From positions 1-42,994 of the forward strand of contig JANQGG010000051.1 in the NCBI GenBank assembly GCA_028277445.1: a stretch of 42,994 nt of DNA, read 5' to 3'. The notes beneath the pieces were generated by a model. That model ran no database searches, was not told where the DNA came from, and saw only the letters and a program-made list of their open reading frames with translations. Source of the DNA: Chloroherpetonaceae bacterium (GTDB lineage Bacteria > Bacteroidota > Chlorobiia > Chlorobiales > Chloroherpetonaceae). Below are positions 1 through 42,994 of the stretch, piece after piece. Every line of letters begins with the position of its first letter. The first letter of the stretch is position 1. Position numbers and translations under genes: made by a program.

Positions 1-205
1 CAGCGGAGGATAATTTATTGAAGTCACAAATTCTAATACCAAATTGTGTTTTATTGTCCCTCTTTCTGAGAGGGTGGCCGACAGGCCGGGAGAGGAAAAA
101 TTCGTCATTAATATATATTTGTGTTTTGTTCTTCAAAATGCCGGTCTCGCGATGACCTGTTAAAAAATAATTCGTCATTACATATTTGTGTTTGGTTTTT
201 TTTGC
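1..205. repeat. Dispersed repeat debris at window start
   Basis: This stretch carries no credible gene. It holds a palindromic piece at about 69-95 (GAGAGGGTGGC / GGCCGGGAGAGG) and two related copies of a short segment around ATTCGTCATTA...ATTTGTGTTT, at about 106-137 and 165-200. The piece ending CGCGATGAC followed by the ATTCGTCATT segment (about 150-200) also resembles 35378-35425. This is therefore a genome-dispersed intergenic repeat, here truncated by the window edge. Bases 206-325 show no feature beyond serving as the leader of the next gene. Confidence 0.55.
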
Positions 206-325
206 CGCTGTTTACATTAGTTAAAATACAGGAGTTACATTGGTTAATCAATCTTCAAAATGATATGGATTTCAACTCGAGTGATGACTTTACGATTTAA
301 ATGCTCTCAAACAAACTAATAAAAG

Positions 326-1375
326 ATGTTGGGTAAGATTGGGTTAGCGCTAATGATTTTGCTGATCGGCCGCCTGCCAATTCTGCATGCAAATGAAACA
401 AGCTACCAGGTGGTTTGTATCGGTTTTTATAATCTTGAAAATTTGTTTGATACTTTGGATGATCCAAAAACGAAGGATGAAGAGTTCACCCCATATGGCG
501 AAAAGAACTGGACGCAAAAACGATATCAAACCAAGTTGAGACTGCTTTCTAAAGTCATTTCGGAAATAGGCGCGGAACTAACACCCGATGGCGTTATGCT
601 TTTAGGGGTTTGTGAAGTGGAAAACAAGCAGGTTTTGGACGATTTGGTGAAAATGCCCTTGATCAAAGAGCGTGGTTATGAGATCGTTCATGAAAACAGT
701 CCTGATCGCCGTGGTATTGATGTGGCTTTGCTTTACCAGTCGTCATTTTTCAAAGTGATAAGCTATAAATATGTGAGTTTGCGTATTGATCGGTCACAGA
801 GAGGGAAGGCGTTTAAATCACGTGATCAATTGGTGGTTTCGGGTGAAATTAATGGCGATACATTACATGTCATTGTGAATCATTGGCCAGCGCGTTATGG
901 CGGCCAATCCAGGAGCGCGCCGTTAAGAAATGCGGCAGCCAGGTTATGCCGTTCTTTGGTTGATTCGTTGATTGCTTTAGATAGCAACGCTAAAATTGTG
1001 GTTATGGGCGATTTAAATGATGATCCGGTTGATGAAAGCATCGATATTCATCTTAATGCAGAAAACAACCAACACGATTTAGAGCGTGGCGAACTGTTCA
1101 ACACAACAGGTCGCCTTTATGATGAAGGCATCGGAACGCTGGCCTATCGCGATAAATGGAATCTTTTTGATCAGTTGATTTTAACGCAATCGTTACTCGG
1201 TAACGATTACACCAACTTTAAATGGTTTAAGTCCCTTGTTTTTAAAAAGCCATACCTGATTCAAAAAGAGGGACGCTATAAAGGATATCCGTACAGAACC
1301 TATGCACGCATGCGTTATTTAGGCGGGTATAGCGATCATTTTCCGGTTTATATGTACCTGATTAAACGGCAATAA
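326..1375 (+). CDS. Secreted endonuclease/exonuclease/phosphatase-fold protein
   Basis: A 349-residue protein of the endonuclease/exonuclease/phosphatase (DNase I-like) superfamily. The first ~22 residues form a signal peptide, hydrophobic from Ile5 to Pro18, so it acts in the periplasm or outside. Family landmarks occur in the expected order: YNLENLF near residue 35, an acidic EVEN near residue 98 (metal-binding Glu), NHWPARYGG near residue 187 (catalytic His), VMGDLNDDP near residue 226 (Asp/Asn pair) and a C-terminal YSDHFPV (catalytic Asp-His). All key residues are present, so it should be active, but whether on nucleic acid or a phosphoester cannot be told. It stands alone, about 300 bp before ribBA. 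Confidence 0.85.
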   Translation: MLGKIGLALMILLIGRLPILHANETSYQVVCIGFYNLENLFDTLDDPKTKDEEFTPYGEKNWTQKRYQTKLRLLSKVISEIGAELTPDGVMLLGVCEVENKQVLDDLVKMPLIKERGYEIVHENSPDRRGIDVALLYQSSFFKVISYKYVSLRIDRSQRGKAFKSRDQLVVSGEINGDTLHVIVNHWPARYGGQSRSAPLRNAAARLCRSLVDSLIALDSNAKIVVMGDLNDDPVDESIDIHLNAENNQHDLERGELFNTTGRLYDEGIGTLAYRDKWNLFDQLILTQSLLGNDYTNFKWFKSLVFKKPYLIQKEGRYKGYPYRTYARMRYLGGYSDHFPVYMYLIKRQ

Positions 1376-1672
1376 TAAGCCAACGCACATTAACGGTGTA
1401 GGGGCTGTTCATGAATTGGGTCGCATATGCGGATCATACTATTTTATTAAACCCATTTTTTGGTGTTGTGCAGAGCTAGGCTAAGTTTGAGAGTAGGAAA
1501 GCATAGACATTTGGGGTTTGAAGGTAAAGATTTCATTAACTTAATTTTTGGGCAAAAAATCACATGAGGATTTTTCATGTATTGAGTTGATTTGCAACTC
1601 TTTTGTGAAATATTATTTTACATGATATAAGTTGTAAGAAGTGAAACTAACATTAAACCAACGTTATAGAGA
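1376..1672. other. Intergenic region before ribBA, no clear element
   Basis: Roughly 300 bp between the nuclease-fold gene and ribBA. I looked for an FMN riboswitch, since ribBA follows, and did not find its conserved core. It is AT-rich towards the 3' end (about 1590-1665) and probably holds the ribBA promoter, but no confident -35/-10 pair is visible. Confidence 0.4.
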
Positions 1673-2932
1673 ATGATTCACGAACCATTTGATTCTATTG
1701 AGTCTGCCATAGAAGATTTAAAAAAAGGCAAATTTATTGTTGTCGTTGATGACGAAGATCGCGAAAACGAAGGTGATGTGATTGCCGCATCAGAATGCGT
1801 GACGCCGGAGATGGTAAATTTCATGGCAAAAGAAGCACGGGGTTTGATCTGTGTGTCCGTAACCATGCAACGTGCGCGCGAGTTGGAGCTTAAGCCAATG
1901 GTGCAGGTTAATACGGCCATGCACGAAACCAATTTTACGGTGTCGGTGGATTCGTGCTTGCATGGCGTAACTACTGGTATTTCAGTTCAGGATAGAGCCA
2001 TTACGATTCAGCAACTTGCCAATCCATCTGCAAAAGCAGCTGATTTTGCACGACCCGGTCACATTTTCCCGCTAAGGGCGATGGAAGGCGGCGTGCTGCG
2101 ACGCGTTGGCCACACCGAAGCGGCATTGGATTTGGCAAAACTTGCAGGTTATCAGCCCAGCGGTGTTTTGTGTGAAATTTTAAAAGATGACGGCTCAATG
2201 GCGCGAGTGCCGGATTTGGTGGAGTTTTCGAAAAAACACAATCTAAAACTTATCACGATTAAGGACTTGGTCGCTTATCGTATGAAACGCGAAAAAATCG
2301 TGCATCGCGCTGTAGAAACCTTATTGCCAACCCACTTTGGTGATTTCAAATTGATTGCTTACGAAACCTTTGTGGATGATAAAAACCATTTGGCGCTGGT
2401 GAAAGGTGATATCGATCCTGAAAAGCCGGTTTTACTAAGAGTTCATTCACAATGCGCCACCGGTGATATTTTTGGTTCAATGCGTTGCGACTGTGGCGAG
2501 CAACTAGCAACGGCTATGCTCAAAATTGAGCAGGAAGGCTGCGGGGTTTTGCTTTATATGATGCAGGAAGGCCGCGGTATTGGCCTGGTGAATAAGTTAA
2601 AAGCTTATCAGTTGCAAGATCAAGGATACGATACGGTTGAAGCCAATGAAATGTTGGGCTTCAAACCCGATTTACGTGATTACGGTATAGGGGCGCAAAT
2701 CCTTTTGGATTTAGGCGTTAGAAAAATGAGACTCATGACCAACAATCCCAAAAAAGTTGTAGGCTTAGAAGGCTATGAGCTTGAAGTTATTGAACGTATT
2801 CCATTGGTAATTGAACCGAACGAAATCAATAAAGCGTATTTAGAAACCAAACGCGATAAACTCGGACATTTGTTTGGTTCAGCGCCTGGGCACGATCAAG
2901 TCATCATGCAGAAAATCATTGGATCAAACTAA
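1673..2932 (+). CDS. ribBA: Bifunctional DHBP synthase / GTP cyclohydrolase II
   Basis: A 419-residue riboflavin biosynthesis enzyme combining both committed steps. The N-terminal ~200 residues are 3,4-dihydroxy-2-butanone-4-phosphate synthase (ribulose 5-phosphate to DHBP plus formate), with [10 protein letters not shown] at residues 26-35 and HTEAALDLA. The C-terminal ~200 residues are GTP cyclohydrolase II, with the zinc-binding cysteines in HSQCATGD and SMRCDCGEQ, the MQEGRGIGL loop and TNNPKKV. Length and order match typical RibBA. The ATG has only a weak upstream purine run, as is common in this group. It is monocistronic here, with the other rib genes elsewhere. Confidence 0.95.
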
Positions 2933-3058
2933 CACTTTAAAGAACGATTTAAAGGTTTTTTAAAGAGGAATAATGTCTTCATACTAGTAGTTCGTTTGTA
3001 TAAGCTTATTTTTTACAAGCTAAAAAACTAAATCTACATAAACCCTAAAACGCCCTTT

Positions 3059-3721
3059 ATGATGATCAAAAAAACCTTTCCTATTACGTTAGTCTTATTG
3101 TTTGTATCTGTAGCATTATTTGCGGGTCATTTAAACGATACAACTCAACCCAGTGAAGAATTCAATCCGAAAAACAAGTCGGTAGTAACCACGCCGCCAT
3201 ATAATGTCAAGAAGAAGAAGTTGGTTGATAAAGATGTTGCGCTAGATACGTTTGAAAAAACAGTAGCGGCAAAACTAGGCAATATTTTTAAAAGCGCCAT
3301 TCCTGGTGGAGAAGCCGTTATTCTTGCTGCTAAAGAACTTGGGATCCAAAAGGAAGTTGAAGGCGCTATTGAAACTATTGTGCAAATAGCCGTTGATAAA
3401 AAATCAACCAATCTGGATGTTGCCGCTGGAGTAATGAACCAATTGGCACAAAAAATGGGCGTGGAAACATTTGCCATACCTATTGGTATCGGTGGATACA
3501 AACAGTTAAGTGATAAAAAGTCAATTACGATATACTTGGTTATTTATGATGTCCAGGCCGGAAATATTTCATACGCAGCGGAAAAAAAGTATAAACTCCC
3601 GTCTGCTTTGTTCATTGGTTTTGGAATTTCAAAAGATAAAATTAAAAAAGCCGCAGTGGCCAAAACCATTGATGCCTCAAACGATATCATCAAGAAAATG
3701 AAATCAGAGCTTAAACGTTGA
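3059..3721 (+). CDS. Exported protein of unknown function
   Basis: A 220-residue protein not assigned to a family. It starts with a signal peptide (hydrophobic core residues 8-22, likely cleavage after ALFA). A basic, low-complexity stretch follows (about 38-60, several Lys and KKKK), then an Ala-rich, helix-prone middle (about 65-135) and a C-terminal half with alternating hydrophobic residues suggesting beta strands (about 145-200). The C-terminus is Lys-rich. No catalytic motif is seen. It lies just upstream of the cassette array and may be the last chromosomal gene before it. Confidence 0.6.
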   Translation: MMIKKTFPITLVLLFVSVALFAGHLNDTTQPSEEFNPKNKSVVTTPPYNVKKKKLVDKDVALDTFEKTVAAKLGNIFKSAIPGGEAVILAAKELGIQKEVEGAIETIVQIAVDKKSTNLDVAAGVMNQLAQKMGVETFAIPIGIGGYKQLSDKKSITIYLVIYDVQAGNISYAAEKKYKLPSALFIGFGISKDKIKKAAVAKTIDASNDIIKKMKSELKR

Positions 3722-3766
3722 AGATTTGTTTAAAGCCAGGGATTTTTCCGGTTGAAACAAGACACT

Positions 3767-3778
3767 GTTAGGCGAATA
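3767..3778 (+). other. Cassette 1 left core site (GTTAGGC)
   Basis: GTTAGGC at 3767-3773 fits the attC core consensus GTTRRRY. The extended 12-mer GTTAGGCGAATA is the exact reverse complement of TATTCGCCTAAC at 4197-4208. In integron cassettes the first bases of the cassette pair with the start of its own attC in the excised circle, so this match marks the cassette boundary. The predicted crossover is between G3767 and T3768. Confidence 0.65.
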
Positions 3779-3787
3779 GGAGAAATC

Positions 3788-4180
3788 ATGGCCAACCACG
3801 GAGATTTTAATTGGAACGAGCTTCAAACAGATCAGCCAGATGCGGTAATTCAATTTTATCGAGAAACAGTTGGGTGGGAATTTCGTGCAGAGAAAATGCC
3901 GTCGGGAGGCACATATTGGATCGGCGTAACCGCCGGAAAGCCTGTTTGCGGTGTGCTCGATTTAAATAGTACGAATGAATACAGTAAAACAAATCGCTGG
4001 GTGACATACGTACACATTAATGATTTAGAGAGTGCCATTAATCAAATAGCACGCTTAGGTGGAAAGTTAATTAAGGCACCCTGGGTAGTTCCGGGAGTTG
4101 GACGGGTCGCATGGGTACAGGATCCTTGCGGAGCTGAGATAGGTTGGGTAACGCCAGTAGCCGAATACAATAATGATTAA
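3788..4180 (+). CDS. VOC (glyoxalase-like) family protein
   Basis: A 130-residue single-domain protein of the vicinal-oxygen-chelate superfamily. It opens with FNWNELQT and QFYRETVGWEF, the usual first beta-alpha-beta unit, and ends with the second unit (THVHINDLE-like strand, then VQDPCGAEIGWV). The reading frame can be opened earlier at TTG 3752, but that would span the cassette boundary. ATG 3788 has AGGAG at 3778-3782 at good spacing and is chosen. The substrate is unknown, and the metal ligands typical of glyoxalase I are not all evident. Small VOC proteins are common integron cassette cargo, which fits the flanking core site and attC. Confidence 0.8.
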   Translation: MANHGDFNWNELQTDQPDAVIQFYRETVGWEFRAEKMPSGGTYWIGVTAGKPVCGVLDLNSTNEYSKTNRWVTYVHINDLESAINQIARLGGKLIKAPWVVPGVGRVAWVQDPCGAEIGWVTPVAEYNND

Positions 4181-4196
4181 AAACCCATTAGATAAA

Positions 4197-4276
4197 TATT
4201 CGCCTAACAAACGCATGCAGCCGGACCGCTCCAAGCCCTACGCGCTTTCCGCGGCCGCTGATGCCGGGCGTTATTA
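4197..4276 (+). other. attC site of cassette 1
   Basis: The site begins with GCCTAAC (4202-4208, consensus RYYYAAC) and ends with GTTATTA at 4270-4276, with crossover predicted between G4270 and T4271. The arms are imperfectly self-complementary: GCATGCAGCCGG near 4213-4224 against GCCGCTGATGCCGG near 4254-4267. An unpaired G in one arm resembles the extrahelical bases that orient attC. Inside lies the palindrome GCGGCCGC. Length (about 75 bp), polarity and the position immediately after a stop codon all fit. It is more GC-rich than its surroundings. Confidence 0.7.
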
Positions 4277-4498
4277 AGTACATTACATGAAAGGATTTTT
4301 GATGAAACAATCTTAAATCCTTTTTTCTTTTATAAACAAAATGTTTAATAGATTTACGGGTAGTTGCCATAGGCGTTTTACATGATAAATAGTTACAACT
4401 GATGAAAACAGTGCAAGAAATCAAATCGGCGCTTCATAAAAATAAGCACAAGCTTTATCGCGACTATCCAATTAAACGAGGTCAGCAGAATGCGCTCA
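4271..4498 (+). repeat. Direct repeat, copy 1 (pair with 5366-5612)
   Basis: From TTATTAAGTACATTACATG through the hairpin, the shared leader (TTTTATAAACAAAATG...) and the first codons of the MNT gene, this segment is nearly identical to 5366-5612. The differences are a few substitutions and the 27-bp deletion in the coding part. The repeat begins exactly at the proposed recombination junctions, which supports two related cassettes rather than a tandem duplication. Confidence 0.75.
4290..4332 (+). terminator. Hairpin module copy 1
   Basis: AAAGGATTT ... AAATCC followed by a T-rich run, the most degenerate of three copies of the same hairpin-plus-T-tract. It lies about 20 bp after the cassette junction in the context TTATTAAGTACATTACATGAAAGG. 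It may terminate transcription from the upstream cassette. Confidence 0.5.
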
Positions 4499-4509
4499 CT
4501 TTGCTCTGA
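4402..4509 (+). pseudogene. MNT nucleotidyltransferase remnant, active-site motif deleted
   Basis: An ATG at 4402 opens a 35-codon frame whose first 25 codons match the N-terminus of the MNT-type nucleotidyltransferase at 5496 almost exactly (MKTVQEIKSALHKNK). Relative to that copy, an exact in-frame 27-bp deletion removes SLAIFGSFA, the segment carrying the catalytic Gly-Ser motif. After RGQQN the sequence diverges into a stop. The preceding ~130 bp are also homologous to those before 5496. It is a decayed antitoxin-like gene with no HEPN partner nearby. Confidence 0.7.
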
Positions 4510-4529
4510 AAAACGCGGGTTAAACAGGC

Positions 4530-4536
4530 GTTATGA
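4530..4536 (+). other. Probable cassette 2/3 junction core (GTTATGA)
   Basis: GGCGTTATGA resembles the right end of an attC. CATAAC at 5293-5298, the start of the next attC-like site, is the reverse complement of GTTATG here, as expected for the two ends of one cassette. The upstream half of an attC for cassette 2 is not clearly recognisable, so this junction is less certain. Confidence 0.45.
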
Positions 4537-4552
4537 GATGGAGGTAAGATTA

Positions 4553-5275
4553 ATGGAAGCAAAAATAGTCAAAGACAGTCTCCAAAAGCTGTCTGAAGTT
4601 TTATCGTTTAAATATCCCGCAACAGGTTGGTATTTTTCTACGGAAAACATAGAGAATTCGTTCATCTACAAAAAGGATCGATGGGTTTGTATGTTTATGT
4701 ATTGGGCAATTGTCATAAAGAAGGGAAAGAGAATTCAGTTCTCAGCAGACTGTGAGAAAGCCTGCCCTGGGATACAGGAATTTGGCGGTTTCACACCACC
4801 AGTGGACGATAAAGGAAAATTTATTGCTGAAACCGAACGCTTTAAAAAAACGCGTGCCCTTGCCCAAACGTATTATCGAGATTGGGTGGCAGAGATTCAT
4901 ACGCCGCCAGAAAAATTCGTGTACTTTGAACAAATCGAGAAAATCGATGAAAACAGGGAAATCGAAGTCGTCAATCTGTTTCCGGATATTACGGGGATGG
5001 CAAATTTGACAGGCCTGGCTAGTTATGACCGTGAAGAAAGCGGTACGCTGATACCTGACGCTTCGGGATGTCAATCGGCTTTCTCCATACCCTATGACCA
5101 GAAGTTCAAAAATAGGCCAAAGTGTATTGTCGGGTCGATGGATGTTCTGATCCGGCGTTTTATACCAGATGATATGATCATGTTTTCAGCCCCCGCCAAT
5201 CGGTTTGTTGAAATGGTGAATAATATTGATGGTAGCTTTCTTGACAAAAAATTTGAAAACCCAACAAGCTTTTGA
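4553..5275 (+). CDS. DUF169-like protein (COG2043 type)
   Basis: A 240-residue soluble protein that resembles the DUF169 family: SGCQSAFSIP in the middle, then a GSMDVLIRRFIPDDMIMFSAP-type segment and a final MVNN...GSFLDK. The family's function is not established. The open frame extends back to 4490, but that would cross the proposed cassette junction. ATG 4553 has GGAGGT at 4540-4545, seven bases upstream, and is preferred. Several Cys residues (CEKACPG near residue 65, CQS near 185, KC near 203) could bind metal or be redox active; this is inference. It fills cassette 3, and a strong hairpin region follows its stop. Confidence 0.6.
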   Translation: MEAKIVKDSLQKLSEVLSFKYPATGWYFSTENIENSFIYKKDRWVCMFMYWAIVIKKGKRIQFSADCEKACPGIQEFGGFTPPVDDKGKFIAETERFKKTRALAQTYYRDWVAEIHTPPEKFVYFEQIEKIDENREIEVVNLFPDITGMANLTGLASYDREESGTLIPDASGCQSAFSIPYDQKFKNRPKCIVGSMDVLIRRFIPDDMIMFSAPANRFVEMVNNIDGSFLDKKFENPTSF

Positions 5276-5291
5276 TGACAAAATTTTTATT

Positions 5292-5371
5292 ACATAACCA
5301 ATCGTTTCACACCGCTACACTGCGTTACGCTCAGACTCGCTGAAGCTCGCTAGTGAGCTTTGGTGTTATAA
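5292..5371 (+). other. attC-like site of cassette 3
   Basis: ACATAACCA at 5292-5300 and TGGTGTTATAA at 5361-5371 form the outer arms. The interior has the GC-rich partly palindromic run CACCGCTACACTGCGTTACGC ... GCTCGCTAGTGAGC typical of many attC sites, though one arm looks degenerate. The crossover would fall between G5365 and T5366. It lies about 15 bp after the stop of the DUF169-like gene. Confidence 0.55.
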
Positions 5372-5612
5372 GTACATTACATGAAAGGGTTTAAGATCAA
5401 ACAATCTTAAATCCTTTTTTCTTTTATAAACAAAATGTTTAATAGATTTACGGGTAGTTGCCAAAGACGTTTAACATGATAAATAGTTACAACTCATGAA
5501 AACAGTGCAAGAAATCAAATCGGCGCTTCATAAAAATAAGCGCAAGTTTTATCGCGACTATCCAATTAAATCGTTGGCTATATTTGGCTCGTTTGCACGA
5601 GGTCAGCAGAAT
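5366..5612 (+). repeat. Direct repeat, copy 2 (pair with 4271-4498)
   Basis: This is the longer copy of the cassette-borne repeat, containing hairpin copy 2 and the start of the MNT gene without the 27-bp deletion. It diverges from copy 1 just after the codons for RGQQN. Confidence 0.75.
5384..5425 (+). terminator. Hairpin module copy 2
   Basis: AAAGGGTTTAAGAT, a 5-base loop, then AATCTTAAATCCTTT followed by TTTCTTTT. This is a good rho-independent terminator shape (with G:T pairs). It sits about 20 bp inside the proposed left end of cassette 4, in the same context as copies 1 and 3. Confidence 0.6.
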
Positions 5613-5696
5613 GAACAAAGCCACTTGGATATTTTGGTTGAGTTTAATGAGAAAGTAGATATTCGATTTGGTGATAGATTTATTTTATCTTTATAA
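5496..5696 (+). pseudogene. Truncated MNT-type nucleotidyltransferase (antitoxin fragment)
   Basis: A 66-residue fragment of a minimal nucleotidyltransferase, the antitoxin half of MNT/HEPN toxin-antitoxin pairs. It has GSFARG at about residues 30-35 and a following DILVEF. Intact family members are about 95-110 residues, so the C-terminal third is missing; the frame ends at FILSL. The motif normally written S-D-x-D reads S-H-L-D here, so the first metal-binding Asp is replaced by His. No HEPN gene follows; the next gene is an unrelated protease. The TAA stop overlaps TTATAAC (5691-5697), which may be attC sequence. Confidence 0.7.
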
Positions 5697-5763
5697 CCTT
5701 TTCAGACAGAGTTTATTTTACATTACTCTATTATTGTATACTGATTAGTATATAGAAATTTAA

Positions 5764-6174
<411 letters not shown>

Positions 6175-6213
6175 AGATTTTATCGCTGAGGTCTGAAAAC
6201 TCAACAAGCTATT

Positions 6214-6274
6214 GTTATAAATACCTTACATCAAAGGATTTAAGACCATAAAATCTTAAATCCTTTTCTTTTTT
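6214..6274 (+). terminator. Hairpin module copy 3 after a cassette-like junction
   Basis: G6214 followed by TTATAAATACCTTACAT reproduces the start of cassettes 2 and 4. A perfect stem AAGGATTTAAGA / TCTTAAATCCTT and CTTTTTT then complete an intrinsic terminator at 6233-6274. No MNT sequence follows. This is the last trace of the array before glyA, and it insulates glyA from cassette transcription. Confidence 0.65.
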
Positions 6275-6311
6275 AATTAATGTGGTATTTCAAAAAGGAG
6301 GAATAAAAAGC

Positions 6312-6319
6312 TATATTTG
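6312..6319 (+). promoter_or_regulatory. Possible FCB-type -7 element before glyA
   Basis: TATATTTG matches the TAnnTTTG -7 element described for Bacteroidota sigma factors and lies about 50 bp before the glyA start. No convincing TTTG -33 partner is seen. An AGGAGG at 6297-6302 is too far from the ATG to be its ribosome binding site. Confidence 0.25.
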
Positions 6320-6369
6320 CCACACAAGCAACAACTACAATAATTGAAAATTACCAGGATTTTTTTGAT

Positions 6370-7695
6370 ATGAATATGGAAACATTACGAGTCCAGGATC
6401 CGGATATATTTTCAGCGATTCAGTCCGAATTAGACAGGCAGAGCGATACGCTGGAGTTAATTGCATCGGAGAATTTCACGAGTCGGGCGGTTATGGAAGC
6501 GTGCGGTTCGGTGATGACAAATAAATATGCCGAAGGGTATCCCGGAAAACGCTTTTACGGCGGATGTGAGTATGTGGATATTGCCGAAGATTTGGCCAGA
6601 GATCGCGCTAAACAGTTGTTTGGGTGTGAGTATGCCAATGTTCAGCCTCACTCCGGTTCCAGCGCAAACATGGCCGTGATTTTCACCTTTTTAAAACCAG
6701 GGGATAAAATACTAGGATTTGATCTCTCGCATGGCGGGCATTTAACCCACGGCAGTCCGGTGAATTTTTCGGGAAAAATGTTTGACGCCCATTTTTATGG
6801 CGTTGATAAAGAATCGGGCCGAATTGATATGACCCAGGTCCAAAAAATTGCTCAAGAGGTAAAACCAAAGCTAATTATTTGTGGCGCTAGCGCGTATTCG
6901 CGCGATTGGGATTATGCCGAATTTCGTCGCATTGCCGATAGCGTTGGCGCTATTTTAATGGCCGATATTGCGCATCCTGCCGGATTGATTGCAACTGGTT
7001 TGTTAAACAATCCGATGCCACATTGCCATGTGGTAACAACCACCACCCATAAAACCCTTCGTGGCCCAAGAGGCGGTATGATTCTAATGGGGAAGGATTT
7101 TGAAAACCCCATGGGCATCACTGTGAAATCTAAAAAGTATGGCGAGCGCATTAAGATGGTTTCTGAATTGCTCGATGCGATGGTTATGCCGGGAATCCAG
7201 GGCGGGCCGTTGATGCACATCATCGCCGGAAAAGCCGTGGCCTTCGCCGAAGCCTTGAAACCCGAATACAAGCTCTATACCGAGCAGATTTGCAAAAATG
7301 CCAAAGTTATGGCAGACAGTTTTGTTCAAAAAGGCTATGATATCATCAGCGGCGGTACCGATAATCATTTGATGCTTATTGACCTTCGGAATAAAGATAT
7401 CACCGGAAAACAGGCCGAAAATCTGCTTCATGCTGCCGGAATTACCGTGAATAAAAACATGGTGCCGTTTGACGACAAATCACCATTCGTGACCAGTGGA
7501 TTCCGCGTTGGCACAGCTGCAATGACAACTCGCGATATGAATGAGCCCGAAGCTGAGCAAATCGTTGAGTTTATTGATCGAGTGTTATCCAATGTGCATT
7601 CCGATCAGATCGATAGCATTTGTAAAGGGGTTAAGCAAGAAATTAAAGCCTTCTGTCAAAAATTTCCGCTTTACGATTTCACCGAACAGGTTTAA
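6370..7695 (+). CDS. glyA: Serine hydroxymethyltransferase
   Basis: A 441-residue PLP enzyme interconverting serine plus tetrahydrofolate with glycine plus 5,10-methylene-THF in the cytoplasm. Landmarks: [10 protein letters not shown] (about 29-38), [10 protein letters not shown] (57-65), [10 protein letters not shown] (92-101), [10 protein letters not shown] (197-206, PLP-binding Asp/His) and the Schiff-base Lys228 in [14 protein letters not shown]. The length is slightly above the usual ~415-430 residues because of extra residues in the C-terminal half. Two possible starts exist (Met1 and Met3); neither has a strong SD. A terminator separates it from pyk. Confidence 0.96.
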
Positions 7696-7703
7696 ACGAT
7701 CAC

Positions 7704-7732
7704 AAGCCGTTGGAAATGCAACGGCTTTTTTA
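7704..7732 (+). terminator. Rho-independent terminator after glyA
   Basis: AAGCCGTTG (7704-7712), loop GAAATG, CAACGGCTT (7719-7727), then a T run. It lies entirely in the 45-bp gap before pyk, so pyk has its own promoter or depends on readthrough. Confidence 0.8.
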
Positions 7733-7740
7733 TTACAGGT

Positions 7741-9189
7741 ATGAAACGAACAAAAATTGTTTGTACGCTTGGTCCCGAAACCAACTCGCTTGAACGAATT
7801 ACCGCTTTGATTGAAGAAGGGGCGGATTTAATGCGGATCAATTTTTCTCATGGCTCGCATGACGAGCATCTTGAGCGAATTAACCTTGTCAGGCAGGCTT
7901 CAGAGATTGTAAATCGACCGGTTGGTATTTTGCAGGATTTGCAAGGCCCTAAAATCAGAATTGGTGATCTGGCCAAAACCATACTCTTGAAAACCGGCGA
8001 CAAATTTACCATTACAACCGAAGATATTTTAGGTGATTTCGACCGGGCAGCAACCACCTACAAAGAAATTGTTCAGGATGTGAAGCTAGGCGATATCATC
8101 TTAATGGATGATGGGCGCATTGAGCTGCAAGTGCTGGCTAAAACAGAAACTGAAGTCATAACAGAGGTTTTGATCGGAGGTTTATTGAAATCCCGAAAAG
8201 GCATCAACCTGCCCGGTGTTGAAATTTCGATACCGTCGCTGACTGAGAAGGATTTGGTGGATTTAGAGTTTGGGCTTGAAAACAATGTGGATATGGTGGC
8301 GCTGTCGTTTGTCAGATCCGTTGATGATATTAAATCCATCAAAAAAATTATTCGGGAGAAAAATAAAAACACCTGGGTGATTGCTAAAATTGAAAAGCCG
8401 GAAGCCGTTGAAAATCTGGACGCCATTATTCATGAAACCGACGGCGTCATGGTAGCGCGCGGCGATTTGGGCGTTGAAATGAAAACGCACGAAGTTCCTG
8501 TTTTGCAAAAAGTAATTGTTGAAAAATGCAATTTGCTCAATAAGCCTGTGATTATTGCTACCCAGATGTTTGAGTCAATGATTGAAAATCCCCGCCCGAC
8601 TCGCGCCGAAGCCAATGATGTCGCCAATGCGGTGTTTGATGGCACCGATGCAGTAATGCTCAGCGGCGAAACAGCCGTTGGTCAGTACCCGGTACAAGCT
8701 GTTTCAATTATGCGTCAAATCATTGAGCGTGTTGAAAAACATGGCTTAACGGATATTCCTGCACGAAAAAAGCAGATTTTGGATCATTCATACCAACAGA
8801 TCAAATGCATTGATTTGGATGAAGCTATTGCCGCTTCTGCGGTTCAGATTTCCGAAGCCTTGTGTGCAAAAGTCATTATTGTATTGACACATAGCGGCGC
8901 TACAGCCATTAAAGTTTCCAAGCAAAAACCCAAATGCAATGTAGTGGCCATAACTGATAACGAAGTGGTACAACGCCGATTATGCCTGGTATGGGGTATT
9001 CAAACCACGGTTGTTGAAACCCTTCGCTCAACCGATAATAGCTTTAAGCTTATGGAATACATTTTAAAGGAAAATCACCTCGTAGAACCGGGTGATATTG
9101 TGATTTACACGCTGGGTATTCCAATTGGTGCGCATGGCGTTACAGATACCATTAAAGTCGGTCGGATTGGTGGATCATTGATTTGCTAG
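7741..9189 (+). CDS. pyk: Pyruvate kinase
   Basis: A 482-residue glycolytic enzyme converting PEP plus ADP to pyruvate plus ATP. Motifs: KIVCTLGPETN (substrate-site Arg follows in MRINFSHGS, residues 31-39), QDLQGPKIRIG, VIAKIEKPEAV (catalytic Lys and metal Glu), MVARGDLGVE and ATQMFESMI...PTRAEANDVANAV. The C-terminal allosteric domain is present from about residue 345. Full length for the family. The start lies only 8 bp after the glyA terminator. Its stop overlaps the 3' end of the convergent YibE/F gene by 15 bp. Confidence 0.96.
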   Translation: MKRTKIVCTLGPETNSLERITALIEEGADLMRINFSHGSHDEHLERINLVRQASEIVNRPVGILQDLQGPKIRIGDLAKTILLKTGDKFTITTEDILGDFDRAATTYKEIVQDVKLGDIILMDDGRIELQVLAKTETEVITEVLIGGLLKSRKGINLPGVEISIPSLTEKDLVDLEFGLENNVDMVALSFVRSVDDIKSIKKIIREKNKNTWVIAKIEKPEAVENLDAIIHETDGVMVARGDLGVEMKTHEVPVLQKVIVEKCNLLNKPVIIATQMFESMIENPRPTRAEANDVANAVFDGTDAVMLSGETAVGQYPVQAVSIMRQIIERVEKHGLTDIPARKKQILDHSYQQIKCIDLDEAIAASAVQISEALCAKVIIVLTHSGATAIKVSKQKPKCNVVAITDNEVVQRRLCLVWGIQTTVVETLRSTDNSFKLMEYILKENHLVEPGDIVIYTLGIPIGAHGVTDTIKVGRIGGSLIC

Positions 9190-10326
9190 TTGACGGCGTT
9201 TATACGTATATATATAACCGCCAACAATTGCGGTTGCCGGCGCAACCAATACAAGCCCGAAACTTCCTACCAATGTTTTAAGTATTTCAGCAGCGATAAA
9301 ATTGACATTGAAAATAATTTCCATGGGCGTTCCTTTAGCCATAAACACCATCAAAACAAAGCTAAAACTTCCCGAATAGGCAAACAAAAGCGTGGTAGTC
9401 ATCGTGCCAATTACGGCATACGAAACTCTAAACCCTGAAGCAATCAATTCTTTAGCTGAAATTAATGGATGTTTTTGAACCACTTCTTCCTGTGAGGCTG
9501 CAATATCCATGGCTACATCCATAACCGCGCCGCTTGCAGAAATAAAGATACCAGCCAGAAAAATATCTGTGAGTTTAAGATCTACAAATCCCGTATAAAG
9601 CAACATTTCGGAAAATTCTTTCACCGTACCGGGAATGTTAAAAAAATGCCCGAAGATTATCGCCAAAAGCGTGGTTAAAGCCACGCCCATGATTGAGCCC
9701 GAAAGCGCTACAGCGCCTTTACGCGAAAAACCGGTGATAAGGATTATAATAACCGTTGCGGTTAATGTTACAACCAGAAAAGCAATTGGCAAGGGTGGGT
9801 AGCCTTGTAAGAATAGAGGAATGAGGATTTTCCAGATGGCTAAAGCCGTGAAAACAAAGGAAAGCAGTGCCCGAAATCCGGTGGTTTTGGCAAACAGAAC
9901 TAAAAACAAAGCGAATATCAAAAACAGGATTAACTCGATATCGCTTCGATATATATCGCTGGCACGTGCGCTAATAATTTGATTGGTATCAGGATTTATT
10001 GATAGCACTGTTAGCGCTTTATCGCCAACTTTAAAAATTTTATCAACGCTCATTTGGGCGATCAGCACATTTACCGCTGAAACGGTATCGCCTGAAAAAG
10101 GGCCGGTTAGAATTTGTAATTTTAGGTTTTGAGTGCCTACCGTAACTAAGCCAATCGCTTTGAGGTTGCTGTTATCAACATCCAGAATGCGAGCTTGTTC
10201 AAAACGCTTGTTTTTGACGAGGGATGGATTTTCATAACCTGTAGGAATAAACCATAACACAATCGCAAAAAGTATAACGAAGATATTAAACGTTAAATTG
10301 AGGCGAGACTTTAACCGGTGATTCAT
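9175..10326 (-). CDS. YibE/F family membrane protein
   Basis: A 383-residue multi-spanning inner-membrane protein. It has one N-terminal hydrophobic segment (about 9-27), an extracytoplasmic domain of ~100 residues, then about seven closely packed membrane segments from residue 130 on. The pattern of a GFSRKGAVALSGSIMG loop and SGAVMDVAMDIAASQEE fits the YibE/F family, some members of which have been linked to phosphate or divalent-cation transport without firm proof. It converges with pyk, and the two coding ends overlap. The alkaline phosphatase genes lie just upstream on the same strand but behind a terminator. Confidence 0.8.
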   Translation of the reverse strand: MNHRLKSRLNLTFNIFVILFAIVLWFIPTGYENPSLVKNKRFEQARILDVDNSNLKAIGLVTVGTQNLKLQILTGPFSGDTVSAVNVLIAQMSVDKIFKVGDKALTVLSINPDTNQIISARASDIYRSDIELILFLIFALFLVLFAKTTGFRALLSFVFTALAIWKILIPLFLQGYPPLPIAFLVVTLTATVIIILITGFSRKGAVALSGSIMGVALTTLLAIIFGHFFNIPGTVKEFSEMLLYTGFVDLKLTDIFLAGIFISASGAVMDVAMDIAASQEEVVQKHPLISAKELIASGFRVSYAVIGTMTTTLLFAYSGSFSFVLMVFMAKGTPMEIIFNVNFIAAEILKTLVGSFGLVLVAPATAIVGGYIYTYKRRQLANQ

Positions 10327-10415
10327 AATGAGAAGAGATTCATTAGAACAGTTTGGGCCAATAAAATGATAGGATTAAAACTGTATGAGATTTTTTGAAG
10401 CGTTTAACAAAATAT

Positions 10416-10451
10416 AAAAACGGCACGAACAGAATCTGCCGCGCCGTTTTT
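10416..10451 (-). terminator. Terminator after alkaline phosphatase 1
   Basis: AAAAACGGC (10416-10424) and GCCGTTTTT (10443-10451) flank an 18-base loop. The A and T tracts on either side make it usable in both directions. It lies just downstream of the stop of the minus-strand phosphatase gene. Confidence 0.65.
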
Positions 10452-10474
10452 AATGACTGTAATATAAACAGACC

Positions 10475-12319
10475 TTATTGATCTAATTTTCCAATGGCAA
10501 TGATTTTCTTGGCAATATCAGTATTATCGTAATAGCCATTGAATTTTTCCTGACCTTTACCTAAAGCAAGAACTGGAACAGGAACACCTGTGTGTGAGTA
10601 GCTCGTCCAGGCAATACCAGCTTTTTCGTTTAAGATATGAGTTACAGTTACAGTAAATTCGTCATAGTAACCATAAATCCTCTTTTGTTCTTCTGTGTAA
10701 GTATCGGAATCTACTCCTGCCATACTGCTATTAAAAGCATTTTCTAAACGAGTTGAATCATACATCGTTAATGCCAACTCAGAGTGTTTGCTATCATCGC
10801 CAAGGCCAAAGTAAGTTTCAACACTATCTAAAGCCATTGCAAAAGTTACATTTCCAGCATCTTTCCAATCAGATACTTTAGCTGAGAAATGAATATAAGA
10901 TAATGACTGATGCTTTAAGGTTTCGAACCAGGTTGCATAACCATTGTTAGCAAAACCAAGTGTCATACCGCCACATTCGTGGTCACCAGTAACAACGATC
11001 AAGGTTTCATCTTTATGATCATTGTAGAATTTGATAGCTTCGCCAATCGCTTTATCAAAAGCAATCATGTCATAAACGGCAGCAACTGCATCGTTGGCGT
11101 GGCAAGCCCAGTCAACTTTACCACCTTCTACCATCATGAAGAAGCCAGCTTCGTTATCTAATAATTCAATACCTTTTTTAGTAAACTCAGCTAATGTGAT
11201 ATTATCGTTTTCGCCATACTCATCTACATCCAGTTGATATGGAAGCGCGCTACCATCAGATGTATTGGTTCTGAATTTTTCAAGAGTAGCAATAATCTTG
11301 TCATCACCACTTGAAAGAGCCTCAAAAGCAGTACGAGATTCAACATAAGTGTAGCCATTTGTAGTAGCAGCATTTAAGAAGAGGTTGATGTCTTCAGCTT
11401 GCCCTTCACCATCATATTTGCCCCAACGAACGCCGCCGCCGGCAAAGTAGTTGAAACCACTTATTGCTAAATCCTGACCGATTGAGTAGTAGTTGTTTCG
11501 GCTATCTGTATGAGCATAGAAACAAGCCGGCGTAGCGTGGTCTATACTTACACTTGAAACGATACCCACTTTCATACCTTTATCTCGAGCCATTTCTGCC
11601 ATGGTTTTATGATCAAGCGTGTGGCTGCTATTCATAGAAATGGTACCGATGGAGGTTTTGTATCCAGTTGCTAAAGCTGTTGCAGATGCAGCTGAACCGG
11701 TGATATAACGATCTTCGGCATGAGTGGTTTGCATACCTGTTACAGGAAAATCATTCATGTTGAGCTTTCCAAGTGAAGGTGTTTCACTCATAGTGCCAAA
11801 ACCGCTAACGCCCAAAGCAGCTTCAGTAGCATTGATTTGAGGCATAGCCATACCATCGCCAATGAAGAAGAAAATGTATTTAGGTGCGTTTAATTCAAGA
11901 TCATCCCATTCAATGACTACTTCAACGCCGCCTTGCGTTAATTTTAAAATAATAGCTGAGTTTGTAACTTTACCGGCTTCAACAGTTACCTGGCTGGAAC
12001 CGGTTGCTACAACACTAGTGCCTTCGTATGCTGTAACTGTAACAGTGTAATCACCTGGCTCAAGTTTTGAGAATTCACCTACAGTTTTTTCAACAACAAG
12101 TAGTAATGAATCCGAATAGCCAGATTTTTCAAGTTTTACTACGACTTTTGTAACAGACATTGATTCTAATACCTGCTGACTGGCACTAAAATCAAACTGA
12201 ACTGAAGCGTTGTTTTCAGGATCAGGCGTGGTACTTTTATCGTCATCATCACAGCCAACGGTGACGAATCCAATAAAAGATATCAATACCGCCATAAGTA
12301 GCAGGGACAGTTTTTTCAT
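10475..12319 (-). CDS. Lipoprotein alkaline phosphatase with N-terminal beta domain
   Basis: A 614-residue alkaline phosphatase of the PhoA family. Residues 1-22 form a lipoprotein signal with Cys23 followed by four Asp, a pattern like Bacteroidota surface-export signals. About 36-138 is a small beta-rich domain. The catalytic domain follows: Asp155 in IGDGMAMPQ, nucleophile Ser209 in TGSAASATALATG, SIDHATPACFYAH, MVEGGKVDWACHAND and TGDHECGGMTLG. Near the C-terminus is YSHTGVPVPVLALG, supplying the last zinc-ligand His. This is the usual PhoA order. The start has AGGAG at a good distance. It presumably releases phosphate from organic esters outside the cell. It is transcribed after its permuted paralogue. 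Confidence 0.93.
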   Translation of the reverse strand: MKKLSLLLMAVLISFIGFVTVGCDDDDKSTTPDPENNASVQFDFSASQQVLESMSVTKVVVKLEKSGYSDSLLLVVEKTVGEFSKLEPGDYTVTVTAYEGTSVVATGSSQVTVEAGKVTNSAIILKLTQGGVEVVIEWDDLELNAPKYIFFFIGDGMAMPQINATEAALGVSGFGTMSETPSLGKLNMNDFPVTGMQTTHAEDRYITGSAASATALATGYKTSIGTISMNSSHTLDHKTMAEMARDKGMKVGIVSSVSIDHATPACFYAHTDSRNNYYSIGQDLAISGFNYFAGGGVRWGKYDGEGQAEDINLFLNAATTNGYTYVESRTAFEALSSGDDKIIATLEKFRTNTSDGSALPYQLDVDEYGENDNITLAEFTKKGIELLDNEAGFFMMVEGGKVDWACHANDAVAAVYDMIAFDKAIGEAIKFYNDHKDETLIVVTGDHECGGMTLGFANNGYATWFETLKHQSLSYIHFSAKVSDWKDAGNVTFAMALDSVETYFGLGDDSKHSELALTMYDSTRLENAFNSSMAGVDSDTYTEEQKRIYGYYDEFTVTVTHILNEKAGIAWTSYSHTGVPVPVLALGKGQEKFNGYYDNTDIAKKIIAIGKLDQ

Positions 12320-12493
12320 TATTATTCTCCTTTAAAGTTTGTATTGAAAGGGTCTAGTGGATACGAAACTACGCGTTTACATATCAACGCTAACGTAATT
12401 AATCAGCATTAGGGGATCGTTAAGCAGCTATTAATTTACTGTTAAGTGAATTGGATACGGAGCGGTATAAAATGTTTAAAAACAATAACTTAC

Positions 12494-13996
12494 TTAGTTT
12501 ATCTTTTGAATGGATTTCCATGAATTGACTTTTTCGGTGAAAAGTTCAAAGGATAGTTTTTGATAGGCTAAAATTTCAAACGCGGTATTGTACTTTGTCG
12601 TTGCATGGCCTAATGAAAGTGCGCCGCACTCATGATCGCCGGTTGCCACAATCAACGTTTCTTTTGGATGGGATTGTTGAAATTGAAGCGCAACTTCTAT
12701 AGCTTCATCAAATGATATGACATCGTGAATAGCTGATGAAGCATCATTAGCATGACATGCCCAGTCAATTTTTCCACCTTCTACCATTACAAAAAAACCA
12801 TTTTGATGATCTAGTAAGCGAATAGCTTCGGATGTGAACTCAGCTAATGAAATATCAGTTTCTTTGCGATCAATGCTGTAAGCCAATGCGCCATCAGCAT
12901 CGTATGATGAATATGCCCAGCATTTTTGGCCGGGTTTTGTATTATTTAACTCAGCTTTCGTATTAGCTATTTTATATCCGGCTTCTTTCATTACGTCTAA
13001 AATGCTTTTTGCATCACCTTCAGGATCGGAAGATTTTGAGCGTTCAAACTCACCTCGGGCAAAACCGCCACCAAAGAAATCAAATCCACTGGTTGCCATT
13101 TGCAACGCAATATTGTTGTAATTATCTCTTGAAGGTTCATGAGCATAAAAGCATGCCGGGGTAGCGTGATCAATGCTAACGCTGCTAATAATGCCAACTT
13201 TCATTCCCTTTGATTTGGCCATTTCAGCAATGGTTTCATAGTTGCCAGAATGATCAGGCGTTTTGGAAATAGTCCCGATTGACGTTTTAAAACCGGTTGC
13301 TAAAGCTGTACCGGCAGCAGCCGAACCTGTTATATATCGATTATAAGCCTGCGTTGTTGCCATGCCGCATACAGGCAGTTGAGTTAACTGAAGATTTTTT
13401 TTAACGCGGTTAGAACTGTCTTGTTCATTTATATGACTTAAAAAAGCTTCGGTTGCTTGAATTTGAGGCCATGCCATACCATCGCCAATAAATAGAAAGA
13501 TATATTTGGGGCGCGATGGGGAAGCTTTGGAGCTCTGAAATTTGGCGATTTTAATAATTTTTTTTGCGATGTCCGTGTTGTCGTAAAATCCATGAAACGC
13601 ATCTTCGCCAACGCCTTTTGCAAAAACCGCGACCGGAATACCGGTATGTGAGTAGCTACCCCATGAAAGACCAGCTTTAAGATTAAGCAAATGAGTTATG
13701 GCGACTGTGAAGGGTTCGTATTTGCCATAAAGCCATTTATTCTCTTCATCTGTCTGATTATTTTTCCCCGACATGCTTTTTAAAAAGGCTTCATAGAGAA
13801 TTAGGGAATCATGAGCTGAGAGCTTTAAGCTAGCGTGAAGATCACTGTTTCCAAGACCAAAATACGCTTTAGCGCTATCCAATGCGTCGTGAAAAGAAAC
13901 GCTGGAGCGGCTTTCCAATGAAATATCTTCTTTCGGACGACAAGCGCCCATCAATAACATGATCGTTAAAAACAAACCAATGGTAGAAAACTTCAT
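12494..13996 (-). CDS. Circularly permuted lipoprotein alkaline phosphatase
   Basis: A 500-residue paralogue of the neighbouring phosphatase with its segments in a different order. After a lipoprotein signal (Cys19 in LMGACR), residues ~33-153 (from FHDALDSAKAYFGLGN through SYSHTGIPVAV with His117, to YDNTDIAKKI) correspond to the C-terminal end of the other enzyme. The body follows: Asp172 in IGDGMAWPQ, Ser225 in TGSAAAGTALATG, SIDHATPACFYAHEPS, VEGGKIDWACHAND and TGDHECGALSLG. It stops at KVNSWKSIQKIN, exactly where the normal enzyme would continue into the moved segment. No catalytic motif is lost or duplicated. It lacks the beta domain. See findings. Confidence 0.92.
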   Translation of the reverse strand: MKFSTIGLFLTIMLLMGACRPKEDISLESRSSVSFHDALDSAKAYFGLGNSDLHASLKLSAHDSLILYEAFLKSMSGKNNQTDEENKWLYGKYEPFTVAITHLLNLKAGLSWGSYSHTGIPVAVFAKGVGEDAFHGFYDNTDIAKKIIKIAKFQSSKASPSRPKYIFLFIGDGMAWPQIQATEAFLSHINEQDSSNRVKKNLQLTQLPVCGMATTQAYNRYITGSAAAGTALATGFKTSIGTISKTPDHSGNYETIAEMAKSKGMKVGIISSVSIDHATPACFYAHEPSRDNYNNIALQMATSGFDFFGGGFARGEFERSKSSDPEGDAKSILDVMKEAGYKIANTKAELNNTKPGQKCWAYSSYDADGALAYSIDRKETDISLAEFTSEAIRLLDHQNGFFVMVEGGKIDWACHANDASSAIHDVISFDEAIEVALQFQQSHPKETLIVATGDHECGALSLGHATTKYNTAFEILAYQKLSFELFTEKVNSWKSIQKIN

Positions 13997-14169
13997 AGCA
14001 CCTGCGTGAATGTTTATGAAATGGTGGGAAAATAAAAAGAATTAAATACGATAGTGATAAGAAAGCGTTAAATCTTATGTCGGAGAGAACACCTTCGTTT
14101 TTTTATATCGCTTACTCATCCGGGGGTTCAACGAAAGTTTAGCGCGTGATTTATGCGTAAAACTATTCG

Positions 14170-15681
14170 CTAAATTTGTTCTTGCAAAAGTTTATTGCAT
14201 TGAGCGGCTTGAACATATGCCTGGAGTTGGAATGAAAACGTGGTTCCAACCTTGAGCACACTTTCAACTTCCAATTTGGAATGATGAAGTTGCAGGATTT
14301 TATGGGCAATCGTCAAGCCAAGACCAGCGCCGGATTCGGCTTTTGAACGGACGTTATCGCCTTGATAAAATCGGTCGAAGATATGTTTAAGTTCTTCTTC
14401 GGGAATACCTTTGCCGGTATCTCGAACACTGATTTTCAAGTGATAGTCATCGGATTTATCGACGATAACATCAACGGCACCGCCAAAGTCGGTGTGCTCA
14501 AACGCATTGCTGATTAAATTTTGCAACACACGGTCGATAAGCGCTAAATCGGCAAATACAAACGGCGGGGTTTCAGGAAAATGCGCATTCAAAGTTATGC
14601 CCGATGCAACAGCTTGTGGATTAAACTTTAATAAAATATCCTGAAGCAATTCCGTAATGGAGAAAGGCTCAGGGTTCATTTTAACCTGTTTGGCTTCCAG
14701 TTTCGATAAATCCAGCAGTTGATTAACCAAATGATTGAGGGTGCGAGTATTCTTTAAAATGGTATTGAAATACTTATTTTTTTCCTTATCACTCAGCAAA
14801 TGTTTTTTCAGCAGAATCATTTCAACGTAACCTTCAATTGATGCTAACGGGGTTCGAAGATCATGCGAAATGTTTGCGATAAACTCCTGAAGTAATTTTT
14901 CATTATCCCTTAGTTGAGCTACCGATTTTTCAATTTTTTCAGCCATGGCATTAAAGGCATTGGCCAGCTCTTTTAACTCGCTGCTGGATGAAACATGAAT
15001 TCGCTTAGGCGTGGTAAAATCAGAGTGTTTTAACTCGTCAATAAAATGAACAAAACGCCACAAATCTTTCGTTAGAAGCGCAATTAGGATTAGTCCAACA
15101 ATCAAGGCGACAGCAAGAGCTATAATGACGGATATTACCAGAATTTTTAAAGCATAACTTTGTTTGATCATTTCCTCTGTGGATGCAGCATTAACACACC
15201 CAAGAGTTACATACAGGTAAGCAAGAGGCGTTTCTTCGCCGGTCTTTAAAAGGTGAGCTGAAAAAATACGCTTACTGCTTGGATCTGTTGGGTCATCACC
15301 ATATTGCGGGTAGACTTTATCACCGCGAAGAAACGCCTCAATTTCTGAGGTCGATATTTTAAAATTACGTACTTCACAGCAAGAGGAGTGCGTGAGCACT
15401 TCACCGGTTACATCAAGCAAAAACAGGCCGATCGTGGGATTGAATTGTTTAGCCTGGTCGAAAACGCGTTGAACCTCCTGTTCATCTATATAGTTGGTGG
15501 CATTATTAATGGTTATTTGTTTGGCAATCTTTGAGGCTAAATCTCCATGAAGTTTTTGGGTAGCTTCAGCCAAATAGAGATTCGTAGATTGCGTGGCTGT
15601 AAAAAAATAACCCAGGCTTGTTATAATTAAAATTATTACAAAGAGAACCGATAACTTAAATTGCAGGCTTCTGAATATCAT
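14170..15681 (-). CDS. Sensor histidine kinase
   Basis: A 503-residue membrane sensor kinase. Transmembrane segments lie at about 8-28 and 180-203, enclosing a ~150-residue periplasmic domain with an adjacent Cys pair (SSCCEV, 99-104) and a third Cys at 162. A HAMP segment follows (about 204-255), then HisKA with the phosphoacceptor His273 in NISHDLRTPLASIEGY. The HATPase domain has NLISNAFEHT, DTGKGIPEEE, FDRFYQGD and GAGLGLTIA. It is co-transcribed behind the response regulator (31-bp gap). The signal is unknown; the cysteines could sense metal or redox state (inference). The adjacent phosphatase genes hint at phosphate, but no PAS domain of the PhoR type is present. Confidence 0.92.
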   Translation of the reverse strand: MIFRSLQFKLSVLFVIILIITSLGYFFTATQSTNLYLAEATQKLHGDLASKIAKQITINNATNYIDEQEVQRVFDQAKQFNPTIGLFLLDVTGEVLTHSSCCEVRNFKISTSEIEAFLRGDKVYPQYGDDPTDPSSKRIFSAHLLKTGEETPLAYLYVTLGCVNAASTEEMIKQSYALKILVISVIIALAVALIVGLILIALLTKDLWRFVHFIDELKHSDFTTPKRIHVSSSSELKELANAFNAMAEKIEKSVAQLRDNEKLLQEFIANISHDLRTPLASIEGYVEMILLKKHLLSDKEKNKYFNTILKNTRTLNHLVNQLLDLSKLEAKQVKMNPEPFSITELLQDILLKFNPQAVASGITLNAHFPETPPFVFADLALIDRVLQNLISNAFEHTDFGGAVDVIVDKSDDYHLKISVRDTGKGIPEEELKHIFDRFYQGDNVRSKAESGAGLGLTIAHKILQLHHSKLEVESVLKVGTTFSFQLQAYVQAAQCNKLLQEQI

Positions 15682-15712
15682 AGTTTGTGATCCAAAATGT
15701 GTTTATAAATTC

Positions 15713-16423
15713 TTAACTCATTACATCGTTAAACTTATACCCTACTCCCCAAACAGTTAAAATATAAGTAGGTTTGCTGGGATTTTCTTCAATTTTCATT
15801 CTAAGCCGGTTAATGTGGGAATTAACAGTGTGCTCATACCCTGTAAAAGATGACCCCCAAATAATATTTAGTAAATCGTTTCTGGTATATGTTCGTCCGG
15901 GATTTTGCATAAAAAGTGATAGCAAATCAAATTCCTTGGATGTTATTTCTACAGGCAAATTTTTATAGGACAGCTTGTGTTGTTTTATATCCAATTTCAA
16001 GTCGCCAAACACGAAGATATCCTTAGCGTTTAAAAAGCTGGGAACTTTTTCGGGGCTGGCACGCCGCATATTGGCTTTAACCCGCGCTAAAAGTTCACGA
16101 ATTCCAAATGGTTTGGTGATGTAATCATCTGCGCCGGCATTGAGGCAATTGACTTTATCTTCTTCATCGGAACGGGAAGTCAGCATAATAATCGGGCAGT
16201 GGATGTTGCTTTCTCGTAAGCGGTGGCATACTTCGAAACCATTTGCTTTTGGTAACATAATATCCAGAACAATAAGGTCGTAGACACGAGAGCGTGCGTA
16301 TTCCAAGCCTGAAAGGCCATCCATTGCCAAATCACTTACGCAATCTATATCCTTAAGATTGATCTGAATAAGATTGGCAATATCCAGATCATCTTCAATG
16401 ATCAGAACACGCTTTTCCATCAT
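15713..16423 (-). CDS. OmpR/PhoB-family response regulator
   Basis: A 236-residue two-domain regulator. The receiver domain (1-~120) has the acidic pair at 10-12, the phosphoacceptor Asp54 in LIVLDIMLP, a Thr/Ser in MLTSRS and Lys in TKPFG. The C-terminal winged-helix domain (~140-232) shows EFDLLSLFMQNPGRTYTRNDLL and a TVNSHINRLRMKIE recognition helix. It pairs with the histidine kinase encoded next in the operon. Its targets cannot be read from sequence; the downstream phosphatases are candidates only by position. Confidence 0.93.
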   Translation of the reverse strand: MMEKRVLIIEDDLDIANLIQINLKDIDCVSDLAMDGLSGLEYARSRVYDLIVLDIMLPKANGFEVCHRLRESNIHCPIIMLTSRSDEEDKVNCLNAGADDYITKPFGIRELLARVKANMRRASPEKVPSFLNAKDIFVFGDLKLDIKQHKLSYKNLPVEITSKEFDLLSLFMQNPGRTYTRNDLLNIIWGSSFTGYEHTVNSHINRLRMKIEENPSKPTYILTVWGVGYKFNDVMS

Positions 16424-16511
16424 AGATATTTTTTATTGTTAATGTACTTAAGTACAGAGATAATACTAATCTTAAAGCAATTAACAAATATTTGGCGGGT
16501 CAAAATTTCCG

Positions 16512-18458
16512 TTATTGCAATAAATCATTTCCATTAAAAATTTTCAACTCTTCCTGAAGATGCTTCTTAGCTTTATTTTCATTGATCTGTAAGTCATGCA
16601 GGTTTTTCATGACACGCATTTCTTTTTCGGGTTCGAGACCTTGGTTTAATTCATTTATCAATTGGCTTTTCTGAACCGAAAAATGCTCTAAATTCATCTT
16701 GATCGCTGCATCAATAAATTCTTTCAAGCATCGTTGGGCGTAATCTTGCGGGGTTTCGGTTGGCCATCGCTCACTAATGGGATCGCTCATCAAAAGCGAG
16801 CTGAGGTAGCTTCTCAACGGTTGATCATCTATCCTGTCTATTTCACGTGCAATGATTGGCGGCTTTTTGGTTAAACGATCTGATGATTTCAATTCATGAT
16901 AACGTGATAGCAAAAAATCCATCGTTTTTCGAATCCAGGGATGGTTGGGTGAAAATAGCGTTTGATGATCATCAACGAAATGTAAAATCTGATAGCCATG
17001 ATACGTACTTTCCAGCAACGCCTTGATAAAAGTCGATTCTAATACCGTTGGTTTTTCTTCTTGAGAAGATGGCTTTAACGAAGATGTTTGTGATTTCGGA
17101 TAGCGATGGTCTTGAGAACGATGTTGCACCGAAGCTTTACTCCAGCCTTGTTTCGATTTTGCGGCTTTTAAAAATTCCTTCTTAAGCAAACCGTATGAAA
17201 AATCGGTTTTCTCGCTGAGCCATTTGATATGCGATTCCACTTCAAGCTCATCGGAGATTTTTGTTAATGTATTCACCAAATCCCGGATTGATGTTGCTGT
17301 GGATTCAGCCGTTTCAAAGCCATGATTAGATTTTAAAATGCCCAGTTTAAAGTCTAAAAACGATTGTTGATGATCAGAAATGTAATGTTGAAACTCATCT
17401 TTCCCGACGGCTTTGATAAAGCTATCGGGGTCTTCAGATTCAGGGAGCACACAGATCGCTACATGCAACCCTTCTTCTAGGAGAACATCAACGCCGCGCA
17501 TCATTGCATTAATGCCTGCTTTATCGCCATCATAAATAAACGTCACCAATTTGGTATAACGCTTGATCAGTTGGGCTTGCTGAGGGGTTAAGGCTGTACC
17601 GCTTGTCGCTACAGCGTTGGTAATACCTTCCTGGTGCAAAGCAATAGCATCCATATACCCTTCTACCAGAATACAGTTTTGTTTTCGACGCACTTCCTGC
17701 CCGGCAAAGTTCATAGCATAGAGCAGTTTCGATTTTTCATACACGTTGCTTTCAGGAGAATTGATATACTTTGGGGAATTCTTCAGATCGGTGATAATTC
17801 TACCGCCAAATCCAACTACTTTGCCAGCTGTTGAAAAAATCGGGAACATTAACCGACCGCGAAACGTGTCATAATACTTTTGATGCTTCTCATTATAGCT
17901 CAACAACCCAAGCGTTTTGAGCTTTTCTGTATCATGGTTTTCATTCAAGGCTTTATCATAAAGATTTTCCCAGGAATTCATTGAAAATCCCAGCCCGAAT
18001 TTTGAGATGGTTTCTTTTAAAACACCGCGTTTTTCAAGGTAATCCAAACAGAGTTTTCCTTCGGAAGTTTGAAGCTGTTCATGAAAAAGTTTGGCGCCCC
18101 AGGTAAGTAAGGAATATTCCTCGCGTTCTTCCTGTGATTTTTGAGTGGTTTTGGATTGTTTTTCATACTGGCTCAGATCAACGCCAACTTTTTTTGCGAT
18201 CAGTTTTAAGGCGTCAATAAAGCCAATATTTTCCATTTCCATAACAAATGTAAATGCATTACCACCCTTACCGCTTGAAAAGCATTTATAAATTTGCTTT
18301 TCGGGAGAAACGATAAACGAAGGGGTTTTTTCCCGGGTAAATGGCGAAAGGGCTTTATAATTTCTGCCCGATGGAGTTAAAGTTAAATAATCTGAGATCA
18401 CATCAACAATATTGGCGCGTTGTCTAACTTCTTCTATGATATGATCGGGAATTCGCAT
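16512..18458 (-). CDS. dnaG: DNA primase
   Basis: A 648-residue DnaG that makes RNA primers at the replication fork. The N-terminal domain (1-~100) has the fold motif of the CHC2 zinc finger, but only one of four zinc ligands remains: the canonical Cys, His and last Cys positions are Ser38, Thr41 and Ser62, and Cys59 is kept (PSFIVSPEKQIYKCFSSGKGG). The catalytic core follows with RGRLMFPI and the Toprim motifs VEGYMDAIAL and FIYDGDKAG (about 265-325). The C-terminal ~200 residues are the helicase-interaction region. Loss of zinc ligands is, to my knowledge, usual for Bacteroidota/Chlorobiota primases rather than a defect. Confidence 0.95.
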   Translation of the reverse strand: MRIPDHIIEEVRQRANIVDVISDYLTLTPSGRNYKALSPFTREKTPSFIVSPEKQIYKCFSSGKGGNAFTFVMEMENIGFIDALKLIAKKVGVDLSQYEKQSKTTQKSQEEREEYSLLTWGAKLFHEQLQTSEGKLCLDYLEKRGVLKETISKFGLGFSMNSWENLYDKALNENHDTEKLKTLGLLSYNEKHQKYYDTFRGRLMFPIFSTAGKVVGFGGRIITDLKNSPKYINSPESNVYEKSKLLYAMNFAGQEVRRKQNCILVEGYMDAIALHQEGITNAVATSGTALTPQQAQLIKRYTKLVTFIYDGDKAGINAMMRGVDVLLEEGLHVAICVLPESEDPDSFIKAVGKDEFQHYISDHQQSFLDFKLGILKSNHGFETAESTATSIRDLVNTLTKISDELEVESHIKWLSEKTDFSYGLLKKEFLKAAKSKQGWSKASVQHRSQDHRYPKSQTSSLKPSSQEEKPTVLESTFIKALLESTYHGYQILHFVDDHQTLFSPNHPWIRKTMDFLLSRYHELKSSDRLTKKPPIIAREIDRIDDQPLRSYLSSLLMSDPISERWPTETPQDYAQRCLKEFIDAAIKMNLEHFSVQKSQLINELNQGLEPEKEMRVMKNLHDLQINENKAKKHLQEELKIFNGNDLLQ

Positions 18459-18593
18459 CGGTCTTAACTATGAAAAGTTTAAATCAATAAAATATTAATT
18501 ATAATGATGTAAATTTTGCCAGTTTTTTTATACTGGCTAGTTTATGTGATTATCGATCGTTTTTGTTTCAGTTTAAATTACGCGCTTAGTTTT

Positions 18594-19628
18594 ATGAAAA
18601 AATCAGTTGCAGTTGTTTTTGTTGCTCACGGTGAAGCCGAAACTGCCGGTTTGGTTGAAAATTACAGAGTTGCCAGGCATACCATGGCACACGCCGGGCA
18701 AGTTATGCATATACCAAAACCTCTTCAGGTTATCATCTCGGTACTTGGAAGTTTGATCAATGTAAAAAAAGCCTTAACAACACGATTTTTATCGCCTCAT
18801 AACGAAAATACCCGATTACAAGCAAAGATTATTCAAGAAAAATTGAACGATTTTCAGCAAGAAACCGGATTGGATTTTAAGTTCTATACCACATTTTTAT
18901 CCAATAAACCTTTTTTTGAAGAAGAGATCAAAGACATTGTTGAAAAAAATGACTATGCCGTTTATGTGTCATTATCCACAATTGATACGGAATTATCATC
19001 CGGGATTATTTGCCACGAAATCGAGGCAAATGAGGATAAAATGAATGCGTTAAATGCAAAGTTAATCAGTCAGCATTGGAAAGAAGAGGCGTTTACGAAC
19101 ACTATTGTTGATCACATTTTTGGTGATCGTAAATTCAAATCAAATCCTAACCCTCAGAATGCATTAATTTTAGCGTTTCATGGGACGATCGTCAAGGATA
19201 AAAATGGCAACACGCCCAGCTTTCATACCGGTTTGGATGAAACATTGCACTATGCCGATGTTTTAAAGCATCACATTGAAAAGGATCCGAGAAATTTTTA
19301 TGGCAAGGTGCTTCCGGCTTATCTCAACCATGAAGTGGGAGGTACATGGACCGAACCATCTTTAGAAAATCTGATTGACGAATTAAAGGATAATGATATC
19401 AACCATGTTGCTTTATTTCCATGCGGATTCTTAGTTGATGGCGCCGAAACCCTGGCAAATGCGAAATTAACATTATATAAATCAGGTATTGATAGCACGG
19501 CTTATATTCCTGCTTTAAATCAAGACGATGCGTTTATGGATTATCTTACCGAGAGGATAAAAATCGCCATTAAAAACTTTTTTGAACCGCATTCTGCGGA
19601 ATCAAACTCAATATCTTTAAGTAATTAA
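18594..19628 (+). CDS. hemH: Ferrochelatase-like protein
   Basis: A 344-residue divergent member of the ferrochelatase family, which inserts iron into a porphyrin at the end of heme synthesis. The C-terminal half shows the recognisable parts: ALILAFHGT (the catalytic-type His) at about 205, SFHTGLDET, then GTWTEPSLENLIDEL and HVALFPCGFLVDGAETL. The N-terminal half is less conserved (AHGEAETAG replaces the usual LNLGTP start). The frame is open from 18516, but ATG 18594 aligns with the usual N-terminus, and the extra 26 residues are hydrophobic and unlike the family. Heme A synthase is encoded about 8 kb downstream. Confidence 0.75.
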   Translation: MKKSVAVVFVAHGEAETAGLVENYRVARHTMAHAGQVMHIPKPLQVIISVLGSLINVKKALTTRFLSPHNENTRLQAKIIQEKLNDFQQETGLDFKFYTTFLSNKPFFEEEIKDIVEKNDYAVYVSLSTIDTELSSGIICHEIEANEDKMNALNAKLISQHWKEEAFTNTIVDHIFGDRKFKSNPNPQNALILAFHGTIVKDKNGNTPSFHTGLDETLHYADVLKHHIEKDPRNFYGKVLPAYLNHEVGGTWTEPSLENLIDELKDNDINHVALFPCGFLVDGAETLANAKLTLYKSGIDSTAYIPALNQDDAFMDYLTERIKIAIKNFFEPHSAESNSISLSN

Positions 19629-19787
19629 ATGTCTTAACCTTGATTTTCATACGATTATAAAATTCTCCAATCTTATCAAATCGTTAAGGCATTTTAGTTT
19701 CAAGTAAATTTTAGTATAATTGCGATCATTAATTTTCACTGAGTTAAATTTTAATACTCTATTAATAAAACTATAGCTTGTCTAATC

Positions 19788-20540
19788 ATGAAACAAAGCC
19801 TTTTTAACCTCATACTTATTGCCGTGACAGTGGCTGTTTCTACAGCCTTTTTCTTCTGGTGTGGTGCTCAACCAAAAGCCAGCATTTTCCATTCATTATT
19901 TGAAGGCGGTCCGGTTATTATTGTTTTGCTGACTTTGATCCAGATGGTAATCGCCTATGTTGTTGAGCGCTCAATAGCCCTAAAAAAAGCTGAAGGACGC
20001 GGTGGCATTACCGGTTTTATTAAAGAGATTGAAGAAAAAATTGACGCCGGACAAATTGACGAAGCGATTGATTCTTGCGAGAATCATCAGAGTTCACTTT
20101 CAGCTGTCATTCGTGCAGGTCTGAATAAATACAAATCGTTAGTTAAACGAAATGTAAATGATCCTGAAAAACGAACCGCCGAAATGCAAAAAGCTATCGA
20201 AGAAGCGTCTATGATGGAAATGCCATTGTTAGAAAAAAATATGGTGTCAATTTCTACCATTGCTTCAATTTCAACGATGTTTGGTTTGTTTGGTACAACA
20301 ATCGGTATGATTCGAGCATTTAATGCTTTGGCCACTGGTGGCGCACCGGATGCAGTTGAATTATCCAGAGGTATTTCTGAAGCGTTATTTAATACGGCGC
20401 TTGGTATTTTTGGTGGTATTGCAGGTATTATGGCTTACAACTTCTTTACCAGTAAAGTTGATCAATTTACCTATATGATTGATGAAGCAGCATTCTATGT
20501 TGTTCAAACTCTTGCGATCAAAGATCAACAAACCGCATAA
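19788..20540 (+). CDS. exbB: ExbB/TolQ/MotA-type proton channel protein
   Basis: A 250-residue inner-membrane protein. Hydrophobic segments lie at about 8-26, 39-60, 150-175 and 195-222, with FGLFGTTIGMIRAFNAL as the conserved MotA/ExbB motif and a cytoplasmic loop between the second and third segments. With ExbD it uses the proton gradient to drive TonB. It starts a four-gene operon whose order exbB-exbD-exbD-tonB fixes the assignment. The gap to exbD is 18 bp. Confidence 0.92.
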   Translation: MKQSLFNLILIAVTVAVSTAFFFWCGAQPKASIFHSLFEGGPVIIVLLTLIQMVIAYVVERSIALKKAEGRGGITGFIKEIEEKIDAGQIDEAIDSCENHQSSLSAVIRAGLNKYKSLVKRNVNDPEKRTAEMQKAIEEASMMEMPLLEKNMVSISTIASISTMFGLFGTTIGMIRAFNALATGGAPDAVELSRGISEALFNTALGIFGGIAGIMAYNFFTSKVDQFTYMIDEAAFYVVQTLAIKDQQTA

Positions 20541-20558
20541 AACCATTAATCACTTATT

Positions 20559-21083
20559 ATGCCAAAGGTAAAATCTAAACGTGTAGGTTTTGTACTGGAT
20601 ATGACCCCAATGGTGGATGTGGCCTTTTTGTTGCTCACATTTTTTATGCTGACAACGCAGTTCAGACCACCAGAAGTTGTTTCGGTAAGTCTGCCGGCTT
20701 CGCATTCGGACAACAAATTACCAGAGTCTAACATTTTAACAATTAGCGTGGGTAAGGATAATTCCATTTACCTCGGTGTTGAAAACTACACAACTCGTGA
20801 AAGGATTTTTGCTCGTGTGATTCAACCTCGCTTAATTGAGGCAAATTACTCCGATGGTGCAATTAATGATTCATTAAAAAGTTTTAGACTTACTGAAGGT
20901 TTTCAAGTTAAACCTGAAAATCTTGAAAAAATGATCATTAATGCACGATTAGCCAATCCAAAACTCCGTCCGGTTATTCGAGCCGATATAGATGCCGATT
21001 TTGAAGCAATTGATGTTGTTATCAAAGCGTTCAAAAAAACCAATATGCCAGTTTTTAACCTGATAACAAGCTTAGAAGGTTAA
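20559..21083 (+). CDS. exbD: ExbD/TolR family protein, first copy
   Basis: A 174-residue protein with one N-terminal membrane helix (about 16-37) containing the proton-carrying Asp20 in DMTPMVDVAFLLLTFF. The rest is a periplasmic domain. It matches the second ExbD gene strongly in the membrane helix but diverges after it, so the two are not a recent duplication. Paired ExbD subunits are common in Bacteroidota/Chlorobiota TonB operons. Confidence 0.92.
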   Translation: MPKVKSKRVGFVLDMTPMVDVAFLLLTFFMLTTQFRPPEVVSVSLPASHSDNKLPESNILTISVGKDNSIYLGVENYTTRERIFARVIQPRLIEANYSDGAINDSLKSFRLTEGFQVKPENLEKMIINARLANPKLRPVIRADIDADFEAIDVVIKAFKKTNMPVFNLITSLEG

Positions 21084-21109
21084 TCTTAAAATTTAAAAAT
21101 TAAAGTATT

Positions 21110-21679
21110 ATGGCAGCAGTTGACGCACCTCAACAATCCGGTTCAAGAGGGCGAAAAGGTAAAAAAAAGAAAAGCAGACGCATTGGGTTTAAGCTTGATA
21201 TGACCCCGATGGTGGATGTGGCTTTTCTTTTATTAACTTTTTTTATGCTTACCACTACATTTAATAAACCCAATACCATGGAAATCAATGTTCCGCCGGA
21301 AGACATGGAAGTTAAAGTGGCTGAATCTAATGTGATGACTTTGCGCATTGTTGAAAAAGACTCTGTGTTCTGGAATCTGGCTGAAGAAGAGGCAACGGGG
21401 ATTAAAATGTATGAAAGTAGTGGTGAAGGGAATATGCTAAGCTCTACCTTTAAAAGTGCCCTTGAAACCGAATACAATAGAAATGAAAAACTTGTTGTGG
21501 TTATCAAACCCGACAAAAAATCAAAATATCGCAATTTGGTTGATGTGATTGATGAGTTAAATCTCATGAAAATTGATCGTTTCAGCCTTGCTGATTTCAC
21601 TCAGTACGATTCTCTAGAAGTGCTAAAAGCTAAAGGTTTGCTTGAAACAGAAGAGGAGGGTTCAAATGATGAGTCCTAA
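21110..21679 (+). CDS. exbD: ExbD/TolR family protein, second copy
   Basis: A 189-residue ExbD paralogue. It has a longer, strongly basic cytoplasmic leader (RGRKGKKKKSRR, about 13-24) before the membrane helix with Asp36 in DMTPMVDVAFLLLTFFMLTT. The periplasmic domain differs from that of the first copy and ends in an acidic tail. Its final 14 bp overlap the preferred start of tonB, implying translational coupling. Confidence 0.92.
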   Translation: MAAVDAPQQSGSRGRKGKKKKSRRIGFKLDMTPMVDVAFLLLTFFMLTTTFNKPNTMEINVPPEDMEVKVAESNVMTLRIVEKDSVFWNLAEEEATGIKMYESSGEGNMLSSTFKSALETEYNRNEKLVVVIKPDKKSKYRNLVDVIDELNLMKIDRFSLADFTQYDSLEVLKAKGLLETEEEGSNDES

Positions 21680-22574
21680 TCAACAAGACGAACTAATAGA
21701 ACAAAACAAATCCGAAGCTGAAACCATAAGTCCTTCTGATAAGCCTATTTCAGGGATGACAAAAGAAGAAGCATGGGCGCCGCATCCTGAGTTCTTGGAT
21801 ACGGCTAAGTTGCGAAATATCACTTATGGTAACTTGGTGCTTAGAAAAAAGTATCATAAGTTTTTTCAGAGCGGCGTTTTATCTGCGGCCGCATTTTTTT
21901 TATCATTATGGTTCGGATACATCGCTTATGGCTACGTTTCGGAGTGGGTTGCAGGATGGGGTGATGACGATGCTCCTGTTGTTAAAACCAGGCGTGTGAT
22001 AACAAGCATTACCGAGCTTGCACCGCCGCCGCCAATGAACGAAACAACCCCGCCGCCACCGCCGGTTGCCGTAGCGCCATCAGCGCCGCCCGACGTTGGT
22101 ATTGTAAAAAAAGTTAAAGATGAAGAAGCGCCTCGCGAAAAAACATTGGCAACTCAGAAAGACATTAAAAAAGCGTTAATGGCTGGCGCTCAAGACAACA
22201 CCGGTGATACCACAGGTCTTGGCGAGGGATTGGTCTATGCACCGCCACCGGAAGAGCCGGTTGAAATGGAAGAAGACCCGCCAATGTTTATGGCTGTTGA
22301 AAAAATGCCGGCATTTGTTAATCAAATCAAACCAAGCTATCCGGAAATTGCTAAACGTGCCGGAATTGAAGGTCTAGTGGTTGTAAATGTGTTGATCGGA
22401 AAAGATGGCAGGCCGATCAAAGCAAGAATCCTGAAGAAAAAACCTGCTGACTCCAATATTTTTGATGAAGCAGCCACATCTGCCTTAATGCGATCAAGTT
22501 ATTCACCAGGTATTCAAAATGGCAGACCGATTAAAGTTTGGCTTACGGTTCCGATGCGATTTAAACTGAATTAA
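21666..22574 (+). CDS. tonB: TonB energy transducer
   Basis: A TonB protein of ~302 residues. It has a cytoplasmic N-terminus of ~50 residues, one membrane helix (around SAAAFFLSLWFGYIAYGYV), a proline-rich spacer (PPPPMNETTPPPPP and later PPPEEP) and a C-terminal TonB domain with KPSYPEIAKRAGIEGLVVVNVLIGKDG-type sequence and YSPGIQNGRPIKVW. It links the ExbB/ExbD motor to outer-membrane receptors such as that at 24031-26715. The frame opens at 21642, but GAGGAGG just before ATG 21666 makes that the better start. The long cytoplasmic leader is longer than in enterobacterial TonB. Confidence 0.9.
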   Translation: MMSPNQQDELIEQNKSEAETISPSDKPISGMTKEEAWAPHPEFLDTAKLRNITYGNLVLRKKYHKFFQSGVLSAAAFFLSLWFGYIAYGYVSEWVAGWGDDDAPVVKTRRVITSITELAPPPPMNETTPPPPPVAVAPSAPPDVGIVKKVKDEEAPREKTLATQKDIKKALMAGAQDNTGDTTGLGEGLVYAPPPEEPVEMEEDPPMFMAVEKMPAFVNQIKPSYPEIAKRAGIEGLVVVNVLIGKDGRPIKARILKKKPADSNIFDEAATSALMRSSYSPGIQNGRPIKVWLTVPMRFKLN

Positions 22575-22598
22575 CGCGGTAATTCATCACTTTTTTTT

Positions 22599-22635
22599 AG
22601 CCAGCTTTTGTTTTATTCAGAAGCTGGCTATTTTA
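22599..22635 (+). terminator. Terminator of the exbB-exbD-exbD-tonB operon
   Basis: AGCCAGCTT (22599-22607), a 13-base loop, AAGCTGGCT (22621-22629), then ATTTT. Preceded by a T8 run, so it may also act on the other strand. Confidence 0.7.
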
Positions 22636-22673
22636 CGTCTTCTTCTTTGAAACCAGAAAAAGTTTAATGAGTT

Positions 22674-23069
22674 ATGTCTGAGAGAGACGCAGAAGATAAC
22701 GCCAATTCCGAATCATCTTCAAATGATCGACGAACAAACCAGCCTGAATCAACAACCAATAGTCCCATTGGAAAACAACTCAGAGAAAAATCCAGAAAAT
22801 CCTCTTCAATGAACACCAACCAGTTGATTAATGAATTGATTGGGTATGGATCGGGTCTTTTATTTTTCGGACTCAGCGGTTTTATTTTTTTTGGTTTTTT
22901 TAGCTCGCCAGGCATGACGCCGGAATACCGCAACATTTTATCGTTGATATTATTTTTATATGGCTTGTATCGGGTTGTTACGACACGTGGAAAATCGAAT
23001 GCCGCTAAACGACGTGAACGCTTGATGAAACATCGCTCTGAACGTTCATCAGATCATTATGACAGTTAA
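22674..23069 (+). CDS. Small membrane protein of unknown function
   Basis: A 131-residue protein I cannot assign. Residues 1-~50 are hydrophilic and rich in Ser, Asn and Asp. Two membrane helices lie at about 55-76 and 85-103, and the tail is strongly basic (KRRERLMKHRSE). The topology suggests both ends in the cytoplasm. It follows the tonB operon terminator and precedes a coiled-coil lipoprotein gene, with which it is probably co-transcribed. Confidence 0.6.
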   Translation: MSERDAEDNANSESSSNDRRTNQPESTTNSPIGKQLREKSRKSSSMNTNQLINELIGYGSGLLFFGLSGFIFFGFFSSPGMTPEYRNILSLILFLYGLYRVVTTRGKSNAAKRRERLMKHRSERSSDHYDS

Positions 23070-23088
23070 TTTTAATACTTCAAAAAAC

Positions 23089-23964
23089 ATGAACAGAGAT
23101 TTTTACAGATTTTTCGTTATCAGTCTGATTATTGTTTTTAGCATTAGTGGATGCACAAAAGAACTTGAGGACAAAATTCAAACGCTTGAAGAGGAAAAAA
23201 AAGCGTTAACGCTTGAAAGTGAAACTAAGGAAAAATATGTCGAAGAAATATTGGGCGCGGTTAATGAAATTCAAAGCAATTTAGATACCATCCGCGCTAG
23301 AGAAAATATCATCAGCAAAGCTTCAAGCAATATAGAAACCAAAGGCATTTCGGAAGCTGAAGCATTAAAAAAGCGCATCCTGGGCGATATATCCGATATT
23401 GATACTTACCTGCAAGAAAACAAAAAGAAGCTTAGCAAGCTGCAATCACGGATTAAATCGTATCGTTATAAAATTGCCGGTTTGGAAAAGATGGTTGAAA
23501 ATCTTAAAAACACCATTTCTCAAAAAGAAATGGAAATTGCTTATCTCAAAGAAGAAATCAGCAGTTTAAATGTGCGAGTTGCAACCCTGGAAACCACATT
23601 ACGGCAAAAAGAGCGCGTAATTAAGCAAAAAGAAAAGGAGATCAACAAAGCGCATTATATTATCGGAACATGGGATCAATTGCAGGAAAAAGGCGTCGTT
23701 GAAGACCAAGGCGGGTTTTTATGGTTTGGCAAAACCACCGTGACTTCAAAAAACCTGGACTTAAGCAAGTTTAAACAAGTGGAAGCCCGAAAAACAACTC
23801 AAATCTCAATAGATCATCCGTTGGATGATGTTCAAATTCTCACCAACCATTCGGATAAAACCTATAAATTGGTAGCCAACGGTGCAAATAAAACCCATTT
23901 AAAGATCAGCGATACCCGAAAATTTTGGGAAAACTCCAGGGTGTTGGTTGTGCTTATGAATTAG
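23089..23964 (+). CDS. Coiled-coil lipoprotein of unknown function
   Basis: An ~291-residue protein with a lipoprotein signal (hydrophobic run ending FSISGC). A long coiled coil follows (about 25-185) with repeated Glu/Lys heptads, then a compact C-terminal domain of ~100 residues. The frame is open from 23059, overlapping the previous gene by 11 bp, but ATG 23089 gives a standard signal peptide and is preferred. The coiled coil suggests a periplasmic spacer or tether anchored in a membrane. The C-terminal part has no motif I recognise. Confidence 0.65.
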   Translation: MNRDFYRFFVISLIIVFSISGCTKELEDKIQTLEEEKKALTLESETKEKYVEEILGAVNEIQSNLDTIRARENIISKASSNIETKGISEAEALKKRILGDISDIDTYLQENKKKLSKLQSRIKSYRYKIAGLEKMVENLKNTISQKEMEIAYLKEEISSLNVRVATLETTLRQKERVIKQKEKEINKAHYIIGTWDQLQEKGVVEDQGGFLWFGKTTVTSKNLDLSKFKQVEARKTTQISIDHPLDDVQILTNHSDKTYKLVANGANKTHLKISDTRKFWENSRVLVVLMN

Positions 23965-23971
23965 ATTTTGA

Positions 23972-24000
23972 AATAAAAAAAGCCCTCGCATGGAGGGCTT
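23972..24000 (-). terminator. Terminator after the TonB-dependent receptor
   Basis: Read on the minus strand: AAGCCCTC, loop CATGC, GAGGGCTT and then a run of seven T. It lies 30 bp past the receptor's stop. On the plus strand the hairpin is followed by ATCGG, so it is less suited to terminate the lipoprotein gene. Confidence 0.75.
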
Positions 24001-24030
24001 ATCGGCTTTAAAGCTTGTTCTTAAGCCAGA

Positions 24031-26715
24031 TTACATTTTAATGCTTACGCCAATATTAAATGTTCTGGGCAGACCAAAGAAGACTTCCGCATCATCCGCA
24101 TCATGGTCAAGATCAAAACTATTGAAACGGCTGTTATCTTCTGCATCGGATATATATTCGATATCAAAAAGGTTATATACATGTGCAAAAGCAGTTAATT
24201 CTACACCTTGAATATCAATTGGCAGGTTGTAAAAAGCATGCAAATCAAATAATCCATAAGATGGCGCTTCCCAGCTTTGAGTTCTATCATTTTCATCTGT
24301 TCTTGAAAATGGATCAAATTCTGCATAATGATTTGTGTAATATTTATAAACGAACTCAATATTAAATCCATCAATTGGATAAATTGTACTTGATAATGAG
24401 AGTTGTGTTTGTGGTGCGTCTCCAACTTTTAGATCTTTGATATAAAAGTCAAGTTCAACATTATCTAATTTGCCTTCATCTGAATAATCTTTGATTCTGG
24501 CGCTTACATCATCAGTATAAGTCCAATCACCCAATGATCCGGAAGCATCAAATCTTACAAAATCGGTAGGTTTATAACCAAGTTCTAACTCTAAACCCAT
24601 ATGTCTTTGATTCATGCCTTCAATAAATACTAAAATATCATCACCACTTAACAATTGAACACTTCGTGTCTTAGCTCGATCTTTCCATAATGTAAAATAT
24701 CCATTAAAACGAACTTCTAATTTACGATCTGAGCTGTTGAAAACAGTTCCGGCTTCAATAGATGTGAATTTTTCGTTTTTAGGATCGGTAGCTAATGTGC
24801 CATCGCCATCATCAATCACATTATCAAAAATAGGTACTTTTGAAATGTAACCAAGGTTGGCAAAGACATCGAAGTTATCAGTTAAGCGGTAGTTAGCACC
24901 GCCTTTTACTTGGAAACCAGAAATCCAATCAGATTCAACAGATAATCGATTACCATCATCATCTTTCGTAAAATGATCAAAGAATGAATAAGTAATGGCC
25001 GACCAGCTCAATGTTCCATAGGCAGAAATAGGACCATCTGAATATTCAGCTTGACCAAAGAATCCCCACCAATCAACAGTGTTAGTATTATAATATGCAA
25101 TTTTATCACCTAATACTTTTTTCTCTGCACCAGGAGCATCAAATTCGTTTCCCGTATAAATAAAATATTTTCCTCCAAGAAGGTCTCGTACTTCTCGGAA
25201 GTGATCAATTTCAGCAGTGCGCCAATCTACGCCAAAAGTAGTTTTGATTTGATCGTTGAACTGATAATTTAATTTTGAAATGGCGCCAATTTGCCATTGG
25301 TTGTTTACACTGTTGCGCAATATACCTCGTGCAGTATCGGTTTCCATATTTTTTGCAATGGTAGCATCCCAATCCACAATTCGTGATGGTCCGGTATTAT
25401 CCCATTGCATACTACCGTAAGTTCCAGTTCCACCACCTTTTCCACCTGAGTAATAAACAGTAGTAAATAAGGTTAAATCATTGGTGAGTTGAGAATACCA
25501 GTTGATATTTACCAATGGTTTGTGGAAGTAGTTTTCACGTTCATTAATGAAGCTATCATCAAAACGCTCATGTATTTGGCCGTCCCACCATTGTTTTCCA
25601 GTATAAGCAGGATTTACACCATTAATATTTTGGTTGTACGTGCGGCCGCGCTCTACAAAACGATCCCAATTTTCAGGGTCATAATCATCCAACCCTTTTA
25701 CAAAATCATGGCTATATGCACGAATGTTTTGTTTGTACCTGTTTTGACCGTGCCGTTGAGGCGCCCCCAAGGCATAAAACTCCAAACGATTGTTTGGGTT
25801 GAGTTGATAGCTGGCTGCAAAATAATATGCCCAAGCATCTGTCCAAGTACCGTCAATAATACCGTTACCAGTTTTACGGGCTAAACCGCCACTTATAGCA
25901 TATTTACCATCAATTAAACCGGTATTTGCAGTAATAGTGGTTTTTTCGAATCCACCATTACCTATTTCTTGTTTAAACATGGCGCCTTGTTCCATCTTAG
26001 TAGCATCGGTGAGGATGTTCATTGTACCTCCGATTGATGGTGTGGCAAGGTTAACCGCACTTAAACCACGTTGCATCTGAATAGATTCGGACATATCACC
26101 AATACCATCCCAGTTCGACCAGTATACCCAGCCATTTTCCATGTCATTTACCGGCACACCGTTAATCATGATCGATACATTTCGTTGATCGAAACCACGA
26201 ACATTAATACGCGCATCACCTGCACCACCGCCTTGCTGGGTTGCATATACACTTGGCGTTATGTTCATGATCATTGGGATATCGCGAGATCCGAGTTTTT
26301 GAGTGATCTCTTCTTTTTTTACAGTAGAAAACGCAACCGGCGTTTTGCGTTCAATCGCTCGGTCAGCTAAAACGGTAATCGCATTTGCTACGACGCTTGA
26401 TTCCTTTAACTCAAAGTTAAAAGTTAAATCAGAATCATCTTCAATGGTAATTTCTTTTGTTGATGTTATGTATCCGGCATATGTAACCAATAACTTGTAC
26501 TCACCAGCCGGTACCTTCTTGATTTTAAAATTACCATCACGATCTGCAATTGCACCAAATTTGGTGCCTTCTAGCCGGATAGTAGCACCTGTTAATTCTT
26601 CACCGTTTTTTGAATCCACAACACTTCCCATTATGGTTCCATCTGCTGCCATTGATGCCAGGGGATGGAAAACCAAAGTAGCCAGTAAAACCAATTTCAA
26701 TAGAAATTTACCCAT
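24031..26715 (-). CDS. TonB-dependent outer-membrane receptor
   Basis: An 894-residue outer-membrane beta-barrel receptor. It has a signal peptide (1-~23), a carboxypeptidase-like regulatory domain (about 25-110, GSVVDSKNGEELTGATIRLEG), a plug domain (about 120-240, INVRGFDQRNVSIMINGVPV and GGTMNILTD) and then the barrel, ending in the aromatic-rich strand FGLPRTFNIGVSIKM. The ATG is preceded by GGAGGG. No SusD-like lipoprotein is adjacent, so it is a stand-alone receptor rather than a SusCD pair. The substrate is unknown. The exbBD-tonB operon nearby on the opposite strand could energise it. Confidence 0.93.
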   Translation of the reverse strand: MGKFLLKLVLLATLVFHPLASMAADGTIMGSVVDSKNGEELTGATIRLEGTKFGAIADRDGNFKIKKVPAGEYKLLVTYAGYITSTKEITIEDDSDLTFNFELKESSVVANAITVLADRAIERKTPVAFSTVKKEEITQKLGSRDIPMIMNITPSVYATQQGGGAGDARINVRGFDQRNVSIMINGVPVNDMENGWVYWSNWDGIGDMSESIQMQRGLSAVNLATPSIGGTMNILTDATKMEQGAMFKQEIGNGGFEKTTITANTGLIDGKYAISGGLARKTGNGIIDGTWTDAWAYYFAASYQLNPNNRLEFYALGAPQRHGQNRYKQNIRAYSHDFVKGLDDYDPENWDRFVERGRTYNQNINGVNPAYTGKQWWDGQIHERFDDSFINERENYFHKPLVNINWYSQLTNDLTLFTTVYYSGGKGGGTGTYGSMQWDNTGPSRIVDWDATIAKNMETDTARGILRNSVNNQWQIGAISKLNYQFNDQIKTTFGVDWRTAEIDHFREVRDLLGGKYFIYTGNEFDAPGAEKKVLGDKIAYYNTNTVDWWGFFGQAEYSDGPISAYGTLSWSAITYSFFDHFTKDDDGNRLSVESDWISGFQVKGGANYRLTDNFDVFANLGYISKVPIFDNVIDDGDGTLATDPKNEKFTSIEAGTVFNSSDRKLEVRFNGYFTLWKDRAKTRSVQLLSGDDILVFIEGMNQRHMGLELELGYKPTDFVRFDASGSLGDWTYTDDVSARIKDYSDEGKLDNVELDFYIKDLKVGDAPQTQLSLSSTIYPIDGFNIEFVYKYYTNHYAEFDPFSRTDENDRTQSWEAPSYGLFDLHAFYNLPIDIQGVELTAFAHVYNLFDIEYISDAEDNSRFNSFDLDHDADDAEVFFGLPRTFNIGVSIKM

Positions 26716-26968
26716 ATAACCCTCCGAGGTTTAGTTTTATTTTTGTGTTTAGAGGTTGATTGTCAGACAAATGATCTAACGGGCAATAATAAAATTTCAA
26801 ACAATGAAGTATGTTTAGGAGAGTTTAAATGATCGTTAACTTTGTGTTAAAGGGTAAATAGGCGACATTGAAAATGTTTGTGGGATAAACAAAGCCGATA
26901 GGAGTCTTATGGAAATTATCTTAGCTTTTCATAGATTTAGCAACTCAAAATTTTTAACCATCATTTGA

Positions 26969-27940
26969 ATGAATTCTAATAACATTATTTTTCTTCGTAA
27001 GGCATCTTTTTTCTCCTCTGCAGTTACTTATTTATGGATTTTTTTAGGCGGTTTGGTTCGGGTTTCCGGAGCCGGGCAAAGTTGTCCGGGGTGGCCAAAA
27101 TGTTATGGTTTGTGGCTGCCCCCGTCAAGCATTTCCGAGATTCCAGCCGGCATCGATGTTGCAGGATTTGATCCTCAACTGACTTGGATCGTTTTCATTT
27201 ACAAATACATCGGTCTTTTTGTTTTATTAAGCGTTGGCTTTACGATTGCCGTAGCATTTCAATCATTTAAATATGTCTCCAAAGTATTTTTTGCACTTCT
27301 TTCTGTGATATTGATTATCCTTCTGGATTTGTGGTTATCCTTAAGTTTGTTTTCGGTTAATTACGAACCTTTTGCAATCACCGTTCATTACATTTTATCC
27401 CTCATAATTGCCAGTATTTTGGTTTATGTTACCACACAAGCTTATCTGATTGAAAATCCCCAGTCGGAAGAGAAGGCTGAATATCCGCCCTCATCCCAGA
27501 TCTTATTTTCTTTTTTGTGGGCATTCGGGATCATCCAGATTGCCTTGGGAACTCGAGTCCGAGAACAATTAGAGTGGGTTAGCGGTCAGTTGCCGCTTCT
27601 CGGTCGCCAGGAGTGGTTAAGCGAAATCGGCTCAATTGGTTATCTTCATGGACTTACCGGCGTTATCCAATGTATTGTTACATGGGCAATCGGCTATTGG
27701 TTATTAAAAAACAGCAAAAAGGCTTCAGCGTTGGTTACGAATTTTATGAATGGCGTTATGGGATTGATGCTGGCGCAGATTTTATTGGGCGTCGCGTTAT
27801 TTATGGCCGGTTTGCCTGCCGTTGTTCAGATTTTGCATGAATGGGGATCAAGTTTATACATCGGGCTTATTTTGGCGTTGTATTCAACATTTGTGTATAA
27901 AAATTCATTAAAAACAGAAGCGGCGTTAAACAATGAATAA
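26969..27940 (+). CDS. ctaA: Heme A synthase (COX15/CtaA)
   Basis: A 323-residue polytopic membrane protein with about eight helices. The first helix ends in LGGLVRVSGAGQSCPGWPKCYG, the hallmark segment of heme A synthases, including the Cys pair in the following loop. Later HYILSL, YLHGLTGVIQ and ILHEWGSSLYIG supply the heme-ligand His residues. It converts heme O to heme A for aa3-type oxidase, implying aerobic or microaerobic respiration. The gene overlaps the following SCO-like gene by 8 bp, so they form one operon. Confidence 0.92.
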   Translation: MNSNNIIFLRKASFFSSAVTYLWIFLGGLVRVSGAGQSCPGWPKCYGLWLPPSSISEIPAGIDVAGFDPQLTWIVFIYKYIGLFVLLSVGFTIAVAFQSFKYVSKVFFALLSVILIILLDLWLSLSLFSVNYEPFAITVHYILSLIIASILVYVTTQAYLIENPQSEEKAEYPPSSQILFSFLWAFGIIQIALGTRVREQLEWVSGQLPLLGRQEWLSEIGSIGYLHGLTGVIQCIVTWAIGYWLLKNSKKASALVTNFMNGVMGLMLAQILLGVALFMAGLPAVVQILHEWGSSLYIGLILALYSTFVYKNSLKTEAALNNE

Positions 27941-28490
27941 AACAATTATTTGGACGCTCGTTATCTTTTTATTCATTGTTTTTGTCGGCATTTTCACAAC
28001 CCAAATGCAGCAAAAAACGGTTGGGGGAGTGCCTATCTACTCGAAATTACCGGATTTTGAATTTCAGGATTCTGAAAGGCAGTCATTTAAAAGGGTTCAA
28101 CTTTATGGGAAGATCAGCGTGTTTAATTTTCATCTTACCCATCTTGAAAAAGATACGCTAACTCAAGCTGTTAAGAACGCATTGCGTCCCCTGATAAACT
28201 CGAATCCTTCTATTCAATTATTTGATGTGTTTCCAACGCAGCAGAATTCAGAGCAAGCTAATCCAACAAACACTTTGGGTGGAGGTTTTCTTTATGCCGA
28301 AGAGTCAGCCTTAAAATCATTTATGGTTAAAGGAATGCTAATGCCCAAAGAGCGTTTAGAGGCGTTTGCAAATCAAAAAGTGGTTTTGATTGATGCCAAA
28401 GCCAGGATCAGGGGGTATTATTCTAAAGTAAAACCGGGCGACGTGGCTAAGCTTAAAGCCGATATACTTACGATTTTAAATGAGCGGTAA
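27933..28490 (+). CDS. SCO1-like thioredoxin-fold protein lacking the copper cysteines
   Basis: A 185-residue membrane-anchored protein: an N-terminal helix (about 5-23), then a domain resembling SCO1/SenC. Family-like parts are LPDFEFQDSERQSFKRVQLYGKISVFNF and VVLIDAKARIRGYYS near the end. The CxxxC copper-binding motif that follows VFNF-type strands in SCO proteins is absent; there is no Cys anywhere in the protein. Translational coupling to ctaA implies a role in cytochrome oxidase assembly, but it cannot carry copper by the usual ligands. The assignment is by pattern only and moderate in certainty. Confidence 0.55.
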   Translation: MNKTIIWTLVIFLFIVFVGIFTTQMQQKTVGGVPIYSKLPDFEFQDSERQSFKRVQLYGKISVFNFHLTHLEKDTLTQAVKNALRPLINSNPSIQLFDVFPTQQNSEQANPTNTLGGGFLYAEESALKSFMVKGMLMPKERLEAFANQKVVLIDAKARIRGYYSKVKPGDVAKLKADILTILNER

Positions 28491-28544
28491 ACCAAAATGG
28501 AAACAAGCCTACTTTTAAGACTTGTTTCCATAAATCGTTCAACA

Positions 28545-30578
28545 TTAATGCAACGTTCCTTTCGCTTCTTCGAGTTCTACCAAGAGCTGACCTTCTTTAA
28601 CCATGTCGTTGATCTTGACGGCAATGTCTTTGACCTGCCCGTTAAACGGCGCTAAAATGGCATTTTCCATTTTCATAGCTTCCAAGTTTGCAATTTCTTC
28701 GCCTTTATGGACAATATCGCCAACTTGCAACGTGCCGCGATCAGGGTTGCCGATGCGCCAAACTGTTCCGTTAATCGGTGATCCGACTTGTTTGGCACCT
28801 TGGGCCATTCGTATGGTGGATTTTACAGCTCGGGGCGTTTCAACCCGGAAAACGCGCGTTTGATTATTAACCTTCATAACCACATGCACAACGCCTTCGT
28901 GCTCTGAGCCAATGGATACGCGCTCAATGGAATAAGGAACGCCGGAATATTCAAACTCAACCTTATCGCCGGGGGCTTTTAGGCCGTTGTGCCAAACATT
29001 TGTAGGCAACACCAGTGGGGCGTCCCCGAATTCTTCCCGAAATTTAATCAAGGTTAAGGTGTCTTTTGGATGCATCAGGTAGAGGATAAATTCTTCCTCG
29101 CTCGGCGTTCTGCCAAGCTCGTCGGTGAGCTTGTTTCTTAATTGATTCAGATCATCCTCTTGAACCGATTCCAGCGGAGAAAGTTCTTTTCGCGATTTTA
29201 ACTTTTCCTGCCATTCATCGCCAAATGCGCTGCGATACACCCATTCATCCGGCCAGCCTTGCGGAAGCTTGCCATATCCGCCAAGAATTAAATTTTTGAA
29301 ATCGCCCGGCGCGTTTCTGAACAAATGCAGCAATTCATCTTGCTCGGCATCTGTCATCGCGTCAAAGTTTTGATTGTGTTCTTCAACGAATTTAGTTAAT
29401 AAATTAATGATGTGCTTAACGCCGGCAACACCACGTTCTTTGGAATACATATTAACAACGCTACTGCAGGTAACCCATGTAATTTGGGATCCGGGCGTAA
29501 CATCAAAATATTTTACGATGCGATTGTAGAGCGACATCACTTTTAAGATCGCCGGCATTAAATGCAGAAAACCGCCTTTTTGGGCCTGCTCAAATGAACT
29601 TGGGAAAGCGCCGCCCGGCATACGATGCTGGGTGACATTGTAATCAAACCCTTTGAATGGCGATTCGGCCCATTCGTAATGTTGAATCCAGTTTCGCGCT
29701 TCCTGGTTGGCCGCTTCGGCTTTGGGTTTGTTTAGATGCACGTTGATGCCGGATTCTTCAAGGTAAGCCGCGGCGCTGAGCAGGGGAGCTTGGCCATAAA
29801 ATCGAGTTAATGAATCTTCTTCGACATCCAATATGTTTGCGCCAGCCTGAGCCGCCGCCAGAAGCGCCGGCAAAGCCAAACCATCCGTGGCATGTCGATG
29901 ATATTGAATGACAAGATCGGGATAGGCTTGCTTAATGTGATCAATCAGGTTATGGATACGTTTTGGGCTGCCGACTCCGGCCATATCTTTAATGCACAAA
30001 ATAATTGAATCTGTGCCGCCGCATAGATCAACAATGTTATTGACAACACTTAAATAATAGTCGTTGGTCGTCCAATCGGCTTGAGTAAATGAAATGGCGG
30101 GTTGAAACATGCGGCCGCGCTTCATAATGATTTCAGCGGCGGTTCGCATATTACGAATGTCGTTCAGAAATGAAAAACATCGCCAAACGTCGATATCTAC
30201 CTTGGATATTACATATTCATTGACATTTTTAGGGTACGGCCTGTAGCCCCACAAGTTGGTTTCACGAATTAAGGTTTGAAGCAAGACATTCGGCATTTCT
30301 TTACGCAGAATGTCAACTTCTTCAAACGGGGTTTCGCGGCGGTTCATAATTCCAACATGCCATCGGGCGCCGCCATGACATTCGGAGCTAAACAATCCCA
30401 TCTCGTTGTAATGAGGGCCAAAACCTCTTAAATCCCTGATACGCAATCGGTTTTTGTAATCCGATTGCCCGGCGTCGCGCATACCGGTTGAAGTAAACAT
30501 GACTTTGTTTAGACCGCGAACTGTTTTGACAATATCTTCAGGCGCCATGCCCGGTTTAATGAGTGTGTAATTCATCAT
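28545..30578 (-). CDS. pycB: Pyruvate carboxylase subunit B (carboxyltransferase plus biotin domain)
   Basis: A 677-residue protein. The carboxyltransferase TIM barrel spans about 15-300, with the catalytic-type Lys in CIKDMAGVGSP and the metal site in QYHRHATDG. The conserved PYC/OADA linker follows. The C-terminus is a biotinyl domain with Lys636 in EAMKMENA as biotin acceptor. It transfers carboxybiotin carboxyl to pyruvate, giving oxaloacetate. The same architecture occurs in the oxaloacetate decarboxylase alpha subunit, but no beta/gamma membrane subunits are nearby. The adjacent biotin carboxylase gene argues for a carboxylase. It lies 4 bp downstream of that gene. Confidence 0.85.
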   Translation of the reverse strand: MMNYTLIKPGMAPEDIVKTVRGLNKVMFTSTGMRDAGQSDYKNRLRIRDLRGFGPHYNEMGLFSSECHGGARWHVGIMNRRETPFEEVDILRKEMPNVLLQTLIRETNLWGYRPYPKNVNEYVISKVDIDVWRCFSFLNDIRNMRTAAEIIMKRGRMFQPAISFTQADWTTNDYYLSVVNNIVDLCGGTDSIILCIKDMAGVGSPKRIHNLIDHIKQAYPDLVIQYHRHATDGLALPALLAAAQAGANILDVEEDSLTRFYGQAPLLSAAAYLEESGINVHLNKPKAEAANQEARNWIQHYEWAESPFKGFDYNVTQHRMPGGAFPSSFEQAQKGGFLHLMPAILKVMSLYNRIVKYFDVTPGSQITWVTCSSVVNMYSKERGVAGVKHIINLLTKFVEEHNQNFDAMTDAEQDELLHLFRNAPGDFKNLILGGYGKLPQGWPDEWVYRSAFGDEWQEKLKSRKELSPLESVQEDDLNQLRNKLTDELGRTPSEEEFILYLMHPKDTLTLIKFREEFGDAPLVLPTNVWHNGLKAPGDKVEFEYSGVPYSIERVSIGSEHEGVVHVVMKVNNQTRVFRVETPRAVKSTIRMAQGAKQVGSPINGTVWRIGNPDRGTLQVGDIVHKGEEIANLEAMKMENAILAPFNGQVKDIAVKINDMVKEGQLLVELEEAKGTLH

Positions 30579-30582
30579 GTTT

Positions 30583-32043
30583 TTATATCCATTTCGGTGT
30601 TCCTAAAGCAGAAATTTCAGCGACATATTTTGCAATTTTTAAAGCTTCGCTTTCGTAATCCTCTTCGTTAAACGTAGAAACCAGTTCATCCATATGGGTT
30701 TCAATGAACTTTGTGGAAAAATTTCCATTGATAAAATTCGGATGGCGGATAATGCTTAATAGAAGCGGCGCCAAAGTTTTCACCCCTTCAACGCGTAAGT
30801 TGCGGCAAAGCGTGCTATCCATTTTCATGATGGCATTTTCGCGATCCGGGCCGCTTGTCATCAAGAGCATAATAAGCGAATCGTAATATGGCGGGATGGA
30901 AGAGCCTTCAAAAGCGCCTTGAGAAACCCGGATACCCGGAATTAAATTCATATGCAGGCGTGAAATTTCCCCAAACGACGGGCTGAAGGTTTTCGGGTCT
31001 TCAGCATTAATTCGCACTTCAAGCGCCCATCGGTTCGATTTGATATCTTCCTGGTTGTATTGCAACGCTTCACCTTCTGCAATATCGAGCATCATGCTTA
31101 CGATATCCAATCCTGTAATTATTTCCGTTATGCCATGCTCAACCTGCAAGCGTGTATTGACTTCAAGGAAATAAAATTTATCCGTATCGGAATCGTAAAG
31201 AAATTCAACCGTTCCGGCTGAGGTATAATTAATGGCTTTCATTAAGCGAACCGCCGTAGAGCAGATATCTTCACGCGCTTCCGGCGAAAGGCTTGGCGAA
31301 GGGGCTTCTTCAATGACTTTCTGATTTCTGCGTTGCAGCGTGCATTCACGTTCATGCAAATGGAGAATTTTGCCATGATGGTCGGCTACAATTTGCACTT
31401 CAATGTGCCGTCCATGTTCGATGTATTTTTCAACCAACACCACATCGTCGCCAAACGACTTTTTGGCCTCGGATTTGGCTTGTGCGAAGGCATTATCAAG
31501 TTCATCGTCTTTCTGAACCCTAACCATGCCTTTGCCACCGCCGCCGGCTGAAGCCTTAATCATGATCGGGTAGGAAACATCTTCTTCTTCGAGCCACCGT
31601 CGGATTTCGTCTGGTGAATCCGGGCTGTTGATGCCTGGGATAACCGGCACATTGGCGGCAATCGCTTCGTTTTTGGATTGGATTTTGTCGCCCATTTTAT
31701 CAATAACCTCAGGCTCAGGTCCAATCCAGATCAAGCCTGCATCTTTAACCATTTTGGCAAAACTGCTGTTTTCAGCCAAAAATCCCCAACCCGGATGAAC
31801 GGCATTTGCGCCGGTTTCAAAGGCGGCTTGAATGATGCGTTCTTTATTAAGGTACGATTCAATCGGAGGCGCATCGCCAATATGTACCGCGCTGTTTGCC
31901 ATGAAAACATGGGCAGCCAAGCGATCGGGTGTGCTATAAACCGCTGTTGTCGGTATTTTTCTATCCTGACAGGTTTGAATAACGCGTACTGCCGGAACAC
32001 TTCGGTTAGCCACCAGGACTTTTTTTATCTCGGAATTAGCCAT
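30583..32043 (-). CDS. pycA: Pyruvate carboxylase subunit A (biotin carboxylase)
   Basis: A 486-residue ATP-grasp enzyme that carboxylates biotin using ATP and bicarbonate. Motifs: VHPGWGFLAENSSFA (about 83-97), MIKASAGGGGKGM (ATP-binding glycine-rich loop), VEKYIEHGRHIEVQI, HERECTLQRRNQKVIEEAPSP, and FLEVNTRLQVEHGITE with the catalytic Glu/Arg set. It is first in a two-gene operon with the carboxyltransferase subunit. A similar protein serves acetyl-CoA carboxylase, but the partner here is of the pyruvate type. Oxaloacetate production fits either anaplerosis or a reductive TCA cycle. Confidence 0.88.
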   Translation of the reverse strand: MANSEIKKVLVANRSVPAVRVIQTCQDRKIPTTAVYSTPDRLAAHVFMANSAVHIGDAPPIESYLNKERIIQAAFETGANAVHPGWGFLAENSSFAKMVKDAGLIWIGPEPEVIDKMGDKIQSKNEAIAANVPVIPGINSPDSPDEIRRWLEEEDVSYPIMIKASAGGGGKGMVRVQKDDELDNAFAQAKSEAKKSFGDDVVLVEKYIEHGRHIEVQIVADHHGKILHLHERECTLQRRNQKVIEEAPSPSLSPEAREDICSTAVRLMKAINYTSAGTVEFLYDSDTDKFYFLEVNTRLQVEHGITEIITGLDIVSMMLDIAEGEALQYNQEDIKSNRWALEVRINAEDPKTFSPSFGEISRLHMNLIPGIRVSQGAFEGSSIPPYYDSLIMLLMTSGPDRENAIMKMDSTLCRNLRVEGVKTLAPLLLSIIRHPNFINGNFSTKFIETHMDELVSTFNEEDYESEALKIAKYVAEISALGTPKWI

Positions 32044-32267
32044 CTCTTACCAATGATTTTCGGATTTCAAGACATCCGTAGTTTTTATGTCATTGCTGCC
32101 ATACGACAGCGCAAATAATATTATGGGATGGTTCTAAATCATGCGGATATTGCAGATTTAAAATCAGTTTATAAAATGTAATGAAATTATTGAATGATAG
32201 GATAAACCCAACATTGCTTTTTCATCATTTTATATTTAAGAATGAAACTTTCAATCATAGCCGGTCT
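32044..32267. other. Intergenic region upstream of pycA
   Basis: With the sucC terminator this makes a ~350-bp gap between sucC and pycA. It should hold the pycAB promoter. It is AT-rich with no repeat or clear operator; I see nothing else to report. Confidence 0.35.
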
Positions 32268-32296
32268 AAAAAAATAGGGGCCGGCATAAACCCCTA
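32268..32296 (-). terminator. Terminator after sucC
   Basis: On the minus strand: TAGGGG, a 10-base loop, CCCCTA, then seven T. It lies about 100 bp past the sucC stop and separates sucC from pycAB. Confidence 0.7.
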
Positions 32297-32396
32297 CCTT
32301 AATTTTTGAGGTTTTTTCGTTTATGAATCACCATATTTCATGAGCTTTTTGCAAATAAAACATGATGAATCAAAACCCCAAAACCTTAAGAAACCA

Positions 32397-33572
32397 TTAA
32401 CTGGCTATGGCATGATTCACTTTTTGAGCAGCATCCTGCAATCCTTTCGCTGAAATCAAATTCAGTCCGGAGTCATCAAGCATTTTTTGAGCAATTTCTG
32501 CATTCGTACCTTCAAGACGAACAATAACCGGTACATGCAAATCAATGTTTTTAGCAGCTTGAATCACACCGCCTGCAACTCGATCGCATCGAACGATACC
32601 TCCGAAAATATTCACCAAAATGGCTTTTACATTCGGGTCGCTTAAAATAATACGGAATCCTTCCTGCACGGTCTGAGGATTAGCGCCGCCGCCCACATCG
32701 AGGAAGTTGGCGGGTTTTCCACCGGCAAGCTGGATCATATCCATCGTACCCATAGCCAGTCCGGCGCCGTTAACCATACAACCCACGTTGCCATCAAGGC
32801 GCACATAGTTCAGGTTAGATTCTGAGGCTTCTACTTCAAGTGGATCTTCTTCGTGAGTATCTCGCAGTTCAATGAAGTCTTTGTGGCGGAAGAGGGCATT
32901 GTCATCAAAATTGATTTTAGCGTCCAATGCAATAACACGGCCTTCTTTCGTCACAACCAACGGGTTGATCTCTGCAAGAGAGCAATCAATATCCATATAC
33001 GCTTTGTATAGCGCGGTAATAAATTTTACGCCATTTTTAAACTGATCGCCGGTAAGCCCTAAGAAAAATGCAGCCTGGCGAGCTTGATTGGCTTGCAAAC
33101 CCAAGGTTGGGTGAATCTGAAGTTTTAGCAATTTATCCGGGGATTCTTCGGCAACGGTTTCAATTTCCATACCGCCTTCGGTAGAAACCATTAATACGTT
33201 GCGCGATGTGGCGCGATCGAGAGTAATGCCCAAATAAAACTCTTCTTCAATATTCATACCCTCTTCAATCAACAAACGACGAACCTCTTTACCTTCCGGT
33301 CCGGTTTGGTGCGTAACCAGGATAGAACCAAGCATTTGTGAGGCATAGTTTGCGGCTTCTTCTGCTGATTTTGCAATCTTTACGCCGCCTGCTTTTCCAC
33401 GTCCTCCGGCATGAATTTGTGCTTTAACTACAACAACACCGCCACCTTGCTCAGAAAGCATTTTATCAGCCGCTTCCCTGGCTTCTTCTACTGAATAGGC
33501 AACGATGCCATTTGGGACAGTTACCCCAAAGTTTCTAAGGATATCTTTTCCTTGATATTCGTGAATGTTCAT
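32397..33572 (-). CDS. sucC: Succinyl-CoA synthetase (ADP-forming) beta subunit
   Basis: A 391-residue ATP-grasp subunit that with SucD interconverts succinyl-CoA and succinate with ATP. It begins [12 protein letters not shown], as the family does, has [15 protein letters not shown] (about 51-65), [10 protein letters not shown] and [10 protein letters not shown]. The C-terminal half has [18 protein letters not shown] and [11 protein letters not shown]. SucD is not adjacent, so the alpha subunit is encoded elsewhere. The start lacks a clear SD. Confidence 0.96.
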
Positions 33573-33599
33573 GGTTTTTCTTTAAAAATGTTACACAGT

Positions 33600-33617
33600 G
33601 TTACATAGGTATGTAAC
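33600..33617. promoter_or_regulatory. Inverted repeat upstream of sucC
   Basis: GTTACAT, 4-base spacer, ATGTAAC: a perfect 7-bp dyad, 28 bp before the sucC start, with a further partial copy (GTTACACAGTGTTAC) overlapping its left end. The size and symmetry suit a repressor or CRP/FNR-type site, or a 5'-UTR hairpin, but no specific regulator can be named. Confidence 0.35.
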
Positions 33618-33667
33618 TGGAAGAGAGAGTATAGTAAAAATCTACTTTCGATAAAAGTCTCTTCGAA

Positions 33668-33815
33668 AATTGACGTGAATTTATTGTGTTTTGGGGTTTA
33701 ATACCCAGCAGCACGTCAATTCCGGCGCAGGACGGAATCGGGGTGAAAGACCAAAAAGAGTTATGCTCTGGGTTGTCAGAGGCTAGTCCTCCATGACGTC
33801 TGATAATCCATAACT
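33668..33815. ncRNA. Candidate structured RNA between sucC and the Toprim-like gene
   Basis: This gap is denser in complementary segments than others in the window. There is a 10-bp perfect inverted repeat AATTGACGTG (33668-33677) / CACGTCAATT (33712-33721), enclosing a small GGGT/ACCC hairpin. ATTCCG (33719-33724) pairs with CGGAAT (33733-33738). A nested arm has AGTTATG (33759-33765) / CATAACT (33809-33815) around TCAGA (33776-33780) / TCTGA (33799-33803). ACGTCA (33713-33718) could alternatively pair with TGACGT (33794-33799), giving two exclusive folds. It matches no RNA family I know, and the strand is uncertain. It could instead be dispersed repeat debris. Confidence 0.35.
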
Positions 33816-33829
33816 TGCCACGAGATCCT

Positions 33830-34381
33830 TCATTGCTCTGGATTTGCCGGAGGAAACCGCTCGCACAAGTAATGAAACGATTTGTTTTTTTTCATGGCTT
33901 GCTCAACAGAAAAATCCGCTAAAATTTCATGCATAAAGGTTAATCGGGTACCCGATTTGGGTTTAAGTTCAATAAAGTGCTCTTTGGTAATATGATTGGT
34001 ACTTGGCAACAACCGCATGCCCAGTTTTTTAGACACTTTTGCATTTAAACCGGCCAGAAACCATCCTTCAATTTCCTGTATAACAATAAACATTAAGCTC
34101 GATGGCACGTGTTTAAACCGGTATGTTAAGTAACTTTTTTTTGAAGTAATACAGGGATGGTGGTCAATATCGGCAAATACTATGTTTTCATCGCCAATTT
34201 CATTTATCGTTAGAATCAATTGTTGAAGTTTTTTAGCTTTGATCTGTGCATACTGACGAATTTCAACCCGCCGGTAATAGGATTTAAATATCGGTTTTAG
34301 GATTTTTTTTGCAAATAACACATCGTCCTGACCTTCAACCCATAAAAACACGCGATGTTGTTTTTTAGTCATCTCGCTCAT
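33830..34381 (-). CDS. Toprim-like domain protein, function unknown
   Basis: A 183-residue cytoplasmic protein that looks like a small Toprim-fold protein. FLWVEGQDDVLFAKKIL (about 12-28) holds the motif with the catalytic-type Glu, and NIVFADIDHHP (about 66-76) gives the Asp-x-Asp. IVIQEIEGWFLAGL (about 99-112) is an acidic motif seen in OLD/DUF4276/DUF4435-like Toprim proteins. Such domains in accessory regions often belong to defence or toxin systems, but the usual ATPase partner is missing. Its ATG overlaps the stop of the upstream small gene (ATGA). The last codons run into repeat-like sequence, so the C-terminus may be altered. Confidence 0.55.
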   Translation of the reverse strand: MSEMTKKQHRVFLWVEGQDDVLFAKKILKPIFKSYYRRVEIRQYAQIKAKKLQQLILTINEIGDENIVFADIDHHPCITSKKSYLTYRFKHVPSSLMFIVIQEIEGWFLAGLNAKVSKKLGMRLLPSTNHITKEHFIELKPKSGTRLTFMHEILADFSVEQAMKKNKSFHYLCERFPPANPEQ

Positions 34382-34581
34382 CCGAATAACCTGGAACTAA
34401 AATACTGCCATTTTGAGCACCGCTTATTTTCAGATGCAAAATCCCCGACAATGGAGCGGTGGGCTTCATCTAACGATTGCAAATCCAGTTTATTTAAAAC
34501 CTCCAAAATGTCTTTGGCATAAGATATTGACGATTGATAGAGGCTATAATTTATAAGTTGATCTAAAATCATGGGATGCAT
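34378..34581 (-). CDS. Small protein coupled to the Toprim-like gene
   Basis: A 67-residue mostly helical protein of unknown family (it starts MHPMILDQLINYS). The 4-bp ATGA overlap with the Toprim-like gene indicates translational coupling, which argues it is real and functionally linked, or is the remnant of a larger partner. A copy of a dispersed repeat lies only 24 bp upstream of its start, so the gene could be truncated at the 5' end by that repeat. No catalytic motif is seen. Confidence 0.45.
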   Translation of the reverse strand: MHPMILDQLINYSLYQSSISYAKDILEVLNKLDLQSLDEAHRSIVGDFASENKRCSKWQYFSSRLFG

Positions 34582-34604
34582 TTAAAAGATGAACAAACAT
34601 TACT

Positions 34605-34690
34605 TGTCGTATTTTTTTGCCATCGTTATGGATTACCCGGATAAACCGGGTGATGACATTAAGTTAGACGAAATGATTTTTCACTTAAGA
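34605..34690. repeat. Orphan right half of the GIY-YIG repeat unit
   Basis: TTTTTTTGCCATCGTTATGG and the hairpin ACCCGGATAAACCGGGT, then GATGACATTAAG and a tail ending TTTTTCACTTAAGA. It matches 35102-35185 and, even better, 42882-42982. Read on the minus strand it begins with ATGGCAAAAAAATACGAC, the first codons of the GIY-YIG gene, after which the gene is missing. Confidence 0.75.
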
Positions 34691-34734
34691 AAATATCAAC
34701 TCTTCTAATTCCTAAACTATACACACCGGATTAA

Positions 34735-35185
34735 TATTAACTCACACTGATCCATTCGGTGAGCGTATGATCTTTTTAGGGATCGTTATAAACTAATGAT
34801 TAAAAAGACTCCACCCTGGTCATGCCCCGATTTAGTCGGAGCATCCAGTAGCCAACTCTGTATATATATCCTTCCAATTTGGATTGTTTTTTCAATCAAA
34901 TTAAGTTTCTACTTACCACGATATTTCTTAAAGCGTTTTTCCCTTTTAATTGCAGTTACAGGGTCATCATATTGTTCGTAATAGACAAGTTTATCGACGC
35001 CATACTTTTTTGTAAACCCATCTATAAATTTTCCGTTATGCTGCCGACACGCTTTATGATATCTGAAGTAAAACCAACATACAAAGTGCCATTACGTTTG
35101 TTAGCCAGGATATAGATGTAATATTTTTTTACCATCGTTATGGATCACCCGGATAAACCGGGTGATGACATTAAGGTAAACGAAA
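34735..35185. repeat. Repeat unit 1 carrying a GIY-YIG gene
   Basis: The left part (34735-34868) starts TATTAACTCACACTGATCC. It contains the short dyad ATCCATTCGGTGAGCGTATGAT and the palindrome CCCCGATTTAGTCGGAG inside a CATGCCCCGA...GCATCCAGTAG segment. The right part (35102-35185) holds the CCCGGATAAACCGGG hairpin. Between them lies the GIY-YIG pseudogene on the minus strand. Both parts recur at 42744-42982 without the gene. Confidence 0.75.
34909..35135 (-). pseudogene. Frameshifted GIY-YIG endonuclease
   Basis: From ATG at 35135 (minus strand) the frame reads MVKKYYIYILANKRNGTLYV, the opening of a small GIY-YIG nuclease (YhbQ/UPF0213 type) with GTLYVGFTSDIIKRV. The frame then breaks at a GTCGGCAGC stretch near 35037-35045, where one base appears lost. 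The rest continues in another frame as QHNGKFIDGFTKKYGVDKL, then YYEQYDDPVTAIKREKRFKK, to a TAG at 34909. With the missing base restored it would be 75 residues, the normal length. The catalytic Arg and Glu regions are otherwise intact, so the damage is recent or a sequencing error. Confidence 0.8.
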
Positions 35186-35304
35186 AAAGAGCATGCCGAA
35201 AAACTAACGAAAGGAACACTACAGACAAAATCTGTACTTTGTTATGCTCAGCACAAGCATTTTGGCTTCCAATGATGAATTTATAATTGAGCATATGTCT
35301 ATGA

Positions 35305-35425
35305 AGTCATTGCGATAAGCGCAGCGAAGAAGCAATCCAGAGGCATTTTCTGGATCGCCGCACGCCTTCCAGGCGTTCGCGATGACCGTTAAAAAGTAAC
35401 TCGTCATTCTCTGTTTGTGTTTTAA
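35305..35425. repeat. Dispersed inverted repeat (GTCATTGCGA type)
   Basis: GTCATTGCGATAAGCG ... GCAATCCAGA, then TCTGGATCGCCGC ... CGCGATGAC: a palindromic intergenic repeat of about 85 bp. It is followed by a tail with CTCGTCATT and TTTGTGTTTT that resembles 150-200 at the window start. The 62-codon minus-strand frame over it is spurious. The remaining 35186-35304 and 35426-35468 show no other feature. Confidence 0.65.
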
Positions 35426-35468
35426 TCATTTTAAAATGCGGACTGCTAATGACGAGTTAGCAAATGAG

Positions 35469-36818
35469 TTAATTGAATTTTGAAAAAAGAGCTGATGAAG
35501 GCGCTTGCCGCTTTAGTTCATAAACCAGCCAACCAAACACCACACCATATTCAAGGCTCAAAAGCATCATGTTCTCTGAAAATCCATCGGTTGAGTAGGC
35601 ATGATAGCTTAAAAAAATGGTCGCTGACCATAAAATTGGAAACCGAAACGGTGTAAAGATGCTTAACGCAACAAGAGTAGTAATATACCAAGGGTGAACG
35701 GTTGTGGCTAAAAAATAAAAGCTGGCATAGATCAGCGCTAGTGAGCTTATGAGTATGCTTTGATTTTTATTCGCACTATTCAATGAAAAGAGGAGAAACA
35801 ATATTAAAGCTAAACCTGTCATCAATGGCCCGATCACAGCAATGGCATTATAACCGGTAATCGCATAGCCAATGGTTCTCGCTAAATAATACAAGCTAGC
35901 GTTAAACTCAAAGGATTGAAAATAAAGGTTCAGGCTATTAAAAAATCCTTCGGAGCCATTAAACACAAAGACCGGTGAAAACAACAACAAACATATTACA
36001 CCAGAAAGGGTTGAAAAAATCAGCCATTTTTTAAGGCCCAAATACCTAAAAAATGCCGGAACAAGTATGAACGGGGCAAGTTTCATTGAAATGGCAAGCC
36101 CAACAAACAATGCCGAGAGATATAGTCGCGAGCTTAGCATGAAATAAAGCCCGGCAACCAGGAAAAAAATCATAATGGCTTCGAAATGAAGATTTCCGGT
36201 TAATTCAAAAATCACGAGAGGATTTAATGCATACAGAAGGATGTGTTTTTGCGGTAAATTCATCCGGGCTAGGATTTTGAACCCAAACATCGCCGTCCCA
36301 ACTTCAGCAAGGAGAAATGTTAAACGCATCAATACCATGCTTGCTGTGATATCGTTGGGGAAAAAGAATACCGGTAAAACAAAAAACAGCTGATTTAGCG
36401 GAAGATAACACGAGGTGTTGCTTCGTTGAAGATCATTTAACCGGTCATATAAGCTTTCTTTTAATGGAAATGCAACGGATGAATGAGTTATAATTTCTTG
36501 AGGCGTAAAGCTATATGGGCTGATGTGGTTTAGAATAAGCTGCCCATCCCATATGAATCGAATATAGTCATCCGAAAGATTGGGGCTCATAAACATTAAG
36601 GATAGCCGAATCAATAACGCGCCCAAAAGCGCCAAGCGAACTGTTGAAGGTGAATGTGCTGAAACATAAAGACCGTAAAATGCGGCAAATAAAAGGCTTA
36701 TGGCTGTAAGTAATGATATAAGATCCGTTCGTTGGATGGTATAACCGAAATAAATCGATACAATCCCAAAGAAAGAGAGTAAGAAATATGCTCTAAAATC
36801 ATGTTCAGGCGTTTTCAC
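35469..36818 (-). CDS. Polyprenol-phosphate-dependent glycosyltransferase (GT-C type), probable
   Basis: A 449-residue integral membrane protein with about 10-12 helices. An early luminal loop contains NLSDDYIRFIWDGQLI (about 80-95). An acidic pair in that position is the catalytic motif of GT-C enzymes, which use polyprenyl-phosphate sugars, and ISPYSF follows as in MptB/GT87-like families. The donor may be made by the GT2 enzyme encoded 1 bp upstream, which resembles dolichyl/polyprenyl-phosphate mannose synthases. The acceptor is unknown. Confidence 0.65.
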   Translation of the reverse strand: MKTPEHDFRAYFLLSFFGIVSIYFGYTIQRTDLISLLTAISLLFAAFYGLYVSAHSPSTVRLALLGALLIRLSLMFMSPNLSDDYIRFIWDGQLILNHISPYSFTPQEIITHSSVAFPLKESLYDRLNDLQRSNTSCYLPLNQLFFVLPVFFFPNDITASMVLMRLTFLLAEVGTAMFGFKILARMNLPQKHILLYALNPLVIFELTGNLHFEAIMIFFLVAGLYFMLSSRLYLSALFVGLAISMKLAPFILVPAFFRYLGLKKWLIFSTLSGVICLLLFSPVFVFNGSEGFFNSLNLYFQSFEFNASLYYLARTIGYAITGYNAIAVIGPLMTGLALILFLLFSLNSANKNQSILISSLALIYASFYFLATTVHPWYITTLVALSIFTPFRFPILWSATIFLSYHAYSTDGFSENMMLLSLEYGVVFGWLVYELKRQAPSSALFSKFN

Positions 36819-36819
36819 C

Positions 36820-37512
36820 TCAAACGTATTTAAAAATTGTCCATAAAATTTTGTACCCTGCGCCGAGCGTCCCGATCAATGTGCCGGAGACTTTGGAAAA
36901 CCCGATGCGTTTACGATAATTTACCGGAACTTCTGTGGTTTTTAAACCGAGTTTTGCGGCTTTTATTTGCATTTCCACCGTCCAGCCATAAGTTTTATCC
37001 TGCATGTCAAGTTCCAAAAGTTTTTGAAATTTTATGGCGCGAAACGGGCCAAGGTCGGTAAACCGCACGTGATAAAAGCGATAAATCAGAAAGGTCGCCA
37101 AACGGTTGCCAAAAATTTGCTGTGGGGTCATGGCGCCGGGTTCCGACTTGCCAAGCGCTCTGGAACCGATCACCATATCGTAATCTTCCGTTAGTATTGG
37201 TTTTACGATTTCGGGAAGCTGGGAAGGAAAGTCAGCGTGATCGGCATCCAAAAACACGATGATCTCGGGTATCGGGTCTTTTTTAGCGTAATAATCCATG
37301 GCTTTGAGACATGCCCAGCCATAACCCTGGTGTTTTTCAAAAAGCACCGTTGCGCCTCCGGCTTTTGCAACCTTAGACGTGTTGTCCTTGGAATTGTTAT
37401 CAACCACAACAACTTCAGATATCCAATCATGGGGAATTTCCTTTAAAACATTTCCAATGGCTTGTTCTTCATTAAACGCGGGAATGATAACGCCAATGGA
37501 TGTTGAAGCCAT
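36820..37512 (-). CDS. GT2 glycosyltransferase (polyprenyl-phosphate sugar synthase-like)
   Basis: A 230-residue GT-A fold enzyme without membrane helices. GVIIPAFNEEQAIGNVLKEIP (about 7-27), VVVDNNSKDNTS (nucleotide-sugar binding), FLDADHADFPSQLP (DxD-type metal site) and MVIGSRALG are typical of the DPM1/GtrB-like branch. It probably loads a hexose on a polyprenyl phosphate. It sits in a compact operon between a processive-type GT2 and a GT-C enzyme, fitting a donor-synthesis role. Confidence 0.85.
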   Translation of the reverse strand: MASTSIGVIIPAFNEEQAIGNVLKEIPHDWISEVVVVDNNSKDNTSKVAKAGGATVLFEKHQGYGWACLKAMDYYAKKDPIPEIIVFLDADHADFPSQLPEIVKPILTEDYDMVIGSRALGKSEPGAMTPQQIFGNRLATFLIYRFYHVRFTDLGPFRAIKFQKLLELDMQDKTYGWTVEMQIKAAKLGLKTTEVPVNYRKRIGFSKVSGTLIGTLGAGYKILWTIFKYV

Positions 37513-37555
37513 AATTAAAAACCATTTTGATTCAAAGTTATCGTGATCTCAGCAT

Positions 37556-39046
37556 TTAACTTGTTTTAACGAAGTTTTGGAACACGGAGTAATAAAAGAC
37601 GGTTGCAAACCCGAATGTTAGCATTAAATGAAAAACCGACAAGCTAAAGTTGTTATAGATAATTGCTAGGTACAATCCCGAAGCAAAATACACGGAAAGT
37701 AAGCCTTCTATCAAAGTAAGGGGATGAATGGTTTTTGAGACATAAATATTTTCTTTCCAGCTATCCATTTTCTTAAGAATGTTGAACTTGGGTGTGCGTA
37801 TAAATGAGGTTTTTCTGCCAAGGTATCCCTCCAACACGGCAACGGTATTGTGCAAGGAAAGCCCCATGGATACGGATAAAAATACGGGATAAATTTTCAG
37901 AAACGGCATGAGGGATTTTTTCTTGGGACTCACCGCCGATTTGAACGAGGCATAATAATACGCAGCATAAATAAAAAAACTCACCAAAAACGCGGATGCA
38001 TACAGAAAAAAGATATCCGAAAAATTGGATTGATGTAGCAAAATCATCAACGGAATGCTGGTAATGGCCGAAAGGAAAATAAAGATAAAAACCGCACTAT
38101 TCAGGAGGTGAAACGCGGCGTGCCATTTTGTAACCAATGAATGATTGGTTTTAAGGATCGACCATAAATGCTTTTTGGCGTTTTCAGCGCCGCCTTTTGT
38201 CCATCGGTATTGTTGCGATTTTATGGCGCTCATAACTGGCGGCAATTCACCCGGCGAAAAATAATCTTCCAAATACTTGAATTTCCAGCCTTTCAATTGT
38301 GCTCTGTAGCTTAAATCCAAATCTTCCGTTAAGGTGTCGCCTTGCCAGTTGCCGGCATCAAAAATGCAGGATTTTCGCCAAATACCGCATGTGCCATTAA
38401 AATTAATAAAACTATTCCCGGAATTTCTGCCGCTTTGTTCAATAGTGAAATGGGCATCCAAAGCAAATGCCAGTGTTTTGGTTAAAATCGAGTAATTCCG
38501 GTTCAAATGGCCCCAACGGGTTTGAACGAGCCCAATTTCCGGGTCTTTAAAATACGGGATGGATTTACGAATGAAATCGGGATTGGGAACAAAATCAGCA
38601 TCAAAGACCGCAACAAAATCACCTTTGGCTTTTTCCAATCCGTATTTCAATGCGCCAGCTTTAAAACCGGTTCTCAACTTGCGCCTGATATGAGAGATTT
38701 GAATGCCTTGTTCCTGGTATTCCTGGACTTTTTTAGCGACTAAATCTACGGTTTCATCCGTTGAATCATCCAAAACCTGGATTTCAAGTTTTTTGGCCGG
38801 GTAATTGAGTTGTGCGGTAGCATCAATGAGACGCTCAACCACATAAAATTCATTGTAAATGGGAAGCTGTACGGTAACATATGGTTCAAAGTCAGCCGAA
38901 GGCTCAACAGTGGAGGGGTTTGTTTTTAAGCGTTGATATCGAATCAACAAATGCAACTGGACGAGGCTATATAAAAAAATAACAACCAAAGAAAACGTGT
39001 ATATCGTTATAATAACGATTAATATCATTTGTAGTGATAGGGTCAT
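37556..39046 (-). CDS. Membrane GT2 glycosyltransferase (cellulose synthase/CgtA-like)
   Basis: A 496-residue enzyme: an N-terminal membrane helix (about 7-30), a GT-A domain and a cluster of 4 helices at the C-terminal end (about 315-490). Motifs: VQLPIYNEFYVVERLI, VLDDSTDET, AVFDADFVPNPDFI, TLTEDLDLSYRAQLKGW and QYRWTKGG, i.e. the D, DxD, ED and QxxRW signature of cellulose synthase and related beta-glycosyltransferases. No PilZ or BcsB-like partner is seen, so a glycolipid or short glycan product is more likely than cellulose. Confidence 0.85.
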   Translation of the reverse strand: MTLSLQMILIVIITIYTFSLVVIFLYSLVQLHLLIRYQRLKTNPSTVEPSADFEPYVTVQLPIYNEFYVVERLIDATAQLNYPAKKLEIQVLDDSTDETVDLVAKKVQEYQEQGIQISHIRRKLRTGFKAGALKYGLEKAKGDFVAVFDADFVPNPDFIRKSIPYFKDPEIGLVQTRWGHLNRNYSILTKTLAFALDAHFTIEQSGRNSGNSFINFNGTCGIWRKSCIFDAGNWQGDTLTEDLDLSYRAQLKGWKFKYLEDYFSPGELPPVMSAIKSQQYRWTKGGAENAKKHLWSILKTNHSLVTKWHAAFHLLNSAVFIFIFLSAITSIPLMILLHQSNFSDIFFLYASAFLVSFFIYAAYYYASFKSAVSPKKKSLMPFLKIYPVFLSVSMGLSLHNTVAVLEGYLGRKTSFIRTPKFNILKKMDSWKENIYVSKTIHPLTLIEGLLSVYFASGLYLAIIYNNFSLSVFHLMLTFGFATVFYYSVFQNFVKTS

Positions 39047-39070
39047 ATCTTAATTATTAATTACGAATCT

Positions 39071-40417
39071 TCAATCAATCGTTGATTTGATGCGTTCGTA
39101 AAGAGAACCGTTTTCAAGTTTTAAAACGCCTCTTGGGCAAACTTCCGAGCAAATGCCGCACCCTACACATGAAGCGCGTACAATGTTCTGGCCTTTTTGA
39201 GCGTATGCCCGCACATCTATGCCCATTTCACAATACGTTGAGCAATTCCCGCACGACATGCACTGCCCGCCGTTTGTGGTTATTCGATACCGGGAAAAAA
39301 ATCGCTGAATAATTCCCATGTAAGCTGCTAACGGACATCCAAAACGGCACCAAACCCGGCTACCCATAAATGGATAAAAACCTACACCCACAACGCCAGC
39401 AAAAACTGAGCCAATTAAAAATCCATAAGGTTTTGAAAAATAGGTGTAGATACTCAGTCCTAAAAATGTTTGTGCATTGCTAAAATAGCCATATAAAACA
39501 ACACCTGTAACAACCGTTATCACAAGTAAAACACCGTGGATCAAAATTCGCTCTATCTGCCAGGCAAAAACACGTTTATCGGACAAATGCCTGAAATAAT
39601 CTCCGGCGGTTTCAGCCAGTGCTCCACAACCGCAAACCCAAGAGCAATACCAGCGTTTTCCCCAAAAGTAAGTTAACAGAGGAACGATAACAAGAAACCC
39701 AAAAATTCCCCATATCAGAAAAACCATACCCATCGAGCCCCCGGAAACCATATTGTTCAAATGCCAGGGTTCAAAAAAGTAATGATTTAAAGGCCAAAAG
39801 AATTTGATATCTCTGGCATAGTACGCATCCTTGCTATTTAAACCTTCCAGGATTTCCGGTATGAGAAAGGCCAGAAAAAGTTGAGCGGCCATCACCGCCA
39901 GTGTTCGAAATATCTGATAACGATTGTGCTTGTACCTGAAAAGATAGCGGATACCAAAGGCCAGGATAAGAAGCGTGTATAAAGAACCGTACATAAACCA
40001 TTGACTGGCCGGCTCATTTTTAAAAAAATAACTCAGTGGATCAAACAACGCCACAAAGCCGCTATTGGGTTGTGTATTGCCATAAAACCCAAGTGATTCC
40101 GGGAACCAATACAAAACAATATAGAATACGCTTAATACTATCCCTACAATCCACCCTAACACGCCGCGATTGCTCAATGAGCGGTAATACATGCCGTGCT
40201 GGCTAATCACGCCAGGCAAAATGAGGTTGGTATGAATTGAAACCAGGACAATACCCAGAAAAACGGCGAGCAGCGAAAACGTTAGCCAAAGAAATTTATC
40301 GGTGAAATTATACCCAAAAAGCGCGGCTAAAAACACCAATAGGCCAATTGTGGAAAAGAGCAGCCCTACAAGCTGCAGCGCACTATGCTTACGTGGCATG
40401 GTTATGTTCTTGTTCAT
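39071..40417 (-). CDS. NapH/NosR-type membrane 4Fe-4S protein
   Basis: A 448-residue inner-membrane electron-transfer protein with about seven helices. The two-motif signature of the NosR/NapH/CcoG group is present: WYCSWVCGCGALAE (about 256) and VWCRFGCPLAAYMG (about 355). A C-terminal ferredoxin domain has two 4Fe-4S sets, CMSCGNCSTYC and CVGCGICSEVCPRG. Its electron partner may be the FAD protein encoded 26 bp upstream. No nitrate, nitrous-oxide or cbb3 genes are nearby, so the specific pathway is not assigned. Confidence 0.85.
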   Translation of the reverse strand: MNKNITMPRKHSALQLVGLLFSTIGLLVFLAALFGYNFTDKFLWLTFSLLAVFLGIVLVSIHTNLILPGVISQHGMYYRSLSNRGVLGWIVGIVLSVFYIVLYWFPESLGFYGNTQPNSGFVALFDPLSYFFKNEPASQWFMYGSLYTLLILAFGIRYLFRYKHNRYQIFRTLAVMAAQLFLAFLIPEILEGLNSKDAYYARDIKFFWPLNHYFFEPWHLNNMVSGGSMGMVFLIWGIFGFLVIVPLLTYFWGKRWYCSWVCGCGALAETAGDYFRHLSDKRVFAWQIERILIHGVLLVITVVTGVVLYGYFSNAQTFLGLSIYTYFSKPYGFLIGSVFAGVVGVGFYPFMGSRVWCRFGCPLAAYMGIIQRFFSRYRITTNGGQCMSCGNCSTYCEMGIDVRAYAQKGQNIVRASCVGCGICSEVCPRGVLKLENGSLYERIKSTID

Positions 40418-40443
40418 CGCGTCTTACTTTTTTGCACTCTTGA

Positions 40444-41736
40444 TCAACGAATGTTCGAATAGAATTCCTTAAATGCTAATTTAATCCGGGTTTCATGACG
40501 GTTAAAAAACTCCGGGTCGAAATTGGCCTCATGAAAATGATCTATGACTTCGGCAATGTGTGTTTTAGTTTGAATCCACTTTTGGCAAACTTCTTGCCTT
40601 AAACGAATGCCAAAAACATTAACGCCTAATAAATTATAGGTCGATTTATTAAAAACCAATCTGAGCGACATGAGCATCTCAGGGTGTTTCCAGAAAAAAA
40701 CAGCCTCTTCCGGAGCAGGTTCCGGCAAAACACGGCCGTAGGTTTGATACTCCAAATCAAAAAATTTTGCGGAGTTAAACCATATGCCGGGGTTGTAAGC
40801 TTTTTTTGATCCGCAAATACTATGAGCTACCGTTTCACCCATCATCCGGCCGGTATACCAGACTTGTTCCACGGGTCGGCGAAGCGGCGGGGCTTTGCGA
40901 TGCTGGACGCAATCGCCAATGGCATAGATTCCGGGAATGTTGGTTTCAAGAAATTCATCAACCAAAATCCCTCTATCGGTTTCAATGGGCGTGTTTTTGA
41001 CGAACTCAATATTTGGCCTTACACCGGCAGTCAGGCCAACAAACTCACAAGGTAAAATTTCGCCGGTAGAAGTTTCAACAGATTGAACATGGCCATGCTC
41101 ATCACCCTGAATAGATTTTAGCTCAACCTTTAATTTAAGATCAATGTGATGCGAGCGCACCAAATCGTTGATCATTTCCGATTCTTCTAACGGCAACACA
41201 TTGCTCCAATACGCATTTTCCCTAACCAAAAAAGTGATGTTTTTATGCCGGGTAAGCAGCATTTCGGCAAGTTCAATTCCAATTAAGCCACCGCCAACGA
41301 TCACGGCACGGTTCATTCGGGGAACATGCTTTTCAATGTATTCCAGATCCTGCATGCTATAAAACCCGCAAACGCCCTCCAAATCCTGACCCGGCCATCC
41401 GAATTTATTGGATAATGAACCGGTGGCAATAATCAATTCATCGTAATGGATCGGTGAAGTTTCACTTAATATCAGTTGCTTTTGCAATGTATCGATTGCT
41501 TGAACATGATCCCTAACAAGCGTAATTTTGTTTTTTTTCCAAAACCCGTCTTCATAAGGTTTTAAGTTTTCAAAGGTCATATCGCCCATGAAAAGATACA
41601 TGAGAGCCGGACGGCTATAAAAATGGTGGGTTTCGGATGAAATAACCGTGATCGCATAATCGCTTAATTTGCGAATGTGCCTCGCGGCGGTTATGCCAGA
41701 AATGCCGTTACCGATAATTACAATATGCTTACCCAT
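40444..41736 (-). CDS. FAD/NAD(P)-dependent oxidoreductase (NirB N-terminal/rubredoxin reductase type)
   Basis: A 430-residue pyridine-nucleotide disulfide oxidoreductase-like flavoprotein without redox-active cysteines. VIIGNGISGITAARHIRKL (about 5-23) binds FAD, ATGSLSNKFG is the linker, AVIVGGGLIGIELAEMLL (about 144-161) binds NAD(P)H, and NIPGIYAIGDCVQ is the second FAD contact. A ~110-residue C-terminal extension follows. Likely the electron input for the NapH-like protein next in the operon, but this is inferred from position only. Confidence 0.85.
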   Translation of the reverse strand: MGKHIVIIGNGISGITAARHIRKLSDYAITVISSETHHFYSRPALMYLFMGDMTFENLKPYEDGFWKKNKITLVRDHVQAIDTLQKQLILSETSPIHYDELIIATGSLSNKFGWPGQDLEGVCGFYSMQDLEYIEKHVPRMNRAVIVGGGLIGIELAEMLLTRHKNITFLVRENAYWSNVLPLEESEMINDLVRSHHIDLKLKVELKSIQGDEHGHVQSVETSTGEILPCEFVGLTAGVRPNIEFVKNTPIETDRGILVDEFLETNIPGIYAIGDCVQHRKAPPLRRPVEQVWYTGRMMGETVAHSICGSKKAYNPGIWFNSAKFFDLEYQTYGRVLPEPAPEEAVFFWKHPEMLMSLRLVFNKSTYNLLGVNVFGIRLRQEVCQKWIQTKTHIAEVIDHFHEANFDPEFFNRHETRIKLAFKEFYSNIR

Positions 41737-41949
41737 AATATGCGCTCAAAAAATCACGAATGCCTATGCACAATAGCGCTCTCAAAATTTCAGATTACAA
41801 AAGTCGTAGGAATGAACGGGGTAAAAATGTCGGATTTAGTAATTGATAAATTCATAAAACTATAGAAACAAGATAAGATGATTGCCTTGAACTGTCAATG
41901 GCTTTTGGAGTACTTTACATTAAACCGGTAAAAAGGCGGTTTAGCATGA

Positions 41950-42711
41950 TTATTTCGCCCGGTCATTTAAGTTCCAATTGTAAGGCGTATAATTGATTTT
42001 GGCATCCGGTGCAACACGAATGATTGAGTATTGGTTGATATACTCAATCAAGGATTGATTTTCGATAAAATCCTCAACATACCATTGAAAGACTGGCGAA
42101 ATGGTTAGCGACGACCTCGTAATGGCGTTTTTGGCCGTGTTGTTAATGAACGCTTTGGCGGCTTGATTGAGTTGCTCATCAAGTTTGCCGGGTTGAAACG
42201 CATATCTCATGAGTTTTGGGCAGGAAATGGAAGCACAATTAATCACAAAATGAATGCGTGGGTCTTTAAATGCTTTCAAAAGCTTTTGATGCTCGATGTC
42301 GTTGAGCGAATACATGTTGTTCTCTATCTTGATAAACTTTTTATCCCAGGGCGAGCGCTCTTTTCCAATTGTTTTAATGCTTTTGATCGGGTAATGATCA
42401 ACAATCAGTTTGATGGTAAAGGCATTATAAGCATTTATCCAGTACGCTTTTTGTTCGGCTTCCGACCAAGCCTTTTCCGGGTGGGAAGAACCTAAAAGGT
42501 TCAGGTATCGGTTAAGTTCAGAAGGGTTTTGTTGAATGAGTTTATAATTAACAAAACCGTTGTCATCAACATGGTGTTGTAAGACGTTCTCCCAAATGGC
42601 ATGATCGGGTGGTTTTTTTCCAGAAACAGGCTTTAACACTGTGCCGAAGCATTCAACGCTAAAAAAAATCAGCAGCATTATGATAGACCCAGAGATTTTT
42701 TTGCCGGTCAT
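41950..42711 (-). CDS. DUF547 domain protein, exported
   Basis: A 253-residue protein with a signal peptide (about 1-23). Most of the mature part is the DUF547 domain, with KAYWINAYNAFTIKLIVDHYP (about 87-107), LNDIEHQKLL and DPRIHFVINCASISCPKL (about 148-165). DUF547 is widespread in bacteria and plants without an established activity; the conserved His and Cys residues suggest enzymatic or thiol function (inference). It is monocistronic and flanked downstream on the map by the repeat unit at 42744. Confidence 0.85.
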   Translation of the reverse strand: MTGKKISGSIIMLLIFFSVECFGTVLKPVSGKKPPDHAIWENVLQHHVDDNGFVNYKLIQQNPSELNRYLNLLGSSHPEKAWSEAEQKAYWINAYNAFTIKLIVDHYPIKSIKTIGKERSPWDKKFIKIENNMYSLNDIEHQKLLKAFKDPRIHFVINCASISCPKLMRYAFQPGKLDEQLNQAAKAFINNTAKNAITRSSLTISPVFQWYVEDFIENQSLIEYINQYSIIRVAPDAKINYTPYNWNLNDRAK

Positions 42712-42743
42712 ATTCTAAATAGATTGCCTATGAAAAGGGTTTC

Positions 42744-42982
42744 TATTAACTCACACTGATCCATTCGGTGAGCGTATGATCATTTTTAGGGATTGTTATA
42801 AAATAATGATTAAAAAGGCTTCACCCTTGTCATGCCCCGATTTAGTCGGGGTATCCAGTAGCCAACGCTGTATATATTGCCAGCCAGGATATAGATGTCG
42901 TATTTTTTTGCCATCGTTATGGATCACCCGGATAAACCGGGTGATGACATTAAGGTAAGTGAAATGATTTTTCACTTAAGAA
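42744..42982. repeat. Repeat unit 2, GIY-YIG gene deleted
   Basis: The left part (42744-42878) and right part (42882-42982) match unit 1 at 34735-35185, including the CCCCGATTTAGTCGGGG palindrome (perfect here) and the CCCGGATAAACCGGG hairpin. The two parts are joined directly, leaving only the first ~11 codons of the GIY-YIG gene (minus strand, MAKKYDIYILAG). The small frames over this repeat are spurious. Confidence 0.8.
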
Positions 42983-42994
42983 CACATCATGTTT

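Follow-up and report, generated by a model that had tools for sequence, protein, structure and literature searches.

PhoA is among the best-studied metalloenzymes, and the question raised by this locus was whether a PhoA-family alkaline phosphatase in which the usual C-terminal block stands ahead of the core is a true natural circular permutant and, if so, where it came from. The window, i.e., the whole analysed stretch of 42,994 nucleotides, carries two neighbouring alkaline phosphatase genes on the minus strand, the permuted gene coming first and that of a normal-order enzyme following after 174 bases. The features are as follows:

12494..13996, minus strand: permuted alkaline phosphatase gene, 500 aa
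13940..13996, minus strand: lipoprotein signal peptide, residues 1–19, identified from sequence (lipobox-like LMGAC, Cys19)
13538..13894, minus strand: moved block, C-terminal in normal enzymes, residues 35–153, containing the Zn1 ligand His117
13508..13537, minus strand: new linker between the former C-terminal helix and the former first strand, residues 154–163, about 10–13 residues
12509..13507, minus strand: core, residues 164–496, with D172, S225 (nucleophile), H277, T279, R290, E406, D411, H415, D454 and H455
10475..12319, minus strand: neighbouring normal-order alkaline phosphatase lipoprotein, 614 aa, consisting of an N-terminal extension, core and block

The PF00245 profile matched the permutant in two swapped stretches, with profile positions 374–422 corresponding to window positions 13687–13541 and profile positions 2–325 to 13507–12587; the normal neighbour gave one unbroken match (profile 2–422). 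The score of the permutant was 231.5 bits against a curated cut-off of 24.4, which places it in the family, but the linear order of the profile (core first, block with the Zn1 ligand last) is not followed; because the block precedes the core, the protein was filed as a permuted variant of PF00245 and not as an ordinary member. With the equivalog model for E. coli-type PhoA (NF007810), it scored 102.5 bits, below the cut-off of 540 bits. In a BLASTP comparison, the permutant aligned with its neighbour in two pieces (residues 163–494 to 146–486, 51% identity, and residues 32–153 to 490–612, 54% identity), whereas against a head-to-tail doubled neighbour it gave a single collinear match (residues 32–494, 51% identity over 480 columns, 426 bits, E-value = 2.6e-144). 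BLASTP detected no repeated segment within the permutant, and the gaps flanking it on either side contained no trace of a core or a block. Given the swapped Pfam stretches, the match to the doubled neighbour and the lack of a repeat or remnant, the block-first order is real, single-copy and far beyond chance. As in natural circular permutation, both segments are homologous to one protein, become collinear once rotated and occur once each. Thus, the earlier note was right that the protein is circularly permuted relative to the order of its neighbour and that the block is present once; it had also placed the block straight after a lipoprotein signal, and of this the signal was recovered, but the block starts about 15 residues past the lipoprotein cysteine. 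The N-terminal extension of the normal enzyme (about 110 aa, window positions 11900–12210), which is predicted to be mostly beta and has a weak DUF4397 match, has no counterpart in the permutant.

The catalytic residues were mapped using the E. coli PhoA sequence taken from the K-12 genome as a reference. Each of the 11 metal and catalytic positions in PhoA had an aligned counterpart in the permutant, in agreement with the proposal that no catalytic motif had been lost: D51, S102, T155, R166, E322, D327 and H331 correspond to D172, S225, T279, R290, E406, D411 and H415, whereas D369, H370 and H412 correspond to D454, H455 and H117, the last of these in the moved block. Asp153 of PhoA is replaced by His277, a histidine being present at this position in 73 of the 110 aligned rows, and Lys328 is replaced by Trp412, the usual state among the relatives. 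The segment between the Zn2 ligands and the Zn1 histidine comprises 41 residues in E. coli versus about 130 in permutant-type enzymes, and the break lies within this variable segment, between D454 and H455 on one side and H117 on the other. According to the predicted structures, the break corresponds to the four-residue loop 489–492 of the paralogue, located between helices 475–488 and 493–504, which have become the last helix (483–496) and the first block helix (35–46) of the permutant, respectively.

Phylogenetic analysis of the core separated the permuted gene from its neighbour. The permutants of the window and of a second genus (see below) clustered with enzymes of Chlorobiaceae plus two further ones (100/99), and the Chloroherpeton-type enzymes of normal order clustered with three from Bacteroidota (99/98). 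Forcing the permutants together with the normal paralogues cost 104 log units (p-AU 2.2e-52), and a grouping that also admitted the three Bacteroidota rows was still disfavoured (p 0.0036). The closest core lineage is thus that of the normal-order alkaline phosphatases of Chlorobiaceae (about 49–57% identity; block 35–47%), which differ from the permutant in having the normal order. Since the core tree places the permutants with these enzymes, the neighbour is an older paralogue and was rejected as the parent; the idea of a permutant of its neighbour therefore holds for the topology and fails for descent by rearrangement of the neighbour gene. The block tree (128 columns) is too short to confirm a history shared with the core, and it rejected neither the core-like grouping (p-AU 0.15) nor the grouping of the permutant with the neighbour (p-AU 0.44).

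The permuted gene plausibly arose when a Chlorobiales-type phosphatase was duplicated in tandem and the outer parts of the pair were then lost. No fused tandem intermediate or duplication remnant was found. Another route, either gene fission followed by fusion in reverse order or the joining of two different tandem paralogues, is less likely. In its favour, the core sits firmly with Chlorobiaceae, whereas the block, in its short alignment, is nearest by path length to the type of the neighbour, and a block-only gene exists in one Chlorobiaceae genome. However, the grouping of the block with Chlorobiaceae and related enzymes was not rejected (p-AU 0.15), and the block-only frame (L025:1510-1809, genome G059), in which the core is gone, lies next to a ParA-type gene and resembles a remnant. 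A mosaic in which recombining tandem phosphatases joined a block from the lineage of the neighbour to a core from a Chlorobiaceae-type lineage, with the new anchor position on the variable face giving the enzyme a surface role of its own, is less probable still. Two tandem alkaline phosphatase genes, an array of the type that could yield a permutant, were observed in a Synergistaceae genome (L124:2057-4419).

Whether the rearranged chain could fold was addressed by structure prediction, as the earlier note had advised. The input alignment for AlphaFold2 contained the block and core pieces of the relatives as separate rows, together with query repeats, and the resulting model was confident over both block and core (pTM 0.87, mean pLDDT 85.5), with pLDDT below 50 only in the signal region and in one loop (318–326) and mostly 74–97 in the moved block; a high pTM bears only indirectly on how the block packs against the active site. 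The predicted helices and strands of the block correspond one-for-one to those of the normal paralogue, in the same order and of the same length. In a Foldseek comparison with the structure 3a52, the TM-score to the target was 0.65 for the permutant versus 0.89 for the paralogue, which was matched over its whole fold; the method is bound to chain order and cannot follow a permutation, so the overlay of the permutant covers mainly the core, and such a difference would be expected for a chain in which roughly one quarter of the fold has changed its place.

Taken together, the gene product is most probably (roughly 0.87) an exported, lipid-anchored PhoA-family alkaline phosphatase that is a natural circular permutant. 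Its chain begins in the loop between the two helices of the variable Zn2–Zn1 segment, the former C-terminal helix is tied through the new linker to the former first strand, and the block is predicted to fold back on the core and so place His117 at the Zn1 site. Judging from the conserved residues, the resulting two-zinc, one-magnesium phosphomonoesterase would work by the PhoA mechanism. Instead of being attached at the first core strand, the lipid anchor would sit on the variable face of the enzyme, and the orientation of the active site relative to the membrane should therefore change. The opposing explanation, a decaying duplicate whose translation product fails to fold as an enzyme, draws on the presence of a normal-order paralogue in both genomes, owing to which a loss would be tolerated; it is nevertheless very improbable, since the catalytic residues are all kept in both permutants, both frames are open with lipoprotein-type signals, and the AlphaFold2 model is confident.

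A histidine kinase and an OmpR-type response regulator are encoded upstream, on the strand of the phosphatases (window positions 14170–16423). Models of the PhoR and PhoB type are among their best curated matches, PhoB being at the top of the list for the regulator; as all of these matches are under cut-off, they do no more than hint at phosphate control. The permutant of the second genus has neither gene nearby. Scans of promoters and terminators gave no more matches than in shuffled sequence.

The same permuted arrangement was detected in another genus of Chloroherpetonaceae, in a genome that is probably that of Chloroherpeton thalassium (ATCC 35110), the only species of the family in culture (PMC9318685). 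The protein of 515 aa has 60% identity to the permutant of the window, a lipobox-like signal (VWGC) and a linker of different sequence. In this genome, assembled as a single contig of 3,293,456 bases, the locus of the normal enzyme shares synteny with the window on one flank, the one carrying glyA, pyk and the YibE/F gene, whereas the permutant lies elsewhere, 1.5 Mb from the normal paralogue. Consequently, although the window comes from a 70-contig draft and two similar genes stand side by side in it, a permuted order produced by misjoined contigs, which the earlier note had named as grounds for refutation, was rejected as practically impossible, the same order occurring within the single 3.29-Mb contig of the other genus, in a gene with an intact frame in the window and linkers that differ between the genera.

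Among the 98 genomes of the order Chlorobiales, the permutant was present in two, namely, both sampled genomes of the family, and in no other. At least 80 loci were found in named relatives from many phyla; among the 80 listed, the block is last in 77 and was not detectable in 3. A first scan of named genomes with a single permutant protein as the query gave no matches. The scan with a two-row alignment as the query was pattern-limited and missed the second genus, and it therefore bounds the spread only loosely. In plasmid records, no place covered 80% of either permuted protein.

The survey of genomes yielded a second permuted family in addition to the permutant of the second genus, so that the window permutant is not a one-off. 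This family was first met as two weak rows of a phylum search (116–481 and 117–482) and is present at full length in five genomes from four genera of one Bacteroidota family (P0003; L150:991-2493 in genome G076, L156, L157, L158 and L159), the other four proteins being 44–89% identical to the first. When 391 genomes of the class were sampled evenly, it was restricted to members of that family. Its proteins consist of a signal, a short block with WGTGNHTSSPVPLGAVGP, a GDG core, TADHETGG and C-terminal variable helices, and its profile aligned with a Vibrio alkaline phosphatase in swapped order (105–490 to 5–408 and 46–100 to 447–501). Like the window permutant, these proteins have an export signal and the Zn1-histidine block ahead of the GDG core; unlike it, they retain the variable helices at the C-terminus, form a separate lineage and resemble the Vibrio enzyme. 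The breaks also differ: the variable helices follow the break in the first family and precede it in the second. On the core, a common origin of the two families was rejected (p-AU 3.2e-5, a figure not to be over-read in view of the long stem of the second family), suggesting that the two permutation events were independent.

Compared with PhoA-type alkaline phosphatases (PF00245; E. coli PhoA, Shewanella 3a52, TAB5 2iuc), the permutant shares a homologous core and block, the metal and catalytic positions and an export signal, whereas its block and core have changed places, the lipid anchor is on the block, and the identity of the core to solved structures is about 30%. For E. coli alkaline phosphatase, engineered circular permutants with high specific activity have been reported (Kojima, Ayabe and Ueda 2005, cited in PMC2395249), which, going by the title of the 2005 paper, indicates that the family tolerates permutation with activity; those are laboratory constructs, whereas the Chloroherpetonaceae permutant evolved and was conserved in nature. 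A 2022 study of Chloroherpetonaceae listed, for an 'alkaline phosphatase family protein', an insertion of 5 residues specific to the family (PMC9318685), and permutation of that protein is not mentioned in the parts of the article consulted. In line with the earlier note, no natural permutant of the PhoA family was found in the literature searched, the coverage of which was limited, so this absence is no proof of novelty.

As the permutant demonstrates, profile and structure searches that depend on chain order may split or under-score permuted enzymes. That two independent events broke the same variable segment, at its opposite ends, suggests that new termini are naturally tolerated there. Together with the sister enzymes of Chlorobiaceae, the two paralogues that one cell carries, permuted and normal, constitute a natural experiment on how chain order bears on folding, zinc binding and membrane orientation.
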